This document shows, piece after piece, positions 1-64,000 of a stretch of 64,000 nt of DNA. The stretch's first letter is position 1. Each line of letters opens with the position of its first letter. This DNA comes from Halorubrum sp. Atlit-26R. Lineage in GTDB: Archaea; Halobacteriota; Halobacteria; Halobacteriales; Haloferacaceae. Made by a program: the position numbers and the translations under genes. The DNA lies in assembly GCF_003666015.1 (NCBI RefSeq), contig NZ_QPLT01000002.1, positions 310,001 through 374,000 of the forward strand, written 5' to 3'. The notes under the pieces were generated by a model. The model did not search any database, was not told the DNA's origin, and saw only the letters and a list, made by a program, of their open reading frames with translations.

Positions 1-248
1 CGACCGCTCATCACGGTCTGTGTGCCCGTCAGCGGCCCCGTCATGAACGCCAGTCGGTTCTCCGGTCCGAGCGGGTCCACGTCGGGACCCTTATCGAAGA
101 CGTACTTGACGCCGAGCCCGCGCGCGCCGATGTACTTCTCCGCGTCGTCGTCGTCGATCCCGCGGTAGCTGACCTCGCCGCCGCCGAGATCGACCTGTGC
201 CACACGGTCTCTGTAGCCGCCCATTTCAGTCATGTAATGCTCGTTCAT
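1..248 (-). CDS. Aldehyde:ferredoxin oxidoreductase, N-terminal part (partial)
   Basis: This is the first ~80 residues of a tungsten-pterin aldehyde:ferredoxin oxidoreductase, cut by the window edge. The frame reads through a VDLGGGEVSYR strand, a KYIGARGLGVKY motif and a LAFMTGPLTGT motif, the recognisable start of the AOR N-terminal domain that wraps the tungstopterin. In-frame ATGs lie at 248, 233 and 224, so the start is uncertain; the conserved part begins just after the last. Family members oxidise aldehydes with ferredoxin as acceptor in the cytoplasm. The Fe-S cysteines are expected outside the window and cannot be checked. Confidence 0.85.
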   Translation of the reverse strand, partial: MNEHYMTEMGGYRDRVAQVDLGGGEVSYRGIDDDDAEKYIGARGLGVKYVFDKGPDVDPLGPENRLAFMTGPLTGTQTVMSG

Positions 249-511
249 TATAGTGGGCCCACAGCGTGTTAGTTGTTCACCTCTGAACGCAACTGGTACC
301 GGTTACGCAACGAGCCGCGTCGACCGGCCGGGACTTATAAATAAAGCGCTCGACCGACGCGGAAATATTCGGAGACGACGGCGGGGTGCGAACGACTCAC
401 ATCGTCCGGCGACGACGTGGTGTGAACGACCGGTTTCGGTCGGTATCGGGGGTCAGCCGCCGGATATCCCGTAGTCGCAGCACATAATTGGCGGCGAGTC
501 GAAGCGCGACC

Positions 512-997
512 GTGACCGATCGAGACGGACGGACGCGGTCGACCGGGCGGGATCCGGAGCCGACCGACCGCGGTCCTGAGCCGACAAGCCGCGACCGAAG
601 GAGGGCGCTCGGGTTCGCGGTCGTCGTGTTCGTCGGATCGGTGGTTCCGGTCCCGGCGTCGTCCGGCGGGAGCGGCGGCGGCGCGCTCGGGGGCGTACTC
701 GACGCCCTCCCGGCAGGAATCGGTCTCACCGATCCGTTTCACCTCGTCGGGTACGCGGTCCTCGCCGCCCTGCTCGTTCCGGCGGCCCGAGGGCGGCGAT
801 ACCGCCCGCTCCTCGCGGCCGCCGGCGCGGCCGCGTTCGGGTTCGGGATCGAACTCGTCCAGGCGCCGATCCCGTGGCGCTCGTTCGCGTGGGGCGACGC
901 CGCCGTCAACGCGGGCGGCGCGGTGATCGGAGCGTCGGTCGCGGTCGTTCGCGGCCGCGGGCCGGCGTCGGCGAGCGACCGCGAGGCCGAGCGTTGA
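512..997 (+). CDS. VanZ-like family membrane protein
   Basis: A small membrane protein of about 160 residues. It carries the VanZ-like signature: a helix beginning DPFHLVGYAVLAALL, then GIELVQ followed by R..AWGDAAVNAGGAVIG, matching the H..Y..L, E..Q and D...N..G positions of the family. Four hydrophobic segments are visible. VanZ-like proteins are integral membrane proteins of mostly unknown function outside glycopeptide resistance. No ATG is available: GTG at 512 is chosen and TTG at 488 is possible. The last ~35 nt are part of a tandemly duplicated 41-bp unit. Confidence 0.75.
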   Translation: MTDRDGRTRSTGRDPEPTDRGPEPTSRDRRRALGFAVVVFVGSVVPVPASSGGSGGGALGGVLDALPAGIGLTDPFHLVGYAVLAALLVPAARGRRYRPLLAAAGAAAFGFGIELVQAPIPWRSFAWGDAAVNAGGAVIGASVAVVRGRGPASASDREAER

Positions 998-1059
998 CCC
1001 CTCCGGCGTCGGCGAGCGACCGCGAGGCCGAGCGTTGACCCCTCCGGCGTCGGCGAGCC
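962..1059. repeat. 41-bp tandem duplication over the VanZ stop codon
   Basis: A 41-bp unit starting CCGGCGTCGGCGAGC at 962 is repeated at 1003 and begins again at 1044, about 2.4 copies with no visible mismatch across the full units. The first copy holds the last codons and stop of the VanZ-like gene; the second is a non-coding duplicate of that end. Confidence 0.9.
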
Positions 1060-1092
1060 GGGAGTGCCGCTGAACCGGGCGCGTCGTCGGCG

Positions 1093-3030
1093 TCAGCGCC
1101 CGGGCGGAGCGGCGCGGCCGCGTCCGGAAGCGCCCCGACCCCGGCGGCGCACGGTCGCCGTCACGTCGGCGTTCAGCCGCGAGCGCTCGAAGTAGACGTG
1201 GTCGTACTCGCTCGACTCGTACTCGGCGTAGAGGTTAAGCGAGACTTCGTCGCCGTCGGCCGCGTCTTCGATCGTGTCCGCGAGGTCGCCGTCGTCGAGG
1301 CGGACGACCAGCGTCTCGTCGCCCTCGCCGAAGGCGACGTGCTCCGCGTCGAGGTGCTCGCCGTCGGTCGTCCACACGGCGACGGTGTCCTCGGCGACGG
1401 ACTCGACGTCGTCGGGCGCGTCGAACTGCGCGACCACCTTGCCGTTCCCGTCGACGGTGACGGCGGCGTCGGGGAGGTCGCGGTCGACGCGCTGCATCCG
1501 TCCCTCGACGGTCGGGGCGATGGTATCTTTCTCCTCTAAGTAGTTCACGACCGTCGTCGCCTGGAGTTCGCCGGTGTCCTCGGCTACCTTGTCTTCGAGC
1601 GGGTAGCCGCTCCCGCCGTTCGCGATGAAGCTGTTGACGGCCACCTCGTAGGTTTCGTCGGGGTCGAGCGGCTCGCCGCCGACGTACACGTCGCGGACTA
1701 ATTCGTCGGCGTCCTCGTGGGGGACCCACTCGAAGCGCACGCCGCTGGTCTGCTGGGAGACCTCCTCGCCGAAGTTCTGTCCCGTCTCGCTCTCCAGCGT
1801 GATGACCTGGCTCTCCAGCGTCTCGACGAGCTCCTCGCCCGTGAGCTCCAGCGAGACGACCGTGTTCGGGAACGGGAGGGTGTTGAAGATGTCACCGCCG
1901 GTGATCTCGCCGGGGCCGTACACGGAGTCGGAGCGGATGCCGCCGGCGTTCGTAATCGCGACGTCGGCGTCGACGCGCTCGCGCATCGCGTCGGTGACCA
2001 CGTTTCCGTAGTTCGTCTCGCGGTGGTAGTTCGAGCCGAACGTGGCGTCGAGCGGCGTCTCCGTCTCCACCACCGGCGAGTCGAGGCTCACCTCCCCGCG
2101 GTACTCGTTGATGATCTGTGACGCGGTCGGGTCCTTCTCGACGTCGTCGGTGACCTCGATCAGCTGCCCGTCGAACGAGGTGACCTCGCCGCCGTCGATC
2201 GTCAGTTCGATCTCGCTGAGGTAGCGCGCCCGGGCCCGCGCCTCCGAGACGATCGACCCGTCGACCTCCTCGGGCGGGTAGAACTGCTCGTCGTCGCCGA
2301 CGACGATCACGTCGATGTCGTCGTCCGCGTCGGCCTCGGCGAGGGCCTCGGCGTCGCCGATGCCGGTGTGCGCGAGCGCGACGACGGCGTCGACTTCCTC
2401 CTCCTCCTTGAGCCGCTTCGCCTCGGCGGGCCCCGTCTCGGTGTAGTCCTCGAGGGTGAGCCCCTCTTCGTTGAAGTCGATGTTCGTCTTCCCGAACGTC
2501 GCGCCTTCGTCGACGAGGCCGATGATCCCGACGCTGACGCCGCCGCGCTCGACGATGTTGGTGGATTCCGTGCCGTCGAACGCCTCGCCGGTGTCGCTGT
2601 CGACGAGGTTCGTCGCGAGCCACGGGAACTCGGAGTCGGCCGTCACGTCCGAGATGGGATCGAGGCCGTAGTCGAACTCGTGGTTGCCGATCACGTCGGC
2701 GTCCGGGTCGACCTCGTTGAGCACGTCAACCGGCGCGCGCCACTGCGAGATGGGGCTGAGCGCGTGCGGCCCCACCTCGTCGCCGCCGCCGACCACGACG
2801 ACCGGGCCGTCGGCCGCCGCGCGGCGCTGTTCGATGAGCGTCACTAACCGCGGGAAGTTCTTGTCCTCCGCGGCCGCCGTCTGTACGTCGTTGTACGACA
2901 GCAGCGTCAGCGTCGTCGAGCCGTCGCCGTCCGCGGCCGTCGCCGACCCGGAAACGAGCGACCCGCCGAGTACGATTCCACCCGCTCGCAGCACGTCACG
3001 CCGTCCGTAGTCACGGTCCCGTGACATCAA
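1093..3030 (-). CDS. Tat-exported 5'-nucleotidase/UshA-like protein, divergent metal site
   Basis: A 645-residue protein with a twin-arginine signal (GRRDVLRAGG, then a hydrophobic stretch and an Ala-rich cleavage region), so it probably acts outside the cell. It has the two-domain 5'-nucleotidase layout: an N-terminal metallophosphoesterase domain with GGGDE, GNHEFDYG and ALAHTG, and a C-terminal nucleotide-binding domain with YGNVVTDAMR, TNAGGIRSD and ANGGSGYP. Two usual metal motifs are changed: the D-x-H motif reads NDVQ and the GHxQ/GHxH motif reads GDDE. The protein may therefore have altered metal use or activity. A C-terminal beta-rich extension follows. A TATA-like element sits about 25 nt upstream, suggesting a leaderless message. 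Confidence 0.85.
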   Translation of the reverse strand: MMSRDRDYGRRDVLRAGGIVLGGSLVSGSATAADGDGSTTLTLLSYNDVQTAAAEDKNFPRLVTLIEQRRAAADGPVVVVGGGDEVGPHALSPISQWRAPVDVLNEVDPDADVIGNHEFDYGLDPISDVTADSEFPWLATNLVDSDTGEAFDGTESTNIVERGGVSVGIIGLVDEGATFGKTNIDFNEEGLTLEDYTETGPAEAKRLKEEEEVDAVVALAHTGIGDAEALAEADADDDIDVIVVGDDEQFYPPEEVDGSIVSEARARARYLSEIELTIDGGEVTSFDGQLIEVTDDVEKDPTASQIINEYRGEVSLDSPVVETETPLDATFGSNYHRETNYGNVVTDAMRERVDADVAITNAGGIRSDSVYGPGEITGGDIFNTLPFPNTVVSLELTGEELVETLESQVITLESETGQNFGEEVSQQTSGVRFEWVPHEDADELVRDVYVGGEPLDPDETYEVAVNSFIANGGSGYPLEDKVAEDTGELQATTVVNYLEEKDTIAPTVEGRMQRVDRDLPDAAVTVDGNGKVVAQFDAPDDVESVAEDTVAVWTTDGEHLDAEHVAFGEGDETLVVRLDDGDLADTIEDAADGDEVSLNLYAEYESSEYDHVYFERSRLNADVTATVRRRGRGASGRGRAAPPGR

Positions 3031-3050
3031 TTTCTTCCACTTAGCGGCGT

Positions 3051-3058
3051 TTATAAAA
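3051..3058 (-). promoter_or_regulatory. TATA element for the 5'-nucleotidase-like gene
   Basis: On the minus strand TTTTATAA lies 21-28 nt before the ATG at 3030, in a short AT-rich stretch unlike its surroundings. The spacing fits a haloarchaeal TATA box with a leaderless transcript. Confidence 0.6.
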
Positions 3059-3208
3059 TCTTCCTATAGATTAGTATATATTTATACTGACGGGACTTTT
3101 TACAACAGTACTCGAACGCCCGATCCGGAACCGCGGTCCGATAGCGACGGGGCGGCACCGGTCCGCGATGACGACACGGCTTTACGCGCTCGCCCGCTCC
3201 TCCCGACA

Positions 3209-4303
3209 ATGAGCAAGCCGAGCCCCGACGCGTACGAGCAGGGGCGCGGGATGGACGCGCACAACGCCGTGATGCGCGACATCCGCGCCGAGCGCTCGGA
3301 GACGTACGACCCGACGGAGCCCACCCGCGTGTGGATCGACGAGGACAACACGCCCGACGGCGTGGTGAACTCCCTGACGATCATCTTGAACACCGGCGGC
3401 TGCCGCTGGGCCCGAGCCGGCGGCTGCACGATGTGCGGCTACGTCGCCGAGTCGGTCGAGGGCGGCAGCGTCGCGCACGAGGACCTCATGACCCAGATCG
3501 ACGCGTGCCTCGACCACGAGGCGGAGGAGGCGGACGAGCCGGCCGAGCTGATCAAGATCTACACCTCCGGCTCCTTCCTCGACGAGCGCGAGGTGCCGGC
3601 GGAGACTCGCCGAGCCATCGCCGAGACGTTCGCGGACCGCGACCGGATCGTCGTCGAGTCGCTGCCGGACTTCGTCGACCGCGAGAAGATCGCCGACTTC
3701 GCGGACCACGGCATCGCGACCGACGTGGCGGTCGGCTTGGAGACCGCGACGGACCGGGTGCGCCACGACTGCGTGAACAAGTACTTCGACTTCGCCGACT
3801 TCGAGGACGCCTGCGCCGAGGCGGCCGCGGCGGACGGCGAGTTCGCGGCCGACGTGGGTATCAAGGCGTACCTCCTCATGAAGCCGCCCTTCCTCGCGGA
3901 GCCCGAGGCGGCCGCCGACATGATCGACTCGATCCGCCGGTGCGCCGACGTCGACGGCTGTCACACCGTCTCGATGAACCCGACGAACGTCCAGCGGTAC
4001 ACGATGGTCGACGAGCTGTTCTTCGAGGGCGGCTACCGGCCGCCGTGGCTCTGGTCGGTCGCGCACGTCCTCGAGGAGACCGCCGACGTCGACGCCATCG
4101 TCGTCTCGGACCCCGTCGGCCACGGCTCCGACCGCGGGGCGCACAACTGCGGCGAGTGCGACGACCGCGTCCAGACGGCGATCAAGGACTTCGACAGGCG
4201 GCAGGACCCGAGCGTCTTCGAGCAGGTGTCCTGCGAGTGCGAGGCCACCTGGGAGTACGTGATGGCGGAAGAGACGAGCTACAACATGCCCTTGGCGCGA
4301 TAG
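3209..4303 (+). CDS. Archaeosine biosynthesis radical SAM protein (RaSEA-type)
   Basis: A 364-residue radical SAM enzyme. The cluster cysteines are C65, C73 and C76 in GGCRWARAGGCTMCGY, the spacing of the archaeal RaSEA family rather than the classic CX3CX2C. Other family-like blocks are KIYTSGSFLDEREVP, VVESLPDFV, VGLETATDRVR and a C-terminal Cys-rich segment (HNCGECDD, SCECEA). RaSEA works with the lysine transferase ArcS to convert the preQ0-lysine adduct at G15 of tRNA into archaeosine; that role is family knowledge. ArcS is not in this window. The ATG at 3209 directly follows a GC-rich leader. Confidence 0.85.
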   Translation: MSKPSPDAYEQGRGMDAHNAVMRDIRAERSETYDPTEPTRVWIDEDNTPDGVVNSLTIILNTGGCRWARAGGCTMCGYVAESVEGGSVAHEDLMTQIDACLDHEAEEADEPAELIKIYTSGSFLDEREVPAETRRAIAETFADRDRIVVESLPDFVDREKIADFADHGIATDVAVGLETATDRVRHDCVNKYFDFADFEDACAEAAAADGEFAADVGIKAYLLMKPPFLAEPEAAADMIDSIRRCADVDGCHTVSMNPTNVQRYTMVDELFFEGGYRPPWLWSVAHVLEETADVDAIVVSDPVGHGSDRGAHNCGECDDRVQTAIKDFDRRQDPSVFEQVSCECEATWEYVMAEETSYNMPLAR

Positions 4304-4522
4304 TCCGCGGCAGGGACGGGCACCAGCGCGGACCGGAAGTACGAGACGGGCGCCTGAACACCGCCGAACGATGGTGACAGATACCGATCAGTATTTTTCC
4401 GAATTTAAAAATGAACGATCTATTATCTCGGGAAGTACGTGACAGACACGTTTGTCAAACCCGATCATACTGAACGATCAGGTCGAACAAGACCCTTATA
4501 GCTCCGGCACCTACCGGTTCCC

Positions 4523-4726
4523 ATGAACGCAGACGCCAGCGGTTCCCCGCCCTCCCGCGGGAAGTCGGTCCTCTTCTGTCCGGAGTGTCGCTTCGAGAGC
4601 CCCCTGTCGGACGGATGGCTCGTCGTCAGCGACGGCGACGAGCGCACCGTCGTCTGTCCGAAGTGCGGTCACGTCGCCGACCACCGGCCCGAGCGATCGG
4701 CGCCGACGCCGCGGCACGCCGATTAG
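4523..4726 (+). CDS. Small CPxCG zinc-finger protein
   Basis: A 67-residue protein with two zinc knuckles, FCPECRFES and VCPKCGHVA, 34 residues apart, forming one predicted four-cysteine zinc site. Such CPxCG mini-proteins are common in haloarchaea and mostly uncharacterised; some are regulators. The segment between the knuckles (LSDGWLVVSDGDERT) is beta-prone. It ends 32 bp before the convergent folate gene. No specific function can be given. Confidence 0.7.
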   Translation: MNADASGSPPSRGKSVLFCPECRFESPLSDGWLVVSDGDERTVVCPKCGHVADHRPERSAPTPRHAD

Positions 4727-4758
4727 TCGCGGTCGTACACGCCGATCGCGATCCGCGG

Positions 4759-5508
4759 TCACCCCTTTTCAGGCGCCCGTTCGGCGAGGACGGGTATCTC
4801 AGATAGTTTCTCCGCGTCGAGCGCGTCCCAGTCGACCCCGTCCGGTCGCGCGTACGACGTGTCGGTCCGCACCGTCCGCACCGGCGTCACGACGAGGTCG
4901 AGCGGAACGTCGTGCGCGTCGGGATCCGGGAGGTCAACGTCGGCGTCGAGGGCGGACTCGGGGCCGTCGAGCACCGAGAGCTCGTGGACGGTGGTCGCGA
5001 CCGCCGTGTCCGCGTCGACCGCGTCGAGCTCGCGGAGGACCGCCCACTCCAAGTCGCTGTACCCTTCGCCCTTGCCGATCCGGGCGCCGTCGGTCGTCAC
5101 GCCGACGGAGCCGGCGACTATCAGGTCGACGTGCGCGACGTCCGCGGGCGCGGTCGGCGTCCCGTACTCGGAGATGCCGGAGACGGTCGTGGCGTCGTCG
5201 ATCTCGTCGGGCGGAATTTCGCTGGGGTCGAGCCGGAGGAACGGGTCCGGGTCGCGGAGGCGCGGCTGCGCGACGTAGACGGTCTTGCCGGCGCGGAGCG
5301 CGGCCCGGCGGACCGGGAGCTGCGGCGCGTCGGGGTTGGCCTTCAGCGTCGCGGCCGAGTCCCACGCCTCGGTCTCCGCGAGCCGCTCCGCCGCGGCGTC
5401 GGCGCCGGCGAAGTTCGGGATCCGGTCGTGAGGCGGGAACGGGAACCGGGCCTGATCGCCCTCGTCGAAGGCGTCCCACACCGCCTCGCGGACGGCCTGC
5501 TTGTCCAT
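4759..5508 (-). CDS. 5-formyltetrahydrofolate cyclo-ligase family protein
   Basis: A 249-residue protein of the 5-formyl-THF cyclo-ligase (MTHFS) family, which converts 5-formyl-THF to 5,10-methenyl-THF with ATP. Family features are KANPDAPQLPVRRAAL (substrate and ATP-binding arginines), IVAGSVGVTTDGARIGKGEGYSDLE with the conserved GxGxGYxD-like block, and a C-terminal TPVRTVRTD. The start at 5508 (MDKQAVREAVW) is chosen because upstream residues in the longer frame look non-coding. A haloarchaeal variant may use a different folate or pterin substrate. Confidence 0.82.
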   Translation of the reverse strand: MDKQAVREAVWDAFDEGDQARFPFPPHDRIPNFAGADAAAERLAETEAWDSAATLKANPDAPQLPVRRAALRAGKTVYVAQPRLRDPDPFLRLDPSEIPPDEIDDATTVSGISEYGTPTAPADVAHVDLIVAGSVGVTTDGARIGKGEGYSDLEWAVLRELDAVDADTAVATTVHELSVLDGPESALDADVDLPDPDAHDVPLDLVVTPVRTVRTDTSYARPDGVDWDALDAEKLSEIPVLAERAPEKG

Positions 5509-5617
5509 GAGTCGACCTGTCCGCTTGCGGGCATCAACGTTCCGCCGTCGGCTGAGCCGCTCGGACATTACATGTAGCTGAAGCAAACACTATGTGTGCC
5601 TGATGTTTTCCGCACCC

Positions 5618-5908
5618 ATGGACACCGTTTCGGTGACCGAGGGGATCGCGTACGGCTTCCGAATCATGATCTACTACGTCGCGGTGGTGATCGTCGGCCA
5701 AGTCGTCGCCGCCGTCGGCGGCGGGATGGTCGCCGCGGCGACCGAGACCGGCTTCAGGCAGGAGCCGAATTTCGGGCTGGCGCTGTTCGGTCTGCTCGTG
5801 GGGCTTTTAGGCGCGGTGGTCGTCTTTGCCGGCGTCTTCGGCGCGATTTATAAGGTGATCGCAGACGGCGTCGCCAAGGGCCGGTCGATGACGCCGTCGA
5901 GCGAGTGA
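5618..5908 (+). CDS. Small two-helix membrane protein, function unknown
   Basis: About 96 residues from the ATG at 5618, with two hydrophobic helices ([25 protein letters not shown] region and the [21 protein letters not shown] region) joined by a short polar loop. The C-terminal part ([14 protein letters not shown]) resembles the end of many small haloarchaeal membrane proteins. I cannot assign a function. An in-frame start 24 nt upstream is less likely. Confidence 0.6.
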
Positions 5909-5987
5909 GGAGACCGCAGGGGTCGTCGGCCGCCGCCGTCGGCTCCGCGACGCGCCTTTTAAACCGCTCTACCGACCACGTACGCGT

Positions 5988-6608
5988 ATGTTCGAAGACC
6001 GGCCGGACCGCGACGCCGAGGTCGTCCTCGTGGGGCGCTCGAACGTCGGCAAGTCCACGCTGATGCGCGAGCTGACGGGCCACGACTTCTCGACCGGCGG
6101 CAAGCCGGGCGTCACCCGGCAGCCGAACCACTTCGACTGGGCCAGCGAGAGCTTCATGTTCACCGACCTCCCCGGGTTCGGGTTCATGTCCGGCATCGAG
6201 GACGAGCACCGCGAGCAGATCAAGACGAACATCGTGCGGTACCTAGAGGACAACGCCGAGTCCATTCTGGCCGGCGTCGTCGTGATGGACGGGAAGGCCG
6301 CGGTCGACATCATCGACCGCCACGCCGAGCGCGGGAACATCCCCCACGACGTGGAGATGTTCGGCTTCCTGGAGGACGTGGGCGTCGAGCCCATCGTCGC
6401 CGTCAACAAGACCGACAAGATCGACGACGTCGACGAGCGGCTCGACGAGATCTGTGATCGGTTGGGGCTGTACCCGCCGTGGCAGCAGTGGTCCGACCGC
6501 GTGGCGCCGATCTGCGCGAAGCGCGGCGACATCGAAGCGCTGGAGGAGTGTCTGCGGACGCGCTTCCACGACCACAACCGCGACGACCTGCTGAAGTTCG
6601 TTTCTTAA
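5988..6608 (+). CDS. engB: GTP-binding protein EngB
   Basis: A 206-residue TRAFAC GTPase of the EngB/YihA family. G1 is GRSNVGKS (16-23), the switch region has [10 protein letters not shown]3 is DLPGFG (60-65), G4 is NKTD (140-143) and G5 is around PICAKRGD. EngB proteins assist large-subunit ribosome assembly in bacteria; the archaeal orthologue is presumed similar. Length is normal. A CTTTTAAA-like TATA element lies about 28 nt upstream, supporting the ATG at 5988. Downstream lies copy A of the structured repeat. Confidence 0.92.
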
Positions 6609-6658
6609 ATAGTCGAGTCTGGTCGCGGGGTCGGTTGCTCCGTGAATTCGGTTGTTTG

Positions 6659-7006
6659 TTTATAACTGAGAGTGTGCGGATCAACAGCGAACACCTCCAA
6701 AGCCCCAGCCGCTCACTTATAAACTGATGAGTGTCGATCGACGGTGAACACCTCCAAAGCCCCAGCCGCGAGGACTCGCGCGGCTCGCTGCGCGCTTCGG
6801 TCGCTCACTCCGTTCGCTCCCTCCAGTGCTTACGTCGCCGGGCTTCGTCCTCGCGGCTGCCCCTTTGAGTCCCACCCCGCACCGCGGCCTCACGCCTCCC
6901 CAGCCTCGTCAGTCGCCGTCGCTTCGCTCCGGCGACTGACTCCCTCGCGCGACGCTCCTCGCGCCCGTAGGGCGCTCGGAGGCGCGCGCCGCCGATTATT
7001 TTTAAA
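6659..7006 (+). repeat. Structured intergenic element, copy A (plus orientation)
   Basis: Fills the gap between engB and the enolase-like gene. It opens with two 57-bp units: TTATAAC at 6660 and TTATAAA at 6717, each followed by exactly 22 nt and then GAACACC (6689 and 6746), then TCCAAAGCCCCAGCC. The body shows paired arms GCCGCGAGGAC ... GTCCTCGCGGC, a conserved TGCCCCTTTGAGTCCC, CTCCCCAGCCTC, a hairpin GTCAGTCGCC ... GGCGACTGAC, and ends in a T-rich ATTATTTTTAAAT. Short reading frames here are spurious. Function unknown; see findings. Confidence 0.9.
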
Positions 7007-7041
7007 TGGTTGACCCGGTCACCGATTGAACTCACATCAAT

Positions 7042-8088
7042 TTAGAACTCGAAGCCGACCGCGTCGCGGCTCGGGCGGAGCGGGCTCTTCGGGTACGGCG
7101 GCTCGGCGTCCGGGTCGTTGTAGGCCCGGGGCGCCACGTCGTTCGGCCCGTCGGGGTAACAGAGCGCGGCGAGCGTCTGGATCGCGGTGCGGCCGCTCGC
7201 GAGTTCGAACTGCCCGCCGCCGTACAGCTCGATCCCCTCGCGCTCGCAGTAGGCGATCGTCTCGAACAGCGATTCGAGCGTGCCGAACCGCGAGGGCTTG
7301 ACGTTACACCACCCCGGCTCGACCGGGAGCGACGTCAGGCTCTCGACGCCGTCGATGGGGTAGTCGAAGGAGAGGCGGTCGGCCTGCGGCTCGACGAGCG
7401 CGCTCGTCGCGGGCGTGAACGCGGGGTCCTCGACGACCGCGGCCGGGAACGCCGCGAACACGTCGCGGTACAGCTCGGGGTCGGGCTCGACGTCCACGTC
7501 GGTCCCCTCGTACCACCCCTTCAGGTCGAGGACGCGCACGGCGTCGGTCTTCCGGAGGGTCTCGAACGCTTCCTCGGGCCAGTCGGGAGTCGGGTCAAGC
7601 TTGAACTCCAACTCGGGATTACGCGCGAGCAGCGCCTCGACGCGGTCGGTCGAGGGCGGGTCGCCGAGCCGCGTCGAGACGACGAAGCGGACGGGCTCGG
7701 GGTCGACGCCGAGCCGCTCGCCCAGCGACTCCTCCCGCTGTCTGAGCGCCAAGTCGAGCGCCGCGCTCTCGACCGCCCAGCGGCGGTAGTTGCGCGCGGC
7801 CTCGTTCTCCGGCGGGTTCCCGTGAAAGAGGTCGATCTCGTCGAGCCGGTCCGACAGTTCGTCGATCGTCCACTCCCCCTCGACGTCGATCGGGTCGGTG
7901 CCGGCGAGCGCGTCGTGGTCGGCGGTCTCGTAGGTGACGTCCTCCCCGCGCCCGACGAGGCCGTCGCCGGAGAGCCGGTACTCCGTGGTCGTCCGCTCGA
8001 AGCCGCTCGTCGTGTTCGCGGTGTGTCGCCGGCGACCGACCGACTCGATCGTCACCGAGAGGTCCGCGATCCGCTCGTAGTGGCTCAT
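7042..8088 (-). CDS. Enolase-superfamily (mandelate racemase / muconate lactonizing) protein
   Basis: A 348-residue protein with enolase-superfamily architecture: an N-terminal alpha+beta cap (to about residue 115, with ALDLALRQ) and a C-terminal barrel. Barrel-strand blocks include FKLDPTPDW, VRVLDLKGWYEG, AVVEDPAFTP, DRLSFDYPIDG and CNVKPSRFG, followed by YGGGQFELASGR. These fit metal-binding Asp/Glu positions at strand ends, but I cannot identify the usual KxK base motif, so the substrate is unknown. It might act as a MenC-like o-succinylbenzoate synthase, since menF and menE occur elsewhere in the window, but nothing links them directly. Confidence 0.65.
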   Translation of the reverse strand: MSHYERIADLSVTIESVGRRRHTANTTSGFERTTTEYRLSGDGLVGRGEDVTYETADHDALAGTDPIDVEGEWTIDELSDRLDEIDLFHGNPPENEAARNYRRWAVESAALDLALRQREESLGERLGVDPEPVRFVVSTRLGDPPSTDRVEALLARNPELEFKLDPTPDWPEEAFETLRKTDAVRVLDLKGWYEGTDVDVEPDPELYRDVFAAFPAAVVEDPAFTPATSALVEPQADRLSFDYPIDGVESLTSLPVEPGWCNVKPSRFGTLESLFETIAYCEREGIELYGGGQFELASGRTAIQTLAALCYPDGPNDVAPRAYNDPDAEPPYPKSPLRPSRDAVGFEF

Positions 8089-8147
8089 GGCCGATCCGAC
8101 GTCGCCCGGTCACTTAAATCGGTGAGCGCGATCGCGGCGCCGTCCGA

Positions 8148-8855
8148 TCACGCCCCGGAGTCGCTCGCGCGGTCTCGGAGCGTCGCGATCCGCGTGCCGA
8201 GCGCCCAGAACAGCGGGACCACGGTGAGCGCGACGGCGCCGGCGGCCGCGACCTGGAGGACGGTCGTGGTGAACCACGGGGCGCCGTCGGCGTACGGCAG
8301 CGAGGTGTGGGTCACGTCGCCGACGATCGGGACGAAGTAGTCCATCAGGAGGTCGACGGTGTACCACGCGGTCGCGACCGCGACCGCCTTCAGCGGGAAG
8401 TCGGTGATCCGGTGGAGGACGAACGCCTGCACGACCATCGCGAGGTGGCTGAAGAGGAGGAACGCGTACAGCGCCGGGCCGTTGACCGCGAGGAACTCCG
8501 GCCAGAAGACGACGAGGACGTACGGCGTCCACAGTCCGAGCTTGATATTTCCGAAGAAGGCCAGCGCCGCAAGGGTGTCGCTCAACCGGCCGAGCGCCCA
8601 CGCGCCGAGCGCGAGCGCGATGAGCAGCGTCGCGCCGGGGCTGTCGGGGATGAAGATCCACATCTCGGTCGGGAGCGCCTGAAACTGGAACCGGTAGTAC
8701 CAGAAGCCGAACGCGGTGCCGACGAGGTTGATCGCGACGATGACCCACGCGAAGCGGAAGGCGACGTCCTCCAGCCGTTTCGGGAGCGGCGCGACCCACC
8801 GCGGGAGCGACTCGCGGTCCGGCGGGTCGCGGCCGAGCGCGCCGACGATGTCCAT
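8148..8855 (-). CDS. DUF1405 family membrane protein
   Basis: A 235-residue polytopic membrane protein with about six or seven hydrophobic helices. It matches the DUF1405 family pattern: an early WVIVAINLVGTAFGFWYY helix, FIPDSPGATL, FGNIKLGLWTPYVLV and HLAMVVQAFVLHR. The function of this family, found in haloarchaea and Bacillus relatives, is unknown. The ATG at 8855 (MDIVGALGRD) is selected because the upstream in-frame sequence overlaps the divergent fxsA-like gene. Confidence 0.8.
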   Translation of the reverse strand: MDIVGALGRDPPDRESLPRWVAPLPKRLEDVAFRFAWVIVAINLVGTAFGFWYYRFQFQALPTEMWIFIPDSPGATLLIALALGAWALGRLSDTLAALAFFGNIKLGLWTPYVLVVFWPEFLAVNGPALYAFLLFSHLAMVVQAFVLHRITDFPLKAVAVATAWYTVDLLMDYFVPIVGDVTHTSLPYADGAPWFTTTVLQVAAAGAVALTVVPLFWALGTRIATLRDRASDSGA

Positions 8856-9012
8856 ACCGCCGGCTCGGACCGGGCGGGCAAAGCCGTGGCGGTCGCGGCG
8901 GGCGCGACCGGCGGGCGCGCGGAGGAGCCGAGCGACTGACCCCCACCCGACCCCTACCCGACCCGCGGCCGCGACGAAAAGGGCTATGGGCGCCCGGGGG
9001 AAAGGCGGGGGT

Positions 9013-9657
9013 ATGCGCCCGCGAACGCTGCTCGCGCTGCTCCTCGTCGTCCCCCTCGTGGACGCGCTGTTCCTGATCGTGGTCGCGACGCGGCTCGGGT
9101 GGCCCGCGACGGTCGCGCTCGTCGTGTTGACGGCCGTCCTCGGGATGCTCCTGTTGCGCGCCGAGGGGCGCGCGACCCTCGCCCGTATCCAGCGCAAGGC
9201 GGCGCAGGGGAAGCCCCCGACCGACGAGCTGCTCGACGGCGGGCTGCTCATCGCCGCGGGCGCGTTCCTGCTCACGCCGGGGCTCGTCACCGACGCCGTC
9301 GGCTTCCTGCTCGCGCTCCCGCTCTCGCGGGTCCCCATCCGCGTGGCCCTGAAGAAGTACGTCGTCGTCCCGTACATCGAGCGCGAGACGGACGGGTTCC
9401 TCTCCGGGAACGTCTACATCGGCGGCTTCCCGAACGACGGTGAGGGCGGCTTCTCGATGGGCGGCGGCGGGTTCCCCGGCGGCGGTCCCGGCGGCCCCGG
9501 TGGCGGCCCGGACGGATTCGACGGTAGCAACGGTGCCGGCCCCGACGGGGGCGCCGGCGGGAACGCGGACGGCTCGGGCGGGAGCGCGTCGACGGACGAC
9601 GACGTCGTCGACGTTGATTACACGGTCGAAGACGGGGAACAGCAGCGAACCGACTGA
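9013..9657 (+). CDS. FxsA family membrane protein
   Basis: A 214-residue protein with the FxsA family signature: RTLLALLLVVPLVDALFLIVVATRLG, then AEGRATLARIQRKAAQGKPP, and DGGLLIAAGAFLLTPGLVTDAVGFLLALP. There are three or four helices. The C-terminal ~70 residues are a Gly-rich, then acidic tail (GGGGFPGGGPGG repeats, ending DDDVVDVDYTVEDGE), longer than bacterial FxsA. E. coli FxsA affects phage exclusion by F factor; the normal role is unknown. It is divergent from the DUF1405 gene, with 157 bp between starts. Confidence 0.85.
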   Translation: MRPRTLLALLLVVPLVDALFLIVVATRLGWPATVALVVLTAVLGMLLLRAEGRATLARIQRKAAQGKPPTDELLDGGLLIAAGAFLLTPGLVTDAVGFLLALPLSRVPIRVALKKYVVVPYIERETDGFLSGNVYIGGFPNDGEGGFSMGGGGFPGGGPGGPGGGPDGFDGSNGAGPDGGAGGNADGSGGSASTDDDVVDVDYTVEDGEQQRTD

Positions 9658-9761
9658 CGGCGCGGGCGACGTGAGTTCCCCGTGAAACCGCAACACGGCG
9701 GCGGACTGCCGAAAGGAAACCCTTAAAATCCTACCCGCGCAACGACTGAATGCGCTCACCT

Positions 9762-9835
9762 GGGCCAATAGCTCAGTCAGGTTGAGCGCTCGGCTGATAA
9801 CCGGGAGGTCCACGGTTCAAATCCGTGTTGGCCCA
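9762..9835 (+). tRNA. tRNA-Ile (GAT)
   Basis: A 74-nt cloverleaf. The acceptor GGGCCAA pairs with TTGGCCC, the D arm has AGCTCAG.CAGGTTGAGC, the anticodon loop CTGATAA gives GAT, and the T arm has GGTTCAAATCC. Discriminator A is at 9835 and CCA is not encoded. A TTAAAA element about 35 nt upstream (9723-9728) is a likely promoter. Confidence 0.97.
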
Positions 9836-9867
9836 CCTACTGCCCGCTCGGTCTCCGACCGGGCGAG

Positions 9868-9899
9868 ATTGGTGGGCTGGGACTCCCCAGCCACCCAAT
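9868..9899 (+). terminator. Long hairpin just downstream of tRNA-Ile
   Basis: GGCTGGG (9875-9881) pairs with CCCAGCC (9886-9892) around a 4-nt loop. With one bulge on each side the stem extends through ATTGGT and ACC(C)AAT to roughly 13 pairs. A weaker hairpin (CGGTC/GACCG, 9849-9861) precedes it. This could end or process the tRNA transcript or belong to a small RNA. It is not followed by a clear T-run. Confidence 0.4.
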
Positions 9900-10058
9900 T
9901 TCGTCGTTCTACCCCGATAGTGGCACCACTACCGCGTCTTGTCTGAGCAGAGAATTGCGTCGGTAGTCGCCGCTGTCTCCCGATCCGCGTTAGTCGACCG
10001 AGCTCCTCGGTCGTTGAGCCGTGACCAGTCATTTGTACACCGCCCGCGAGGGAGGGGT

Positions 10059-11258
10059 ATGGAGCAGCTGGAGTGTTACGACTGCGGCGAGACGTACGCG
10101 TTCGGCGACGCGGCCCGCTGCCGCTGCGGCGAACCGCTCTGGTTCGAGACCGACACCGCCGGGTTCGACTGGCCCGACGCGAGCGGTACGACGGGGAGCG
10201 GGGTCTCGCTCGGGCGAGACACCCTCTGGCGCTACGAGTCAGTGCTTCCCGCTGCGACGCCGACCGGATTGGCTGCCGCCGCGGGCGGGACGCCGCTGTT
10301 CCGCGCGCCGTCGATCGAACCGGCGGACGGGCCTCGGATCCATCTCAAGGTCGAGGGCGTCAACCCGACGGGGAGCTTCAAAGATCGGGGAACCGCGGTC
10401 GGTACCGGTCGGACGGAGGGCCCGGTCGGCACCGTCTCGCACGGCAACATGGCGCTGAGCGTCGCCGCCCACGCGGCCGCGGCGGACCGGGAAGCGATCA
10501 TCCTCGTGGCCGAAGACACGCCCGACTCGCGGCTCGCGATGATCGCGCAACACGACCCGCACCTGTTCCGGGTCCGCGGCGAGTACGGGCGGCTCTACGA
10601 CGACACCCTCGACGGCGACCTCGGCGTCGCGTTCCTCAACTCGGACGCCCCGCTCCGGGTGGCCGGACAGAAGACGGTCGCGTACGAGATCTGCGAGGCG
10701 TTCGCCCCCGACGCCCCCGACGCGATCGTCCTGCCGGTCAGCAGCGGCGGACAGGCGAGCGGGGTCTGGAAGGCGCTCCGGGAACTGGACGCCGCGGGAC
10801 TGCTCTCGGCGGTGCCGCGGATCTACCTCGCGCAGGCCGCGCGCTGTGACCCGATCGCGCGGGCGTACCGCCGCGGCGCGTCGCGCGTCGAGCCCGTCGA
10901 GGGCGAGCCGACGGCGGCCGTCTCGATCAACAACGCCGATCCGCCGAGCGGGAACCGGGCGCTGGCCGCCGTCTCGGAGACGGGCGGCGGCGTCGTCTCC
11001 GTCGCCGAGGAGGCGATGCTCGACGAGACGGAGCGCCTCGCGGCGGACGCCGGGGTCTCCGTCGAACCGTCCTGCGCCGTGGCCACGGCCGCGGTCCGGG
11101 AGCTCGCCGCGTCGGGGGAGTTCGGTTCCGACGACGACGTCGCCGTGATACTGACCGGGTCGGGGTACAAGTACGGGGGCGCAGCCGTCGACGCCGCGTC
11201 GGTACGGGAGGTCGACCGGGCGGACGTCCCCGACGCGGTCCGCGACGCGGTGCCGTGA
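10059..11258 (+). CDS. Threonine synthase-like PLP enzyme
   Basis: A 399-residue fold-type II PLP enzyme of the threonine synthase group. The N-terminus has a small zinc-ribbon (C6, C9, C21, C23). The PLP lysine is K108 in NPTGSFKDRG, SHGNMALSVAAHAAA carries the substrate and phosphate-binding Asn, and the PLP phosphate loop is PVSSGGQASG. Threonine synthases turn O-phosphohomoserine into threonine; haloarchaea hold several paralogues, so exact substrate is inferred. A strong GGAGGGG sequence abuts the ATG at 10059 and decides the start against the in-frame codon 120 nt upstream. Confidence 0.82.
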   Translation: MEQLECYDCGETYAFGDAARCRCGEPLWFETDTAGFDWPDASGTTGSGVSLGRDTLWRYESVLPAATPTGLAAAAGGTPLFRAPSIEPADGPRIHLKVEGVNPTGSFKDRGTAVGTGRTEGPVGTVSHGNMALSVAAHAAAADREAIILVAEDTPDSRLAMIAQHDPHLFRVRGEYGRLYDDTLDGDLGVAFLNSDAPLRVAGQKTVAYEICEAFAPDAPDAIVLPVSSGGQASGVWKALRELDAAGLLSAVPRIYLAQAARCDPIARAYRRGASRVEPVEGEPTAAVSINNADPPSGNRALAAVSETGGGVVSVAEEAMLDETERLAADAGVSVEPSCAVATAAVRELAASGEFGSDDDVAVILTGSGYKYGGAAVDAASVREVDRADVPDAVRDAVP

Positions 11259-11511
11259 GCCGTCGACGAGCGGGCGGCCGATCGGGAGAGCGGCGGTCGG
11301 TTGTCGGTCCGCTCGGTTCTCGCCGGCGCGCCGGCCCCTCAGTCGGTCGCTACCGGCTCGTCTTGGTGTCGGAGAGATGCCGTCCGTTCGCCCAGTTCGC
11401 GCCATTGACCCATAACGTCGGGGTGTCGCACCCGATCACAGGGTCGAGCAGCAGCGCCCGGACGGGCGTGGCGCCGAGGTCGTGGTCGACGTCGACGAGC
11501 GTGACCCCCGG

Positions 11512-11763
11512 TCACCGATGCTCGTCGATCCACTCGCACCACGCGTGGAAATCGTCGGCGCCGCACTGGTCTGCGATCGACTGGAGCGTCCCGGTCGGTA
11601 TCTCGTCTTCCGACGCCATCGGTACCGTCACGACTCGAACCTCGTCCGTGTCCGGTGACTCGTATCGCATCTTCAGATGGCTTCCGACCCGACCGACGCG
11701 CTCGTAGCCGAAGTCGTGAAGCACAGACGCGATCTCGCGCCCGGAGAAGCTCGTCCGGACCAT
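11512..11763 (-). CDS. hicA: HicA-like toxin of a type II toxin-antitoxin pair
   Basis: An 83-residue protein of the HicA/YcfA family, small double-stranded-RBD-like mRNA interferases. The family core is FSGREIASVLHDFGYERVGRVGSHLKMRY, with the probable catalytic His29 in GSH, followed by a TVPMASEDEIPTGTLQSIA block that matches the family's VP.H..L..GTL region. It begins exactly one base after the antitoxin stop codon, so the two are co-transcribed, antitoxin first. Confidence 0.85.
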   Translation of the reverse strand: MVRTSFSGREIASVLHDFGYERVGRVGSHLKMRYESPDTDEVRVVTVPMASEDEIPTGTLQSIADQCGADDFHAWCEWIDEHR

Positions 11764-12024
11764 TCACTCCATGAAGTCGGGAAGCTCCTCGTCACCGGGT
11801 TCCGAGTCTTCGAGACCCCACTCTTCGAGGTCTTCCTCGGTGACGGGCTCGCCGCCGCCCTCATGGAGTTCGATCGCCTCCGCGAGCATGCGGAGGGCTT
11901 CGGCCTTCGTGTCGCCGAAGGAGGCGAGACCGGTCTCGATGTCCTTGGCGGTTATCGAGCCGTCGTCCTCGTGGATGAACTCGACGCCCTCTCCGTCGTG
12001 GGCGTCGCGCGTCGCACTCGCCAT
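11764..12024 (-). CDS. hicB: HicB-like antitoxin
   Basis: An 86-residue acidic protein upstream of the HicA-like toxin. The central part (EFIHEDDGSITAKDIETGLASFGDTKAEALRMLAEAIEL) is the partial RNase-H-like HicB fold, in which a strand pair is followed by the G.S.FG.T..EAL...EA.E helix. The C-terminus is very acidic and has no visible DNA-binding domain, so autoregulation may use another factor. An upstream in-frame start would add 18 residues; 12024 fits the family better. Confidence 0.82.
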   Translation of the reverse strand: MASATRDAHDGEGVEFIHEDDGSITAKDIETGLASFGDTKAEALRMLAEAIELHEGGGEPVTEEDLEEWGLEDSEPGDEELPDFME

Positions 12025-12248
12025 ACCCGTCTTTCGGGGACAGCTCGAATAAGCGTTCTGTCGGATGGGACTCAGCAAGTACGAGTCCAGATAGAAAGCC
12101 CGGGTCGTGGTTCACGAGGGATTTCAGAAACGCTCCCTGGACAGACGAGCGGAGCGGCGAACGACGATATCTGGGCCGAGCCGGACGCAAGCGAGTCGCT
12201 CACTACGGACGTCGCGCTGGACGCAGAGGAGTAGCTGAGGGGCTGAGA

Positions 12249-12277
12249 GTAGTGTGAACGCACACTACATTTATCAA
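12249..12277 (+). promoter_or_regulatory. VapBC promoter with operator palindrome
   Basis: A perfect 8-bp inverted repeat, GTAGTGTG-N4-CACACTAC (12249-12268), is followed at once by TTTATCAA (12270-12277), a TATA-like box 22-29 nt before the antitoxin ATG. A palindrome abutting the TATA box fits autorepression by the AbrB-type antitoxin; that is inference. Confidence 0.65.
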
Positions 12278-12298
12278 AACGGCCACGTACGCACATGT

Positions 12299-12550
12299 AT
12301 GAGCAGCGAGCGCGTCGACTCCGAGAGCACGGTCTCGGGAAATCAGGCGAACATTCCGGCCCACATCCGTCGAGAGATGGATATCGACGACGGGGACACG
12401 CTTCGCTGGCGGATCGAGGACGACGGGACGCTTCGCGTGCGGGTCGTTCAGCAGCGCAGCGGGACGTTCGGCGAGTTCGACGGGTACGACGGCGACCGGG
12501 AGACCGACGTCGAGACCGAGCACGACGCGTGGGGCGTCGACCCCGAGTAG
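12299..12550 (+). CDS. vapB: AbrB/VapB-type antitoxin
   Basis: An 83-residue protein with an AbrB/SpoVT swapped-hairpin domain: STVSGNQANIPAHIRREMDIDDGDTLRWRIEDDGTLRVRVV, showing the (I/V)P..(I/V)R...I..GD.L.W........ pattern of these DNA-binding antitoxins. The acidic C-terminal ~30 residues would neutralise the toxin. The toxin gene starts directly after its stop codon. The ATG at 12299 is preferred over the ORF extension because of the promoter position. Confidence 0.85.
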   Translation: MSSERVDSESTVSGNQANIPAHIRREMDIDDGDTLRWRIEDDGTLRVRVVQQRSGTFGEFDGYDGDRETDVETEHDAWGVDPE

Positions 12551-12985
12551 ATGCCCCGGGCGCTCGTCGACACGACCGTGCTCTTCGCGGCGGCGTACCG
12601 TCGGGACGGCGCGCACGAGGACGCGCTCCCGATCCTCAGAGGGATCGACGCCGGGGAGCTCCCGGAGGCGGTGATCTTGGACTACGTACTCGCGGAGACG
12701 CTCAACGGCCTGACGACGCACGCGGGCCACGACGCCGCTGTCGACTTCCTCGACCGGGTGGAGGAGAACGCGCGGCTCCACGTCGAGTCGCTGACGACGG
12801 ACGCGTTCGCGACGGCGAAGGGGCTCTTCCGGCGGCACGAGGGGTTCTCGCTCGTCGACGCCTGTCTCGTCGCGTACATGCGCGTCGAGGGGCTCGACTA
12901 CTGCTACGCGTTCGACGACGACTTCGACGCCGCCGAGGACGTCTCCCGGCTCGATGTCGCGACCGATCCGTACCAGCCGGAGTGA
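12551..12985 (+). CDS. vapC: PIN-domain VapC toxin
   Basis: A 144-residue PIN-domain ribonuclease. The acidic active-site residues are visible: D7 (VDTTVLF), E49 (AETLNGL), D103 (SLVDACL) and the FDDDFD cluster near 122-126. VapC toxins cleave tRNA or rRNA and are held inactive by the VapB protein encoded immediately upstream (stop and start codons adjacent). The set of residues looks complete, so the toxin is probably active. Confidence 0.88.
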   Translation: MPRALVDTTVLFAAAYRRDGAHEDALPILRGIDAGELPEAVILDYVLAETLNGLTTHAGHDAAVDFLDRVEENARLHVESLTTDAFATAKGLFRRHEGFSLVDACLVAYMRVEGLDYCYAFDDDFDAAEDVSRLDVATDPYQPE

Positions 12986-13039
12986 GCGAGGCAGTGGATA
13001 TCACTCGCTCGCGTTCGTCAGCGCCGACGCGACCGGCCG

Positions 13040-13492
13040 CTATCGCTCCTCCAGTCGGTCGGCGGCGTCGTATCGCCGGACCAGCGCGCCGACGTACCAG
13101 AACTTCAGTGCCATCGCGAGCGCGCCGGCGAGGCCGGCCCGGAGGGGTCGCCGGCGGTACGCGGCGACGAACGCGTACACCGAGACGGGGACGTTGACCA
13201 GGTTGAGCCAGTTCGGGTACGTGCGATCGAAGACGCCCGCCTTCCGTTCGCGCGTCCACCAGCGCTCGGCCAGCACCACGCGGCTCATCCAGGCGTCGTC
13301 GTCTTTCGGCGGGGAGAACAGGATCGGGTTCAACAGGGTGAACAGGAGCGCGGCGCCCGCGAGTCGCGGCTTCCGGTGATAGACGGCGAAGAGGAGCGCC
13401 GGCAGCAGGACCGTGCGACTCCAGCCGCTCTTCGGATTTGAGTGGCGACGCCAGAACCGCTCCTCGAAGTCGTCGGGCAGGGTGGGGGTCAT
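13040..13492 (-). CDS. DUF6653-like small membrane-associated protein
   Basis: A 150-residue protein with hydrophobic segments (VLLPALLFAVY, LAGAALLFTLLNP, LVNVPVSVYAFVAAY and AGLAGALAMALKFWYVGAL) and conserved-looking polar blocks ERFWRRHSNPKSGWSR and WMSRVVLAERWW. It resembles the haloarchaeal family I remember as DUF6653; the number is from memory. No function is known. It marks the GC-rich left border of the AT-rich island. Confidence 0.6.
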   Translation of the reverse strand: MTPTLPDDFEERFWRRHSNPKSGWSRTVLLPALLFAVYHRKPRLAGAALLFTLLNPILFSPPKDDDAWMSRVVLAERWWTRERKAGVFDRTYPNWLNLVNVPVSVYAFVAAYRRRPLRAGLAGALAMALKFWYVGALVRRYDAADRLEER

Positions 13493-13707
13493 GCGTGAAC
13501 GTTTCTCCGAACGAGCAAATAGCTTCGTCCGAGTCAGGTGGTGCTATGCGTACTTCTCGGCGACCGCGTAAACGCCGCGCTCGGCGGTGGAGTGTCGGGT
13601 TCGGCGTCTACATGTCGAGCAGTGAAGATCCAGAAAAGTGTCTGAACAACAGGGTAACCCAAAGTATTGATTTACCAGTGAATACACAGATAATTTGGTG
13701 GTGACAA

Positions 13708-14379
13708 TTGGCTAGCTCTAATGTCTTAGTTGAACAGGTTATTCTTAGCGGTCTATTTGGGGGTCTTTTCGGTGGTTTAATATTTGCTCTTGTCAGGGAC
13801 TTCATTTGGCGTAAAGTAACGAGTCCGACTCTTAGATTTGTAAAATCTGCCACCACTGATTTTGAAACAGACAGCGAAGGCGATATTGACGCAAGGGTAT
13901 TTCGTATTCCGGTGGAGAACACAGGTGGAAGCGCTGCGACTAATTGTAAACCAGAGTTAAATATGGAAGGCAGTCTTGGTGATAAAAGTTATGCGGTAAA
14001 TCAACGGCTCACCTGGGCTGAAGGTGATAACCCTCAACGAATTACGATCAATACTGATGAGCGTGCAGAAGTAGGACTGCTCAGAATTATTGCTGAAGAA
14101 AGTGAGGGTCCTATTCAAACAGCTCCATCGTTCTATGTTGAAATTCCTGGGCGTGATGGTTGGGGTAGTGATGATAGTGTAACTGTGTGGGAGTATGAAG
14201 ACGGCAAAGCTGTCAGCGCTTCAGTGCCAAACAAGATTGAACTGGGTGAGTTTACCCAAATAGAATGGGAAACAGTTCAGATCACCGTAACAGCTGAAAA
14301 CGCTAGCAAGATCACGGAAACAATAGATTTCAACTTAGACACGGAACGAGGGATGGTAGGATTTAGTGTTGAATTGTAG
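13708..14379 (+). CDS. Membrane-anchored protein of unknown family, Kiwa-island partner
   Basis: A 223-residue protein with one glycine-rich N-terminal helix (VILSGLFGGLFGGLIFALV, about residues 11-29) followed by a basic RDFIWRK and a soluble, beta-rich domain of about 180 residues. The helix orientation with positive residues after it suggests a cytoplasmic soluble domain. The start is a TTG preceded by GGTGGTGA, a plausible Shine-Dalgarno; no ATG fits. I do not recognise the family. It lies 52 bp upstream of a KwaB-like gene on the same strand, both AT-rich. A role as membrane sensor or anchor for that protein is inference. Confidence 0.65.
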   Translation: MASSNVLVEQVILSGLFGGLFGGLIFALVRDFIWRKVTSPTLRFVKSATTDFETDSEGDIDARVFRIPVENTGGSAATNCKPELNMEGSLGDKSYAVNQRLTWAEGDNPQRITINTDERAEVGLLRIIAEESEGPIQTAPSFYVEIPGRDGWGSDDSVTVWEYEDGKAVSASVPNKIELGEFTQIEWETVQITVTAENASKITETIDFNLDTERGMVGFSVEL

Positions 14380-14398
14380 ATTTAGAAAGTCGGCCAGA

Positions 14399-14406
14399 AT
14401 ATATAA
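14399..14406 (+). promoter_or_regulatory. TATA box of the KwaB-like gene
   Basis: ATATAAAT lies 26-33 nt upstream of the ATG at 14432. This is the standard spacing for a leaderless archaeal transcript, so the KwaB-like gene can be transcribed separately from its neighbour. Confidence 0.6.
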
Positions 14407-14431
14407 ATCCGATAGACAATAGTAAATACAT

Positions 14432-15445
14432 ATGTCAACCGAGACGACAGAGGAAGAAGAACTACAGGAAATATTAGAGGACGCCATATCGGTACTAGAT
14501 GCGGATGAAGATATTACGGCCGAGTATCTGATAGCAGAGGAGGTCCCGGACACAAAATCTATACTAGCAGATCAAAATCTCACCACCTACCAGTACCATG
14601 AGATTCCACTACGTTCCGAGGTACTGGAAGAGGTCAGAGAGAATGCTGCGAAAGATGCTGAAGGCTTCTACGGCTCAGTGAATTCTGGCGACCGCGAACT
14701 TGTTAAATATGACGTGACAAACACAAATCAGGATATAGTACCATCGCAGTATATTGACAAAGAAGATCTAACGTATCCCCAGCGATTTGAACGTCTACTT
14801 GATGTTGATTCGTTTGGGGGTACAACATACGATGAGACAGAAGATATCGGGTTTCAGGTACTCCGAGTTACTAGTGAACGAACCGGCGAGCAAGTACTCG
14901 CGTTCCAGCGATTCACAGGGCATCAACTTTCTTCAGATAGCGAAAAACTACGCCTTGCGATGGAAGATGAGCAATATAGTCAGTTTGATAAAACAGTCGT
15001 GACGGTGCGAAATAGATTTGACTGTATCTGGTATCAGGATCGAATTTTTGTATTCCGAGCAAAGCCGTTTGAGGATATTTTTGACTTCTTGGAACAGTAC
15101 AAACACCATGCCAACGATGTAATAAATGGATTGGAGGATGCCGATCTAACCATTCACAATGAAGACGAATTTGTGGATTCAATTCAGGGAGATCGACGTG
15201 CTCTTCGAAAGATGCACTCAGTAGAACAGCAGGGCATATATGACAGCATTGATCGTAATGATGTTGAAGATGTCATCAATGAATTTGATCTGGGAATTGA
15301 GGCAACGACAGAAGATGGCGAGTGGGGAATAACAGTTCCGGATTTGAGGAAAAAGTGGGACGTAATTCGATTATTAAACGATGATCACGTAGTGAGCTAC
15401 CTAATTGATGCGCAATACCAAGTCTATGAAAAGGATAGGCGGTGA
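14432..15445 (+). CDS. DUF4868 / KwaB-like protein (Kiwa-type defence)
   Basis: A 337-residue protein whose second half follows the DUF4868 pattern known from KwaB of the Kiwa anti-phage system: an aromatic segment FDCIWYQDRIFVFRAKPFEDIF, a long helix DFLEQYKHHANDVINGLE, an R-rich RRALRKM block, and a C-terminal IRLLNDDHVVSYLIDAQYQVYEK ending. The first ~80 residues are acidic and helical. In Kiwa, KwaB binds DNA and works with the membrane protein KwaA. Here the upstream membrane gene has one helix rather than several, so the pair is a variant at best. Assignment rests on pattern memory, not a search. Confidence 0.6.
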   Translation: MSTETTEEEELQEILEDAISVLDADEDITAEYLIAEEVPDTKSILADQNLTTYQYHEIPLRSEVLEEVRENAAKDAEGFYGSVNSGDRELVKYDVTNTNQDIVPSQYIDKEDLTYPQRFERLLDVDSFGGTTYDETEDIGFQVLRVTSERTGEQVLAFQRFTGHQLSSDSEKLRLAMEDEQYSQFDKTVVTVRNRFDCIWYQDRIFVFRAKPFEDIFDFLEQYKHHANDVINGLEDADLTIHNEDEFVDSIQGDRRALRKMHSVEQQGIYDSIDRNDVEDVINEFDLGIEATTEDGEWGITVPDLRKKWDVIRLLNDDHVVSYLIDAQYQVYEKDRR

Positions 15446-15725
15446 CATTATTGACACATAAATAAATTGATTATAACCGGTCGTAAACCGGATCTGAAGA
15501 ACAGTGGAGCCACTAAACAGCGAGAATCAAGTCAGATATAGTGGCGTACAGTACGACCCGTCCAAGACGCGGCATCGACACGATCTGACGAGTACCCGGC
15601 AGCACTCGCGACGCTCGTCCGCGCCGACCGCACGAGCCACGACATCGCCCGGACCACACTCTTTCCGAATCCGAACCACCGAATTCTTTTACCAGTCAAC
15701 AGCCATCGAAAGACGCCCTCAAACC

Positions 15726-15932
15726 ATGCTCGACGAGATATTCGAGGTCGTCTTCGACGTTATCCTGGAACTGGTCCCCACCGTCATCCTGAAAATCCTC
15801 CTCCTGCTCGCCGGCCTCGCGGCGGTGGCGGTCGGCGTCCCGCTGCTCGCCGACTCGCCGCTCGTCGGCGGCGCGCTGACCGCCCTCGGCGCGGCGGCGG
15901 TGATCGGCGTCCTCGCCAGCTGGGCGCTGTAA
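15726..15932 (+). CDS. Small hydrophobic membrane protein
   Basis: A 68-residue protein consisting of an amphipathic start (MLDEIFEVVFDVILELVP) and two membrane helices (ILKILLLLAGLAAVAVGVPLL and GGALTALGAAAVIGVLASW). GC-rich, native-looking codon use resumes here. A TTCTTTTA element lies about 35 nt upstream of the ATG. No family recognised; it may be a conserved haloarchaeal small membrane protein. Confidence 0.6.
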   Translation: MLDEIFEVVFDVILELVPTVILKILLLLAGLAAVAVGVPLLADSPLVGGALTALGAAAVIGVLASWAL

Positions 15933-16040
15933 CCCGACGCCTCCCCCGACGTCGCAGGGGCGAGCGACCGCGACTCGTTTCGGAATAATTGAACGAACTG
16001 AGGCCGGGAATTTATACCGCAGTTCGCCGTGCGGCGGGGT

Positions 16041-16403
16041 ATGGACATGTTCGAGGACGGCGGGACCTGTTCGAACGGTCACTACTTCGCGTCCGCGGGA
16101 CGCACCGGGGGCGGCACCTACTACTGCCCCCGGTGTAACGCGAAGAACGTCTCGCCGGGCGCCGAGGGAATCCGGAACGGCGGCCGCTGCCTGAAGGGCC
16201 ACTACTTCGCCGCGCCGACCGAGTTAGGGAACGGAACGTACGCGTGCCCGGCCTGCGAGTCGGTCGACCTCGACCCGGTCGCGGACGCGTTCGACGACGG
16301 CGGCGTCTGCGAGAACGGCCACGAGTTCCGCGTGCCGGACCGGACGGACGCGGGCGCGTTCCGCTGCCGCGAGTGCGGCACTCTCGATATCGAACCGAAC
16401 TGA
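16041..16403 (+). CDS. Triple zinc-ribbon repeat protein
   Basis: A 120-residue protein made of three copies of a zinc-ribbon unit of about 38 residues: CSNGHYF ... YYCPRCNAK, CLKGHYF ... YACPACESV, and CENGHEF ... FRCRECGTL. Each first half has the unusual C-x-x-G-H form, so zinc may be held by three Cys and a His or by Cys pairs across units. No other domain is present. A nucleic-acid or protein-binding adaptor role is plausible but unproven. ATG at 16041 is preferred over an upstream GTG. Confidence 0.7.
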   Translation: MDMFEDGGTCSNGHYFASAGRTGGGTYYCPRCNAKNVSPGAEGIRNGGRCLKGHYFAAPTELGNGTYACPACESVDLDPVADAFDDGGVCENGHEFRVPDRTDAGAFRCRECGTLDIEPN

Positions 16404-16478
16404 CCGCTCGCCGGGGCGGGCTGCGACGCTAGGGGGCCACTACTCTTATGCGAGCCGAGAGAGTCGGTACCAACGATC

Positions 16479-17477
16479 ATGAAGAAGCTGATCAACGACC
16501 CGGACGACGTCGTGGACGAGATGCTCGACGGGATGACCGCGGCGCATCCCGAGCGCCTGCGGCGCCTGCCGGACACGCAGGTGCTCGTGCGCGACGACGG
16601 TCCGGTCGACGACAAGGTGGCGCTGGTGACCGGGGGCGGCAGCGGCCACGAGCCGACCCACGCGGGGTACATCGGCGACGGGATGCTCGACGGCGCGGCC
16701 GCGGGCGACGTGTTCTCCTCGCCGACCGCCGACGAGTTCGAGGAACTGATCGGCGCCTGCGACGCGGGCGACGGCGTCCTCGCGATCATCAAGAACTACG
16801 AGGGCGACGTGATGAACTTCGAGACCGCCATCGAGCTCGCGGAGATGGAGGGCGTCGAGGTCGAGAGAGTCGTGGTGAACGACGACGTGGCCGTCGAGGA
16901 CTCGCTGTACACCTCCGGGCGCCGCGGCGTCTGCGGGACGATCCTCGTCCACAAGGCCGCCGGCGCGAAGGCCGCGCAGGGCGCCGACCTCGGCGAGGTG
17001 AAGCGCGTCGCCGAGAAGGTGGTCGACAACGTCGGCACGATGGGCACCGCGCTCACCTCCTGTGTCACCCCCGAGAAGGGCGAGCCCACCTTCGATCTGG
17101 GCGACGACGAGATCGAACTCGGCATCGGGATCCACGGCGAGCCGGGGACCGAGCGCACCGAGGCGATGCCCGCCGACGCGGTGACCGAACACCTGACCGA
17201 GGCGGTCCTCGACGACCTCGACCTCGACGAGGGGCAGGAGGTGCTCACGGTCGTCAACGGGATGGGCGCCACGCCGCAGATGGAGCTGTTCGTCCTCAAC
17301 CGCCGGCTCCAGGAGCTGCTCGGCGAGCGCGGCCTGGAGACGTACGACGCGTGGGTCGGCGACTACATGACCTCGCTGGACATGGCCGGCGCGTCGATCA
17401 CGGTGTGCGCGGTCGACGACGAGCTGAAGGAGCTGTTCGACGCGCCGGCCGACACCCCGGCGCTGACCGTCAAATGA
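16479..17477 (+). CDS. dhaK: Dihydroxyacetone kinase subunit DhaK
   Basis: A 332-residue substrate-binding subunit of PTS-type dihydroxyacetone kinase. The GGGSGHEPTHAGYIGDGML block and the covalent substrate histidine H219 in GIGIHGEPG are present, as is H57 of SGHEP. It binds dihydroxyacetone as a hemiaminal so that the ADP held by DhaL can phosphorylate it. It is first in an overlapping dhaK-dhaL-dhaM operon (ATGA overlap with dhaL). In haloarchaea this route serves glycerol-derived dihydroxyacetone, an abundant carbon source in salterns. Confidence 0.95.
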   Translation: MKKLINDPDDVVDEMLDGMTAAHPERLRRLPDTQVLVRDDGPVDDKVALVTGGGSGHEPTHAGYIGDGMLDGAAAGDVFSSPTADEFEELIGACDAGDGVLAIIKNYEGDVMNFETAIELAEMEGVEVERVVVNDDVAVEDSLYTSGRRGVCGTILVHKAAGAKAAQGADLGEVKRVAEKVVDNVGTMGTALTSCVTPEKGEPTFDLGDDEIELGIGIHGEPGTERTEAMPADAVTEHLTEAVLDDLDLDEGQEVLTVVNGMGATPQMELFVLNRRLQELLGERGLETYDAWVGDYMTSLDMAGASITVCAVDDELKELFDAPADTPALTVK

Positions 17478-18247
17478 GCGACGACGGCGCTGCGACCGGA
17501 GACGACCGGACGACCGACGACGGCGCGGCGGTCGTCGCGGCCGCCGAGGCGGTCGCCGAGCGCATCGAGGCGGAACGGGACCACCTCACCCAACTGGACT
17601 CCGCCATCGGCGACGCCGACCACGGCGGGAACATGGCGCGCGGCTGGGCCGCGGCGGCTGACGCCGCGCGCGACCTCGACGACCCGGACGCCGAGACCGT
17701 CGCGAAGACGGTCGGCAAGACGCTGATGGCCGAGGTCGGCGGCGCCTCCGGGCCGCTGTTCGGCGGATCGCTCGTGTTCGCGGCGGGCGAGCTCGACGAG
17801 GGGGTCACCCCGGAGACCGCGGTCGCGTTCGCGGAGACCTACCTCGAAAAGGTCGAGGACCGCGGCGACGCGCGTGTCGGCGACCAGACGATGGTCGACG
17901 CGTTGACGCCCGCGGTCCACACGTTCAAGAAGTCGATCGAGGTCGACGACCTCCCGCCGATCGAGGCGCTCGCGAAGGCGGTCGACGCCGCGGAGCGCGG
18001 CGTCGCGTTCACCGTCCCGATCCGCGCGCGGAAGGGCCGCGCCTCCTACCTCGGCTGGCGCTCGGTGGGCCACCAGGACCCCGGCGCGACGAGCGCGCTG
18101 TTCATCCTCGAAGAACTGCTTGACGTCGCCGCCGACCGGCTCGGCGTCGACGTCCCCGAGACGGACGCCTCGTCGCCGACGATCCCGGACGAGGACCCCG
18201 ACGAGGCGGCGGGCGACTCCCCCGAAGCGGCCTCGGAGGACGACTGA
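17474..18247 (+). CDS. dhaL: Dihydroxyacetone kinase ADP-binding subunit DhaL
   Basis: A 257-residue subunit that keeps ADP permanently bound and is re-phosphorylated by DhaM. The Mg2+ aspartates are in LDSAIGDADHGGNM (D42, D47, D49). VGGASGPLFGGSL and the GDARVGDQTMVDALTPAV region are typical, and ARKGRASYLGWRSVGHQDPGATS closes the core. It has an acidic C-terminal tail of about 30 residues absent from bacterial DhaL, a usual halophilic addition. Its ATG overlaps the dhaK stop, and its own stop overlaps the dhaM start. Confidence 0.94.
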   Translation: MSDDGAATGDDRTTDDGAAVVAAAEAVAERIEAERDHLTQLDSAIGDADHGGNMARGWAAAADAARDLDDPDAETVAKTVGKTLMAEVGGASGPLFGGSLVFAAGELDEGVTPETAVAFAETYLEKVEDRGDARVGDQTMVDALTPAVHTFKKSIEVDDLPPIEALAKAVDAAERGVAFTVPIRARKGRASYLGWRSVGHQDPGATSALFILEELLDVAADRLGVDVPETDASSPTIPDEDPDEAAGDSPEAASEDD

Positions 18248-18663
18248 TGGTCGGGATCGTCGTCGTCTCGCACAGCGAGCGCGCCGCCGAGGGGATCGCG
18301 GAGGTCGCCGCCGAGATGGCGGGCGACACCCGCATCGAGCCGGTCGGCGGCGACGGGAAGGGCGGGATCGGCACCGTCCCCGACGCGATCGAGGACGCCA
18401 TCGACGCCGCGGCCGGAGGGTCGGGCGACGGTGCTGACGGGAGCGACAGCGACGCGGACGGCGTCGTCGTCCTCGTCGACCTCGGCAGCGCGGTGATGAA
18501 CGCGGACGTCGCCGTCGAACTGAGCGGGGCGGAGGCGGTCATCGCGGACGCGCCCGTCCTCGAGGGCGCGGTCAACGCCGCGGTCGCGGCCACCGACCCG
18601 TCGGCGACGGTCGAGTCCGTCCGCGAGCAGGCGGAGGCGGCCCGCGACATCGAGAAGCTGTAG
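18247..18663 (+). CDS. dhaM: PTS-dependent phosphotransferase subunit DhaM
   Basis: A 138-residue mannose-type EIIA domain with the phosphorylated H9 in VVVSHSERAAEG and a conserved DLGSAVMNAD block. It takes phosphate from HPr and passes it to DhaL-bound ADP. Only the EIIA domain is present; the HPr and EI-like domains fused in some bacterial DhaM proteins are instead separate genes just downstream on the opposite strand. A Gly/Asp-rich linker sits near residues 58-76. Confidence 0.93.
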   Translation: MVGIVVVSHSERAAEGIAEVAAEMAGDTRIEPVGGDGKGGIGTVPDAIEDAIDAAAGGSGDGADGSDSDADGVVVLVDLGSAVMNADVAVELSGAEAVIADAPVLEGAVNAAVAATDPSATVESVREQAEAARDIEKL

Positions 18664-18690
18664 GCCGAGGTCCTCTTTTGTAAGATCGGT

Positions 18691-20418
18691 CTACGCCGCG
18701 CGGTCGTCGAGTCCGAGCACGTCAAGCACCTCGGCGCGCGTCTCGCAGGCCAGCGCGTCGCTCGCGAGCGACCGGGCGGCGTCGGCGTCGACCTCGCGCA
18801 CGCGGGCCTTCACGTCCGGCACCGTTACCGCGCTCATGCTGAGCTCGTCGAAGCCCAGCCCGACGAGCAGCTCCGTCAGCGCCGGGTCGCCCGCCATCTC
18901 GCCGCACATCCCGACCCACGCGTCGGTCCCCTCGACGGCCGCGGTCGTTCGGTCGAGCGCGCGCAACACCGCCGGGTGGAGCGGGTCGTGGTAGTCGGCG
19001 ACCGCGTCGTTGCCGCGGTCGGCCGCCATCACGTACTGCGCGAGGTCGTTCGTCCCGACGCTCAGGAAGTCGAGCCGCTCGGCGAGCGCGTCCGCGAGGA
19101 ACGCCGCGGCGGGCGTCTCGACCATCGCGCCCAGCTCGGGGACCGCGTGGTCGACGCCCTCGCTCGCGAGGTCAGCGGCGACCGCCTCGACTCGGGCGAC
19201 CGCGCGCTCGACCTCCTCGACGCGCGTGACGAGGGGGAACATCACTGCCAGCCCGTCGCCCTCGTCGGTCGCGGCGGCGCGGAGCAGCGCCCGGAGCTGC
19301 GTCTCGAAGAGGTCGGCGTGCTCGTCGAGCGACAGCCGAATTCCGCGCCGCCCGAGGAACGGGTTCTCCTCGTCGGGGAGATCGAGGTACGGGACCGGCT
19401 TGTCGCCGCCGACGTCGAGCGTCCGCACGACGACGCGGTCGTCCGGGCCGTCGAACGCCGACAGCGCGGCCCTGACGGCCTCGTACTGCTCGTCCTCCGT
19501 CGGCGGCGTCTCGCGGTCGACGAAGAGGAACTCGGTCCGGAACAGCCCGATTCCGTCGGCGCCGCGCTCGACGGCCGGCCCCAGCTCGGCCTCGCCGCCG
19601 ACGTTGGCGGCGACCTCGACCGGCCGGCCGTCGCTCGTCTCGACGCGCTCTCGGATCGCGTCCGGACCGGCTTCCCGCACCGCCTCTCGCCGTTCCTCGT
19701 CGGGGTCGACGACGACCTCGCCGGCCTCGCCGTCGACGAGGACCGTCTCGCCGTCCGCGACCGATTCGAGGGCCTCGCCGACGCCGACGACCGCGGGGAT
19801 CGCGAGCGACCGCGCGATGATCGCGGCGTGGGAGGTGCGACCCCCCTCGACCGTCGCGATCCCGGCGACTGCGTCGGGGTCGAGCGCGGCGGTGTCGCTC
19901 GGCGTGAGCCGCTCCGCGAGCAGGATCGTCCCCTCGGGGAGCGTGGCGAGGTCGGTTGCGACCCGTCCGCCGTCGTCGTCGGCGTCGAGAAGCGCGCGGA
20001 GCAGCCGGTCGCGGACGTCGCGCAGGTCGTCGGCGCGCTCGGCCATCCGGCCCTCCATCTCCTCGAACTGCGCGACCGCCTCGTCGAACCGGTCCGCGAC
20101 GGCGTGTTCCGCGGGCGTCCCCTCGCGGATCGCGGCCTCGACGTCCTCGATTATCGTCGGGTCGTCGAGGAACCCCTCGTGGGCCTCGAACACCGCGGCC
20201 TCCTCCTCGCCGACGCGCTCGGCCGTCCGGTCGCGGGCCTCGCGCAGGGCCGACCTGACGGCCTCCCGGGCGGACTCGTACCGGTCGAGTTCCGCGTCGA
20301 CGTCGACGGATTCCGACTCTGGACGGTCCGGGAGCGTCAGGTCGGCGTCCGGGCGGTACCAGCGCGCCGTCCCCACCCCCGAACGCGGCGTGCTGCCGAC
20401 GCCGTCGAGCGTCCTCAC
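18691..20418 (-). CDS. ptsI: PTS enzyme I (PEP:protein phosphotransferase)
   Basis: A 575-residue enzyme I that transfers phosphate from PEP to HPr. The active-site histidine H197 lies in GGRTSHAAIIAR, the swivelling and PEP-binding parts include GIGLFRTEFLF, RTLDVGGDKPVPYL, NPFLGRRGIRL, GAMVETPAA and SVGTNDLAQY, and the CGEMAGDP loop with the Cys is intact. Its 5' end overlaps ptsH by four bases, so both form one operon, convergent with dhaKLM. No sugar-specific EII genes are nearby; the obvious client is DhaM. Confidence 0.95.
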   Translation of the reverse strand: MRTLDGVGSTPRSGVGTARWYRPDADLTLPDRPESESVDVDAELDRYESAREAVRSALREARDRTAERVGEEEAAVFEAHEGFLDDPTIIEDVEAAIREGTPAEHAVADRFDEAVAQFEEMEGRMAERADDLRDVRDRLLRALLDADDDGGRVATDLATLPEGTILLAERLTPSDTAALDPDAVAGIATVEGGRTSHAAIIARSLAIPAVVGVGEALESVADGETVLVDGEAGEVVVDPDEERREAVREAGPDAIRERVETSDGRPVEVAANVGGEAELGPAVERGADGIGLFRTEFLFVDRETPPTEDEQYEAVRAALSAFDGPDDRVVVRTLDVGGDKPVPYLDLPDEENPFLGRRGIRLSLDEHADLFETQLRALLRAAATDEGDGLAVMFPLVTRVEEVERAVARVEAVAADLASEGVDHAVPELGAMVETPAAAFLADALAERLDFLSVGTNDLAQYVMAADRGNDAVADYHDPLHPAVLRALDRTTAAVEGTDAWVGMCGEMAGDPALTELLVGLGFDELSMSAVTVPDVKARVREVDADAARSLASDALACETRAEVLDVLGLDDRAA

Positions 20419-20717
20419 GGCGCATCCTCCGCGTCGTCGTCCGAGGACTCTTCGACAGGACTCGTGAGGAGGTCGCAGACCGCGTCGAGCGCGGCCTCGT
20501 CGTCGGGCCCCTCGGCGACCACGCGGACCGACTCGCCGTGTTCGACGTTCAGCCCGCTGACGGAGAGCATGCTGTCGGCGCGGACGAGCCCCTCGTCGCC
20601 GGCGTCTGCGCGTCCGATCGACACGTCGGCGTCGAATCGGTTCGCCGTCTGTACCAGCTTCGAGGCGGGGCGCGCGTGGAGTCCGGCCTCGGGTTCGACC
20701 GTCACGGTCCGTTCCAT
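20415..20717 (-). CDS. ptsH: PTS phosphocarrier protein HPr
   Basis: A 100-residue HPr with the phosphorylatable H14 in EAGLHARPASKLV. The regulatory Ser46 region of Gram-positive HPr is replaced by DSMLSVSGL (Ser49 might be comparable but the kinase is not expected). The C-terminus has an acidic tail of about 15 residues. It relays phosphate from PtsI to DhaM. It starts the ptsH-ptsI operon. Confidence 0.95.
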   Translation of the reverse strand: MERTVTVEPEAGLHARPASKLVQTANRFDADVSIGRADAGDEGLVRADSMLSVSGLNVEHGESVRVVAEGPDDEAALDAVCDLLTSPVEESSDDDAEDAP

Positions 20718-20807
20718 GAGTCAGAGTTGGACCCCGTCGGGTAATAGCTGATCGGAGTTCTCGAAGAGCGCCGGAGAGCTACGGGACCGGTGTCGCAGTC
20801 GACCCGA

Positions 20808-22010
20808 CTACGGCGCCGCCTGCTTCGTCGAGACCAGTTCGATCACGTCGCGGTGGGAGAGCTCGTTGTCGGCGCCGACCTGCCGGCCGCTCCGGCAGTC
20901 GGTGCCGTGGAGCAACCCCTCGCCGATGTCGGAGTGGATGTGGTACGCGAAGTCCTCCGTCGTGGAGCCCTCGGGGAGGATGAAGCAGTCGCGGAAGACG
21001 CCCTTCTCGTCTTTGCTCCCGTTCGCGGAGCCCGGGAAGACCGCGATACAGCCCAACACGTCGAAGACGGCTGCTTCGAGCGCGCCCTGAACGCCGGTCC
21101 CGTCGTACTCGTCGACGAACTCGCCGATCTGATCGAGGCCCGCTTCCTGCTCGCCGGAGACGTCGCCGACGACGTCGAACGCGTCGTCGCCGGGCGCGTA
21201 GTCGACGACGCCGGCGTCGTCCGCGTTTTTGAGGGCCTTCTCCGCGTGGGCGCTCGCGGGGACGAACGAGAGGTGGTCGTAGTCGGAGTCGGTCGTTATC
21301 TCCTCCCAGTTCGCCTGCGCCTCGGGCGTGTCCATCTTGTTGGCGGCGATCACCATCGGCTTCGTGCGCTTGCGGATCTCGCGGGCCAGCTCGATCCGGT
21401 CCGTCTCGTCCCACGTCTCCGGGTCGAGTTCGAGCCCCTCGGCGAGGATGACGCGCTTCATCCGGTCCTTGTCGATGCCGAACGCGGACATCTGCTCTGC
21501 GAGCTCCTCCTCGATGGCCGCGTCCGCGCCGTGGTAACGCGTTTCGAACTTCTCTAAGCCCTTCTCTAACACGTCGAGGTACCACGCGTCCAGCTCCTCC
21601 TCTAAGAAGTCGATGTCCTCGCGCGGGTCGTGGCCCTCGGTCGCCTCGCCCTCGATGTCCGTCTTCCCCGAGAAGTCGACGACGTGGATCAGCACGTCTG
21701 TCTCGTTGAGGTCGGTGAGGAACTGATTGCCGAGCCCGCGCCCCTCGTGGGCGCCCGGGACCAGCCCGGCGACGTCGACGAGCTTCACGGGGACGAACCG
21801 CGTCCCCTCGCGGCAGACGCCGACGCTCGGCGTACACGTCTCGTCGAACTCGGGGGCGGCGCAGTCGACGCGGACGTACGCCTCGCCGACGGTCGGGTCG
21901 ATGGTGGTGAACGGGTACGCGCCCTCGGGCACGTCGTTCATGGTCGCGGCGTTGAAGAACGTCGACTTCCCCACCGAGGGCTTGCCGACGAGACCGATCC
22001 GGTAGCTCAT
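20808..22010 (-). CDS. ychF: Obg-family GTPase/ATPase YchF (archaeal type)
   Basis: A 400-residue TRAFAC P-loop protein. Walker A is GLVGKPSVGKSTFF, then YPFTTIDPTVG, the DVAGLVPGAHEGRGLGNQFL switch II region, and NKMD as the fourth motif. A helical insertion follows and a C-terminal TGS-like domain contains FRDCFILPEGSTTEDFAYHIHSDIG. YchF proteins bind ribosomes; the bacterial one prefers ATP. The archaeal group has the longer insert seen here. ATG at 22010 (MSYRIGLVG) is chosen over a GTG two codons upstream. Confidence 0.9.
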   Translation of the reverse strand: MSYRIGLVGKPSVGKSTFFNAATMNDVPEGAYPFTTIDPTVGEAYVRVDCAAPEFDETCTPSVGVCREGTRFVPVKLVDVAGLVPGAHEGRGLGNQFLTDLNETDVLIHVVDFSGKTDIEGEATEGHDPREDIDFLEEELDAWYLDVLEKGLEKFETRYHGADAAIEEELAEQMSAFGIDKDRMKRVILAEGLELDPETWDETDRIELAREIRKRTKPMVIAANKMDTPEAQANWEEITTDSDYDHLSFVPASAHAEKALKNADDAGVVDYAPGDDAFDVVGDVSGEQEAGLDQIGEFVDEYDGTGVQGALEAAVFDVLGCIAVFPGSANGSKDEKGVFRDCFILPEGSTTEDFAYHIHSDIGEGLLHGTDCRSGRQVGADNELSHRDVIELVSTKQAAP

Positions 22011-22128
22011 TACCACCGGTGGGCGACCCGGCGTAAAAAGCGATGCGAGACGCGCCGTGGCGTGGGATGCGGTGACGAGGGGCCGTGGCGCAAGGAGGGG
22101 TGACGAACGGCCGGGAGTCGGGATCCCG

Positions 22129-22386
22129 TCAGGCGTCGCCGTCGGACTGTCCGGGCTCTCCGAGCGCCTCGATGGGGAGGACGTTCTGGAGCGCGGCGTA
22201 CGCGTCGGCGGCGCTCGCGAACGTCTCTTGGTCGACGTCGGCGAGCAGGTCGCCGAGGTCGGCGTCGCCGTCGGCGAAGAGCACCGTCGTACCCGAGAAC
22301 GCGTCGACGAGCGCCTCGCGGTCGGCGGGGTACGCGTGGGCTTCGAGCGTCGGTTCGAGCCGGGAGAGGTTGATCTCGTCGGTCAT
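22129..22386 (-). CDS. DUF5789-like small haloarchaeal protein
   Basis: An 85-residue acidic protein. AHAYPADREALVDAFSGTTVLFADGDADLGDLLADVDQETFASAADAYAAL follows the pattern of the small haloarchaeal DUF5789/DUF2795-like proteins (YP..R..L.......L.....G...L.D.L......F.S..DA..AL). The function of these is unknown. It is a single gene between ychF and a universal stress protein. Confidence 0.6.
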   Translation of the reverse strand: MTDEINLSRLEPTLEAHAYPADREALVDAFSGTTVLFADGDADLGDLLADVDQETFASAADAYAALQNVLPIEALGEPGQSDGDA

Positions 22387-22519
22387 ACCGCCCTATCGGC
22401 GGGATAGGGCATAAACGCGCGCCTCGTTCTGACGACGGGCGGAGCGGGACCCTCGGCGGCGAGAAACCGGCAAGAACCGCAAAGAGTTATCCGCCGTCGG
22501 TGACATGGTACACGTGAAC

Positions 22520-23083
22520 ATGCCCCTATATGACCGGATCCTGGTTCCGACCGACGGCTCCCCGGAGGGTGAGCTGGCGGTGTGCCACGCGCTCGACCTC
22601 GCCGCGGTCCACGGGGCGTCGGTCCGCGCCATCTACGTGGTCGACACCGCGCGGTACGCCGGGATGCCGATGGAGACGACCTGGGAGGGCGTCGGCGACC
22701 TGCTGTACGACGACGCGGAGTCGGCGCTCGAAACGGTGGCGGAACTGGCCGCGGACCGCGACGTCGACGTCGAGACGGCCGTCGTCGAGGGGTCGCCCAG
22801 CCGCGAGATCATCACGCACGCCGAGGAGACGGGCTGCGACCTCGTCGTGATGGGCACGCACGGTCGGGGCGGGATCGACCGGCTGCTCCTCGGCAGCGTC
22901 GCGGAGAAGGTCGTGCGGGGCTCGTCGGTCCCGGTGTTGACGGTCCGGATCGGCGACGGGGAGGAGCCGCCGAGCGCCGCCGAGTCGGCGGCCGCGACCG
23001 AGTCCGCGGGGAGCGAGGGGTCGGCAACCGCCGGCGGGACCGACGCCGAGGGGTCGGTCTCGGACGCGACGGAGACCGGATAG
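22520..23083 (+). CDS. Universal stress protein (UspA family)
   Basis: A UspA-fold protein: LYDRILVPTDGSPEGELAV at the N-terminus, and the ATP-binding loop VMGTHGRGGIDRLLLGSVAEKVVRGSSVPVLTV near residues 110-141. The G-x2-G-x9-G-(S/T) ATP motif is intact, so it probably binds ATP. A 45-residue Ser/Ala/Glu-rich tail extends the usual ~140-residue length. The ATG at 22520 fits a TTATC element about 33 nt upstream; an in-frame ATG at 22505 would add five residues. Confidence 0.9.
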   Translation: MPLYDRILVPTDGSPEGELAVCHALDLAAVHGASVRAIYVVDTARYAGMPMETTWEGVGDLLYDDAESALETVAELAADRDVDVETAVVEGSPSREIITHAEETGCDLVVMGTHGRGGIDRLLLGSVAEKVVRGSSVPVLTVRIGDGEEPPSAAESAAATESAGSEGSATAGGTDAEGSVSDATETG

Positions 23084-23110
23084 GAGACCGAACTTCCCCC
23101 GCCCGGCCCC

Positions 23111-24109
23111 TCACTCCGCGTCGCGGAGGTGTTCGCAGTCGCCCGCGTGGACGCGTCGCCGTCCCCCGTCGGTGTCGACCACGAGCGCGCCCGGCTCCGC
23201 CACGTCGACCGCGGTACCCTCCACGACCCCGTCCCCGGTCTCGACCCGGACGCGCCGCCCGAGCGTGCTGGCCCGCTCGCGCCACGCCGGGAGGACGCGG
23301 TCGAGCGCATCCGACGAGGCCGTCAGCTCCGCGTAGCGTTCGAGCAGCGTCGTCGCGAAGCGCCGCCGGTCGACCGGGGCGCCGCATTCGATCGACAGCG
23401 ACGTCGCGCCCGCGGGCAGCGTCTCGGGGTCGATGTTGGCGTTGACGCCGACCCCGACGACGAGCCAACCGACGCGGTCGGCCTCCCCCTCCATCTCCGT
23501 GAGGATCCCCGCCAGCTTCCGACCGCCGCGGCCGCTGGGGTCCGACTCGGCCGACGCGGCGGCGCTCCCCTCGTCAGCCCCGTCCCCGACGAGCACGTCG
23601 TTCGGCCACTTGATCCGCGCGTCCGCGCCGGCCTCGCGGGCCGCGTCGGTCGTCGCCACCGCGGCCGCGAGGGTGAAGAGCGGCGCCCGCGCAGTCGGCA
23701 CGTCGGGACGAGTCAGTACCGACAGCCAGACGCCGCCGCTCGGCGCCACCCACTCGCGGTCGAGGCGGCCCCGGCTCCCGGTCTGTTCGTCGGCGACCAC
23801 CGCGACGTCGGCGGCGCCCTCCCCGGCGAGTTCGCGGGCCCGCTCGTTCGTCGATCCGATCCGGTCGTGGTACTCCACCGAGTAGGGGGCGTCGAGCCCG
23901 AACGCGATTCCCGGCCCGGAGTAGCCCGGATCGTCGGGGGCGACGTACCCCTCCGGCGTCGACTCGACCGCGAACCCTTCCTCGCGGAGCCCCTCGACGG
24001 CCTTCCAGACGGCCGCCCGCGAGACGCCGAGCGAGTCGGCGAGGGCGGGACCGGAGACCGAGCCGTCGTCGGCCGCGAGGGCGTCCAGCAGCGCGCGCCG
24101 CGTGTCCAT
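23111..24109 (-). CDS. birA: Biotin--[acetyl-CoA-carboxylase] ligase with HTH domain
   Basis: A 332-residue bifunctional BirA. An N-terminal winged helix-turn-helix (residues 1-55, SGPALADSLGVSRAAVWKAVEGLREEGF) precedes the ligase core with the biotin-AMP loop GSRGRLDREW (111-120), KWPNDVLV (167-174), GRKLAGILTE and GVGVNANI. A C-terminal SH3-like domain follows. The loop has Ser for the usual Gly in GRGRRG, a small variation. It attaches biotin to carboxylase carrier proteins and may act as a biotin-sensing repressor. A Ser/Ala/Glu insertion of ~15 residues follows KWPND. Confidence 0.9.
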   Translation of the reverse strand: MDTRRALLDALAADDGSVSGPALADSLGVSRAAVWKAVEGLREEGFAVESTPEGYVAPDDPGYSGPGIAFGLDAPYSVEYHDRIGSTNERARELAGEGAADVAVVADEQTGSRGRLDREWVAPSGGVWLSVLTRPDVPTARAPLFTLAAAVATTDAAREAGADARIKWPNDVLVGDGADEGSAAASAESDPSGRGGRKLAGILTEMEGEADRVGWLVVGVGVNANIDPETLPAGATSLSIECGAPVDRRRFATTLLERYAELTASSDALDRVLPAWRERASTLGRRVRVETGDGVVEGTAVDVAEPGALVVDTDGGRRRVHAGDCEHLRDAE

Positions 24110-24204
24110 ACCGCCCGTTCCGACGCCCGCGCCGAAAGCCGTTCCGGGTCTCGAACGCTCGGCCGGGCCCGGACGCTTTGTGTCCGGCGCGCGAAGGATC
24201 CCCG

Positions 24205-24573
24205 ATGACCGACGAGTCCGAGACGGTCCGGCTCACCGTCGTCGACGGCGACGAGCGCGTCGAACTCGACGCCGAGCGCGGCCGGAACCTCCGCCGGGTC
24301 CTGCTCGACGCCGGGCTGTCGCCGTACGCGCCCGCGACCCGCCGTCTCAACTGCGGCGGCCGCGGGCTGTGTGCCACCTGCGGCGTCCGCGTCCGCGAGG
24401 GGCCGCCGGCCGACCACTGGCACGACCATCTGGCCGATCGGTTCGGCTATCCGCGGCTCTCCTGTCAGATCGCGGTCGACCGACCGATGACGGTCGCGCT
24501 CGTCGACAAGCGCGTGTGGGGCGGGCGGCGGTCCGACGCGAGCGACGGGGGTGCGGGATCGGACGACCGCTGA
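24205..24573 (+). CDS. 2Fe-2S ferredoxin domain protein
   Basis: A 122-residue plant-type [2Fe-2S] ferredoxin. Ligands are C50, C56 and C59 in NCGGRGLCATCGV plus C87 in LSCQIAVD. The sequence between the third and fourth cysteine includes HWHDHLADRFG, unlike the main haloarchaeal ferredoxin, and the long acidic N-terminal insertion of that protein is absent, so this is a minor paralogue. Its partner enzyme is not evident. It diverges from birA with 95 bp between starts. Confidence 0.85.
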   Translation: MTDESETVRLTVVDGDERVELDAERGRNLRRVLLDAGLSPYAPATRRLNCGGRGLCATCGVRVREGPPADHWHDHLADRFGYPRLSCQIAVDRPMTVALVDKRVWGGRRSDASDGGAGSDDR

Positions 24574-24714
24574 GCGCGGCGAACCGACGGACCCCACACC
24601 TCGTTTCCGGTGAAACGGCGAACGCTACCGCGTCACACGCGACCGCGCGGCGACCGGGAGCGCGAAGGCCGATCGCGGCACAAAAGCCAAGTCCACGGGC
24701 CCGAACGGTCCGGT

Positions 24715-25281
24715 ATGCAACCCTCCAAGGAGCGCGAGTCGTCCGACGACGATCCGATGGACGACCTCGACGACCTCCTCGACGACGACCTCGCCGGCGG
24801 CGACGGGGCGTCCGACGCCGATTCCGGCGGCGCCGCGGCCGCGGAGCCGAGCGCGGGGAGCGCCGAGAGCGCGGGCGGCTCCGGTCGAATCGGCGTCTCG
24901 GGCCGGTGGTTCTCGGGGAAGGCGTTCGCGCTCGCGCTCGTGACCGTCGCGGTCGGGGTGTTCGTCGGCGGCCTGATCCCGATCATCGGCGGGACGATCG
25001 GGACCGCGGGCGGCGTGTTCCTCGCCGCGTTCCTGCTCGGCCTCGTCCTCTCGACGCGCCGGTACGTCGAGACGGGGATCGCCGGGGGCGCGGCGGGCGC
25101 CGCGAGCGCGGTGACGAGCGTCCTCGGCGTCGGGTTCCTCCCGATCGGGATCGACTACCTCTCGCAGTGGGGGCTCCCGCTCGTCGCGGTCGGCGGCGGG
25201 GTCGGGCTCGTCCTCGCGCTGCTCGGCCACTACTTCGGTCGGGACCTGCGCGCGGGACTGAGTCAGGATATCGGCGAGTGA
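24715..25281 (+). CDS. Membrane protein with acidic N-terminal tail
   Basis: 188 residues: about 60 disordered, acidic and Ala/Ser/Gly-rich residues, then four hydrophobic helices (ALALVTVAVGVFVGGLIPIIGG, GVFLAAFLLGLVLS, TGIAGGAAGAASAVTSVLGVG and LVAVGGGVGLVLALLGHYFGRD). The GGLIPIIGGTIG motif and alternating glycine-rich helices recall DUF456-like membrane proteins, but I cannot assign it. Start ATG 24715 follows a CACAAAAG element about 30 nt upstream. Confidence 0.6.
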   Translation: MQPSKERESSDDDPMDDLDDLLDDDLAGGDGASDADSGGAAAAEPSAGSAESAGGSGRIGVSGRWFSGKAFALALVTVAVGVFVGGLIPIIGGTIGTAGGVFLAAFLLGLVLSTRRYVETGIAGGAAGAASAVTSVLGVGFLPIGIDYLSQWGLPLVAVGGGVGLVLALLGHYFGRDLRAGLSQDIGE

Positions 25282-25308
25282 AGGATAGACCCGTCGGAGG
25301 CGACCGAC

Positions 25309-26250
25309 TCAGTGCGTCCGGAGCGCGTCCTCGGCGCCGACGTAGGCGGCGATCTCGTGGCGCTCCAAGACGAGGAAGCCGGCGAGGATCGCGACGAAGC
25401 CGAGGATCGCCTCCGCCTCGATCAGGCTGCCGAGCAGGACCCAGCTCCCGACCGCGGCGACGACCGGCTCCGCGTAGCCGACGAGGTGGAGCTGGGTCGG
25501 CCCGACCTCGTCGAGCAGCGCGAAGTAGATCAGGAACGCGACGACGCCCGACAGCAGCGTGAGATACGACAGCGACACGATCGACGTCGCGTTCCAGACG
25601 ATCGCCGCGGGCGACTCGCCGAGCAGGGCGGCGCCGACGAACAGGAGCCCGGCGCCGGAGACCATCGCCCACCCCTGGAGCGCGGCGATCGGGAGGTCGG
25701 TCCGCAGCGGGCGGAGCAGCACGGCGCCCAGCGAGAAGGCGACCGCGCCCGCGAACGCGAGCGCGACGCCGAACAGCGCGGCGCTCCCGAGTCCGGCTTC
25801 CATCGGGTCGGCGATCACGATCACGCCGAGGATTCCGAGGGCGAACCCGCCGATCTCGAAGGGACCGAGGCGCTCGTTCGGGAGGAGGAGCGCGGCGAAC
25901 GTCGCGGTCAACACCGGCGCGAGGCTCACGACCACGGCCGCGACCCCACCCGAGATGCGGAGCTCCGCAACGTAGAGGAGCCCGTGGTACGCGGCGATCA
26001 CGAAGGCCCCGGCGACGGCGACCCCGAGCCACTCGTCGCGGCCTCGTGGCATCGCCCTGCCGGAGGCGACCGCGGCGACGCCTAACACGACCGCGCCGGC
26101 GATCGCGTAGCGGACGCCGGCGAACAGCAGCGGCGGGAAGTAGTGTAACCCGGCCTCGATGGCGACGAAGGAGGTGCCCCACAGCGTCGCGAGGAGGACG
26201 AACGCCGCGAGGATCGATTCGGGAGTAGAAACCAGGTTCCGCAAGTTCAT
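25309..26250 (-). CDS. EamA/DMT-family transporter
   Basis: A 313-residue inner-membrane transporter with ten predicted helices and two EamA repeats: LWGTSFVAIEAGLHYFPPLLFAGVRY at the first repeat, and GYAEPVVAAVGSWVLLGSLIEAEAILG near the end of the second. DMT members export amino acids or other metabolites. It faces an Lrp-type regulator gene across a 182-bp gap containing a palindrome next to its start, so regulation by that protein is likely and an amino-acid-like substrate is plausible (inference). Confidence 0.88.
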   Translation of the reverse strand: MNLRNLVSTPESILAAFVLLATLWGTSFVAIEAGLHYFPPLLFAGVRYAIAGAVVLGVAAVASGRAMPRGRDEWLGVAVAGAFVIAAYHGLLYVAELRISGGVAAVVVSLAPVLTATFAALLLPNERLGPFEIGGFALGILGVIVIADPMEAGLGSAALFGVALAFAGAVAFSLGAVLLRPLRTDLPIAALQGWAMVSGAGLLFVGAALLGESPAAIVWNATSIVSLSYLTLLSGVVAFLIYFALLDEVGPTQLHLVGYAEPVVAAVGSWVLLGSLIEAEAILGFVAILAGFLVLERHEIAAYVGAEDALRTH

Positions 26251-26257
26251 TGACTAC

Positions 26258-26270
26258 CAATTCAGAATTG
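26258..26270 (-). promoter_or_regulatory. Candidate operator of the EamA transporter gene
   Basis: CAATTC-A-GAATTG is a perfect 6-bp inverted repeat lying 8-20 nt upstream of the transporter start, between a TTTAACTA TATA-like box (about 26275-26283 on the minus strand) and the ATG. A bound repressor would block initiation. The divergent Lrp-like protein is the obvious candidate. Confidence 0.5.
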
Positions 26271-26432
26271 CTGGAGATAGTTAAACACAGCTCTCAGGCT
26301 CCCCGAGATCGAAAACGAACAATCACACATACGAACTGCGTGCGATACGGTTCCGAAATGAGAGCGAATCTTGAACTCGACTCCAACCGTATCGGCCGCA
26401 ATATATAACAGATCGTCACGGGAAAGGGTCGT

Positions 26433-26915
26433 ATGGACGAGCGCGACGTGCGGCTGTTGAAGGCCATCTCCGATCTCGGGACCGGGAGCCCGGAGCGGCT
26501 CCACGAGGAGACCGGGATCCCGGTGTCGACGATCCACTACCGGCTGAACAACCTCCGCGAGGACGGCGTCATCGAGAACGACCTGTACGACCTCGACCAC
26601 GAGGCGCTCGGGCTCGGCGTCACCGTCATCGTCGAGGTGCTCGCGAGCTACGAGGGGCCCTACGAGGAGTTCGCGGAAGAGCTGCTGGCGGTCGAGGGCG
26701 TCACGGAGGCGTTCTTCACGATGGGCGAGACGGACTTCGTCGTCCTCGCGCGACTCTCCTCGTCGGACACCGTCGAGCGGCTCATCAGCGACTTCGAGGC
26801 GATCCCCGAGGTCGAGCGCACGAACTCGACGTTCACCATCGCGACGCTGCGCGACGAGCCGCGGGCGCCGGCGACGTACGACCTCGACACGCTGATCGAG
26901 GAGCTGACCGACTGA
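26433..26915 (+). CDS. Lrp/AsnC-family transcriptional regulator
   Basis: A 160-residue regulator. An N-terminal winged HTH (DERDVRLLKAISDLGTGSPERLHEETGIPVSTIHYRLNNLREDGVI) is followed by an RAM-like ligand domain (VTVIVEVLASYEGPYEEFAEELLAVEGVTEAFFTMGETDFVVLARL) that binds amino acids in relatives. ATATATAAC lies 23-31 nt upstream of the ATG. It is divergent from the EamA transporter, a common regulator-exporter arrangement. Confidence 0.9.
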   Translation: MDERDVRLLKAISDLGTGSPERLHEETGIPVSTIHYRLNNLREDGVIENDLYDLDHEALGLGVTVIVEVLASYEGPYEEFAEELLAVEGVTEAFFTMGETDFVVLARLSSSDTVERLISDFEAIPEVERTNSTFTIATLRDEPRAPATYDLDTLIEELTD

Positions 26916-26925
26916 CGCCGGCGGC

Positions 26926-27450
26926 TCAGTCGGACAGCAGCGAGGAGGTGGTCGACCGTTCGACGAACAGCAGCGCCACTAAGCCGAGAATCACCAGCGT
27001 GTAGGAGAACGCCGCGAACAGCGCGTCCTGCGTCGTCGAGTACTCCGTGGTGCGGAAGATGATCACCTTCCGGACCATCGCGATGACGCCGGTGTAGATC
27101 ACCAGCCTGACGATCCGCCGGGTGTCGCTCTGTTCGATGTAGGCGACGACCGTCTCGTACACCTCGACGATGATGAGCAGGAGCAGGCCCGTCTCGATGA
27201 ATCCGATGACCGTGTTCGGGTCCGTTATCTCGCCGGTCGGGACGGACTCGACGATCTGGATCGCGAGGTCGACGACGCCGACGCCGAAAAGCAGCGCGAA
27301 AAGCGCCGCCGCCGCCAGTTCGACGCCGTGGATGAACCAGTTCGTCGCGTCGGAGACGCGTTCGCCACGCGACCTCTCGGTGGCCGGGTCGGGCGTTCGG
27401 TCCGGCGAGGACGGGTCGTCCGACGGTTCGCTCGCAGACGAGTCTGCCAT
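26926..27450 (-). CDS. PsiE-like membrane protein
   Basis: A 174-residue protein with a disordered Ser/Asp-rich N-terminus and four membrane helices: VELAAAALFALLFGVGVVDLAI, FIETGLLLLIIVEVYETVVAYIEQ, VIYTGVIAMVRKVIIFRTTEYS and FSYTLVILGLVALLFVER. The order and the RKVI block fit the phosphate-starvation-inducible PsiE family, whose function is unknown. It is convergent with the Lrp-like gene (stop codons about 10 bp apart). Confidence 0.8.
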   Translation of the reverse strand: MADSSASEPSDDPSSPDRTPDPATERSRGERVSDATNWFIHGVELAAAALFALLFGVGVVDLAIQIVESVPTGEITDPNTVIGFIETGLLLLIIVEVYETVVAYIEQSDTRRIVRLVIYTGVIAMVRKVIIFRTTEYSTTQDALFAAFSYTLVILGLVALLFVERSTTSSLLSD

Positions 27451-27518
27451 CTGAAGTTCTTAGATCGAAACAGGGGCTCGCGCCACCTAAAAAGCGGGCC
27501 TAACGGACGTGGAGCGCG

Positions 27519-29402
27519 CTACGACCGCTTCCCGATCTCCTCGCGCAGCACGTCGGAGACGACCTCGCCGTCGGCCTTCCCGCGGAGCGCACCCATCGCC
27601 TCGCCCATCAGCCCGGAGAACGCGCCCATCCCCTCGTTCTCGATCTGGTCGGCGTTGCGCTCGACGACCTCCACGACCGCCTCGCGGACCTCGTCCTCGC
27701 TCACGCCCGACAGGCCCGCCTCCTCGACGGCCTCGCTCGCCGACAGCTCCGGGTTCTCCGCGAGCGTCGTCAGCACCTCGGGGACGCCCTCCTTCGCGAG
27801 GTCGCCGTCCTCGACGAGGTCGAACAGGTCGAGGAAGTGGTCGTCGGTGAGGTTCTCGACGGGCGCGCCGTCGCGCCGGACCTCCGTCGTCGTCGACTCC
27901 AGCGTCGACGCCGCGAAGGTGGGGTCGACGCCGCGCTCGACCGCGGTCTCGAAGAGGGGGAACCGCTGGCCGAACGCGACCTGCTCGGCGAGGCCGGCGT
28001 CGAGGCCGAACTCGTCGGCGTAGCGCTCCGCCTTCTCGTCGAGCAGCTCGGGCGTCACCACGTCGGAGGGGTCCGGCTCGACCGGCGGCACGTCCGTCTC
28101 GGGGTACATCCGCGCCGCGCCCGGAAGCGGGCGGAGGTAGCGCGTCGTCCCGTCGTCGTTCGCGCCGCGGGTCTCCTCCGGGACGCCCTCGATCGCGGTC
28201 TCCGCGCGCTCGGCGGCCGCCTCGATCGCGAGGTCGGCGGTCTCGGGGTCGGCCGCGACGATGGCGACCGCGTCCTCGTCGCCCGCGCCGACCGCGTCGC
28301 GGAGGGCTGCGACCTCGTCGGCCGTGACGCCGTACGCCGGCAGCTCGTCGGTGTGGAAGACCCCGCCCGCGCCGTGGCGCTTCGCGTGGTCCGAGAGCTC
28401 GGTGCCGAGCCGGCGGTCGGGCTGGATCTCGCGGCCGACGAGCCCGTCGAAGCCGAACAGCGGGACCGCCGTCACCTTCCCGCCGGAGTCGAGCGCGCCG
28501 CGGATGACCCCCGACTCCGTGTCGGCGAAGACGTCGGTCACGTCGGAGACGTCGCCGACGCTCGCGTCGCGCTCGCGGAGCTCGTCGCGGATCTCCAGGA
28601 GTTCGGCCTGTCGGCCGACCTCGCCGCGGACGATGTCCTCGATCCCCTGGAGGTCCTGAACCCCCTTTACCTCGACGCGGGCGCCGTCCGCGATGGAGAC
28701 GTTCACGTCCTGGCGGATGGTGCCGAGGCCGCGCTTGACCGCGCCCGTCGAGCGCAGCAGCATTCCGATGCGCTCGGCGGCCTGCCGCGCGCCCTCGGGG
28801 CTCCGGATGTCCGGGCCCGTCCCGATCTCGACGAGGGGAACCCCCAACCGGTCGAGCGAGTAGACGACGCCGTCGTCCGTCTCCTCGACGCGCTTCGCCG
28901 ACTCCTCTTCGAGCATCAGGTCGACGATGGAGACCGAGCCGGCGTCGGTCTCGATCTGGCCGTCCTGCCCGAGGAGGATCGAGCGCTGGAACCCGGAGGT
29001 GTTCGAGCCGTCGATGACGAGCTTCCGCATGACGTGGGCTTGGTCGACGACGTTCAGGTCGAGCAGGTCGGCGATCTGGAGCGCCACGGAGAGCGCCTCG
29101 CCGTCGACGCGCCGGGGCGGCTCGTCGTCCTCCTCGACGAGGCAGGTGGTGTCGTACGCGAGGTAGGTGAACTCGCGGTCGACGCGGCTCTCCTCCATCG
29201 CGGCGTCGTCGATCTCGCCAAGCTCGCTCTTCGTCGGGTGGAGCCGCCGGGTGATCGACTGTTCGGCCTCGTCCGGGTCGCGCTCGACGGTCGGGGAGTT
29301 ACAGAACAGCTTGGTCTCGGTGTCGAGCTGCTGGTGGATCTCCAGCCCGGCGACGAGCCCCAGCTCCTCGTAGTCGTACTCGGGGGTCGCGTCCGTACTC
29401 AT
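27519..29402 (-). CDS. gatE: Glu-tRNA(Gln) amidotransferase subunit E
   Basis: A 627-residue archaea-specific GatE, which with GatD converts Glu-tRNA(Gln) to Gln-tRNA(Gln). GLEIHQQLDTETKLFC at the N-terminus is the cradle-domain signature; YDTTCLVEEDDEPP, RKLVIDGSNTSGFQRS, PLVEIGTGPDIRSPEGA and IRQDVNVSI follow. An AspRS-like insertion is in the middle, and a C-terminal YqeY-like tail (ELSASEAVEEAGL ... MGEAMGALRGKADGEVV) binds tRNA. GatD is not in the window. Copy B of the structured repeat lies in its upstream region. Confidence 0.96.
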   Translation of the reverse strand: MSTDATPEYDYEELGLVAGLEIHQQLDTETKLFCNSPTVERDPDEAEQSITRRLHPTKSELGEIDDAAMEESRVDREFTYLAYDTTCLVEEDDEPPRRVDGEALSVALQIADLLDLNVVDQAHVMRKLVIDGSNTSGFQRSILLGQDGQIETDAGSVSIVDLMLEEESAKRVEETDDGVVYSLDRLGVPLVEIGTGPDIRSPEGARQAAERIGMLLRSTGAVKRGLGTIRQDVNVSIADGARVEVKGVQDLQGIEDIVRGEVGRQAELLEIRDELRERDASVGDVSDVTDVFADTESGVIRGALDSGGKVTAVPLFGFDGLVGREIQPDRRLGTELSDHAKRHGAGGVFHTDELPAYGVTADEVAALRDAVGAGDEDAVAIVAADPETADLAIEAAAERAETAIEGVPEETRGANDDGTTRYLRPLPGAARMYPETDVPPVEPDPSDVVTPELLDEKAERYADEFGLDAGLAEQVAFGQRFPLFETAVERGVDPTFAASTLESTTTEVRRDGAPVENLTDDHFLDLFDLVEDGDLAKEGVPEVLTTLAENPELSASEAVEEAGLSGVSEDEVREAVVEVVERNADQIENEGMGAFSGLMGEAMGALRGKADGEVVSDVLREEIGKRS

Positions 29403-29480
29403 TACGCGTTACTCCGACGGCGCGCGACTAAAAGGGTGGCAGTTCGCGCGAGCGACGCGAGACCCGGGCCGCCGATGCTG

Positions 29481-29917
29481 TTTATAAACTACAGGTGCGG
29501 TGGCGCGTGCCTGCGAGCGGCCGCCCCCGGCGGCCGCGAGACAGCACGCGCGAGGGACGCCGCGAACGCCCGAAGGGCGTGAGCGGCGAGGCTGGGGAGG
29601 CGTGAGGTGCTGTGCGGAGCGCTGCGGGGCGGGACTCAAAGGGGCAGCCGCGAGGCGGGCGCAGGCGACGTAAGTAGCGTGGCGCTACGCGCCACGGAAA
29701 GCCGGCGGCGAAGCCGCCGGCGACACCGCAGGAACGAGCGAAGCGAGTGACGAGGAGCGTGGTTCGAGAGAGCGAAGCTCTCTCGTCATCCCGAAAATCT
29801 TCGATTTTCGGGCGACAGCGAGCGTGCGCCCGCCTCCCGGCTGGGGCTTTGGCGGTGTTGGCCGTCGATCCACGGTCGCTCATTTATAAGCGAGGGGCTG
29901 GGGCTTTGGCGGTGTCA
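29481..29917 (-). repeat. Structured intergenic element, copy B (minus orientation)
   Basis: The largest body of the family. On the minus strand a unit with TTATAAA (29889-29883), 22 nt, and CAACACC (from 29860) leads into the body; a truncated second unit (TGACACC from 29917) lies exactly 57 bp upstream. The body has arms GAGGCGGGCGC / GCGCCCGCCTC and, inside them, extra perfect palindromes: CCCGAAAATC/GATTTTCGGG, GAGAGAG/CTCTCTC, GCCGGCGGC/GCCGCCGGC and GTGGCGC/GCGCCAC. The terminal stem GCGCGTGC/GCACGCGC is kept. It ends at a GTTTATAAAC palindrome about 80 bp before gatE. Confidence 0.9.
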
Positions 29918-30120
29918 ACGATCTATCCGAAATCAACGGCGCTGTTGAAATCCTCACTCGGAGATATGTCCTTGAAACCATGCTGAATACAGAGCGCGTC
30001 TCGGTCACTGAGCTCTCGGGCGTTGGTGAGAGAGTGAAGGCTTCCGATCGAGAAACCGCGGCGGCGCGCACCGCTGCGTATCCCGGACTACAGCAGACGT
30101 TGAGCGGGGATCGGACGTAA
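29911..30120 (+). pseudogene. Probable 3' remnant of a gene cut by repeat copy B
   Basis: An open frame of about 68 codons reads NDLSEINGAVEILTRRY.. to ..AAARTAAYPGL before a TAA at 30118, with protein-like composition but lower GC3 than neighbours. Upstream it runs straight into the 57-bp unit of repeat copy B and then a stop, so no proper start or promoter is seen (an internal ATG exists near 29980). I read it as the C-terminal fragment of an older gene. Family unknown. Confidence 0.35.
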
Positions 30121-30140
30121 CGCGGGTCGGTTGGCGTCGC

Positions 30141-30416
30141 CTACGCCAGCGCAATCCCCGCCCCGACGGCGAGACTCGTCAGTGCGAGGCCGACGAGCGC
30201 GACGATTGTCCGGTCGTGGTGTCCGTCGCGGTCGTCGGAGTCGAACCCACGACCGGTCAGAACGCCGAGGCCGACAGCGACCGCGGAGAGGCCACCGGCG
30301 AGCGCCAGCGTCGTCCAGAGTTCCAGTCCGTGCTGTGCGACTTCTCGTGTAGCCGTCCCGGCGAGAAGGACGCCAGTTGCTATCGGGGCCGCGGCTGTCG
30401 CTTTGTTGGAGGGCAT
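30141..30416 (-). CDS. Small two- or three-helix membrane protein
   Basis: A 91-residue protein from the ATG at 30416 with hydrophobic segments AAAPIATGVLLAGTA, LWTTLALAGGLSAVAVGLGVLTG and TIVALVGLALTSLAVGAGIALA, and a charged loop (DSDDRDGHHDR) between the last two. No family recognised. An IS6-type element is inserted 47 bp upstream of its start, so its promoter has probably been changed or lost. Confidence 0.6.
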   Translation of the reverse strand: MPSNKATAAAPIATGVLLAGTATREVAQHGLELWTTLALAGGLSAVAVGLGVLTGRGFDSDDRDGHHDRTIVALVGLALTSLAVGAGIALA

Positions 30417-30463
30417 CAATCGGATTTCCAATGCGCATTTAAAAACAGTGGCGATGCCGTTCC

Positions 30464-31154
30464 GGTCGCGTAAAGTTAGAGGATGAGGCGGTCGATTTCT
30501 GAGTGTCTATGCCAGAATTCGACCGCCTCAGCGAACGTATAGCGTGGATCGACTTGTCGTTTGTGGAGCGAGATCGAACTCCGCGTTGGGTGATTGAAGT
30601 AGGGATCCGCTGTCATTTGGCCGGTATGTCACTACGTGAGGTAAGTAAGCATCTTGAACTGTTTGGGATCGATCGGAGTCACGTTGCTGTTCACAACTGG
30701 GTTCACAAAGCCGATCTACAGCCGATCTCAACCGTCTCCGAGGATCAGCTTGCGGTTGACGAAAAGATGATCCGCCTTCACGGACAGAAGTTCTGGCTGT
30801 ACGGTGCGGTTGATCCGAACACGAACGAGATCCTCCACGTGAGCCTCTATCCGACCGCAAATAAACAGACGACGCGATGGTTTCTCACCGAGCTTCACCG
30901 GCGCTATCAGCTCGATAACGTCGAATTTCTCGTCGATGACGCAGACTATCTCGGATCAGTTCTCGCTGAGGACGGCTATCGATTTCAAGTCATTCGTCAT
31001 GGAAATCGGAATGCCATCGAACGTGTCTTTTGGGAAATAAAACGACGAACATCATCGTTTGCGAATAGTTTCAGCAATGTCGCGCTCGAGACAGCTCAAG
31101 ATTGGCTCGAAGCCGTCGCCGTCTACCACAACTCACGCCAAACTTAACGCGACC
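30464..31154 (+). mobile_element. Intact IS6-family insertion sequence, 691 bp, with 8-bp target duplication
   Basis: Inverted ends begin GGTCGCGTAAAGTT (left, from 30464) and GGTCGCGTTAAGTT (right, read from 31154), 13 of 14 matching. The 8 bp outside each end are identical: GCCGTTCC at 30456-30463 and at 31155-31162. One transposase gene fills the element. Perfect ends and duplication imply a recent, still intact insertion. Confidence 0.95.
30509..31147 (+). CDS. IS6-family transposase
   Basis: A 212-residue DDE transposase. Acidic residues are D84 (LAVDEKMI), D143 or D144 (FLVDDADYL) and E171 (NAIERVFWEIKRRTSSF). An N-terminal HTH region (LREVSKHLELFGIDRSHVAVHNWVHKA) is present. The terminal HGNRNAIERVFWEIKRR is the hallmark of haloarchaeal IS6/IS240-like elements. 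Length and motifs are complete. The stop lies within the right inverted repeat, as is usual for compact IS6 elements. ATG 30509 is preferred to an upstream GTG. Confidence 0.95.
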   Translation: MPEFDRLSERIAWIDLSFVERDRTPRWVIEVGIRCHLAGMSLREVSKHLELFGIDRSHVAVHNWVHKADLQPISTVSEDQLAVDEKMIRLHGQKFWLYGAVDPNTNEILHVSLYPTANKQTTRWFLTELHRRYQLDNVEFLVDDADYLGSVLAEDGYRFQVIRHGNRNAIERVFWEIKRRTSSFANSFSNVALETAQDWLEAVAVYHNSRQT

Positions 31155-31324
31155 GCCGTTCCGCGGACAGTGGTCAGTACAGGAGACCCACGTACTGACG
31201 TAGAACACCGATCTGTCCATATTATGTCAAGAATATCGTACAAGATTTAGAGGGTGAATCCAGCACGGGTCCCACATTTGTTACATTACAACTGTACTGG
31301 CCCATCCACACGGATCATAGATTT

Positions 31325-32542
31325 CTATTCAGAATTTTTGCCTGCAGTTATCTTTGTCCCACACTTCGGACAGAACTGCGGATTGTCGTACTCGGACAGG
31401 TCAGCTTCGCAGTTTGGACACGCTTGGTAGGCCCGTGTGTTGGTCCCTACGTGCTCAGTTTTCTCCCTGAACACTTCGGTTCCAGTGTCTTCCAGCGCAT
31501 AGACGTGGTTGTCGTCAGAATAGTCTGTCGTCCCGATGTAAACGGTCCCATCCACCACTGCCGGTGACGATCTGACCCAACCCCCGGTTTCGAAGGCCCA
31601 TTGCTCAGTGCCGTCTGTTGTATCAACCGCGTAGAGATTGTTATCGTTACTACCGACGTAGACCGTGCCATCCACCACTGCCGGTGACGAAGACACACTA
31701 AGGTCAGCATCGAAGCGCCACTGCTGTCTCCCAGTGGTCGCATCGAGAGCGTAAACGTGGTTGTCGTCACTCCCGACGTAGACAGTCCCATCTACCACTG
31801 CTGGTGACGACCTCACATGGCCACCAGTCTCGAAGCACCACTGTTGGGGCGACCTAGACAACAGTCCTCCCCCGTCCGAATCCAAAGCGTAGACGTGGTT
31901 GTCATCACTCCCGACGTAGACCATGCCATCCACCACTGCCGGTGACGACCTCACCTTGAACTCAGTCTCGAATCGCCACTGCTGTCTCCCAGTGGTCGCA
32001 TCAAGAGCGTAGACGTTGTGGTCATCACTCCCGATATAGACAGTCCCATCCGCCACTGCCGGTGACGAATCCACCCGGCCGTCAGTCTCGAAGCGCCACT
32101 GTTGTTTTCCAGTGGCTGCATCCAAAGCGTAGACGTTGTAATCCCGACTTCCGACGTAGACAGTCCCATCCACCACTGCCGGTGACGACATCGCGCAACC
32201 GTTAGTCCTGAAGCGCCACTGCTGTCTCCCAGTGGTCGCATCGAGAGCGTAGACGTGGTTGTCGTCACTCCCGACGTAGACAGTCCCATCCACCACTGCC
32301 GGTGACGAGGACATGCCGGCATCAGTCTTGAAGCGCCACTGCTCTGTGCCATCGAGACTGAGAGCGACGATGCCGGTCTTGTTTATGCTGGCATAGACTG
32401 TCTGATGCCAGACAGCCACCTCACGCACTGCGTTTTTGAGTTGATTTCGCCACTGTACAACTGGCTCGTCAGTTAGCGCTGGCGCCTGCTTACGTTGTAA
32501 TCGGTGCGTTGGATTATACATCCGTACGGTCCGGTCAGCCAT
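31325..32542 (-). CDS. PQQ-like beta-propeller protein with C-terminal zinc ribbon
   Basis: A 405-residue protein made mostly of 40-residue propeller blades of the PQQ/BamB type. The motif SSPAVVDGTVYVGSDDNHVYALDATTGRQQWRF recurs seven times with few changes, plus a diverged first blade. A C-terminal zinc ribbon has CPNCEADL and CPKCGTK. No signal peptide or lipobox is visible, so unlike BamB it is probably cytosolic. Near-identical blades mean recent internal amplification. A binding or scaffold role is likely; ligand unknown. One blade carries a six-residue insertion (DSDGGGLLSRS). Confidence 0.8.
   Translation of the reverse strand: MADRTVRMYNPTHRLQRKQAPALTDEPVVQWRNQLKNAVREVAVWHQTVYASINKTGIVALSLDGTEQWRFKTDAGMSSSPAVVDGTVYVGSDDNHVYALDATTGRQQWRFRTNGCAMSSPAVVDGTVYVGSRDYNVYALDAATGKQQWRFETDGRVDSSPAVADGTVYIGSDDHNVYALDATTGRQQWRFETEFKVRSSPAVVDGMVYVGSDDNHVYALDSDGGGLLSRSPQQWCFETGGHVRSSPAVVDGTVYVGSDDNHVYALDATTGRQQWRFDADLSVSSSPAVVDGTVYVGSNDNNLYAVDTTDGTEQWAFETGGWVRSSPAVVDGTVYIGTTDYSDDNHVYALEDTGTEVFREKTEHVGTNTRAYQACPNCEADLSEYDNPQFCPKCGTKITAGKNSE
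31545..32305 (-). repeat. Seven 120-bp coding repeats (propeller blades)
   Basis: The block containing CCACCACTGCCGGTGACGA or a close variant recurs with spacings of 120, 120, 138, 120, 120 and 120 bp (blocks reaching about 31560, 31680, 31800, 31938, 32058, 32178 and 32298). Long stretches between are identical at the DNA level, including synonymous positions. Confidence 0.9.
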
Positions 32543-32822
32543 TGTCGCCAGAGAAAGCCCACTCTCACTTTACTCCACCCCACGGTTGGGCTCGGCTACT
32601 CACTCTAACTGCGAGATACGCGCGCTACATTCAGCAGCGCTGCGTGAACACTAACGAGATCTGGCAGAATCTACGGCGGTACGTTCACAGGCGTATTCTA
32701 TCGACCAGTCACCGGACAGAACCGAGCACAGTCGTCACTCCTCACGTAGCATCGAAAGGAATTGTGCGTGGGTGCTGTCGTAGAGACAACACCGTGCATC
32801 GTTTGGGGGTGGACCCCTGCGA

Positions 32823-32907
32823 TGCGTGGGACCGGATTTGAACCGGCGGACCTCTACAGGACAGCGCCCTCAACGCTGCGCCGTTGGCCTGGCTTGGCTA
32901 CCCACGC
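32823..32907 (-). tRNA. tRNA-Leu (GAG)
   Basis: An 85-nt class II tRNA on the minus strand: acceptor GCGTGGG/CCCACGC, anticodon stem CAGCG/CGCTG with loop TTGAGGG giving GAG, a long variable arm, and T arm GGTTCAAATCC. Discriminator A, CCA not encoded. A CTTTTAATTA element about 40 nt upstream is the likely promoter. The 280 bp between it and the propeller gene hold nothing I recognise. Confidence 0.96.
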
Positions 32908-33111
32908 TCGCGGTGTTCTGTCGCGTCTCCACGTACCCTTCCCCTAATTAAAAGCCCTTCCATTTGGCGGGAGCGTGGCGGGGTTTCGCAGACCGCCGTG
33001 CGGCGGAACGCGGTCGCGACCCCGCGACCACGACCGGCGCGCGGCGAGCGCCACCCGAACGCGTCGACCGCAACCGGCACGCGTTTGGGGGTCGCGTCCC
33101 ACCACAGGGAT

Positions 33112-33672
33112 ATGTCCGACTGGGCCCGCGAGAACGTCTCCGTCCTGACCGCCGTCGCCTCCGGCGTCGCGCTCGCGCTCGTCTTCGGCGCCGTCGGCGG
33201 CGTCATCCCGAGTTCGCTGTTGCCGCGCGCGAGCGACGCCGTCCTCGCCGCGATCCCGCACTTCAACGCCGCCGTCTCCGCGACCGCCATCGTCACGATC
33301 CTGCTCGGCTGGCGAGAGATCTCCCGCGGGAACGTCGAGCGCCACCGGAACTTCATGGTGACCTCCTTCGCGCTGTTCGCCGCGTTCCTCGGCGCGTACC
33401 TCTACCGGCTGATCCACGTCGGCACGACCGAGTTCCCCGGTCCGGAGCTCGTCTACTCGTACGTCTACCTCCCGTTCCTCGCGGTCCACATCCTGCTCGC
33501 GATCGTCTGCGTCCCGTTCGTCTTCCACGCGCTCTTCCTGGCCGCGACCCGCTCGTACGAGGAACTCTACCACACGCGGCACTCGCAGGTCGGGTTCGTC
33601 GGCGCCGTCCTCTGGCTGATCTCCTTCACGATGGGGATCGGGGTGTACCTGCTGCTGTACCACGTCTACTGA
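33112..33672 (+). CDS. DUF420 family membrane protein
   Basis: A 186-residue membrane protein with five helices. It matches DUF420: IPHFNAAVSATAIVTILLGWREISRGNVERHRNFMVTSF, then LYRLIHV and VYLPFLAVHILLAIVCVPFVFHAL, and YHTRHSQVGFVGAVLWLISFTMGIGVYLLLYH. The several conserved histidines could bind heme or metal. DUF420 genes often sit near cytochrome oxidase and halocyanin genes, and a halocyanin gene is convergent here, so a respiratory role is plausible. Confidence 0.85.
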   Translation: MSDWARENVSVLTAVASGVALALVFGAVGGVIPSSLLPRASDAVLAAIPHFNAAVSATAIVTILLGWREISRGNVERHRNFMVTSFALFAAFLGAYLYRLIHVGTTEFPGPELVYSYVYLPFLAVHILLAIVCVPFVFHALFLAATRSYEELYHTRHSQVGFVGAVLWLISFTMGIGVYLLLYHVY

Positions 33673-33693
33673 CCGATTTTAAAAACGCGCCGA

Positions 33694-34419
33694 CTACGCG
33701 TTCCGCTCCGCCTTCTTGTGTGCCGCGTAAAACAGCGGGACGAGCAGCGCGCCGGCGAAGCCGAAGCCGAGCGCGAGCGTCCCGATGTCGCTCGCGGTGA
33801 GGCCGCCGCCGGACTCGCTCGAACCGTCCGAACCGCCCGAGTCGCCGCCATCGCCCCCGTCGCTGCCGGATCCGCCGTCGCCCCCGCCGCCGCTCTCGCC
33901 GTCGCCGCCCTCCGCCTGCGGATCAACGAGGTCGTCGTCGACGGAGCCGACCGCGACGACGCCCTTCATTCCGACCGCCTCGTGCGGCTCGCAGAGGTAG
34001 TTGAACGCGTCGCCGTCGCTCGCGTCCGCGAAGGTGTGCTCGAAGGTCGTCCCCTCCTCCGAGACCGCCGACCCGCTGTCGAAGGTGCCGTCGTTCGCGA
34101 CGACGTTGTGACCGCCGCCCTGTCCGGTCCACTCCCAGACGACCGTCGCGCCGGGGTCGATGAGGATCGCGGCGGGGCCGAAGCGGAGTCCGTTCTCGCC
34201 CGCCCCGACCTGAACGGTGACCTCGTCCTGCCCGCGGTAGTCGTGAGTCCCGTCGTAGTTGCTGACGCCCTCCAGCCAGCCGTCGTACTGGGCGGACGCG
34301 GTCCCGCTTCCGGCCGCGACGCCCGCGGCGACCGCCGCCCCGGCGGCCCCGGCGCGGAAGAACCCGCGGCGGCTCATCGACGCGGCGTCGTCCTCGGCAG
34401 CGTCGGCGTTCCGTGTCAT
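33694..34419 (-). CDS. Halocyanin (blue copper protein) with C-terminal membrane anchor
   Basis: A 241-residue cupredoxin. A twin-arginine signal (MSRRGFFRAGAAGAAVAAG) directs it out of the cell. The type 1 copper ligands are H104 (GGGHNVV), C143, H146 and M151 (YLCEPHEAVGMKG). A Gly/Ser/Asp-rich linker of about 40 residues leads to a C-terminal helix (IGTLALGFGFAGALLVPLFYAA) with basic residues after it, so the copper domain faces outside. Halocyanins carry electrons to terminal oxidases. Confidence 0.92.
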   Translation of the reverse strand: MTRNADAAEDDAASMSRRGFFRAGAAGAAVAAGVAAGSGTASAQYDGWLEGVSNYDGTHDYRGQDEVTVQVGAGENGLRFGPAAILIDPGATVVWEWTGQGGGHNVVANDGTFDSGSAVSEEGTTFEHTFADASDGDAFNYLCEPHEAVGMKGVVAVGSVDDDLVDPQAEGGDGESGGGGDGGSGSDGGDGGDSGGSDGSSESGGGLTASDIGTLALGFGFAGALLVPLFYAAHKKAERNA

Positions 34420-34518
34420 ACCTCGACGTGTGACCGTGAGCGTATTTAAGCCCCCGATACGTTCCGAACGGTCGGACCGGCGGCGAACGTGTGCGGGATC
34501 GACGCGGAGAAGCGAGCG

Positions 34519-34570
34519 CTAATCGTCCGCCGGCGTGGGCTATTCGCGGTCCCTAATCGTCCGCCGGCGT
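34519..34570. repeat. 18-bp direct repeat at the purF 3' end
   Basis: CTAATCGTCCGCCGGCGT occurs at 34519-34536 and 34553-34570, period 34 bp. The second copy is the last codons and stop of purF; the first is a duplicate just beyond it. Confidence 0.85.
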
Positions 34571-36052
34571 CGGATCCGAGACCGGCGCGTCGACGTCGCG
34601 GTCGGTCGCCTCGCCCTCGACGTCGAACGGGTACTCGCCGGTGACGCAGCCGAGACAGAGGTCGGCCCGGCTCTCGCCGAGCGCCTCCGCGACCGCGTCG
34701 ATCGAGAGGTACGACAGTGAGTCCGCGCCCACCTCCTGCCGGATCTCCTCGGTCGAGGCGTCGGCGGCGATCAGCTCCTCGCGCGTCGCCATGTCGATGC
34801 CGAAGTAGCAGGGGGCGAGGATCGGCGGCGCGCCGATCCGGAGGTGGACCTCCTCGGCGCCCGCCTCGCGCACGAGGTCGACGAGCTGCGTCGAGGTCGT
34901 CCCGCGGACGATGGAGTCGTCGATGATGGTGACGGACTTCCCCTCCACCGTCGAGCGGATCGGGTTCAGCTTCAGCCGGACCGCGCGCTCGCGCTCGTCC
35001 TGCGTGGGCATGATGAACGTCCGGCCCACGTACCGGTTCTTCATCAGCCCCTCGGCGAACTCCACGCCGCCGTCGTCGGCCGCCCTGGGCTCGCCGTCGG
35101 CCGTGGTCTCGCCCGCGGCGTCGGCGTAGCCGGAGGCGAACGCGCGCCCCGAGTCGGGGACTGGCATCACCACGTCGGACTCGACGCCGGACTCCTCCCA
35201 GAGCTTCCGGCCGAGCTTCCGGCGCACCTCGTACACGAGGCTCTCGTCGATGACGGAGTCGGGGCGCGCGAAGTAGACGTGTTCGAAGAAGCAGTGGGCG
35301 GTCGACTCGCGCTCGACGAGCTGATACGTGTCGTAGCCCGTGCCGTCCGGGTCGAGGACGACGAGTTCGCCGGGGCGGACGTCGCGGATCAGCTCGCCGT
35401 CGAGCGTGTCGATGGCGGCCGACTCGCTGGCGATGACGTAGCCGCCGTCGATCTTCCCGAGACACAGCGGGCGGTTGCCGAGCGGGTCGCGGACGCCCAA
35501 CACCGTGTCGTCGTGGGTGATCGCCAGCGAGTAGGAGCCGTGGATGCGGTTCATCGTGTGTTTGACCGCCCGAACGAGGTCCTCTTCGAGGAGGTTGCGC
35601 GCGAGGTCGTGAGCGATCACCTCGGTGTCGCCGTCGGAGGTGAACGCGTGGCCCGCCGCCGCCAACTCCTCGCGCACCTCGTCGGCGTTGACGAGGTTCC
35701 CGTTGTGCGAGAGCCCGAGCGATCCGGACTTGAAGGAGACGGAGAAGGGCTGCGCGCAGCTCTTGTCGAGGCTCCCGGCGGTCGGGTAGCGCACGTGGCC
35801 GATGCCGGTGCCGCCCGACAGCGACGCGAGGTCCCCCTCCTCGAAGGCGTCGCCGACGAGGCCGCGCTCGACGTGGCTGTGCTGTTGAAACCCGTCGTGC
35901 GTGACGATCCCGGCCGACTCCTGGCCGCGGTGTTGGAGCGCGTACAGCGCGTAGTACAGCGGTCGCGCGGCCTCCCGGTCCTCGAGCGAGACGCCGACGA
36001 CGCCGCACTTCTCCCGCGGTTCGTCGCCGCCGTAGTCCCCACCGGCGTTCAT
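34553..36052 (-). CDS. purF: Amidophosphoribosyltransferase
   Basis: A 499-residue PurF, the first enzyme of purine synthesis (PRPP plus glutamine to phosphoribosylamine). A 15-residue propeptide precedes the catalytic C16 in KCGVVGVSL. The glutaminase half has LQHRGQESAGI and SHNGNLVN; the phosphoribosyltransferase half has the PRPP loop VTIIDDSIVRGTTSTQLV and LCLGCVTGEYP with Fe-S-type cysteines. Insertions such as YADAAGETTADGEPRAADDGG are halophile-like. It is a single gene. The start codon is supported by a TATA-like TTTTTATC about 30 nt upstream. Confidence 0.96.
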   Translation of the reverse strand: MNAGGDYGGDEPREKCGVVGVSLEDREAARPLYYALYALQHRGQESAGIVTHDGFQQHSHVERGLVGDAFEEGDLASLSGGTGIGHVRYPTAGSLDKSCAQPFSVSFKSGSLGLSHNGNLVNADEVREELAAAGHAFTSDGDTEVIAHDLARNLLEEDLVRAVKHTMNRIHGSYSLAITHDDTVLGVRDPLGNRPLCLGKIDGGYVIASESAAIDTLDGELIRDVRPGELVVLDPDGTGYDTYQLVERESTAHCFFEHVYFARPDSVIDESLVYEVRRKLGRKLWEESGVESDVVMPVPDSGRAFASGYADAAGETTADGEPRAADDGGVEFAEGLMKNRYVGRTFIMPTQDERERAVRLKLNPIRSTVEGKSVTIIDDSIVRGTTSTQLVDLVREAGAEEVHLRIGAPPILAPCYFGIDMATREELIAADASTEEIRQEVGADSLSYLSIDAVAEALGESRADLCLGCVTGEYPFDVEGEATDRDVDAPVSDPTPADD

Positions 36053-36191
36053 GTACGCGAGGGTGGGGCGGGCGGCGATAAAAATCCTCGTGTTCGTGGC
36101 GTATCGCTCCCCTTCTCGCCCTTATTTATGCGTGATCGTGGATATTTTTGGCGGGCGGCGGCCGCGCGGTCACGCGGTCCGACCGCGGCGG

Positions 36192-36584
36192 TCACGCCGT
36201 CTCGCCGCCCCCGACGAACTCGTCGAGACGCGCGAAGTAGTCCTCGCGGGGCACCTGATACGCCCCGCGGTAGTCCACGTCGCCGGCGACGAACCGCTCC
36301 GCGACGTCGACCGCGCCGGCGGCGCCCGCCTCCCGGCTCTCGTGGGTCTGCGCGACCGCCTCGATCTCGGGCTCCAAGAAGAGGACGACGTGCCACTCGT
36401 CGGTCGCGTACTGGCCCGATCCGGGCCGGGCGTTCCGGGCGCCGTTCGTCAGGTAGATCGTCGGGAGACACTCGTCGGGGAGGTCGCCGCTCCCGAAGAC
36501 GTCGGGGCGGTAAACGAGGATCGCCCGTCCGCTGGGCTCCTCGTTCCACAGCCGCCACCCCTCCGGCAGCGATTCGAAGACCAT
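36192..36584 (-). CDS. DUF5820-like haloarchaeal protein
   Basis: A 130-residue soluble protein beginning MVFESLPEGWRLWNEEPSGRAILVYRPDVFGSGDLP, with conserved-looking CLPTIYLTNG and WHVVLFLEPE strands. It resembles the haloarchaeal family I know as DUF5820 (number from memory). No function is known. It is adjacent to purF and rqcH on the same strand but separated by about 90-140 bp, so an operon is doubtful. Confidence 0.65.
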   Translation of the reverse strand: MVFESLPEGWRLWNEEPSGRAILVYRPDVFGSGDLPDECLPTIYLTNGARNARPGSGQYATDEWHVVLFLEPEIEAVAQTHESREAGAAGAVDVAERFVAGDVDYRGAYQVPREDYFARLDEFVGGGETA

Positions 36585-36674
36585 GCGCTCCCTCCGTCGC
36601 GGAGGCTTGAAAACGTCGCGCTCGGGTCGACCGGTCCCGTCAGTCGGGGACCGTGCCTCAGTCGACCACGACCC

Positions 36675-38885
36675 TCAGTCGACGATGTCCGACCCGCCCG
36701 GCGGCAGGAACTCTTGTAGCTGGTCGGCGCTCGCGACCTTCCGCACGAACGACTGGTCCGCGAACCGCTCTTTCAGGTTCCGGTAGGCCATCATCGCCGC
36801 GTCGTTCTGCGCGTACATCCCCGGCTCGAAGGTGACGTGCGCGGCCGCGCGGTCGACGATCGCCGACGGCGGCCCGCCGATGGCTCGCGTGACCGGCTCG
36901 CACTGGACGCCGACGGCGATCCGGCAGGGGACGTCCTCGAAGTACGTGCGGTCGCCGCGGATCACGAAGCTCCCCTTCTCGATGTACTCGCCGCTCTCGG
37001 GCGTCTTCGACACCTGATCCGGCTCGACCATGTACGCGTCGCCGGCGCCGCGGCCGTCCTTCCAGTCCGAGGAGTACGAGACCGCGAACTGCGCGGCCTC
37101 CCTGAGCGTCTCCTCGTCGAAGTCTACCGGGTCGGCCGACTCCGAGGGACCGGACGCCTTCAGCAAGGTCACGGGCCCCCCGTGCGCCTGCGTGTGGAAG
37201 AACCGGTCGTGTTTGCTCATGTACTTCTTCACTAACTCCTCGTTCTGGTCGGCGTTGCGCCCGCCGATGACGAGGTAGCCGGTCGACGTGTGGAACCAGC
37301 GGAACCGCTCGAACCAGTCGTCCGGGCTCCGGATCGGGATCGACGAGCGGGCGAGCCAGTCCGTCTCGTACTCCTCGTCCTCCTCGTCCTCGCCGTTCCC
37401 CCCGTCGCCATCACCTCCGTCGTCGGCCGCCTGCTGCTCCTCCCACTCCCGCTTGCGCTCCTTGACGGCCTCCAGCTCCTCGCGAGTCGACTCGATCGCC
37501 TCCTGCGCGCCCGCCTTCTTCTCCTCGACGCGCTTCGCTTCCCGGTAGAGCCGGTCGGCGTTGACCTCCACGCCCTCGCTCGCGTCGAGCTCGACCCGGG
37601 TCGTGCCGCCGCCGCTCCCGTCGTCGCCTCCGTCACCGCCGCTCTCCTCGTCGAGCTCGACCGTCACCGTTCCCTCGCCGCCGTCGATATCGACGACGGC
37701 CTCCGCGGCCGGAATGCCTCGCTCCGCGCCCGCGTCGAGCGTCTCCTCGATCTCGTCCCACGGCACCTCGTTTGCGCGGGCCTCCCGCACCGTCGAGATC
37801 ACCTCGTCGACGAGGTCGTAGTGCGCGTACAGCAGCTCGGCGCGCTCTCGTTCTGCCTGCGCCTGCTCCTCGAACCCCTCGATCGCCCCCCGCTGCTGTT
37901 CGATGATCCGCTCCTGTTTGGCGATCTCCTCCTCGAAGTCCGGGCGCGAGGCGCTCGCGTCCGCCGGCGCCTCGCCGTCGTCGGTCTCCTCGTTCGCGAG
38001 CCGGTAGAAGTACTCGTCGACGGCGGCGTTGAACGAGTCGAAGCCGACGCTCGGCAGACCCTCGTGCTCGGCGAGCGGGAACGGCGTCACGTCGACGACA
38101 CGAGGGTCGCGGTCGTCCGCCTCGTCGCCGGAGAGCTCCTCCTCGTACACGCGGGGGTCGACGTCGCCGGAGCGGAGCCGCTCGTCGATGCGGGCGAGCG
38201 CGTCGTGGAGCGCGCCGAGCTGGTCGTCGGTCGCCTCCTCGATCGGCGTCTCCTTCGGCACGCCGGCCCGGGTACACACCTCCTCGGCGTACAGGCCGCC
38301 GAGGTTGAGCTGCGTGGCGAGCGTGCGCACCACGTCGCTGTCCGACTCGCGCATGTGGCGGTCGAACGCGCCGCGGCTCACGTCGAGCGGGTTCAGCCGG
38401 GAGGCGGGGTACTCGTACTGCGAGCCGGGCGCGACGGTGCGGGACTTGAGCCGCACCGTCGACAGCGCCCCGATCACCTCGCCCGTCTCGTCGAGCGCGG
38501 CGACGTTGCCCTGGCCGAACAGCTCAGCGACGAGCGTCGTGTTCTGGTCCTCGCGCTCGAACTCGAACGTGAGGATGCGGTCGAACTCGTACTGCTCGAC
38601 GCCCGCGAAGTCCGCGCCGGACATCCGGTTCCGCAGCATCTTCGCGAAGTTCGGTGGGCGACCGGGCGCGTCCGCGACGTGGTCCGGGTCCGCGGCGTGC
38701 GCCCGTTTGATGTCCCCCACCTCGATCATGAGCTCGACGCGGCCGCGGTCGAAGTCGCGCAGCTTCAGCCGGAGCAGGTCGTCGTCGTAGAGGTACGCCT
38801 TGTCGACCTTCGCGCCCTCGTACCGATTGAGCTCGGTGACGAGCGCGGCGAGGTCGATGCTCGACAGCTCCCGCTTCTGGTCCAT
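36675..38885 (-). CDS. rqcH: Ribosome rescue protein RqcH (NFACT family)
   Basis: A 736-residue NFACT-family protein, orthologue of Rqc2/NEMF and bacterial RqcH, acting on stalled large ribosomal subunits to add C-terminal tails. NFACT-N (residues 1-200) starts SSIDLAALVTELNRYEGAKVDKAYLYDDD; HhH and long coiled-coil segments follow (KAGAQEAIESTREELEAVKERKREWEEQQ); NFACT-R has WFHTSTGYLVIGGRNADQNEELVKKYM and DRFFHTQAHGGPVTLLK. Acidic Gly-rich loops interrupt the coiled coil. ATG 38885 gives the conserved MDQKRELSS. Confidence 0.94.
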   Translation of the reverse strand: MDQKRELSSIDLAALVTELNRYEGAKVDKAYLYDDDLLRLKLRDFDRGRVELMIEVGDIKRAHAADPDHVADAPGRPPNFAKMLRNRMSGADFAGVEQYEFDRILTFEFEREDQNTTLVAELFGQGNVAALDETGEVIGALSTVRLKSRTVAPGSQYEYPASRLNPLDVSRGAFDRHMRESDSDVVRTLATQLNLGGLYAEEVCTRAGVPKETPIEEATDDQLGALHDALARIDERLRSGDVDPRVYEEELSGDEADDRDPRVVDVTPFPLAEHEGLPSVGFDSFNAAVDEYFYRLANEETDDGEAPADASASRPDFEEEIAKQERIIEQQRGAIEGFEEQAQAERERAELLYAHYDLVDEVISTVREARANEVPWDEIEETLDAGAERGIPAAEAVVDIDGGEGTVTVELDEESGGDGGDDGSGGGTTRVELDASEGVEVNADRLYREAKRVEEKKAGAQEAIESTREELEAVKERKREWEEQQAADDGGDGDGGNGEDEEDEEYETDWLARSSIPIRSPDDWFERFRWFHTSTGYLVIGGRNADQNEELVKKYMSKHDRFFHTQAHGGPVTLLKASGPSESADPVDFDEETLREAAQFAVSYSSDWKDGRGAGDAYMVEPDQVSKTPESGEYIEKGSFVIRGDRTYFEDVPCRIAVGVQCEPVTRAIGGPPSAIVDRAAAHVTFEPGMYAQNDAAMMAYRNLKERFADQSFVRKVASADQLQEFLPPGGSDIVD

Positions 38886-38948
38886 ACTCCATAGCAACCG
38901 GCGGGCCGGAAAAAGGCGTGTCGTTCCCCCGGTATCGCGAGACCGATC

Positions 38949-39356
38949 TCAGTTCCAGACGGTCTCGTAGCCGGCGTCGGCGATGACGCCGTCGCTCGTG
39001 ATGATCGCGTCCGTCTCCCGCGTTCGGTGACTGGCGACGGTCAGGGCGTCGTGAATGCTCAGTTCGTCGATGACCAGAGCGTACTCTGTCAGCTCGGCGT
39101 CCTCGATAGACGCGAGCATGACGGGTCCGTTGTCGAGTAGCGCCTGGCGGGCTTCGTCCGGCGTTCCGGTGAGGGTGACGCCTCGAACGTCCTTGTCGCG
39201 AGAGACCGCGTACAAAACCTCGGCGATCGCCGTACTGGGTGCCTGAACGACCGTCTCTCCGGCTTCCGCTTCGGCGAATATCCGATCGGCGGCGCGCGGG
39301 AGCGCGTCGACGAGATAGGCGAGAAGCGAGACCGCGTCGGCCGTGTACTCCGTCAC
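38949..39356 (-). CDS. vapC: PIN-domain VapC toxin
   Basis: A 135-residue PIN-domain ribonuclease. Acidic positions are D7 (ADAVSLLAYLVD), the Glu of AIAEVLYA, the Asp of SIHDALTVA and the Asp of IITSDGVI, so the active site appears intact. Its start follows the antitoxin stop by one base. It is a second, unrelated VapBC pair, distinct in sequence from the one at 12.3-13.0 kb. Confidence 0.88.
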   Translation of the reverse strand: MTEYTADAVSLLAYLVDALPRAADRIFAEAEAGETVVQAPSTAIAEVLYAVSRDKDVRGVTLTGTPDEARQALLDNGPVMLASIEDAELTEYALVIDELSIHDALTVASHRTRETDAIITSDGVIADAGYETVWN

Positions 39357-39357
39357 G

Positions 39358-39618
39358 TCAGACCTCCTCGTAGTTGCTGTCGCGGCGCTCTCGGACGCGC
39401 CGGGCGAGTTCTTCGGCGACCGCCTCCCGCTCTTCTCGAGACGTGTCGTCGGGGACGAGCAGTCCCCTTCCGGCCGTGCGCGTGCGCTTTTTGACGACGA
39501 TTCCCTCGTCGGTGTCTATCCAGATCACCTCGTCACCGGGGGTCAAATCGTACTTCTCGCGGAGGGACTTCGGGATCGTCGCCTGCCCCTTCTCCGTGAT
39601 CCGCGTCGACTCGCTCAT
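39358..39618 (-). CDS. vapB: AbrB/VapB-type antitoxin
   Basis: An 86-residue protein: TRITEKGQATIPKSLREKYDLTPGDEVIWIDTDEGIVVKKR is a classic AbrB/MazE-like swapped-hairpin domain; the C-terminal AEELARRVRERRDSNYEEV helix would bind the toxin. It is first in the vapB-vapC operon and probably represses its promoter through the pseudo-palindrome just upstream. Confidence 0.92.
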   Translation of the reverse strand: MSESTRITEKGQATIPKSLREKYDLTPGDEVIWIDTDEGIVVKKRTRTAGRGLLVPDDTSREEREAVAEELARRVRERRDSNYEEV

Positions 39619-39622
39619 GCGC

Positions 39623-39643
39623 GGTAATACTCGTCGTAATACC
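39623..39643 (-). promoter_or_regulatory. Candidate operator of the second VapBC pair
   Basis: On the minus strand GGTATTAC-N5-GTATTACC, a pseudo-palindrome that also forms a direct repeat of GTATTAC, lies 5-25 nt before the antitoxin ATG. It would overlap the transcription start. AT-rich steps here may also serve as the TATA region. Confidence 0.5.
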
Positions 39644-39676
39644 TTAGTGTTGGGGGGCAGCCGGTTCCCGACCCCG

Positions 39677-41410
39677 TCAGATCCGCTTCGAGACGTACGG
39701 CCCGTCCTGTCGGTAGCCGAGCTTGTTACGGTAGTACTCGCGGGCGCCGATGCCGGAGATGACCGCGACCTTGTCGTAGCCGGCCTCGCGAGCGAGTTCC
39801 TCGGCGCGCTCTAAGAGCTTCGTCCCGTACCCCTGGTGCTGCCAGTCGCCGTCGCCGCCGATGCCGACCTCGTTGCCGTACACGTGGAGCTCGCGGACCA
39901 AGGCGGCGTCTTCGAGCTCCGGGCGGATCGGGTCGCCCTCGGTGCCCGGCGCGCCGGGCTGGTCGGGCGCGAAGGAGGGGAACCGCAGGCGACAGAAGCC
40001 GACGAGGAGGTCGCGGACGGGATCCTCGAAGGAGATGAAGTGCTCCGTGCCGCCGCCGGCCTCGTAGGTGAGCACGTCGAGTTCGACGTCGTCGGGGTCC
40101 GGGTCGGCGTCGTTGTGGCCGACCTCGCGGGCGCGGATGTCGCGCTGGACGATCCCCTTCCCCTCTGCGCGCTGGGCCGCGAGCTGGCGGAGGTTCGACT
40201 TCTGGACGCCGGCATCGATGAAATCCGCGGGGATGTCGCGCTGGACGCGCTGGAGCCGCGTGTACTTCGGGATCAGGTCCATGGCGTCGGCGACGAGGTC
40301 GGCCGCCTCCTCGCTGGTGAGCGGGTCGAAGTCGTCGCGGCGCCAGCGATCGTACACGCGGGTCCCCTCGACGACGAGGGTGGGGTAGATCTTCAGGTAG
40401 TCGGGCCGCCAGTCGGGGTTGTCGAACAGCTGCCGGAAGTCCTCTAAGCACATCTCGCGGGTCATCCCCGGCTGGCCGGGCATCATGTGGAAGCCGACCT
40501 TGAACGCGGCGTCGCGCAGGCGTCGGTTGGCGTTCCGGCTCGCCTCGTTGCCGTGCCCGCGGTGCATCTCGCGGTTGATGCGCTCGTAGGTCGTCTGGAC
40601 GCCGACCTCGACCTTCGTCCCGCCGAGGTCGAGCATCCGGTCGATCTGCTCCGGGTCGCACCAGTCCGGCTTCGTCTCGAAGGTGGTGCCGATGTTACGG
40701 ATCTCGTTCGTCTCGTTTTCCGCGATCACGTCCTCGAGGTACTCGAACTCGGTCTCCTCTGGCGCGGGCGCGAACGACTCCCCCTCGGCCGGCTCCGGCT
40801 CCTTGTCCAGGTCGTAGTCGTTCATCGCCTGTAGCGCGCGCTTCACGAACCACTCCTGGTAATCGTGCGAGCGCGCGGTCATCGTCCCGCCCATCAGGAT
40901 GAGCTCGACCTTGTCGACCGGGTGGCCGATCTTCCGGAGCTGTTCGAGCCGGAGGGTTACCTGCCCGTACGGGTCGTAGTCGTTCTGCTCGCCGCGGGCC
41001 GCCGCGGGCTCGTGGCCCGTGTACGACTGCGCCGAGGAGAACTCCGAGGCCGGGCCGCCGGGACAGTAGAGGCACTTCCCGTGCGGGCACAGCTCCGGCG
41101 AGGTCATGATCGCGACCGGCGAGACGCCCGAGGCGGTCCGGACGGGCTTGCGCTGGACCACCTCGATCACGTCGTCGCGGTGTTCGGCGGGCGCGTGGTC
41201 GAGGATCTCGGTGTTCTTCGGCACCTTCGGGGAGCCGAACTCCGAGCAGGCGTCGAGCTTGGCGCGTTCGAGGTCGTCGCGCTCGATTTCCCCGTCGAGG
41301 ATCCGGTCGACGAGGTGTTCGCAGGTGCGGACGAACGCCTCCGAGTCGGTGGCGTCGGCGTCTCCGGCGCCGTCGTCGGACTCGGCGTCGCCCGCCGCGT
41401 CGGTACTCAT
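39677..41410 (-). CDS. elp3: Elp3 tRNA uridine-34 modification enzyme (radical SAM / GNAT)
   Basis: A 577-residue Elp3 that adds carboxymethyl groups to U34 of tRNA using acetyl-CoA and SAM. The radical SAM cysteines are C108, C113 and C116 (ELCPHGKCLYCPGGP); LILMGGTMTARSHDYQEWF, ETKPDWC, VEVGVQTTYERI and GFHMMPGQPGMT follow. A C-terminal acetyltransferase domain ends WQHQGYGTKLLERAEELAREAGYDKVAVISGIGAREYYRNKLGY. The acidic N-terminal ~25 residues are a halophilic addition. The 559 bp upstream hold its promoter and repeat copy C. Confidence 0.95.
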   Translation of the reverse strand: MSTDAAGDAESDDGAGDADATDSEAFVRTCEHLVDRILDGEIERDDLERAKLDACSEFGSPKVPKNTEILDHAPAEHRDDVIEVVQRKPVRTASGVSPVAIMTSPELCPHGKCLYCPGGPASEFSSAQSYTGHEPAAARGEQNDYDPYGQVTLRLEQLRKIGHPVDKVELILMGGTMTARSHDYQEWFVKRALQAMNDYDLDKEPEPAEGESFAPAPEETEFEYLEDVIAENETNEIRNIGTTFETKPDWCDPEQIDRMLDLGGTKVEVGVQTTYERINREMHRGHGNEASRNANRRLRDAAFKVGFHMMPGQPGMTREMCLEDFRQLFDNPDWRPDYLKIYPTLVVEGTRVYDRWRRDDFDPLTSEEAADLVADAMDLIPKYTRLQRVQRDIPADFIDAGVQKSNLRQLAAQRAEGKGIVQRDIRAREVGHNDADPDPDDVELDVLTYEAGGGTEHFISFEDPVRDLLVGFCRLRFPSFAPDQPGAPGTEGDPIRPELEDAALVRELHVYGNEVGIGGDGDWQHQGYGTKLLERAEELAREAGYDKVAVISGIGAREYYRNKLGYRQDGPYVSKRI

Positions 41411-41580
41411 TACGCTCCGATCGACGGGTTTCGGAGTTAAGCGTGTCGCACCGATCCGTGAGAGGGGTGCGCGTCGGCGAAAAAGCGAGAGTCGGCGCCG
41501 TGTCTTCGATCACACGGTACCGCGTTTTCCGCCTCGGCGAAACGAAATCTGAGCCCTCGACCGCTCGGCTGTACGAGGGC

Positions 41581-41903
41581 TTCAAATCAGACAAATCGGC
41601 GAGCGACACCACCGAAGCCCCAGCCGCGAGGACTCGCGCGGCTCGGTGCGCTCCTCGCTCGCTCCGCTCGCTGCGGTGCTACCGTCGCCGTGCTTCGTCC
41701 TCGCGACAGCGTGGCGCTACGCGCCACGGGCAACCGGCGGCTTCGCCGCCGGTGACTGCCCCTTCGAGTCCCGCCCCGCTCCGCACCGCAACCGTACCTC
41801 ACGCCTCCCCAGCCTCGTCAGTCGCCGTCGCTTCGCTCCGGCGACTGACTCCCTCGCGCGTGCCGCTCGGCCGCGGTGCGGCCTCGCGGGCACGCGCCAC
41901 CGC
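41581..41903 (+). repeat. Structured intergenic element, copy C (plus orientation)
   Basis: Body starts near CGACACCACCGAAGCCCCAGCC (41604) without an intact TTATAAA at the expected distance, so the promoter-like unit has decayed. Arms GCCGCGAGGAC / GTCCTCGCG, the module GCGTGGCGCTACGCGCCACG, the hairpin CCGGCGGCTTCGCCGCCGG, TGCCCCTTCGAGTCCCGCC, the 10-bp stem GTCAGTCGCC/GGCGACTGAC and terminal stem GCGCGTGCC/GGCACGCGC are all present. It lies between divergent elp3 and the DUF790 gene. Confidence 0.9.
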
Positions 41904-41969
41904 GACCGCACGTTCGGGGGTTGGAACCGAACCCGCTCGTTTTAGGCAGGGCGCGGCGTACCCCGGCCC

Positions 41970-43487
41970 GTGCTCCGGAAGGACCTCCTGCGCGTCTCCC
42001 GGGCGGGCGGCGGCTACCGCCCGCAGTTCACCGGCCGGGAACACCGCCCGCTCGCGGCCCGCGTCCTCGGGACGTTCGAGTCGCACGTCGGCGAGCGGCG
42101 CGGCGACCTCGACGACGCGCTGGCGGCGCTGGAGGCCGACGCCGCCGCCCGGAACGGCGACTTCAAGCTCGTCCGCGGGCTGGCGGCGCTCGTCGAGCGC
42201 GAGTGCGAGTTCGAGACGCGCGCGCCGGTCCCGCCGCGCCGCGTCCGGCGGGCCGCGTTCGAGGCCGCGGAGGCGGTCGGCGTCGCGAGCGAGCCGGACC
42301 GGGAGGTCGCGGTCGAGCGCGCGGCCGACGCGCTCGGTATCGAGTCCGAGGCGGTGGACGCCTCGCTGTACGCCGACCGCGACGTCAACGAGGTCCTCGT
42401 CGACGCCGACGTGCGCTGGGACCCCGACGCCCTCTTGGAGCAGTACGACCTCTCCTTGGCCCAGACCGCGCTCTTCGACGCCACCGAGGTCCGGGTGCGG
42501 TCGAACGACCCGAAGCGGCTCGTCTCCGCCGTCAAGCGACTCCGGTTGATGTACGAGGTGGAGCAGACCCCCGAGGGCCGCGAACTGGTCGTCACCGGCC
42601 CGGACCGGCTGTTCTCGCGCACGCGGCGGTACGGGACCGCCTTCGCGCGGCTGCTCCGGACCGTCGCGGAGTCGGCGGAGTGGTCGCTGGAGGCGACCAT
42701 CGACGACCGCGGCCGCGAGCGCACAATGCGCCTCTCGGACGGCGACGTGACGGTGCCGGACGTCGAGCCCGTCGCGGAGCCCGATTTCGACAGCGGGGTC
42801 GAGGCCGACTTCGCCGGGCGCGTCCGCGGGCTCGATCTCGACTGGACCTTGGTGCGCGAGCCGGAGCCGCTCGAAACCGGGGCGAGCGTGATGATCCCGG
42901 ACTTCGCATTCGACTACGCCCACGCGGACTTCAGACTCTTCTTCGAGGTGATGGGCTTCTGGACCCCCGAGTACGTCGACAAGAAGCTCGGCCAGCTCGC
43001 GGACGTGGAGGACGTTGACCTGCTGGTCGCCGTCGACGAGAGCCTCGGCGTCGGCGAGGAGATCGCCGCGCGCGACCACCGCGTCGTCACCTACTCGGGG
43101 ACGGTGCGCGTGAAGGACGTGGTCGACGTGCTCCGCGAGTACGAGGCCGAGTTCGTCGCGGACGCGGCCGCCGACCTCCCCGATACCCTCTCGCCCGACG
43201 CCGACGCCATCGGCCTTGACAACCTCGCCGACGAGCGCGGCGTGAGCGTCGAGGCGCTAGCGGACAAGTCGTTCCCCGACCACGAGCGGATCGGGCGGAC
43301 GCTCGTGCGGCCAGCGGTGATAGAGACGCTCGCCGAGGAAATCGAGGCCGGGATGGCGCTCTCGGAGGCCGAGGCGGTCCTCGACGACTACGGCGTCGAC
43401 GACGCGAGCGCCGCGCTCTCGCGGCTGGGGTACCGGGTCGAGTGGGAGGGGCTCGGCGGCGGGACAGTTCGGGAGAAATCGGTGTAG
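41970..43487 (+). CDS. DUF790 / Bax1-like nuclease
   Basis: A 505-residue protein of the DUF790 family, whose archaeal member Bax1 pairs with the helicase XPB in nucleotide-excision-type repair. The N-terminus MLRKDLLRVSRAGGGYRPQF, KLVRGLAALVE and EVRVRSNDPKRLVSAVKRLRL are typical, and the nuclease core includes the acidic residues of MIPDFAFDYAH and FFEVMGFWTPEYVDKKL. XPB genes often adjoin it; none is in this window. The start is GTG at 41970. Repeat copies C and D flank it in opposite orientation. Confidence 0.85.
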   Translation: MLRKDLLRVSRAGGGYRPQFTGREHRPLAARVLGTFESHVGERRGDLDDALAALEADAAARNGDFKLVRGLAALVERECEFETRAPVPPRRVRRAAFEAAEAVGVASEPDREVAVERAADALGIESEAVDASLYADRDVNEVLVDADVRWDPDALLEQYDLSLAQTALFDATEVRVRSNDPKRLVSAVKRLRLMYEVEQTPEGRELVVTGPDRLFSRTRRYGTAFARLLRTVAESAEWSLEATIDDRGRERTMRLSDGDVTVPDVEPVAEPDFDSGVEADFAGRVRGLDLDWTLVREPEPLETGASVMIPDFAFDYAHADFRLFFEVMGFWTPEYVDKKLGQLADVEDVDLLVAVDESLGVGEEIAARDHRVVTYSGTVRVKDVVDVLREYEAEFVADAAADLPDTLSPDADAIGLDNLADERGVSVEALADKSFPDHERIGRTLVRPAVIETLAEEIEAGMALSEAEAVLDDYGVDDASAALSRLGYRVEWEGLGGGTVREKSV

Positions 43488-43490
43488 CGT

Positions 43491-43972
43491 ATTTAAATAA
43501 GTGCTGTGGCGCGTGCCGATGAGCGCCCGAAGGGCGCGAATCGCACGCGCGAGGGAGTCAGTCGCCGGAGCGAAGCGACGGCGACTGACGAGGCTGGGGA
43601 GGCGTGAGGCTGCGGTGCTGTGCGGGCGGGCGGGACTCAAAGGGGCAGCCGCGAGGCGGGCGCAGGCGACGTAAGGACCGCAGGGCAGGAGCGAGCGAAG
43701 CGAGCGACCAACCGAGGACCGCAGCGAGCGTGCGCCCGCCTCGCGGCTGGGGCTTTGGAGGTGTTCTCCGTCGATCCACATTCCGTCATTTATAAGCGAA
43801 CGGCTGGGACTTTGGCGGTGTTCAACGCCGTCCCGTAGTCAATTATTTATAAGGAAGCGACCGTGGCTTTGGTGGTGTTCACCGCCGGTCCGTGAGCGGC
43901 TATTTATAAACGATCGATTGGGGTTTGAGAAGTGTTCTCCGCCGATCCGCGATCAGTCATTTATAAGCAGTA
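43491..43972 (-). repeat. Structured intergenic element, copy D, with four 57-bp promoter-like units
   Basis: On the minus strand four units follow one another. TTATAAA at 43966, 43909, 43852 and 43795 is each followed by exactly 22 nt and then GAACACT, GAACACC, GAACACC and GAACACC (starting 43937, 43880, 43823 and 43766; 57 bp apart). The body pairs GCCGCGAGGCGGGCGC with GCGCCCGCCTCGCGGC, then the stem GTCAGTCGCC/GGCGACTGAC, then GCGCGTGC/GCACGCGC enclosing GCGCCCTTCGGGCGC, and ends in TTATTTAAAT at 43491. It separates two convergent genes. Confidence 0.92.
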
Positions 43973-43995
43973 AAGCGACATGTGAACGCGATCCG

Positions 43996-44538
43996 TCACT
44001 CCACGACGGGCAGGTCGGCCCGACTGCCTTTCGGGACCACGGAGCGCAGTTCGTCGTATAAATACAGCCCCACCCCGATCGGCACGCTTTCACCGGCAAC
44101 ACGGTGCGTCGCGATCAGGTACCCCCAGTCACCGTCCCACTCCGGCAACTCCTGATCTTCTCCCGCGGCGAACCGAGACGCCTGCTCGGGGTCCAGTTCG
44201 ATCACGTTCTTCGTCGCGCGCGATCCGAACCGCGAGACCGCCCGGCCGGTCGGCTTCCAGTGCTCCTGTCGCGTCCGGAGGAACGTCATCCCGACGGCCT
44301 CCACCTCGCTCGGGTCGGTCGCCTCGCCGTTGAAGATCCAGATCTTTCCGGCCCCTTTCTCCCAGAAGCTGTATTCCTCGAACACCTCTCGCCCGATCCC
44401 GAACCGCTCGTCCCACCAGTCGAGGACTTCCGCGCGGCTCGCCCGGCCCTCGACCTCGCGGTCGGCGGGGGTCTCGGGGAGGCGATCGAACTGCTGCCCG
44501 TCGTTGGTGGGTGCCGCTCCCGATTCGTCGTCGCTCAT
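43996..44538 (-). CDS. Partner protein of the RNA methyltransferase, PUA-like
   Basis: A 180-residue protein overlapping the upstream methyltransferase by four bases. RAEVLDWWDERFGIGREVFEEYSFWEKGAGKIWIF resembles the linker and C-terminal segment of RsmF/NOP2-type enzymes, and GYLIATHRVAGESVPIGVGLYLYDELRSVVPKGSRADLPVV resembles a PUA-like ending. I infer that the domain fused to the methyltransferase in other organisms is a separate, co-translated subunit here. The segment VGMTFLRTRQEHWKPTGRAVSRFG could contact RNA. Exact family number not certain. Confidence 0.6.
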   Translation of the reverse strand: MSDDESGAAPTNDGQQFDRLPETPADREVEGRASRAEVLDWWDERFGIGREVFEEYSFWEKGAGKIWIFNGEATDPSEVEAVGMTFLRTRQEHWKPTGRAVSRFGSRATKNVIELDPEQASRFAAGEDQELPEWDGDWGYLIATHRVAGESVPIGVGLYLYDELRSVVPKGSRADLPVVE

Positions 44539-45482
44539 GCGGCCACCTCGCCGTCGCTCGCGCTCTCGTCTTCCTCCCCGCCCACGCGCAGTTTCGCGCA
44601 GAAGAACCCGCCCGTGTCGTTCCGGTGGGGGTAGATGCGCTGCGCGCGCGTCACCGACTCGTCGTAGGTCTCGCCCTCCCACTCGGTGACGCCTGGATCC
44701 GTCTCAAGCGGCAGGTCGAAGTCGACGAGTTCGCAGTCCTCCTCGCCGAGGACGTGGTCGAGGACGGCCTCGTTCTCCTCCGGCGCGAACGTACACGTCG
44801 AGTAGACGACGACGCCGCCCGGGCGAGTCGCCTGGACGGCCCGGGCCAGGATCCCCTTCTGGATCCCCGCGACCGCGTCGACGTGGCCGAGCGTCCACTG
44901 GTCTAAGACGTCCGGGTTCTTCCGGCAGGTGCCCTCACAGGAGCAGGGCGCGTCGACCAAGGCGCGGTCGAACTCGTCGAACGCGAGCGGCTTCGTCGAG
45001 AAGTTGCGGGCGTCCTGGTTCGTGACGATCGTATTCGTGATCCCGAGGCGCTCGGCGTTGTGCCGGAGCGCGGAGAGCCGCCCGAGGTTGTTGTCGTTGG
45101 CGACGACGGTCCCCTCGTCGTCCATCGCGTCCGCGATCTGGGTCGTCTTGCTGCCGGGGGCCGCGCAGGCGTCCCAGACGCGCTCGTCCGGCCGCGGGTC
45201 GAGCGCGAGCCCGGGAAGCACGGACACCTCCTCCTGTCCGTGCGTCCAGCCGTGGACGTACGGCCAGTTGCCGCCGGGGTTCCCGTCCGGGAGCCGGAAG
45301 AGGCCGTCATGCCAGTCGACCGGCTCGTAGGCGACGCCCGCCTCGTCGAACGCCTCGCGGACGCGGGCCGGGGAGGCCGCGATGCCGTTCGTGCGCACGA
45401 CCGAGGGGAGGGGCCGGTCGCACGCCGCCCGGAACGCGTCGACGTCGTCGACGAGCGGCTCGTATCGGTCGAGCGGGTTCAT
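44535..45482 (-). CDS. RsmB/NOP2-family RNA (cytosine-5) methyltransferase
   Basis: A 315-residue SAM-dependent m5C methyltransferase. The SAM site is DACAAPGSKTTQIAD (104-118); the two catalytic cysteines are C180 (DAPCSCEGTC) and C230 (VVYSTCTFAPEENEAV), the arrangement that gives methyl transfer and product release. The N-terminal ~100 residues form the RNA-binding ferredoxin-like part. The target may be rRNA or tRNA. The start at 45482 gives MNPLDRYEPLVDD; the longer frame is unlikely. Confidence 0.92.
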   Translation of the reverse strand: MNPLDRYEPLVDDVDAFRAACDRPLPSVVRTNGIAASPARVREAFDEAGVAYEPVDWHDGLFRLPDGNPGGNWPYVHGWTHGQEEVSVLPGLALDPRPDERVWDACAAPGSKTTQIADAMDDEGTVVANDNNLGRLSALRHNAERLGITNTIVTNQDARNFSTKPLAFDEFDRALVDAPCSCEGTCRKNPDVLDQWTLGHVDAVAGIQKGILARAVQATRPGGVVVYSTCTFAPEENEAVLDHVLGEEDCELVDFDLPLETDPGVTEWEGETYDESVTRAQRIYPHRNDTGGFFCAKLRVGGEEDESASDGEVAA

Positions 45483-45607
45483 GCCCGTCCTTTCGGGGCA
45501 GGCCGTTAGACGGTTTCGGGACTCGCGCGCGGTCGCCGCGCGCCGCACCTGTACGCGGAACTGCCCCGCGCAGCACTTTTAGGTCCGCCCCGGGCGTAGG
45601 GCCGCGC

Positions 45608-46348
45608 ATGGCACGTATCTCCGTCCTCGACGACGACGTCTCGCCGGACGAGCCCACCCTGATCGAGGGGTTCCCCGGCGTCGGCCTCGTCGGGAAGATC
45701 GCGACCGACCACCTGATCGACGTCCACGGGATGACCCACTACGCGAACGTCCACTGCGACGGGCTCCCGCCGGTGGCCGTCTACCGCGAGTCCGAGACGG
45801 CCGCGACGACGCCCGTGCGGCTGTACGCGGACCCCGAGAACGACCTCGTCGCGCTCCGCAGCGACGTGCCCGTCAACCCGGCCGCGGCGACGGAGGTCGC
45901 GGCGTGCGTCGGCTCGTGGTTCGACGAGGCCGACCTGTTCCCGATCTTCCTGTCGGGGCTCGGCCGCGAGAAGGACGAGGCGCCCCCGAGCCTGTACGGG
46001 ATCGCGACCGGCGACGGCGCCGAGGCGCTGGCCCGGGCCGAGGTGTCCGAACCGTCCGAGTCCGGGCTCGTCTCCGGGCCCACGGGCGCGATGCTCGCGG
46101 CGGCGCTCGAAAACGACCGCGACGCGGTCGGGCTCGTCGTCGAGTCCGACCCGCAGTTCCCCGACCCCGAGGCGGCGCGGGTGCTCATCGCCGACGGCAT
46201 CGACCCGATCGCCGGGATCGAGACGCCGACCGACGGGCTCGTCGAGCAGGCGACGGAGATCCGGAACGCGAAGCAACAGCTCGCCGAGCAGATGCGACAG
46301 GCGAACGAGGAGAGCTCGCAGGCCGAGCCGCTCAAGATGTTCCAGTAG
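45608..46348 (+). CDS. PAC2-family proteasome assembly chaperone
   Basis: A 246-residue protein of the PAC2 family (archaeal PbaA/PbaB). PTLIEGFPGVGLVGKIATDHLID at the N-terminus, ALRSDVPVNP and SLYGIATGDGAEALARAEV are family features, and the C-terminus ends in a helix and LKMFQ. Archaeal PbaB ends in a hydrophobic-tyrosine-type motif that docks on the proteasome; here the ending differs. It is divergent from the methyltransferase gene, with a CTTTTAG element about 28 nt upstream. Confidence 0.88.
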   Translation: MARISVLDDDVSPDEPTLIEGFPGVGLVGKIATDHLIDVHGMTHYANVHCDGLPPVAVYRESETAATTPVRLYADPENDLVALRSDVPVNPAAATEVAACVGSWFDEADLFPIFLSGLGREKDEAPPSLYGIATGDGAEALARAEVSEPSESGLVSGPTGAMLAAALENDRDAVGLVVESDPQFPDPEAARVLIADGIDPIAGIETPTDGLVEQATEIRNAKQQLAEQMRQANEESSQAEPLKMFQ

Positions 46349-46378
46349 CGCGACCCCTCGCACTGGCGGCGGGGCGCG

Positions 46379-47761
46379 CTATCGACCACTCTCGTCGTCG
46401 CCGCCCTCTAACTCGTCGAGGATCGGCCGGTACTTCAGCTGGACCTCGTCCCACTCGCGGTCGGGGTCGGAGTCGGAGACGATCCCCACGCCGGCGAACA
46501 GCGTCGCGCGCCGCCGGCTCGCGACGGCCGAGCGGATCGCGACCGCGAACGCGCCGTTGCCCGCGGCGTCGATCCAGCCGACCGGGGCGGCGTACCAGCC
46601 GCGGTCGAACGGCTCCGTCTCGCGGATCGTCGCCAGCGCGCGGTCCGGCGGCAGCCCGCCGACCGCGGGGGTCGGATGGAGCGCCTCGACGAGATCGAGG
46701 ACGTGGCGGTCCGCGTCGAGCTCGGCGGTGATCGGGGTGTGGAGGTGCTGGACCGTCGCGAGCCGCCGGACGCGGCGCTCGCCCGCGGAGACCGACGCCG
46801 CGAACGGCTCCAACTGGTCGCGGACCGTCTCCGCGACGAGCTCGTGTTCGTGGACGTTCTTCTCGTCGTCGAGGAGCTCCCGCGCGAGCCACTCGTCCTC
46901 GCTCGGCGTCTCCCCGCGACCGGTCGTCCCGGCGAGCGCGTCGGTCTCGACGGTGCGGCCGCGGAGCGAGACCAACCGCTCCGGCGTGGCGCCGAAGAAG
47001 GCGCTCTCGCCGCCGTCCGGCTCGAACCAGTAGCGGTGACAGTCCGGGTACTTCTCCGCGAGGCGTTCGAGCGTCGCCGCGCGCGGGAAGTCGGCCGCGA
47101 GGTCGGCCTCGAGCGCCTGCGCCAACACCACCTTCCGGAGGTCGCCGTCGCGGATCCGGTCGACCGCGGCGCCGACGCTCTCGCGCCACGCCTCGCGGCT
47201 CGTCGTCCGGCGGCTCTCGAGGATGCCCGGACGGGGCGGCCGAGAGGCGGCCGCGCTCTCGCCCGCCTCCCCGGAGTCGCGTCGGTCGAGCGCGGCGAAC
47301 CGGTCGACCTCGCGCGCCAAGCGGTCCTCGACGGCGGACACGTCGGCGTCGGGGGCGACCGCGTTGACGGTGAGCCACGCGCCGTTGTCCGCTATCGTCA
47401 GCTGGACCCGCGGTAACACGAACCGCGCCTCCGGAAACGGCCCCCACGGGTCGCCGTCGCAGGCGCCCTCGTGGAAGGCGAACCCCCCGAAGACGCGGGG
47501 ACGGGCCGCCTCGGTGCCCGCGTGGACGTCGCCCGACTCGAACAGCTCGGTCGCTGCCTCCCGGATCGCCCCGAACCGGTCGCCGCCGTCGGCGGTGAGC
47601 GTCGCCGCCGCGCCGCCGCCGAGCACCAGCGCGTCGTCGGGCGCGCTCCAGGTCGTGCGCGGCGACGGGAGCGTTTCGAACGCCGCCGCGAACGCCGGTT
47701 CGTCGATCGCCGTGGTCCGGCTGACCAGCGGCGGCGACGACCGAGAGCGCGCCCGTTCCAT
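46379..47761 (-). CDS. menF: Isochorismate synthase
   Basis: A 460-residue chorismate-binding enzyme that converts chorismate to isochorismate for menaquinone synthesis. The C-terminal core has RIRDGDLRKVVLAQALEAD, YWFEPDGGESAFFGATPERLV, ALAGTTGRGETPSEDEWLARELL, VQHLHTPITAEL, LHPTPAVGGLPP and GWYAAPVGWIDAAGNGAFAVAIRSA with the Mg-binding Glu residues. The variable N-terminal domain has low similarity. menD is not adjacent. A MenE-like ligase is at 54.2 kb. Confidence 0.92.
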   Translation of the reverse strand: MERARSRSSPPLVSRTTAIDEPAFAAAFETLPSPRTTWSAPDDALVLGGGAAATLTADGGDRFGAIREAATELFESGDVHAGTEAARPRVFGGFAFHEGACDGDPWGPFPEARFVLPRVQLTIADNGAWLTVNAVAPDADVSAVEDRLAREVDRFAALDRRDSGEAGESAAASRPPRPGILESRRTTSREAWRESVGAAVDRIRDGDLRKVVLAQALEADLAADFPRAATLERLAEKYPDCHRYWFEPDGGESAFFGATPERLVSLRGRTVETDALAGTTGRGETPSEDEWLARELLDDEKNVHEHELVAETVRDQLEPFAASVSAGERRVRRLATVQHLHTPITAELDADRHVLDLVEALHPTPAVGGLPPDRALATIRETEPFDRGWYAAPVGWIDAAGNGAFAVAIRSAVASRRRATLFAGVGIVSDSDPDREWDEVQLKYRPILDELEGGDDESGR

Positions 47762-47861
47762 GCGTATCGAATGGGGACCGGGGACCCTTTATCCTGACTA
47801 TCGGGGCGGAGCGGACGGGGGAGATCAGACGGCAGGGCGGAGGGGCTTCAGCGCCGAGCGA

Positions 47862-48476
47862 TCAGCTGTACCGCTCCTCGTTCCAGGGGTTCGCCGTGTC
47901 GCTGTACCCGCGCTTCTCCCAGTAGCCGAGCTCGGGCTCGGTGAGGAACTCCACGCCCGAGACCCACTTCGCTCCCTTGTACGCGTACTTGTGGGGGGTG
48001 ACGACGCGGATCGGGCCGCCGTGGTCGGCCGGGAGGTCGTCGCCGTCGAAGCCGTACGCGAGCTGGACGCCCGGCTTCGTACACTCGTCGAGCGGGAGGT
48101 CGGTGGTGTACCCGTCCAGCGAGTGGAACAGCACGTGTTCGGCGTCGTCGCGGACGCCCGCAAGCTCGGCCAGGTCCGCGAACGCGACCCCGGTGAACTC
48201 GCAGTCGAACTTGCTCCACCCCGTCACGCAGTGGAAATCTTGTCGCTGGGTGACGGCCGGGAGCTCGCGGAACTCGTCGAGCGTGAACGAGCGCGGCTCC
48301 TCGACGGCGCCCCAAACTTCGAGCTCGAACGTTTCCGGGTCCCACGACGGCGTTCCGCTCTTCGAGAGGACCGGGAAGCCGTCGGTCTCGCGCTGTCCCG
48401 GCGGGAGCCGGTCGTCGCCGTACTCGCGGTAGAGGTCGGTGAGGTCCTCGGCGGCCTCGACGCCGGACTCTGTCAT
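47862..48476 (-). CDS. Sulfite-oxidase-like (YedY-type) molybdopterin protein
   Basis: A 204-residue molybdopterin-binding protein of the sulfite oxidase fold. The Mo-ligating cysteine is in QDFHCVTGWSKFD, followed by GVAFADLAELAGV, SLDGYTTDLPLDECTKPGVQLAYGFDGDDLPADHGGPIR and YKGAKWVSGVEFL. No signal peptide, no dimerisation domain and no heme domain are present, so it is a minimal cytosolic version with unknown substrate. Confidence 0.88.
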   Translation of the reverse strand: MTESGVEAAEDLTDLYREYGDDRLPPGQRETDGFPVLSKSGTPSWDPETFELEVWGAVEEPRSFTLDEFRELPAVTQRQDFHCVTGWSKFDCEFTGVAFADLAELAGVRDDAEHVLFHSLDGYTTDLPLDECTKPGVQLAYGFDGDDLPADHGGPIRVVTPHKYAYKGAKWVSGVEFLTEPELGYWEKRGYSDTANPWNEERYS

Positions 48477-48682
48477 GCGGTTCGGTTCGGCCCGGACCGA
48501 CGTATGAATGTCGCTCTCGGAGACGGTCGGGCGTCAGAGCGCGCCGCGCTCGACGGGAACGCCCCCGGCGCCGGAAGGAGTGCGGCCCGGGTTCGTATAT
48601 CTCTAACGCGTATTTAGAAGATCAAAAATGAACTTTTGAGTCTTCGTTTTGAGTTTTTGAATCCACGTATCTCCGACGCCAA

Positions 48683-48690
48683 TTTTATAT
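48683..48690 (+). promoter_or_regulatory. TATA box of the CopG-like gene
   Basis: TTTTATAT lies about 29-36 nt before the ATG at 48719 in the AT-rich stretch 48600-48690. It fits a short or absent leader. Confidence 0.55.
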
Positions 48691-48718
48691 ACGCCATGCC
48701 ACAAGACCCGGACAGCAA

Positions 48719-48934
48719 ATGCCACGAGTGAAGATAACCGTGCCGGAGCATCTGGAGATGCAGATCGCCCAGATGGTCGAGGAGGGAGAGTTCCTCAACC
48801 GGGAGGAGGCGGTCGAGGAGCTGCTGTCGACTGGCATCAAGGCGTACAAGACGAGCGGTCCCCGGGACGACGACGACTCCAACGGGTTCGAGGACGAGGG
48901 GATGATGGGCCACGAAGACGAGTACGTCTTCTGA
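48719..48934 (+). CDS. Ribbon-helix-helix (CopG-like) protein
   Basis: A 71-residue protein: PRVKITVPEHLEMQIAQMVEEGEFLNREEAVEELLSTGIKAY is a ribbon-helix-helix DNA-binding domain (beta strand KITV, then two helices with the turn at FLNREEA). The rest is an acidic tail ending in DEYVF. Such small proteins repress transcription; the target is unknown and no toxin gene is adjacent. Confidence 0.85.
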   Translation: MPRVKITVPEHLEMQIAQMVEEGEFLNREEAVEELLSTGIKAYKTSGPRDDDDSNGFEDEGMMGHEDEYVF

Positions 48935-49028
48935 GCGACCGACCTCCGCAGCTGAGGTCCCCGCGGCGCAGAACCGTGCGTACCCCCCTCAACAACCCTT
49001 ATAGGGCTTACATCCCGTATCCGTGGAT

Positions 49029-49307
49029 ATGCACAAGGACGAGCTGCTCGAACTCCACGAACAGATGGTGACGATTATGGAACACTTCCGCGCGCAGGAG
49101 ACCGTCGACGGCTCGCTGTTCGACCCCTACGACGAGCTCGACGTCGACCCCTCGCACGTCCACAAGTCGAAGAGCGAGCACAAACACGCCGTGTTCGTCC
49201 TCGGTAACGCCTTGGCGAACGCGATGAGCGAAGACGAGTTCTCGCCCGCCGGCCGCGTCGGCAAGCGGATGGAGGAGCTCGCCGACGACGCCGAGAACAA
49301 GATCTGA
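49029..49307 (+). CDS. UPF0058 family protein
   Basis: A 92-residue protein beginning MHKDELLELHEQMVTIMEHF, with HKSKSEHKHAVFVLGNALANAMSEDEFSPAGRVGKRMEELADD, the recognised UPF0058 pattern of small, helical, archaea-only proteins. Function unknown. A CTTATAGG element about 28 nt upstream supports ATG 49029 over the GTG six bases earlier. Confidence 0.88.
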   Translation: MHKDELLELHEQMVTIMEHFRAQETVDGSLFDPYDELDVDPSHVHKSKSEHKHAVFVLGNALANAMSEDEFSPAGRVGKRMEELADDAENKI

Positions 49308-49416
49308 GGCCGAAGGCTCCGGTCACCGGTCGAGGCGCGCTCTCCCTCCTATTTCGAACTCGACGCGACGCACCGGACCCCCGTATTGATGTGTGCGCGG
49401 CCCCCTCGAACCCCAC

Positions 49417-51285
49417 ATGGTCGCGGAAGCGCTGACATCGGACGCCGTCCATCTCGCGGCCGGAGGCGTCGGCGTCGTCGTCGCGCTCGCCGCGGTGTAC
49501 CTCGTCGACCGCCCGAGCGACGACTGGACGCGGGCGCTCCGCTCTCGGCTCCTCCTCGGCGTCCCGTGGGGAACGCTCCTCGTGATCGCCGGCGTGGTCG
49601 GGGTGTACCTGTTCGTTCAGTCAGGTATCGACAATCCGAACCGCCCGGTCGTGATCCCGTTCCGGTCGTGGTCGTACTTCTACCCGGAGGGGCTGCTCTG
49701 GTCCAGCTTCGCGCACGCGAGTCGCGGTCACATCACCGGAAACCTCCTCTCCGCGTTCGTGGCCGGCGGACTCGCCGAGTACGCGTACGGCCACTTCCCC
49801 GACGGGCGCGAGGTCGACGACGGAGAGGGCCTCGCGGTCCGGCTCCGACGCCTGCCGAGTCGCCTCCGAGAACTCCCGAGCCGGGTGGCCGCCGTCGAGT
49901 CGCCGGCCGCGAATCCCTACGTCCGGGCGCTCCTGATCGTCCCCGGCGCGGCGGTCGGGTTCGGGCTCCTCTCCGCGCTGTTCGCGCTCGGCCCGGTGAT
50001 CGGCTTCTCCGTCGTCGTGTTCGCGTACTGGGGCTTCGCGCTCGTCTCGCGCCCCGTCGCCGCGGTCGTGGCGATGGCCGGGACGACGCTCGTCGGCGTC
50101 CTCTACGAGTCCCTCCGGGTCCCGGTGGCGTTCGCGGAGGCGTCCCCCTCCTACGGCGTGCCCGGCTGGGCGAACGTGGCGATACAGGGACACGCGCTCG
50201 GGCTCATCGGCGGCGCGCTGATCGCGGTCCTCCTCGTGCGGCGCCGCGCGAGGGACTCGAACGCCGGAGCTCCTGAGCCGGACACGGGCCCGACCGCGAG
50301 ACGGTGGCGGTACCACCCGATCGCGACCGTCGACCGCGACGGACCGCGGACGGACGCGACGGAGCGGTCGGCGCTCCTCGTCTTCGGTGCGCTGCTGCTG
50401 TTCGGCGCGTCGCGTCGGCTGTGGGCGGTGTACTGGTACCTCGGGAACGAGCGGTACGAACTGTACCGCGCGGTCGGCGTCGGGCTGTTGGCCCTGCTGG
50501 CCGCGATCGTCGCCGTCGCGGCCGTCTCGCGCGACGAGCCGCTCTGGCCGAGCCGGGCGGTTCCGGAGCCCGAGACGATCCGAGGCGGGATCCGGTCGGC
50601 GACGCCGGCGGCGGTCGGGGTCCTCCTCCTGCTCGGAGCGCTGGCCGTCGTCGCGGGACCGGCCGTCGTGCCGAACCTCGTCGCCGTCGACGACGGCGAC
50701 CTCCCCGGCGACCCGATCGAGGTCGAGGGGTACCAGGTGACGTACGCGGAGAACGTGGAGGACCGGCTCGTGGGCGTCGTCGACGTGGAGGCGTTCGGGC
50801 GCTCGACGTCGGTGAACACCTCGGGGGTGATCGTCAGCGACCCCGACCGCGAGATATGGACGACGGCCGTCTCGGAGGGGAACCTCGCGTTCTGGGGGTA
50901 CCGCGCGGTCGACGTGGGCGGGACCGGCTGGCGCGAGACCGTCTGGGTCCAGCGGGTCGGGTGGGTCGCCGCGAACGGCGACCCGACCTATCGGGTCGAC
51001 GCGATACGGAACGAAACCAGGCGGACGCTGTTCACGAGCGACCCGGCGCGGGCGGAGCCCCGGATCGACGGCCGCAACGTCGTCGTCGCGGCCACGAGGA
51101 GAGGGTTCGAGCTCTCGGTAGTCGGGGGCAGCGGAAACAACGTCACGGCGCCGCTCCCGGCCGCGAACGAGTCGGTGAGGGTCCGGGGGATCACGTTCGT
51201 ACGCGAGGGCGACGCGGTGTTCGCGGAGCGCGGCGAGACCCGGGTCCGGATCGCGCAGCGGGAGCGCTACGAGGGGCGGCAGTAG
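49417..51285 (+). CDS. Rhomboid-family membrane protein with extra C-terminal domain
   Basis: A 622-residue protein. The first ~290 residues form a rhomboid-like core with helices, the motif SFAHASRGHITGNLLSAFVAGGLAEYAYG (H..N), a serine helix GPVIGFSVVVFAYWGFAL and a histidine helix VAIQGHALGLIGGALIAVLL. The canonical GxSG is GFSV, so activity is uncertain although Ser and His are kept. Three further helices and an exported-looking beta domain of about 200 residues (YQVTYAENVEDRLVGVVDVEAFGRSTS ...) follow. Start ATG 49417 gives MVAEALTSD. Confidence 0.75.
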   Translation: MVAEALTSDAVHLAAGGVGVVVALAAVYLVDRPSDDWTRALRSRLLLGVPWGTLLVIAGVVGVYLFVQSGIDNPNRPVVIPFRSWSYFYPEGLLWSSFAHASRGHITGNLLSAFVAGGLAEYAYGHFPDGREVDDGEGLAVRLRRLPSRLRELPSRVAAVESPAANPYVRALLIVPGAAVGFGLLSALFALGPVIGFSVVVFAYWGFALVSRPVAAVVAMAGTTLVGVLYESLRVPVAFAEASPSYGVPGWANVAIQGHALGLIGGALIAVLLVRRRARDSNAGAPEPDTGPTARRWRYHPIATVDRDGPRTDATERSALLVFGALLLFGASRRLWAVYWYLGNERYELYRAVGVGLLALLAAIVAVAAVSRDEPLWPSRAVPEPETIRGGIRSATPAAVGVLLLLGALAVVAGPAVVPNLVAVDDGDLPGDPIEVEGYQVTYAENVEDRLVGVVDVEAFGRSTSVNTSGVIVSDPDREIWTTAVSEGNLAFWGYRAVDVGGTGWRETVWVQRVGWVAANGDPTYRVDAIRNETRRTLFTSDPARAEPRIDGRNVVVAATRRGFELSVVGGSGNNVTAPLPAANESVRVRGITFVREGDAVFAERGETRVRIAQRERYEGRQ

Positions 51286-51321
51286 TCGAGGGCGGCCATA
51301 CCAGAGGGGCGGGCCGGGGGC

Positions 51322-51945
51322 CTACGACCACTCGATCCGGTACACTTCGGTGTCGATGTCGCGCGCCTCGTCTGTGTGGTGGTCGAACTGCGCGTCGATC
51401 CGGAACTCGGCCGCGAACGCGTGAGTCACCTCGCCGCCCTCGTCGGCGGCGAACGCCTCGACGAACTCCTGACTACCGGCGTTGTGGACCGAGTAGGAGA
51501 CGGCCGCGAGGTCGCTCGCGACCGCGAGGAACTCGCGGTCCGCGTTGCGGTTGCCGTCCTGCGCGCCGAACGGGGGGTTCATCACGACGGTCGCGGGCTC
51601 CGAGACGGCGAGCGGCGGGCGGGTGGCGTCGCCGCGGACCCAGTGGACCGGCGCGCTGGCGGCGACGCGGCGCTCGTTGGCGCGGGCGGTCGCGAGCGCG
51701 CCGCCGTCGAGTTCGAGGCCGACGACGCGGGCGGGGCCGCGCAGCGCGGCGGCGAGCGCGAGCATCCCGGTGCCGGCGCCTAAGTCGATCACGGTCCGGC
51801 CGTCGACGTCGCCGTGGAGGTCGGCGAGGTGGACGACGTGGGCCGCCAACTCCGGGGGCGTCGGGTACTGTTCGAGGGCGGCGTCCGGACGCTCGAAGCC
51901 GGCGACGACCCCGAGCTTAGTCGCGAGCGACCGCTTCGTCGCCAT
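51322..51945 (-). CDS. METTL5-like nucleic-acid adenine methyltransferase
   Basis: A 207-residue Rossmann methyltransferase with VIDLGAGTGMLALAAALRG (SAM motif I), ARVVGLELDGGAL and the adenine-N6 motif NPPF (123-126, VVMNPPFGAQDG), and LEQYPTPPELAAHVV at the start. This is the METTL5 group, which in eukaryotes makes m6A in small-subunit rRNA; the archaeal role is inferred to be rRNA as well. Its upstream neighbour lies 3 bp away, so the two form an operon. Confidence 0.88.
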   Translation of the reverse strand: MATKRSLATKLGVVAGFERPDAALEQYPTPPELAAHVVHLADLHGDVDGRTVIDLGAGTGMLALAAALRGPARVVGLELDGGALATARANERRVAASAPVHWVRGDATRPPLAVSEPATVVMNPPFGAQDGNRNADREFLAVASDLAAVSYSVHNAGSQEFVEAFAADEGGEVTHAFAAEFRIDAQFDHHTDEARDIDTEVYRIEWS

Positions 51946-51948
51946 CGG

Positions 51949-52344
51949 TCAGGCGGCGCCGTCCCCGTCGACGCGAACGAACTCGACGCCCTCGCGGTCG
52001 GCGCGCTCGGCGAGCGCCGCGAGCGCCGTGCGGGTCTCCTCGCGCGGCTCGCCGTCGACGCTGACCTCGATCCGCCCGGCGCCGAGGAACGACGCCGCGC
52101 GGACGAGGTCGCGGAGGCGGTCGGCCTCGCGCTGGCGTTCGAGCGTGCTCTCGGCGTCGAACTCCGCCTCGGTCGCGACCGCGGCGGGCTGGTAGCCGCG
52201 GGCCGCGAGCCCCCGCTTGAGGTCGCGGAGGTGTTCGGGCGCGGTGCTGTCGAGGTCCGCCGCGTCGATGACGACTGGGTCGACGTCGGCGGGGCGACAG
52301 CCGCGCAGCGTGCGTTCGATGCCGGGAGACGAAGTAGTGCTCAT
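51949..52344 (-). CDS. Haloarchaeal protein paired with the METTL5-like gene
   Basis: A 131-residue acidic and helical protein: RGCRPADVDPVVIDAADLDSTAPEHLRDLKRGLAARGYQPAAVATEAEFDAE, then a long helix of repeating charged residues and an RIEVSVDG strand near the end. I do not recognise the family. Close coupling (3-bp gap) to the methyltransferase suggests a shared role in RNA modification or simply co-expression. Confidence 0.65.
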   Translation of the reverse strand: MSTTSSPGIERTLRGCRPADVDPVVIDAADLDSTAPEHLRDLKRGLAARGYQPAAVATEAEFDAESTLERQREADRLRDLVRAASFLGAGRIEVSVDGEPREETRTALAALAERADREGVEFVRVDGDGAA

Positions 52345-52710
52345 ACGAATCCATTGGCAGAGGTTATACAAAAGTCTTTATAGATGTTTAGTGGTAATAT
52401 AAAGGATCCTGCGGTCGCGCACGGCACGCTCCGGGATCGAACACGCTCTACCGCTGACATGGCGTTTTCGGGCCTTGCCGGGCGTTCCCAATGTCGAATT
52501 TCGACCTCGATGTACGGTCACGTTTCGTGCGTCGTGCCGGACCGCGGCGGACCACGTCGAAGCCGCCGACGACTCGAATCTGCGTCTCCGTTTCAGGCGT
52601 TACAGGCGTTTTAAACGGTATAAACCGGACATGAGGCCGACCCGAGATCCCTCAGGATCGATGATGGACGTGGACAAGGCTTAAATACGCGACTGACCAC
52701 AAACCTTTTA
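52345..52710 (+). promoter_or_regulatory. Regulatory region upstream of tfb (366 bp, no gene)
   Basis: A non-coding gap. TTAAATAC (52681-52688) lies 23-30 nt before the tfb ATG and is the likely TATA box of a leaderless transcript; the ATG itself follows ACCTTTTA. A second AT-rich cluster, GTTTTAAACGGTATAAACC (about 52605-52624), may be an alternative promoter. On the other side ACAAAAGTCTTTATAGA (52368-52385) serves the divergent gene at 52344. Frames in between look like chance. Confidence 0.55.
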
Positions 52711-53664
52711 ATGGAACGTCCGAGTCGCCAGCGGCAACAGGAGCGAGACACGGAGCAGGAAACGGACGAATCGACGGTCTCCTGTCCGGAGTGTGACTCG
52801 GAGAACATCGTCACCGACGCCGACCAAGAGCTCGTCTGCGAGGACTGCGGGCTCGTCTTAGACGAGCGGAACATCGACCGCGGGCCGGAGTGGCGCGCGT
52901 TCAACCACAACGAGCGGCAGTCGAAGTCGCGCGTCGGCGCCCCGATCACGGAGACGATGCACGACAAGGGGCTGACGACGACGATCGACTGGAAGGACAA
53001 GGACGCCTACGGGCGGTCGCTCTCCTCGGAGAAGCGCTCGCAGATGCACCGCCTGCGCAAGTGGCAGGAGCGGATTCGGACCAAAGACGCGGGCGAGCGC
53101 AACCTCCAGTTCGCGCTCTCGGAGATCGACCGCATGGCGAGCGCGCTCGGGGTGCCGCGGTCGGTACGCGAGGTGGCGTCCGTCATTTATCGACGCGCGC
53201 TCAACGAGGACCTCATCCGGGGGCGCTCCATCGAGGGCGTCTCCACCGCGGCCCTGTACGCCGCCTGCCGCCAGGAGGGGATCCCCCGCAGCCTCGACGA
53301 GGTCGCGGACGTCTCGCGGGTCCCGCAGAAGGAGATCGGCCGGACCTATCGCTACATCTCCCAGGAGCTCGGCTTAGAGCTGAAACCGGTCGACCCCAAG
53401 CAGTTCGTCCCGCGGTTCGCCTCGTCGCTCCAGCTCTCGGAAGAGGTCCAGTCGAAGGCGACCGAGATCATCGACGTCTCCGCCGAGCAGGGACTGCTCT
53501 CCGGGAAGTCGCCGACGGGCTTCGCGGCGGCGGCCATCTACGCGGCCTCGCTGCTCTGTAACGAGAAGAAGACCCAACGCGAGGTCGCCGACGTCGCGCA
53601 GGTCACCGAGGTCACCATCCGCAACCGGTACCAGGAGCAGATCGAAGCGATGGGCTTCCGCTAG
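52711..53664 (+). CDS. tfb: Transcription initiation factor IIB (TFB)
   Basis: A 317-residue TFB. The N-terminal zinc ribbon has C25, C28, C43 and C46 (SCPECDSEN ... [10 protein letters not shown]); the B-reader/linker contains [17 protein letters not shown]; two cyclin folds follow, starting near [24 protein letters not shown] and [22 protein letters not shown], and the C-terminal HTH ([25 protein letters not shown]) would recognise the BRE. Haloarchaea have several TFB paralogues with different promoter sets; this has complete motifs. Confidence 0.97.
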
Positions 53665-53761
53665 GGCGGCCTCCCGTTCGGAATCGCGGTGTGCGTTCCT
53701 TACCGGACTTCGGGACAGTTGATCGGGTTTTTAATCGATACCCGCTGTACTACGGGGTGAG

Positions 53762-54196
53762 ATGTACTCAGAGATCCTCGTTCCGACCGACGGTGGTCCG
53801 GCGTCAGACGCCGCGATCGAACACGCGATCGACCTCGCGGACCAGTACGGCGCGCGCCTCCACGCGCTGTACGTCGTCGACGGCGCGGCGTACTCCAGCC
53901 TCGAGGCGGGCGCAGAGATCGTCGTCGAGGCGCTCGAATCTGAGGGCGAGGAGGCGACGAAGCGCGTGGCCGACGCCGCCGCGGACGTCGGCGTCGAGTG
54001 CGTCTCCAGCGTCGTGTCCGGCACCGCGTACCGGTCGATCCACGACTACGTCGACGAACACGGCATCGACGTCGTGGTGATGGGGACGCACGGGCGGAAG
54101 GGGCTCGACCGCTACCTGCTCGGGAGCGTCACGGAGCGCGTCGTCCGCACCTCCGACGTCCCGGTGTTGACCGTGCGACAGCCGACGGATGAGTAG
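53762..54196 (+). CDS. Universal stress protein (UspA family)
   Basis: A 144-residue Usp. MYSEILVPTDGGPASDAAIEHAIDLADQYG at the start and VVMGTHGRKGLDRYLLGSVTERVVRTSDVPVLTV with the complete G-x2-G-x9-G-(S/T) ATP loop. Unlike the one at 22.5 kb it has no long tail. TTTTTAATC lies about 30 nt upstream of the ATG. It is 33 bp before the MenE-like gene on the same strand, maybe co-transcribed. Confidence 0.92.
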   Translation: MYSEILVPTDGGPASDAAIEHAIDLADQYGARLHALYVVDGAAYSSLEAGAEIVVEALESEGEEATKRVADAAADVGVECVSSVVSGTAYRSIHDYVDEHGIDVVVMGTHGRKGLDRYLLGSVTERVVRTSDVPVLTVRQPTDE

Positions 54197-54229
54197 CGCC
54201 ACCGTACCGGGCGAACGCGGGTGAGACCG

Positions 54230-56335
54230 ATGCGCGACTGGCTCTCTCACCGCGTGGTCTCGTCGCCCGACGACACAGCCCTCGTCCGCGCCGAGGACGG
54301 CGAGGCGTGGAGCTACACCGACCTCGACCGTCTCGTCGCCGAGACGGCCGGCCGGCTCGTCGCGCACGGCCTGGGGGAGGGCGACCGGATCGGCGTGCTC
54401 ACGCCCCCGTACGTGGGCACCGTCGGCCTCGTCCACGCGACGATGCGGATCGGGGCGACGTTCGTCCCGCTCGGCCAGGAGCTGACGCCGCGCGAGATCG
54501 CCGCGCGGATCGACCGGACCGACCTCGACGCCGTCGTCTGCGCGGAGCCGACCGAGCCGACGGCGACCGACGCGGCGGCGGAGATCGAGGGCATACCCGT
54601 CTACTCCGTCGACGACCCGACGAGCGCCGAGGTCACGGGAATCCACGACGTCGACCCGGCGTCGCTCGATCCCCCGGAGTGGTCGTTCGGGGACCCGCTC
54701 TGCGTGCTGTTCACCTCCGGGACCACCGGCGAGCCCAAGCCCGTGCCGCTGACCGCGGGCAACGTGTACAGCTCGGCGGTCGCCTCCGCGTTCCGCCTCG
54801 GCGTCGAGGCAGACGACCGGTGGCTGGTGTCGCTGTCGCTCCACCACATGGGCGGGCTCGCGCCGGTGTACCGGTCGGTGCTGTACGGGACCACCCTCGT
54901 GTTGCGCGAGGGGTTCGACGCGGGCGGCACCGCCGACGACATCGACGCGTACGACGTGACCGGCGTCTCGCTCGTCCCGACGATGCTCAAGCGGATGCTC
55001 GACCGACGGGGGACGCTGTCGGACTCGCTCCGCGTGGTCCTGCTCGGGGGGGCGCCCGCGCCGGCGGAGCTGTTGGAGCGGTGTCGCGACTACTCGGTCC
55101 CCGTCTACCCGACGTACGGGATGACGGAGGCCGCCTCACAGATCACGACCGCGACGCCGCGACAGACCCGAGACCGGATCGGGACGGTGGGCCGGCCCCT
55201 CTTCGGAACCGACGTGACGGTCGTCGACGACGGCGACCCGGTCGAGCCGGGCGAGACGGGCGAGATCGTCGTCAGCGGACCGACGATCACGCCGGGGTAC
55301 CTCGTCGAAGACGGGGGAGATTCCCCCGACGCGGTCGGCGAAGGCGACGCGTCCCCAGGCGACGCGATCGACCTGAACGGGATCGACCCCGCGGACGTCG
55401 ATCGGTCCGATTTCGGCCCGTACGGACTTCACACGGGCGACGTCGGACGGTTCGACGAGGAGGGGTATCTCCACGTGCTCAACCGCGTCGACGACCGGAT
55501 CATCAGCGGCGGCGAGAACGTCGAGCCGGGAGAGGTCACGGCCGTCCTCCGAGAGTACGACGAGGTCGACGACGTGGCGGTCGTCGGGCTCGACGACGAG
55601 GTGTGGGGAGAGCGCGTCGCGGCGCTCGTGGCCCTCGGCGACCGGTTCCCGTCGGCGGCGACGGCCTCCGTCGAGGGCGACGAGACGGCTGAGGGCGATG
55701 AGACGGCTGAGGGCGATGAGACGGCTGAGGGCGATGAGACGGCTGAGGGCGACGCGGAGCAGAGCGACGGACCCGAACCGCCTGCGGTCGAAGCCGGCGG
55801 CATCGGTCCCGCGCCGATCGACGAGACGGCGTTCGTCGACTTCGCCCGGGAGCGACTCGCACGGTTCAAGATCCCGAAGACGATCGCGTACGTCGAGGAG
55901 CTGCCGCGGACCGTTTCGGGGACGGTCGACAGGGAGGCGACGCGCGCGCTCCTCCGCGAGCGCGGCGCGGACCCCCGCCGGAACGCCGACGCGGACCTCG
56001 AAACCGCGGGGTTCGAGCCCGCCGACCCCGCCGAGCCGTCCGAATCAACCGATCCGCCGGCGGAATCGGAGGAGAGGACGGACGGCGAGGCGGGCGCCCC
56101 GGGACCCGACTCCGAGGACGCGACGGGCGACGGCGCGGCCGCGGACGAGCCGAGCGACGTCGACGAGGATGAGCCGAGCGACACCGGCGGGGTCGACATC
56201 GCCGACGCGGAGGAGGTCGCGACCGAACCGAGCGACGACGACGACAACGCCGCGGAATCCGGTGACACGGACGCCCTCGAAGCGGAAGAGCGAGGCGACG
56301 GTGGAGGCGACACGACCGCGGTCGACGAGAGATAA
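54230..56335 (+). CDS. menE: o-Succinylbenzoate--CoA ligase-like enzyme (MenE) with acidic tail
   Basis: A 701-residue AMP-forming ligase. The AMP-binding motif is LFTSGTTGEPKPVPLT, followed by VSLSLHHMGGLAPVYRSVLYGTTLVL, the block that marks MenE; PTYGMTEAASQI, LHTGDVGRFDEEGYLHVLNRVDDRIISGGENV and KIPKTIAYVEELPRTVSGTVDR complete the fold. MenE activates o-succinylbenzoate in menaquinone synthesis. Oddities are a loop of four ETAEGD repeats at residues ~485-508 and an acidic disordered C-terminus of about 120 residues. Normal MenE lengths are 450-560. Confidence 0.82.
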   Translation: MRDWLSHRVVSSPDDTALVRAEDGEAWSYTDLDRLVAETAGRLVAHGLGEGDRIGVLTPPYVGTVGLVHATMRIGATFVPLGQELTPREIAARIDRTDLDAVVCAEPTEPTATDAAAEIEGIPVYSVDDPTSAEVTGIHDVDPASLDPPEWSFGDPLCVLFTSGTTGEPKPVPLTAGNVYSSAVASAFRLGVEADDRWLVSLSLHHMGGLAPVYRSVLYGTTLVLREGFDAGGTADDIDAYDVTGVSLVPTMLKRMLDRRGTLSDSLRVVLLGGAPAPAELLERCRDYSVPVYPTYGMTEAASQITTATPRQTRDRIGTVGRPLFGTDVTVVDDGDPVEPGETGEIVVSGPTITPGYLVEDGGDSPDAVGEGDASPGDAIDLNGIDPADVDRSDFGPYGLHTGDVGRFDEEGYLHVLNRVDDRIISGGENVEPGEVTAVLREYDEVDDVAVVGLDDEVWGERVAALVALGDRFPSAATASVEGDETAEGDETAEGDETAEGDETAEGDAEQSDGPEPPAVEAGGIGPAPIDETAFVDFARERLARFKIPKTIAYVEELPRTVSGTVDREATRALLRERGADPRRNADADLETAGFEPADPAEPSESTDPPAESEERTDGEAGAPGPDSEDATGDGAAADEPSDVDEDEPSDTGGVDIADAEEVATEPSDDDDNAAESGDTDALEAEERGDGGGDTTAVDER
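55682..55753. repeat. Four 18-bp repeats in menE
   Basis: GAGACGGCTGAGGGCGAT occurs four times head to tail (55682, 55700, 55718 and 55736; the last ends in GAC). It encodes ETAEGD x4 in a surface loop between the AMP-binding body and the C-terminal subdomain. Perfect identity points to recent slippage. Confidence 0.93.
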
Positions 56336-56396
56336 ACTCCCCCGGCGTTCTCCGTTGTTCCACGAACGTTTAGTCCGCGGGGTCCTCACGGAGCGT

Positions 56397-57545
56397 ATGG
56401 AGCTGCTCGACGACAGCGTCGTGCCGGAGCGCGCGCGAGACGTCAAACGGGAGGCCCGCGAGTTCGCCGACGAGTACATCGCCCCGAACGCCGAGTCGTA
56501 CTACGAGTCGGGCGAGTACCCGTGGGAGGTGCTCGAAGCGGGGATGGACGCCGGGCTCGTCGCACAGGACATCGGCGAGGAGTACGGCGGGAAGGGGTTC
56601 GACCTCGCGCAGGTGCTGGCCATCGCGGAGGAGTTCTACCGCGCCGACGCCGGCATCGCGCTCACCCTCCAGCTCGCCAGCTTCGGCGCGGAGATGGTCG
56701 AGGATTACGGCACCGAGGAACAGAAAGAGGAGTACCTCCGGCCCGTCGCCGAGAACGACCAGATCTCCGGGCTCGCCGTCTCCGAGCCGCAGACCGGTTC
56801 GGACCTGGCGGGCATGACGACCAAGGCCGAGAAGGTCGAGGGGGGCTACGAGCTCACCGGCGAGAAGTACTGGGTCGGCAACGCGGTCGAGGCCGACTGG
56901 CTCACCGTCTACGCGAAGACCGGCGAGAGCGACGACCGCTACTCCAACTACACGCTGTTCATCGTCGAGACCGACTCCGACGGCTACGAGGCCGAGCACA
57001 TCCCCGAGAAGATGGGGATGCGCGCCTCGAAGCAGGGCCACATCGTCTTCGACGACTGCTTCGTGCCCGAGGAGAACGTCGTCGGCAGCGAGGGCGGCGG
57101 GTTCTACGTGCTCGCGGACTTCTTCAACCACGGTCGCGTCATCGTCGGGGGCCACGGGCTCGGGCTCGCGGCCGCAGCCATCGAGGAGGCGGAGGCGTTC
57201 ATCGACGAGCGCGAGGCGTTCGGCCGCACCATCGACGACTTCCAGGCCGTCCAGCACACGATCTCGGACATGCGGATCGGGTTCGAGTCGGCGCGCGCGC
57301 TCAACTGGCGCGCCTGCGAGAAGGTCGCGAACAACGAGGACGCCGGCTACTGGGCCGCGCTGGCGAAGACGAAGTCGACGGAGGTCGCCACCGACTGCGC
57401 CGAGAAGGGCATGAAGCTCCACGGGGGGCGCTCGATCCTCACCGACCGCCGGATCGCCCGCGTCTACCGCGACGTGCGCATCCCGGTGATCTACGAGGGC
57501 GCCAACGACATTCAGCGCAACCTCATCTACCGGCAGTCGCGCTGA
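56397..57545 (+). CDS. Acyl-CoA dehydrogenase
   Basis: A 382-residue FAD-dependent acyl-CoA dehydrogenase. GLAVSEPQTGSDLAGMTTKAEKVEGGYELTGEKYWVGNA is the FAD/substrate loop, RASKQGHIVFDDCFVPEENVVG follows, and RDVRIPVIYEGANDIQRNLIYRQS holds the catalytic-base Glu of YEGAND. It probably takes part in fatty acid or branched acid beta-oxidation. It is 61 bp after menE on the same strand. ATG 56397 is preferred to the longer frame, which overlaps menE. Confidence 0.93.
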   Translation: MELLDDSVVPERARDVKREAREFADEYIAPNAESYYESGEYPWEVLEAGMDAGLVAQDIGEEYGGKGFDLAQVLAIAEEFYRADAGIALTLQLASFGAEMVEDYGTEEQKEEYLRPVAENDQISGLAVSEPQTGSDLAGMTTKAEKVEGGYELTGEKYWVGNAVEADWLTVYAKTGESDDRYSNYTLFIVETDSDGYEAEHIPEKMGMRASKQGHIVFDDCFVPEENVVGSEGGGFYVLADFFNHGRVIVGGHGLGLAAAAIEEAEAFIDEREAFGRTIDDFQAVQHTISDMRIGFESARALNWRACEKVANNEDAGYWAALAKTKSTEVATDCAEKGMKLHGGRSILTDRRIARVYRDVRIPVIYEGANDIQRNLIYRQSR

Positions 57546-57563
57546 GCGCGACCCCGAACCGGC

Positions 57564-58238
57564 TCACAGCGTCGCCGCTAACCGCCGCAGCGCTTCGCTT
57601 CCCCCCGACGCGAGCGGGTCGCCGTGCCCGACGCAGGCGACCTCGAACGCCGGAGCGCGGTCGGCGAGCCCGCGCACGCTCGTCGCGACTTCGTCCGTGT
57701 CGTAGCTGATCAGCCAGCTGGAGGATCTGAGCTCGCCGTCGGACTCCGAGACGAGGTCGCCGAGCAGTCCGACACCCAGTTCCTCGCAGACGTACGCGAC
57801 GTGGCCCGGCGTGTGGCCGGGGGAGTGGTACGCGGTGAACGAGCCGACGCGCTCGCCGTCGCGGACGCCGACGACGTCGAGGTCGCCCGAGTCCGTGACG
57901 AGCCCGCCGAGCCGCTGGATCAGCCCCTTGTGGTTCCGGAGCGGGGGAGAGCGGGCGCCCCGGAGCAGCTGTGCGTCGAACCCGTAGGCGAACACCGGCG
58001 CGTCGAGGTCGGGCGCGAGCGCCGCCAGCGTCCCGACGTGGTCGATGTCGTAGTGGGTGAGGAGGACGCGACCGATCTCCGAGACCTCGACGCCCGCCGC
58101 GTCGAGGCCGTCGCGGATCGCGGCCTCGTCCCACGGCGTGCCCGCGTCGACGAGCGTCGGGACGTCGTCGAAGACGAGGTACGCGTTGACGCCGCGACAC
58201 TCGATCCGCCAGACGCCGTCGGCGATCTCGGTTGCCAT
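57564..58238 (-). CDS. Metallo-beta-lactamase-fold hydrolase
   Basis: A 224-residue MBL-fold protein. Metal ligands sit in LLTHYDIDHVGTL (H-x-D-x-D-H, where most relatives have H-x-H-x-D-H), SPGHTPGHVAYV, LLGDLV and CVGHGDPL. The variation resembles some glyoxalase II-like and halophile MBL enzymes, but the substrate is unknown. It is convergent with the acyl-CoA dehydrogenase and divergent from the MutS-like gene. Confidence 0.88.
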   Translation of the reverse strand: MATEIADGVWRIECRGVNAYLVFDDVPTLVDAGTPWDEAAIRDGLDAAGVEVSEIGRVLLTHYDIDHVGTLAALAPDLDAPVFAYGFDAQLLRGARSPPLRNHKGLIQRLGGLVTDSGDLDVVGVRDGERVGSFTAYHSPGHTPGHVAYVCEELGVGLLGDLVSESDGELRSSSWLISYDTDEVATSVRGLADRAPAFEVACVGHGDPLASGGSEALRRLAATL

Positions 58239-58388
58239 GTCTCCACGATACGGCCCAGCGCGGGATGAACACTTTCCTGCCGGCAGCAGCGGCGCCCCCG
58301 GTCCGGCCGAGAAGTCGCGGCCGTGCGCACGCGTCGACGACCGAGCGGGCGACGAAAACGCCAAGACGCCGGGGCGACACCACGTGGT

Positions 58389-60212
58389 ATGCGACTGGAG
58401 GACTACTGGGGGATCGGCCCCAAGACGAGCGAGCGGCTCACCGAGGCGCTCGGGACCGAACGGGCCGTCGAGGCGATCGAGTCGGCCGACGTCCGCGCGC
58501 TCGTCGACGCCGGGCTCCACCGCGGCCGCGCGACCCGAATCCTCCGCAGAGCGAACGGCGAGTCGGGGATGGACGTGCTCGCGACGGGCGACGCGCGCTC
58601 GGTGTACGACGACCTCCTCTCGCTCGCGGCGGACGCGGCGCTGACCGCGCACGCGGCCGACCGGATCCGGGTGTTGACCCCGCTTCTCGACCGCGACGCC
58701 GTCGAGGAGCGACTGGATCGGGTCGTCGCCGCCCGCGACGCGTGGGCCGGCCTCGACGAGGCGGACCGCGAGGCCGTCGCGGACGCGTTCGCGGCGTACG
58801 ACGAGGCCGACGGCTCCGACCTCGCCGCGGTCGAGACGGCGGTCGCGCTCCGCGAGGCGGGGCTGACGGACGGCCCGTTCGCCGACGTGGGCGCGCTCGA
58901 CGGCGACCGCCTCCGCGACGCCGCCGACGCGCTCGCCGACGTGCGGGGGTCGATCGACCCGGCCGGCGGCCTCGACGGGGACGAAATCGAAATCGCGAGC
59001 GGCGCCGACGACGAGCTCGACCGGCTGCGCGAACAGCTGTCGGCCGCGCGCGACCTCGCCGACTCCGCGTTCGACGTGCTCGAATCGGTCCGCGACGGGA
59101 GCCTCCGCGACTTCGAGGCGCTGGAGGCGGCGACGATCGACCACGTCGCGCGCGAGACGGGCGTCGAGCCGGCGACGGTCCGGTCGGCGTCGCCCGACGA
59201 GGCGCTCGACGCGGCCGACTTCGTCTCCGGGACGCTGCGCGACCTCGTCGCCGAACTGGAGGCGGCCGTCGACGAGCGCGAGGCCGCGGTCGCGGCCGAC
59301 GTCCGCGAACGGCTCGGAGAGAACGATTCCCCCGACGAGAGCGGGGGCGACACGACCCTCGCCCGCGCCGCGACGGCGGTCTCCGACGCCGCGTTCCTGC
59401 TGTCGCTCGGGCGGTTCGCGGCCGAGAACGGTCACGTCCGGCCGACGCTCGTCGACGACGGGATCGCCGTGCGCGGGGCGCGGAACCCCTTCCTCGGCGG
59501 CGACGTCCAGCCGGTCTCGTACGGGGTCGGCTCGCACTCGCTCGCGGACGAGCCGGGCGTCGCGAGCGCGGACGCGCCGCCGACCGGCGACCGCGTGAGC
59601 GTCCTCACCGGGGCGAACTCCGGCGGGAAGACGACGCTGCTCGAAACGCTCTGTGCGGTCGCGCTGCTCGCGTCGATGGGGCTGCCCGTGCCCGCCGAGG
59701 CGGCCGAGGTCGGGACGTTCGACCGGATCGTCTTCCACCGCCGGCACGCCTCGTTCAACGCGGGCGTGTTAGAGTCGACGCTGAAGTCGGTCGTCCCGCC
59801 GCTGACCGCGGACGGCCGGACACTCATGCTCGTCGACGAGTTCGAGGCGATCACGGAGCCGGGCCGGGCCGCCGACCTGCTGAACGGGCTCGTCACGCTC
59901 ACCGTCGACCGGGGCGCGCTCGGCGTCTACGTCACCCACCTCGCCGAGGACCTGAGCCCGCTGCCCGACGCCGCCCGGATCGACGGCATCTTCGCGGAGG
60001 GACTGACGAACGACTTGGAGCTCCGCGTCGACTACCAGCCGCGGTTCGGCACGATCGGTAAGTCCACGCCGGAGTTCATCGTCTCGCGGCTCGTCGCGAA
60101 CGCGGGCGACCGCGGGGTCCGCGCCGGCTTCGAGCACCTCGCCGGGGCGGTCGGCGAGGAGGCGGTCCAGCGAACGCTCTCGGACGCCGAGTGGGCGGCG
60201 AACGATGACTGA
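58389..60212 (+). CDS. MutS-family ATPase with N-terminal helix-hairpin-helix
   Basis: A 607-residue MutS-related protein. The N-terminus (YWGIGPKTSERLTEALGTERAVEAI) is a helix-hairpin-helix; a long helical lever region follows (VEERLDRVVAARDAW ...). The ABC ATPase has Walker A GANSGGKTTLLETL, a Q-loop region, FHRRHASFNAGVLESTLKSVV as signature and LMLVDEFEAITEPGRAADLLNGL as Walker B, then VTHLAEDL. It lacks the MutS mismatch-recognition domain, so it belongs to the MutS2/MutS5-like archaeal group, probably acting on branched DNA. Confidence 0.88.
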   Translation: MRLEDYWGIGPKTSERLTEALGTERAVEAIESADVRALVDAGLHRGRATRILRRANGESGMDVLATGDARSVYDDLLSLAADAALTAHAADRIRVLTPLLDRDAVEERLDRVVAARDAWAGLDEADREAVADAFAAYDEADGSDLAAVETAVALREAGLTDGPFADVGALDGDRLRDAADALADVRGSIDPAGGLDGDEIEIASGADDELDRLREQLSAARDLADSAFDVLESVRDGSLRDFEALEAATIDHVARETGVEPATVRSASPDEALDAADFVSGTLRDLVAELEAAVDEREAAVAADVRERLGENDSPDESGGDTTLARAATAVSDAAFLLSLGRFAAENGHVRPTLVDDGIAVRGARNPFLGGDVQPVSYGVGSHSLADEPGVASADAPPTGDRVSVLTGANSGGKTTLLETLCAVALLASMGLPVPAEAAEVGTFDRIVFHRRHASFNAGVLESTLKSVVPPLTADGRTLMLVDEFEAITEPGRAADLLNGLVTLTVDRGALGVYVTHLAEDLSPLPDAARIDGIFAEGLTNDLELRVDYQPRFGTIGKSTPEFIVSRLVANAGDRGVRAGFEHLAGAVGEEAVQRTLSDAEWAANDD

Positions 60213-60678
60213 GGAACCGAGCGACGCCGACCGGGAGTCCGCGCCCGGGGAGCCCGGGCCCAACCGGATCCGATCGGTCGCGGTCCACCGCGAGGACGTG
60301 GCGAACGCGCTCGAAGCGACGCTGCGGAGCGACCGCGAGGTCGTCCTCCGCGCGACGCCGCCATTCTCCGGGCGGATGCGGGCCCGGCTCCACGCGCTCG
60401 ACGCGAGCGGAAACGGGGGCGACGAGCGCGACGACGACGCGGACGCTCCGGCGCCGCTCCACATCGATCCGCGGACGCTCGTGGAGTCGGTGCCGCCGTA
60501 CCCCGAGGTCGACGACACGGCCGCGGAACATCCGGACGCGGACCTCGAAGCGCGCCGGAAGCGACACGCCGAGGCCGTCGAGGAGTGGCGCGAGACGGTG
60601 CGCGAGTGCGTCGCCGAGAAGGTCGATATCGAGGTCGACGGCGAGACCCGCACCGTCGACGTGACCGCGCTGGGATAG
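60205..60678 (+). CDS. Haloarchaeal protein co-encoded with the MutS-like gene
   Basis: A 157-residue acidic protein starting 8 bp inside the upstream gene, so translation is coupled. A short beta-prone segment (RIRSVAVHREDVANALEATLRSDREVVLRATPPFSGRMRARLH) is followed by a charged middle and HIDPRTLVESVPPYPEVDDT. No family recognised. Its coupling suggests a DNA-repair accessory role, but nothing in the sequence proves it. Confidence 0.65.
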   Translation: MTEEPSDADRESAPGEPGPNRIRSVAVHREDVANALEATLRSDREVVLRATPPFSGRMRARLHALDASGNGGDERDDDADAPAPLHIDPRTLVESVPPYPEVDDTAAEHPDADLEARRKRHAEAVEEWRETVRECVAEKVDIEVDGETRTVDVTALG

Positions 60679-60719
60679 AAGGGGTTCGCGAGCCGCCGAC
60701 CTGACGTAGCGGCGAAGCG

Positions 60720-63700
60720 CTACAGCCGTAACCGCTCGACGGCGGTGCCCGCGTTCTCGAAGTCGTCGTCTGTCGCGGCCGCGACGACGACGGTGTCCGC
60801 GTCGGTGTCGGCGTCGAGGCCGACCTCGAACGCGCCGCCGCCGTCGGGGGTGACGAGGCGGGACGTCTTACGCGTGTGGACCGCCACGCGAGCGCCGTCA
60901 GTCTCGCCGGAGACGACGACGGAGTCCTCGACGAACTCGGCGGTGGCCGTCAGGTCAGGACCGGCGGGGCGGTCGGACTCGACGTAGCGGTCGCGGACGA
61001 CCGTCGGCGTCTCGACCGGTTCGCCCGCGTCGACCCCGTGCGCCAGCCGGACGAAGCCGGCCATCGACCACGCGAGGGGGGTCGCCCCCCCGGTTCCCTC
61101 GCCGAACTCCCAGCCGTACTTCGTCGGGTGTTCGCGGTCCCACACCTGCTCGGGGAGCATGAGTCCGGAGTTGCCGAACCCGGCCATCGTCTCCAGCAGG
61201 GTCTCCGGTTCGAGCTTCTCGTCGTCGGTGCCGCCGAAGGCGTCCGGGCCGCCGGCGCGGGCGCGCAGTTCGTACTCGCCGCGCTCGCCGGTGAATATCG
61301 GCCAGAGGCGCCCGCGACCGTCGCCGGTGCCGGCCCACGGCGCGCCGGGGTCGCCGACGGCTATCTCGCCGTACGCGTCGCCGACGTACCGGTACCAGGC
61401 TGCGCCGTGAGGCGTGTCGACCCGGATCGAGTCGTCGACGACGGAGACGGAGTTGCGGACGACCGGATCGTCGGCGGGCTTGATCCCCAGCCGGACGAGT
61501 TCGAGGAATCCGCCGTCGACGATCTCCCGCTCGTCGTAGGTGGGACCGTCGTTGGCGATGGTGCGGGGGCGGCCGGAGTCGGGGTTCCCGTCGGCCGTGA
61601 TCCGGAGGTAGTACGGCGTCCGCTCGTGGCGATCGGTGCCGGTCGCGGTCGCGCACCACTCCTCGACGCGGGCCGTCCAGTCGTCCGCGAGCGCCAGCCA
61701 CGCGAGCGCGTCGGCGCGGAGCGACTCCGGCGACGCCGCGGCCTCGCTCCCGGACACGTCTCGGTCGCGCCGGTCGGCCTCCGCGAGCGCGAGCGCCGCG
61801 CCGCAGACGAGGCCGGCGATCTCGGCCGCGATGCTCGACGGCGAGTAGCCGGCCTCCTCCTCCCAGCGCTCCTGAGCGGTCTCGGGGCCGTTATCGGCGA
61901 TGTAGTCGAGCGAGCGGGCGACCTGGTCGTAGGTGTAGCCGGCGTCGTCGAGCGTCACGCCGCGCTCGTACAGCTGCCAGGCCATCACCGAGGGGAACCC
62001 GATGTTGTCCATCTGCTCGCCGCCCCACCGGGTCCGCCCGTCGATGTAGGTGTTCTGCGGGAGGAACCCGTCGTCGTCCTGCTGGGTGTTGTACAGGTAC
62101 GCCAAGGCGTCGGCGCCCCGTTCGAGCTCGTCCATCTCGATCAGCGCCGTGAACACCTGATAGAGGTCCCGCGACCAGACGAAGTTGTAGCCGTAGCCGC
62201 GGTCCTCCGCGGCGTACTCCGTCTCGCCCCACGGGACGGAGGGACTGGCGATCCCCGCGCCGTCGTGGGCCTTGTCCTCGACGGCCGCCAGCGTCATCAG
62301 GGCGAAGCGGTACTGCGCCGCGAGGTCCGGGTCGCCCGCCACCGAGTCGGGGAGGTCGCGGTCCGCGAGCCACGAGCGCCACGTCTCCGCGTACGCGTCA
62401 GCGGCCTCGTCGAAGCCGCGGCCGAGCGCCCCCTGGGCCTCGCCGAGCGCGGCCGCGGTGTCCGAGTCCTCGGCGAACCCGAGCGCGACGGTGTCGGACA
62501 CCGACTCGCCGCTCCCGACGAGCCCGGCGAGGACGACGTTGCCGACCGCCTCCGACGACTCCTCGACCCGCTCGCCGTCGCCGAACAGCGCGGCCGCCGC
62601 GTCGCCGCCGGCCGCGAGCGCGCTGGCCCAGTCGAACCCGTCGCCGCTCGCCAAGGCGAGCGCGGGGGCGAACGGCTCGCCCTCGTCGTCGACCAGCTTG
62701 CCCGCGTCGCGGTCGGGGTCGTCTTTCTGCGCGAGCAGGTGGGCCCCCGCGTCGCCGTCGACCCGCTCGGCGCGGTCATTCGTGCCGACGTTGGCGATCG
62801 TCGCGTCCGCGAGCGCGTACACGTCGTACTCGCGGCTCCCCTCGAACCGGACGTCCGCGAGGATCGCCGTCCCGTCGGTGTCGACCGCGTACTCGACGCG
62901 GAGCGTCCAGCTGTGGCCGTGGCCGTCGCCGGTCTCGCGGATCCGCTGAACGTACGCGAGCGCGTCGTCGGCCGCCGGCTCCGTCGTCCGCTCGATCGTC
63001 TCCGTCGCCGTGACGTGGCCCGTCTCGTCGAACGTGCGGATCGCGTACTCGGAGTCGGGGTCAGCGACGAGGAAGTCGAACGTCCGGACGTTCATCACGT
63101 CGATCCGCGGGAACCGCGCCTCGGTGAGCGTCCCCTCGGTGAGCGTGAACCACACCGGGACCGGCTCGTCGGCCTCGTAGTCCGCGGGCGTGCCGACGCC
63201 GAACTTCCGACCGGTCGTCCAGTGCGGCGCCGCCTCGGGGCCGGTCTCGCGGTCGTGGGGGACCGGGAGCTCGCCGTGGCTCGCCAGCGTCACCGTCGCG
63301 TCGATCCGGAGCGCGTGCGACCACGCGATCGGGGTCGCGCTGTCGAGGTCGCCGTCGTCGAACGCCTGCTCCGCGAACAGCCCCGCCTCGTTGACGAAGG
63401 GGCCGTCGGGCTCGCAGAGCGCGTACAGGTCGCGCGCGTCGGCGAACAGCGGTCCGGCGGCGCCGCCGCGATCCTCGACGACGCCGGCGAGCGTCGCCGC
63501 CGCGGTCGCGCCCCACAGCGTCGCGATGGACCACACCTTCGCGGCGCCCTGTTCGGCCGTGCGCCAGTCGTCGCCGGTGAACCTGACGAGCCCCTCCACC
63601 GAGGCGGTCTCGCGGCGGAGCGCGTCGATCGACTGCCGGACGTGGGTGTTGACGCGGTCGAGGAAGCGGTCGAACTCGCTGCTCTCGACGGGATCGATCG

Positions 63701-64000
63701 AGCCGGAGCCGTCGGTCGCGGCGTCGTCGGCCGCGGAGCCGTCGGCGCTCGGGTCGTCTCCCGCTCCGGCCTCGTCGTCGAGCAGGGCGGCGTACTCGGC
63801 GGCCGCGGTCGCGAGCGCGAAGGTGCTGGCGTCGGCGCGGGCGTCCTGCCCCTCGTCGCTGGCGCGCTGGAGGAACCGCTCCGTGTCGGGGTTCCAGCGC
63901 GCGTCGAGGCCGGACAGCGCCGCGTCCGCGGCGTCGGCGGCGTCGGCGCGGAGCCCCTCGTCGACCGGCGCGCGCGCCACCGCGGCGAACGCCCGGAGGT
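60720..64000 (-). CDS. Glycoside hydrolase family 15 protein (partial at window end)
   Basis: At least 1090 residues; the frame is open to the window edge, so the true start is outside (a GTG at 63980 also exists). The GH15 glucoamylase/glucodextranase pattern is clear: a beta-sandwich N-domain ending near APHWTTGRKFGVGTP, then GYGYNFVWSRDLYQVFTALIEM, YNTQQDDDGFLPQNTYIDGRTRWGGEQMD, PYYLRITADGNP, LWPIFTGERGEYELRA and GNSGLMLPEQVWD. At the position of the usual general-acid Glu (QxDE) the sequence is QMDN. No signal peptide can be seen here. It may act on alpha-glucans such as glycogen or trehalose-like sugars. Confidence 0.85.
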   Translation of the reverse strand, partial: LRAFAAVARAPVDEGLRADAADAADAALSGLDARWNPDTERFLQRASDEGQDARADASTFALATAAAEYAALLDDEAGAGDDPSADGSAADDAATDGSGSIDPVESSEFDRFLDRVNTHVRQSIDALRRETASVEGLVRFTGDDWRTAEQGAAKVWSIATLWGATAAATLAGVVEDRGGAAGPLFADARDLYALCEPDGPFVNEAGLFAEQAFDDGDLDSATPIAWSHALRIDATVTLASHGELPVPHDRETGPEAAPHWTTGRKFGVGTPADYEADEPVPVWFTLTEGTLTEARFPRIDVMNVRTFDFLVADPDSEYAIRTFDETGHVTATETIERTTEPAADDALAYVQRIRETGDGHGHSWTLRVEYAVDTDGTAILADVRFEGSREYDVYALADATIANVGTNDRAERVDGDAGAHLLAQKDDPDRDAGKLVDDEGEPFAPALALASGDGFDWASALAAGGDAAAALFGDGERVEESSEAVGNVVLAGLVGSGESVSDTVALGFAEDSDTAAALGEAQGALGRGFDEAADAYAETWRSWLADRDLPDSVAGDPDLAAQYRFALMTLAAVEDKAHDGAGIASPSVPWGETEYAAEDRGYGYNFVWSRDLYQVFTALIEMDELERGADALAYLYNTQQDDDGFLPQNTYIDGRTRWGGEQMDNIGFPSVMAWQLYERGVTLDDAGYTYDQVARSLDYIADNGPETAQERWEEEAGYSPSSIAAEIAGLVCGAALALAEADRRDRDVSGSEAAASPESLRADALAWLALADDWTARVEEWCATATGTDRHERTPYYLRITADGNPDSGRPRTIANDGPTYDEREIVDGGFLELVRLGIKPADDPVVRNSVSVVDDSIRVDTPHGAAWYRYVGDAYGEIAVGDPGAPWAGTGDGRGRLWPIFTGERGEYELRARAGGPDAFGGTDDEKLEPETLLETMAGFGNSGLMLPEQVWDREHPTKYGWEFGEGTGGATPLAWSMAGFVRLAHGVDAGEPVETPTVVRDRYVESDRPAGPDLTATAEFVEDSVVVSGETDGARVAVHTRKTSRLVTPDGGGAFEVGLDADTDADTVVVAAATDDDFENAGTAVERLRL

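Follow-up and report, generated by a model that had tools for sequence, protein, structure and literature searches.

A covarying, strand-specific fold in a dispersed element family of the class Halobacteria

A dispersed element with a covarying, selected, and strand-specific fold was found in a Halorubrum genome (closest named genomes, H. sodomense and H. xinjiangense) and belongs to a family that extends through the class Halobacteria. The copies described below lie in the window, i.e., the whole stretch of 64,000 nucleotides that was analyzed. On balance, we think with modest confidence that the element is non-autonomous and that the product under selection is a folded single strand, probably an RNA of about 250 nt made from the + strand of the window.

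Architecture and covariation of the element

The first-pass annotation had described a layout shared by four copies. This layout was present at 43491-43760 and in three further copies of the window (Table 1), but the total is not four, since the genome holds at least 150 copies. The H3 domain comprises GGGACTC, a long stem, a GGG/GGG internal loop (43643-43645 with 43750-43752 in the window copy), and a conserved GACGYAAG...GCARCGAG core. By eye, we would guess at a kink-turn in H3. Downstream of it, the units of about 57 bp repeat the end of the H3 3' strand together with the TTTATAAG box; the first unit overlaps the H3 end, and the number of units differs between copies. A DDE_Tnp_IS240 transposase domain is encoded near the third copy (window 30503-31147, + strand).

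Table 1 Features of the element and its copies in the window
Feature	Position	Strand	Basis
AT-rich TATA-like box TATTTAAATA, 5' of H1	43490..43499	+	Sequence; TATA-like hexamer count across copies
Hairpin H1, with tandem G.A pair	43509..43550	+	Predicted fold; covariation; GA/GA in 74/77 copies
Single-stranded conserved linker GAGGGA	43551..43556	+	Invariant alignment columns
Hairpin H2 (GTCAGTCGCC.../...GGCGACTGAC), highest stem variability	43557..43589	+	63 different versions; pairing good in almost all
Conserved linker GAGGCTGGGGAGGCGTGAGG	43590..43609	+	Invariant alignment columns
G-rich variable spacer, GCGGT-type repeats	43610..43631	+	Alignment
H3 domain	43632..43759	+	Covariance model R1 match, E=1.7e-20; covariation
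About four tandem units of ~57 bp (CTGGGGCTTTGG...ATTTATAAGCGA), 3' of H3	43747..43975	+	Sequence, copy comparison
Second copy	6654..6990 (H3 6753-6873)	-	Model match, E=4.8e-23
Third copy	29587..29920 (H3 29631-29853, exceeding the usual H3 length)	+	Model match, E=7e-10
Fourth copy	41606..41863 (H3 41611-41727, nested double hairpin inside)	-	Model match, E=3.5e-12

The exchange of stems between copies was borne out. In H3, one class of stem is paired throughout (GAGGCGGGCGC/GCGCCCGCCTC) and the other is of the GAGGACGAAG.../...GAGTCCTC type, and the swapping of the second hairpin extends to dozens of almost perfectly paired versions of H2 (63 distinct). The proposed covariation also exceeded chance in a larger alignment. 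Among 80 aligned copies of this genome, 93.3% of the cells were paired, versus 82.1% in shuffles; both sides had changed at 43 of 65 base pairs (28.1 in shuffles); and the covariation score was 0.273, versus 0.099 (sd 0.003), with none of 500 shuffles as high, although the aligned copies are related and the shuffle counts are not probabilities. Safer evidence comes from the controls with slid arms, which scored at most 0.055, and from the orthologous site described below. For H3 across genera, the score was 0.459, versus 0.150. Covariation beyond chance and conserved non-canonical pairs, as expected of a structured RNA, were both found.

Copy number and taxonomic range

The whole-genome search returned 40 strong copies and many further candidates. 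With one mismatch allowed, a 13-base core matched 197 genome sites, versus 29 for the reversed control, and every one of the 150 candidates scored with the covariance model passed, which gives the lower bound above. The copies are intergenic, and a test for regular spacing along the chromosome was not significant (CV 0.87, p 0.13).

When Halorubrum letters were used for the search, at least 3 copies were found in 44 of 47 other Halorubrum genomes (maximum, 191), and 0 to 2, the control level, in 31 genomes of other families. The covariance model of H3 reached further: it matched 181 of 242 Halobacteria genomes, in 58 of 73 genera, and found between 3 and 94 copies in each of 18 genomes chosen from 17 other genera. 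In a phylum sample of 197 genomes, 24 had an H3 match, all of them in the window's own order, and no match fell outside the class Halobacteria; the haloarchaeal genomes without a match served as a rough G+C-matched control for this sample. Modules resembling H1 and H2 also occur in copies beyond Halorubrum (L246 and L206).

Carriage by plasmids or viruses was considered and set aside. Only two plasmid matches were obtained, one on Halorubrum salinarum plasmid pHAR01 (L207) and one on a plasmid of Halobaculum sp. XH14 (L206); the phage collection gave none, and an exact search of viral contigs for the conserved pattern was negative. Apart from these two plasmid records, the element seems to be chromosomal.

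Strand specificity of the fold

The fold with wobble and G.A pairs lies on the strand opposite to that written out in the first-pass annotation, namely, the + strand of the window. On this strand, G.T outnumbered A.C by 86 to 26 in well-paired columns of this genome, with 19 of the 26 A.C coming from two columns (10/52 and 200/277) in which subfamilies with another structure are misaligned. Counted per column, 21 favored G.T and 5 favored A.C (p 0.0012), and the counts in other genera were 46 and 8. At one base pair, the copies had CG 31 times, TG 30 times, TA 18 times, and CA never. Non-canonical features were kept while their neighbors varied: tandem G.A pairs in 74 of 77 copies for H1 and in 77 and 73 of 80 for H3, and the GGG/GGG loop in 79 of 80 copies here and 40 of 41 in other genera. 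The + strand also gave the more stable fold (z -6.6, versus -4.8 for the - strand).

The + strand is identified as the folded one because G.T far exceeds A.C and because the tandem G.A pairs and GGG/GGG are nearly invariant. Neither a double-stranded palindrome nor unselected repair gives a bias of G.T over A.C, and both are therefore disfavored. Selection on RNA or on palindromic DNA had been suggested; selection on a folded single strand has strong support from the covariation, the G.T excess, the non-canonical pairs, and the class-wide H3, but the double-stranded palindrome is disfavored. Because G.T is tolerated in DNA too, this evidence fits single-stranded DNA as well as RNA.

The element at the DUF790/DUF7122 site

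Besides the window, eight Halorubrum species carry the element between DUF790 and DUF7122; in other Halorubrum, e.g., CSM-61, tebenquichense, saccharovorum, and salipaludis, this site is empty. Of the nine filled species, six (the window, sodomense, xinjiangense, trapanicum, salsamenti, and amylolyticum) have a perfectly paired inner 14-bp stem in H3, and its sequence differs in all six. The remaining three differ in structure: lipolyticum has the second H3 class, kocurii has the H3 interior replaced by hairpins, and aidingense retains part of the element. The TATA-like box TATTTAAATA is found in most filled species and is missing from the empty sites. No target site duplication was seen by eye at three sites, namely this one, the upstream site, and one Haloarcula site.

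TATA-like boxes, repeats, and nested modules

The T-rich stretches that had been read as possible terminators are AT-rich TATA-like boxes, 5' of H1 on the + strand. In 57 of 90 copies, a TATA-like hexamer began at -40 to -18 relative to H1, versus 1 of 505 control windows, and a minority of copies had a second box near -50. The boxes were present whatever the orientation of the upstream gene and occurred on both sides of the element. With the usual archaeal spacing from TATA to start, the near box would place the start inside H1, and only the rarer far box fits, which counts against an RNA product. The H3-only copies inspected in other genera had no obvious promoter.

In other genera, H3 is often arranged in head-to-head pairs about 30 to 35 bp apart, bounded by TCCC[AG]CCC...GGG[TC]GGGA. 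Just a few copies (L251, L268, and L265) had outer inverted repeats that were both significant and symmetric; terminal inverted repeats were not a general feature. In L251 and L268 (genome G244) and in L250, TGTTCAGATAA inverted repeats flank H3 at equal distances on either side (31/31 and 21/22 bp), and these copies look as if they were MITE-borne. Several sites contain nested modules in which a TGNCAGC-like linker connects two neighboring hairpins, in both orientations, with variable but perfectly paired stems (L035, L042, L045, L057, L093, L096, and window 41606-41863 on the - strand). The double hairpins do not qualify as independent elements: 16 pattern matches in the genome included 13 true double hairpins, all within the element.

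Interpretation

In the explanation that we favor, H3 would be the ancestral core, kept through most of the class, with H1 and H2 as added modules. Copies would spread and swap modules, stems included, through recombination or another route of mobility, and paired changes would maintain the fold of each copy. Transcription may start from the AT-rich boxes 5' of H1, the conserved loops could serve for protein binding, and a factor for mobility or maintenance is presumably supplied in trans. A Y1/HUH transposase, the candidate tried, was rejected as the partner, Y1_Tnp being absent from five genomes with about 60 to 100 copies each (G004, G005, G016, G019, and G028), and no protein partner was found.

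It is possible, although we consider it unlikely, that the active form is instead the + strand as folded single-stranded DNA, recognized in trans by a recombinase or transposase as in REP/BIME or integron attC sites, and that any RNA is incidental. The loops point this way: 184 of 240 terminal loops had 3 nt, 125 of those were GNA, one GNRA was seen, and UNCG was absent. GNA triloops are very stable in DNA and a predominance of triloops is DNA-like, so that this spectrum counts against an RNA. The head-to-head pairs of H3, the symmetric outer repeats of a few copies, and the polymorphism of copies between species are also in keeping with folded DNA. However, the inspected sites showed neither target duplications nor a fixed end, the Y1 transposase is absent from the high-copy genomes just named, and the deep conserved internal loops exceed what an end-recognition hairpin usually needs. 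A cis-acting regulatory or boundary element for neighboring genes (a 3' UTR structure, an insulator, or a bidirectional promoter block) is improbable. Its intergenic location and the boxes on both sides would suit such a role, as would the 3' side genes, most of which faced the element (59 versus 31 by crude gene calling), but the 5' side genes had no preferred orientation (40 versus 41 by the same calling), close species differ in its presence at the same gene pair, and the copy number is very high. That copies are flanked by genes in both orientations was also counted against an RNA. We give hardly any credence to the idea that template-switch repair keeps the palindromes paired while the folded strand is not under selection: nearly perfect stems and short loops are what repair would produce, yet it would erase the G.A and GGG/GGG mismatches that the copies retain, and it predicts no excess of G.T over A.C.

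More speculatively, and in our opinion with a low probability, H3 could be a class-wide RNA (or single-stranded DNA) domain whose copies pair with one another via GGG/GGG in G-quadruplex synapses, with an architectural or trans-acting role. Molar intracellular potassium would favor such synapses. H3 would then be more than a mere genomic parasite, and thanks to the invariant loop, a quadruplex role at high potassium is open to direct testing.

Significance and comparison with known systems

In Rfam, no family reached the gathering score and the window copy drew no match with E below 1; other loci gave only chance matches to miRNA precursors, far below the cutoff. In the library searched, a literature search covering haloarchaeal repeats, small RNAs, and the conserved letters themselves found no description of the element, and the family, whether structured RNA or folded DNA, seems to be undescribed. 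A structured element that recurs in most genera of this well-studied class of archaea, and exceeds 100 copies in some genomes, is without an RNA-family entry. Its copies amount to a natural mutagenesis of one fold, in which the test of G.T against A.C mismatches reveals the folding strand. If transcribed, the element would rank with the most numerous non-coding RNA genes of these cells; as active folded DNA, it would point to a recombination system not yet known.

Membership in REP/RAYT is rejected on the transposase test; the other systems are resemblances. REP/BIME sequences with RAYT (Y1_Tnp) are likewise high-copy intergenic hairpins or palindromes, with head-to-head pairs and long persistence in a genus, whereas the haloarchaeal element has a complex multi-loop fold and several high-copy genomes lack Y1_Tnp. 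The IscB-associated HEARO/OMEGA RNAs are also structured RNAs on a mobile element, multicopy and often ORF-less, but the haloarchaeal element has no Rfam match, and no associated ORF was noticed on non-systematic inspection. The fungal mitochondrial double-hairpin elements resemble the nested modules in their two adjacent hairpins with variable, perfectly paired stems; the haloarchaeal double hairpins, in contrast, occur only within the larger element. Integron attC sites share variable stems, conserved unpaired bases, and a strand-specific fold, whereas no integron integrase context was noticed here and the element has a multi-loop core and the GGG/GGG loop. BOX elements of Streptococcus pneumoniae, compared by description, are modular intergenic repeats with structured arms and a varying number of units, but the haloarchaeal fold is much longer, covaries between copies, and is class-wide.
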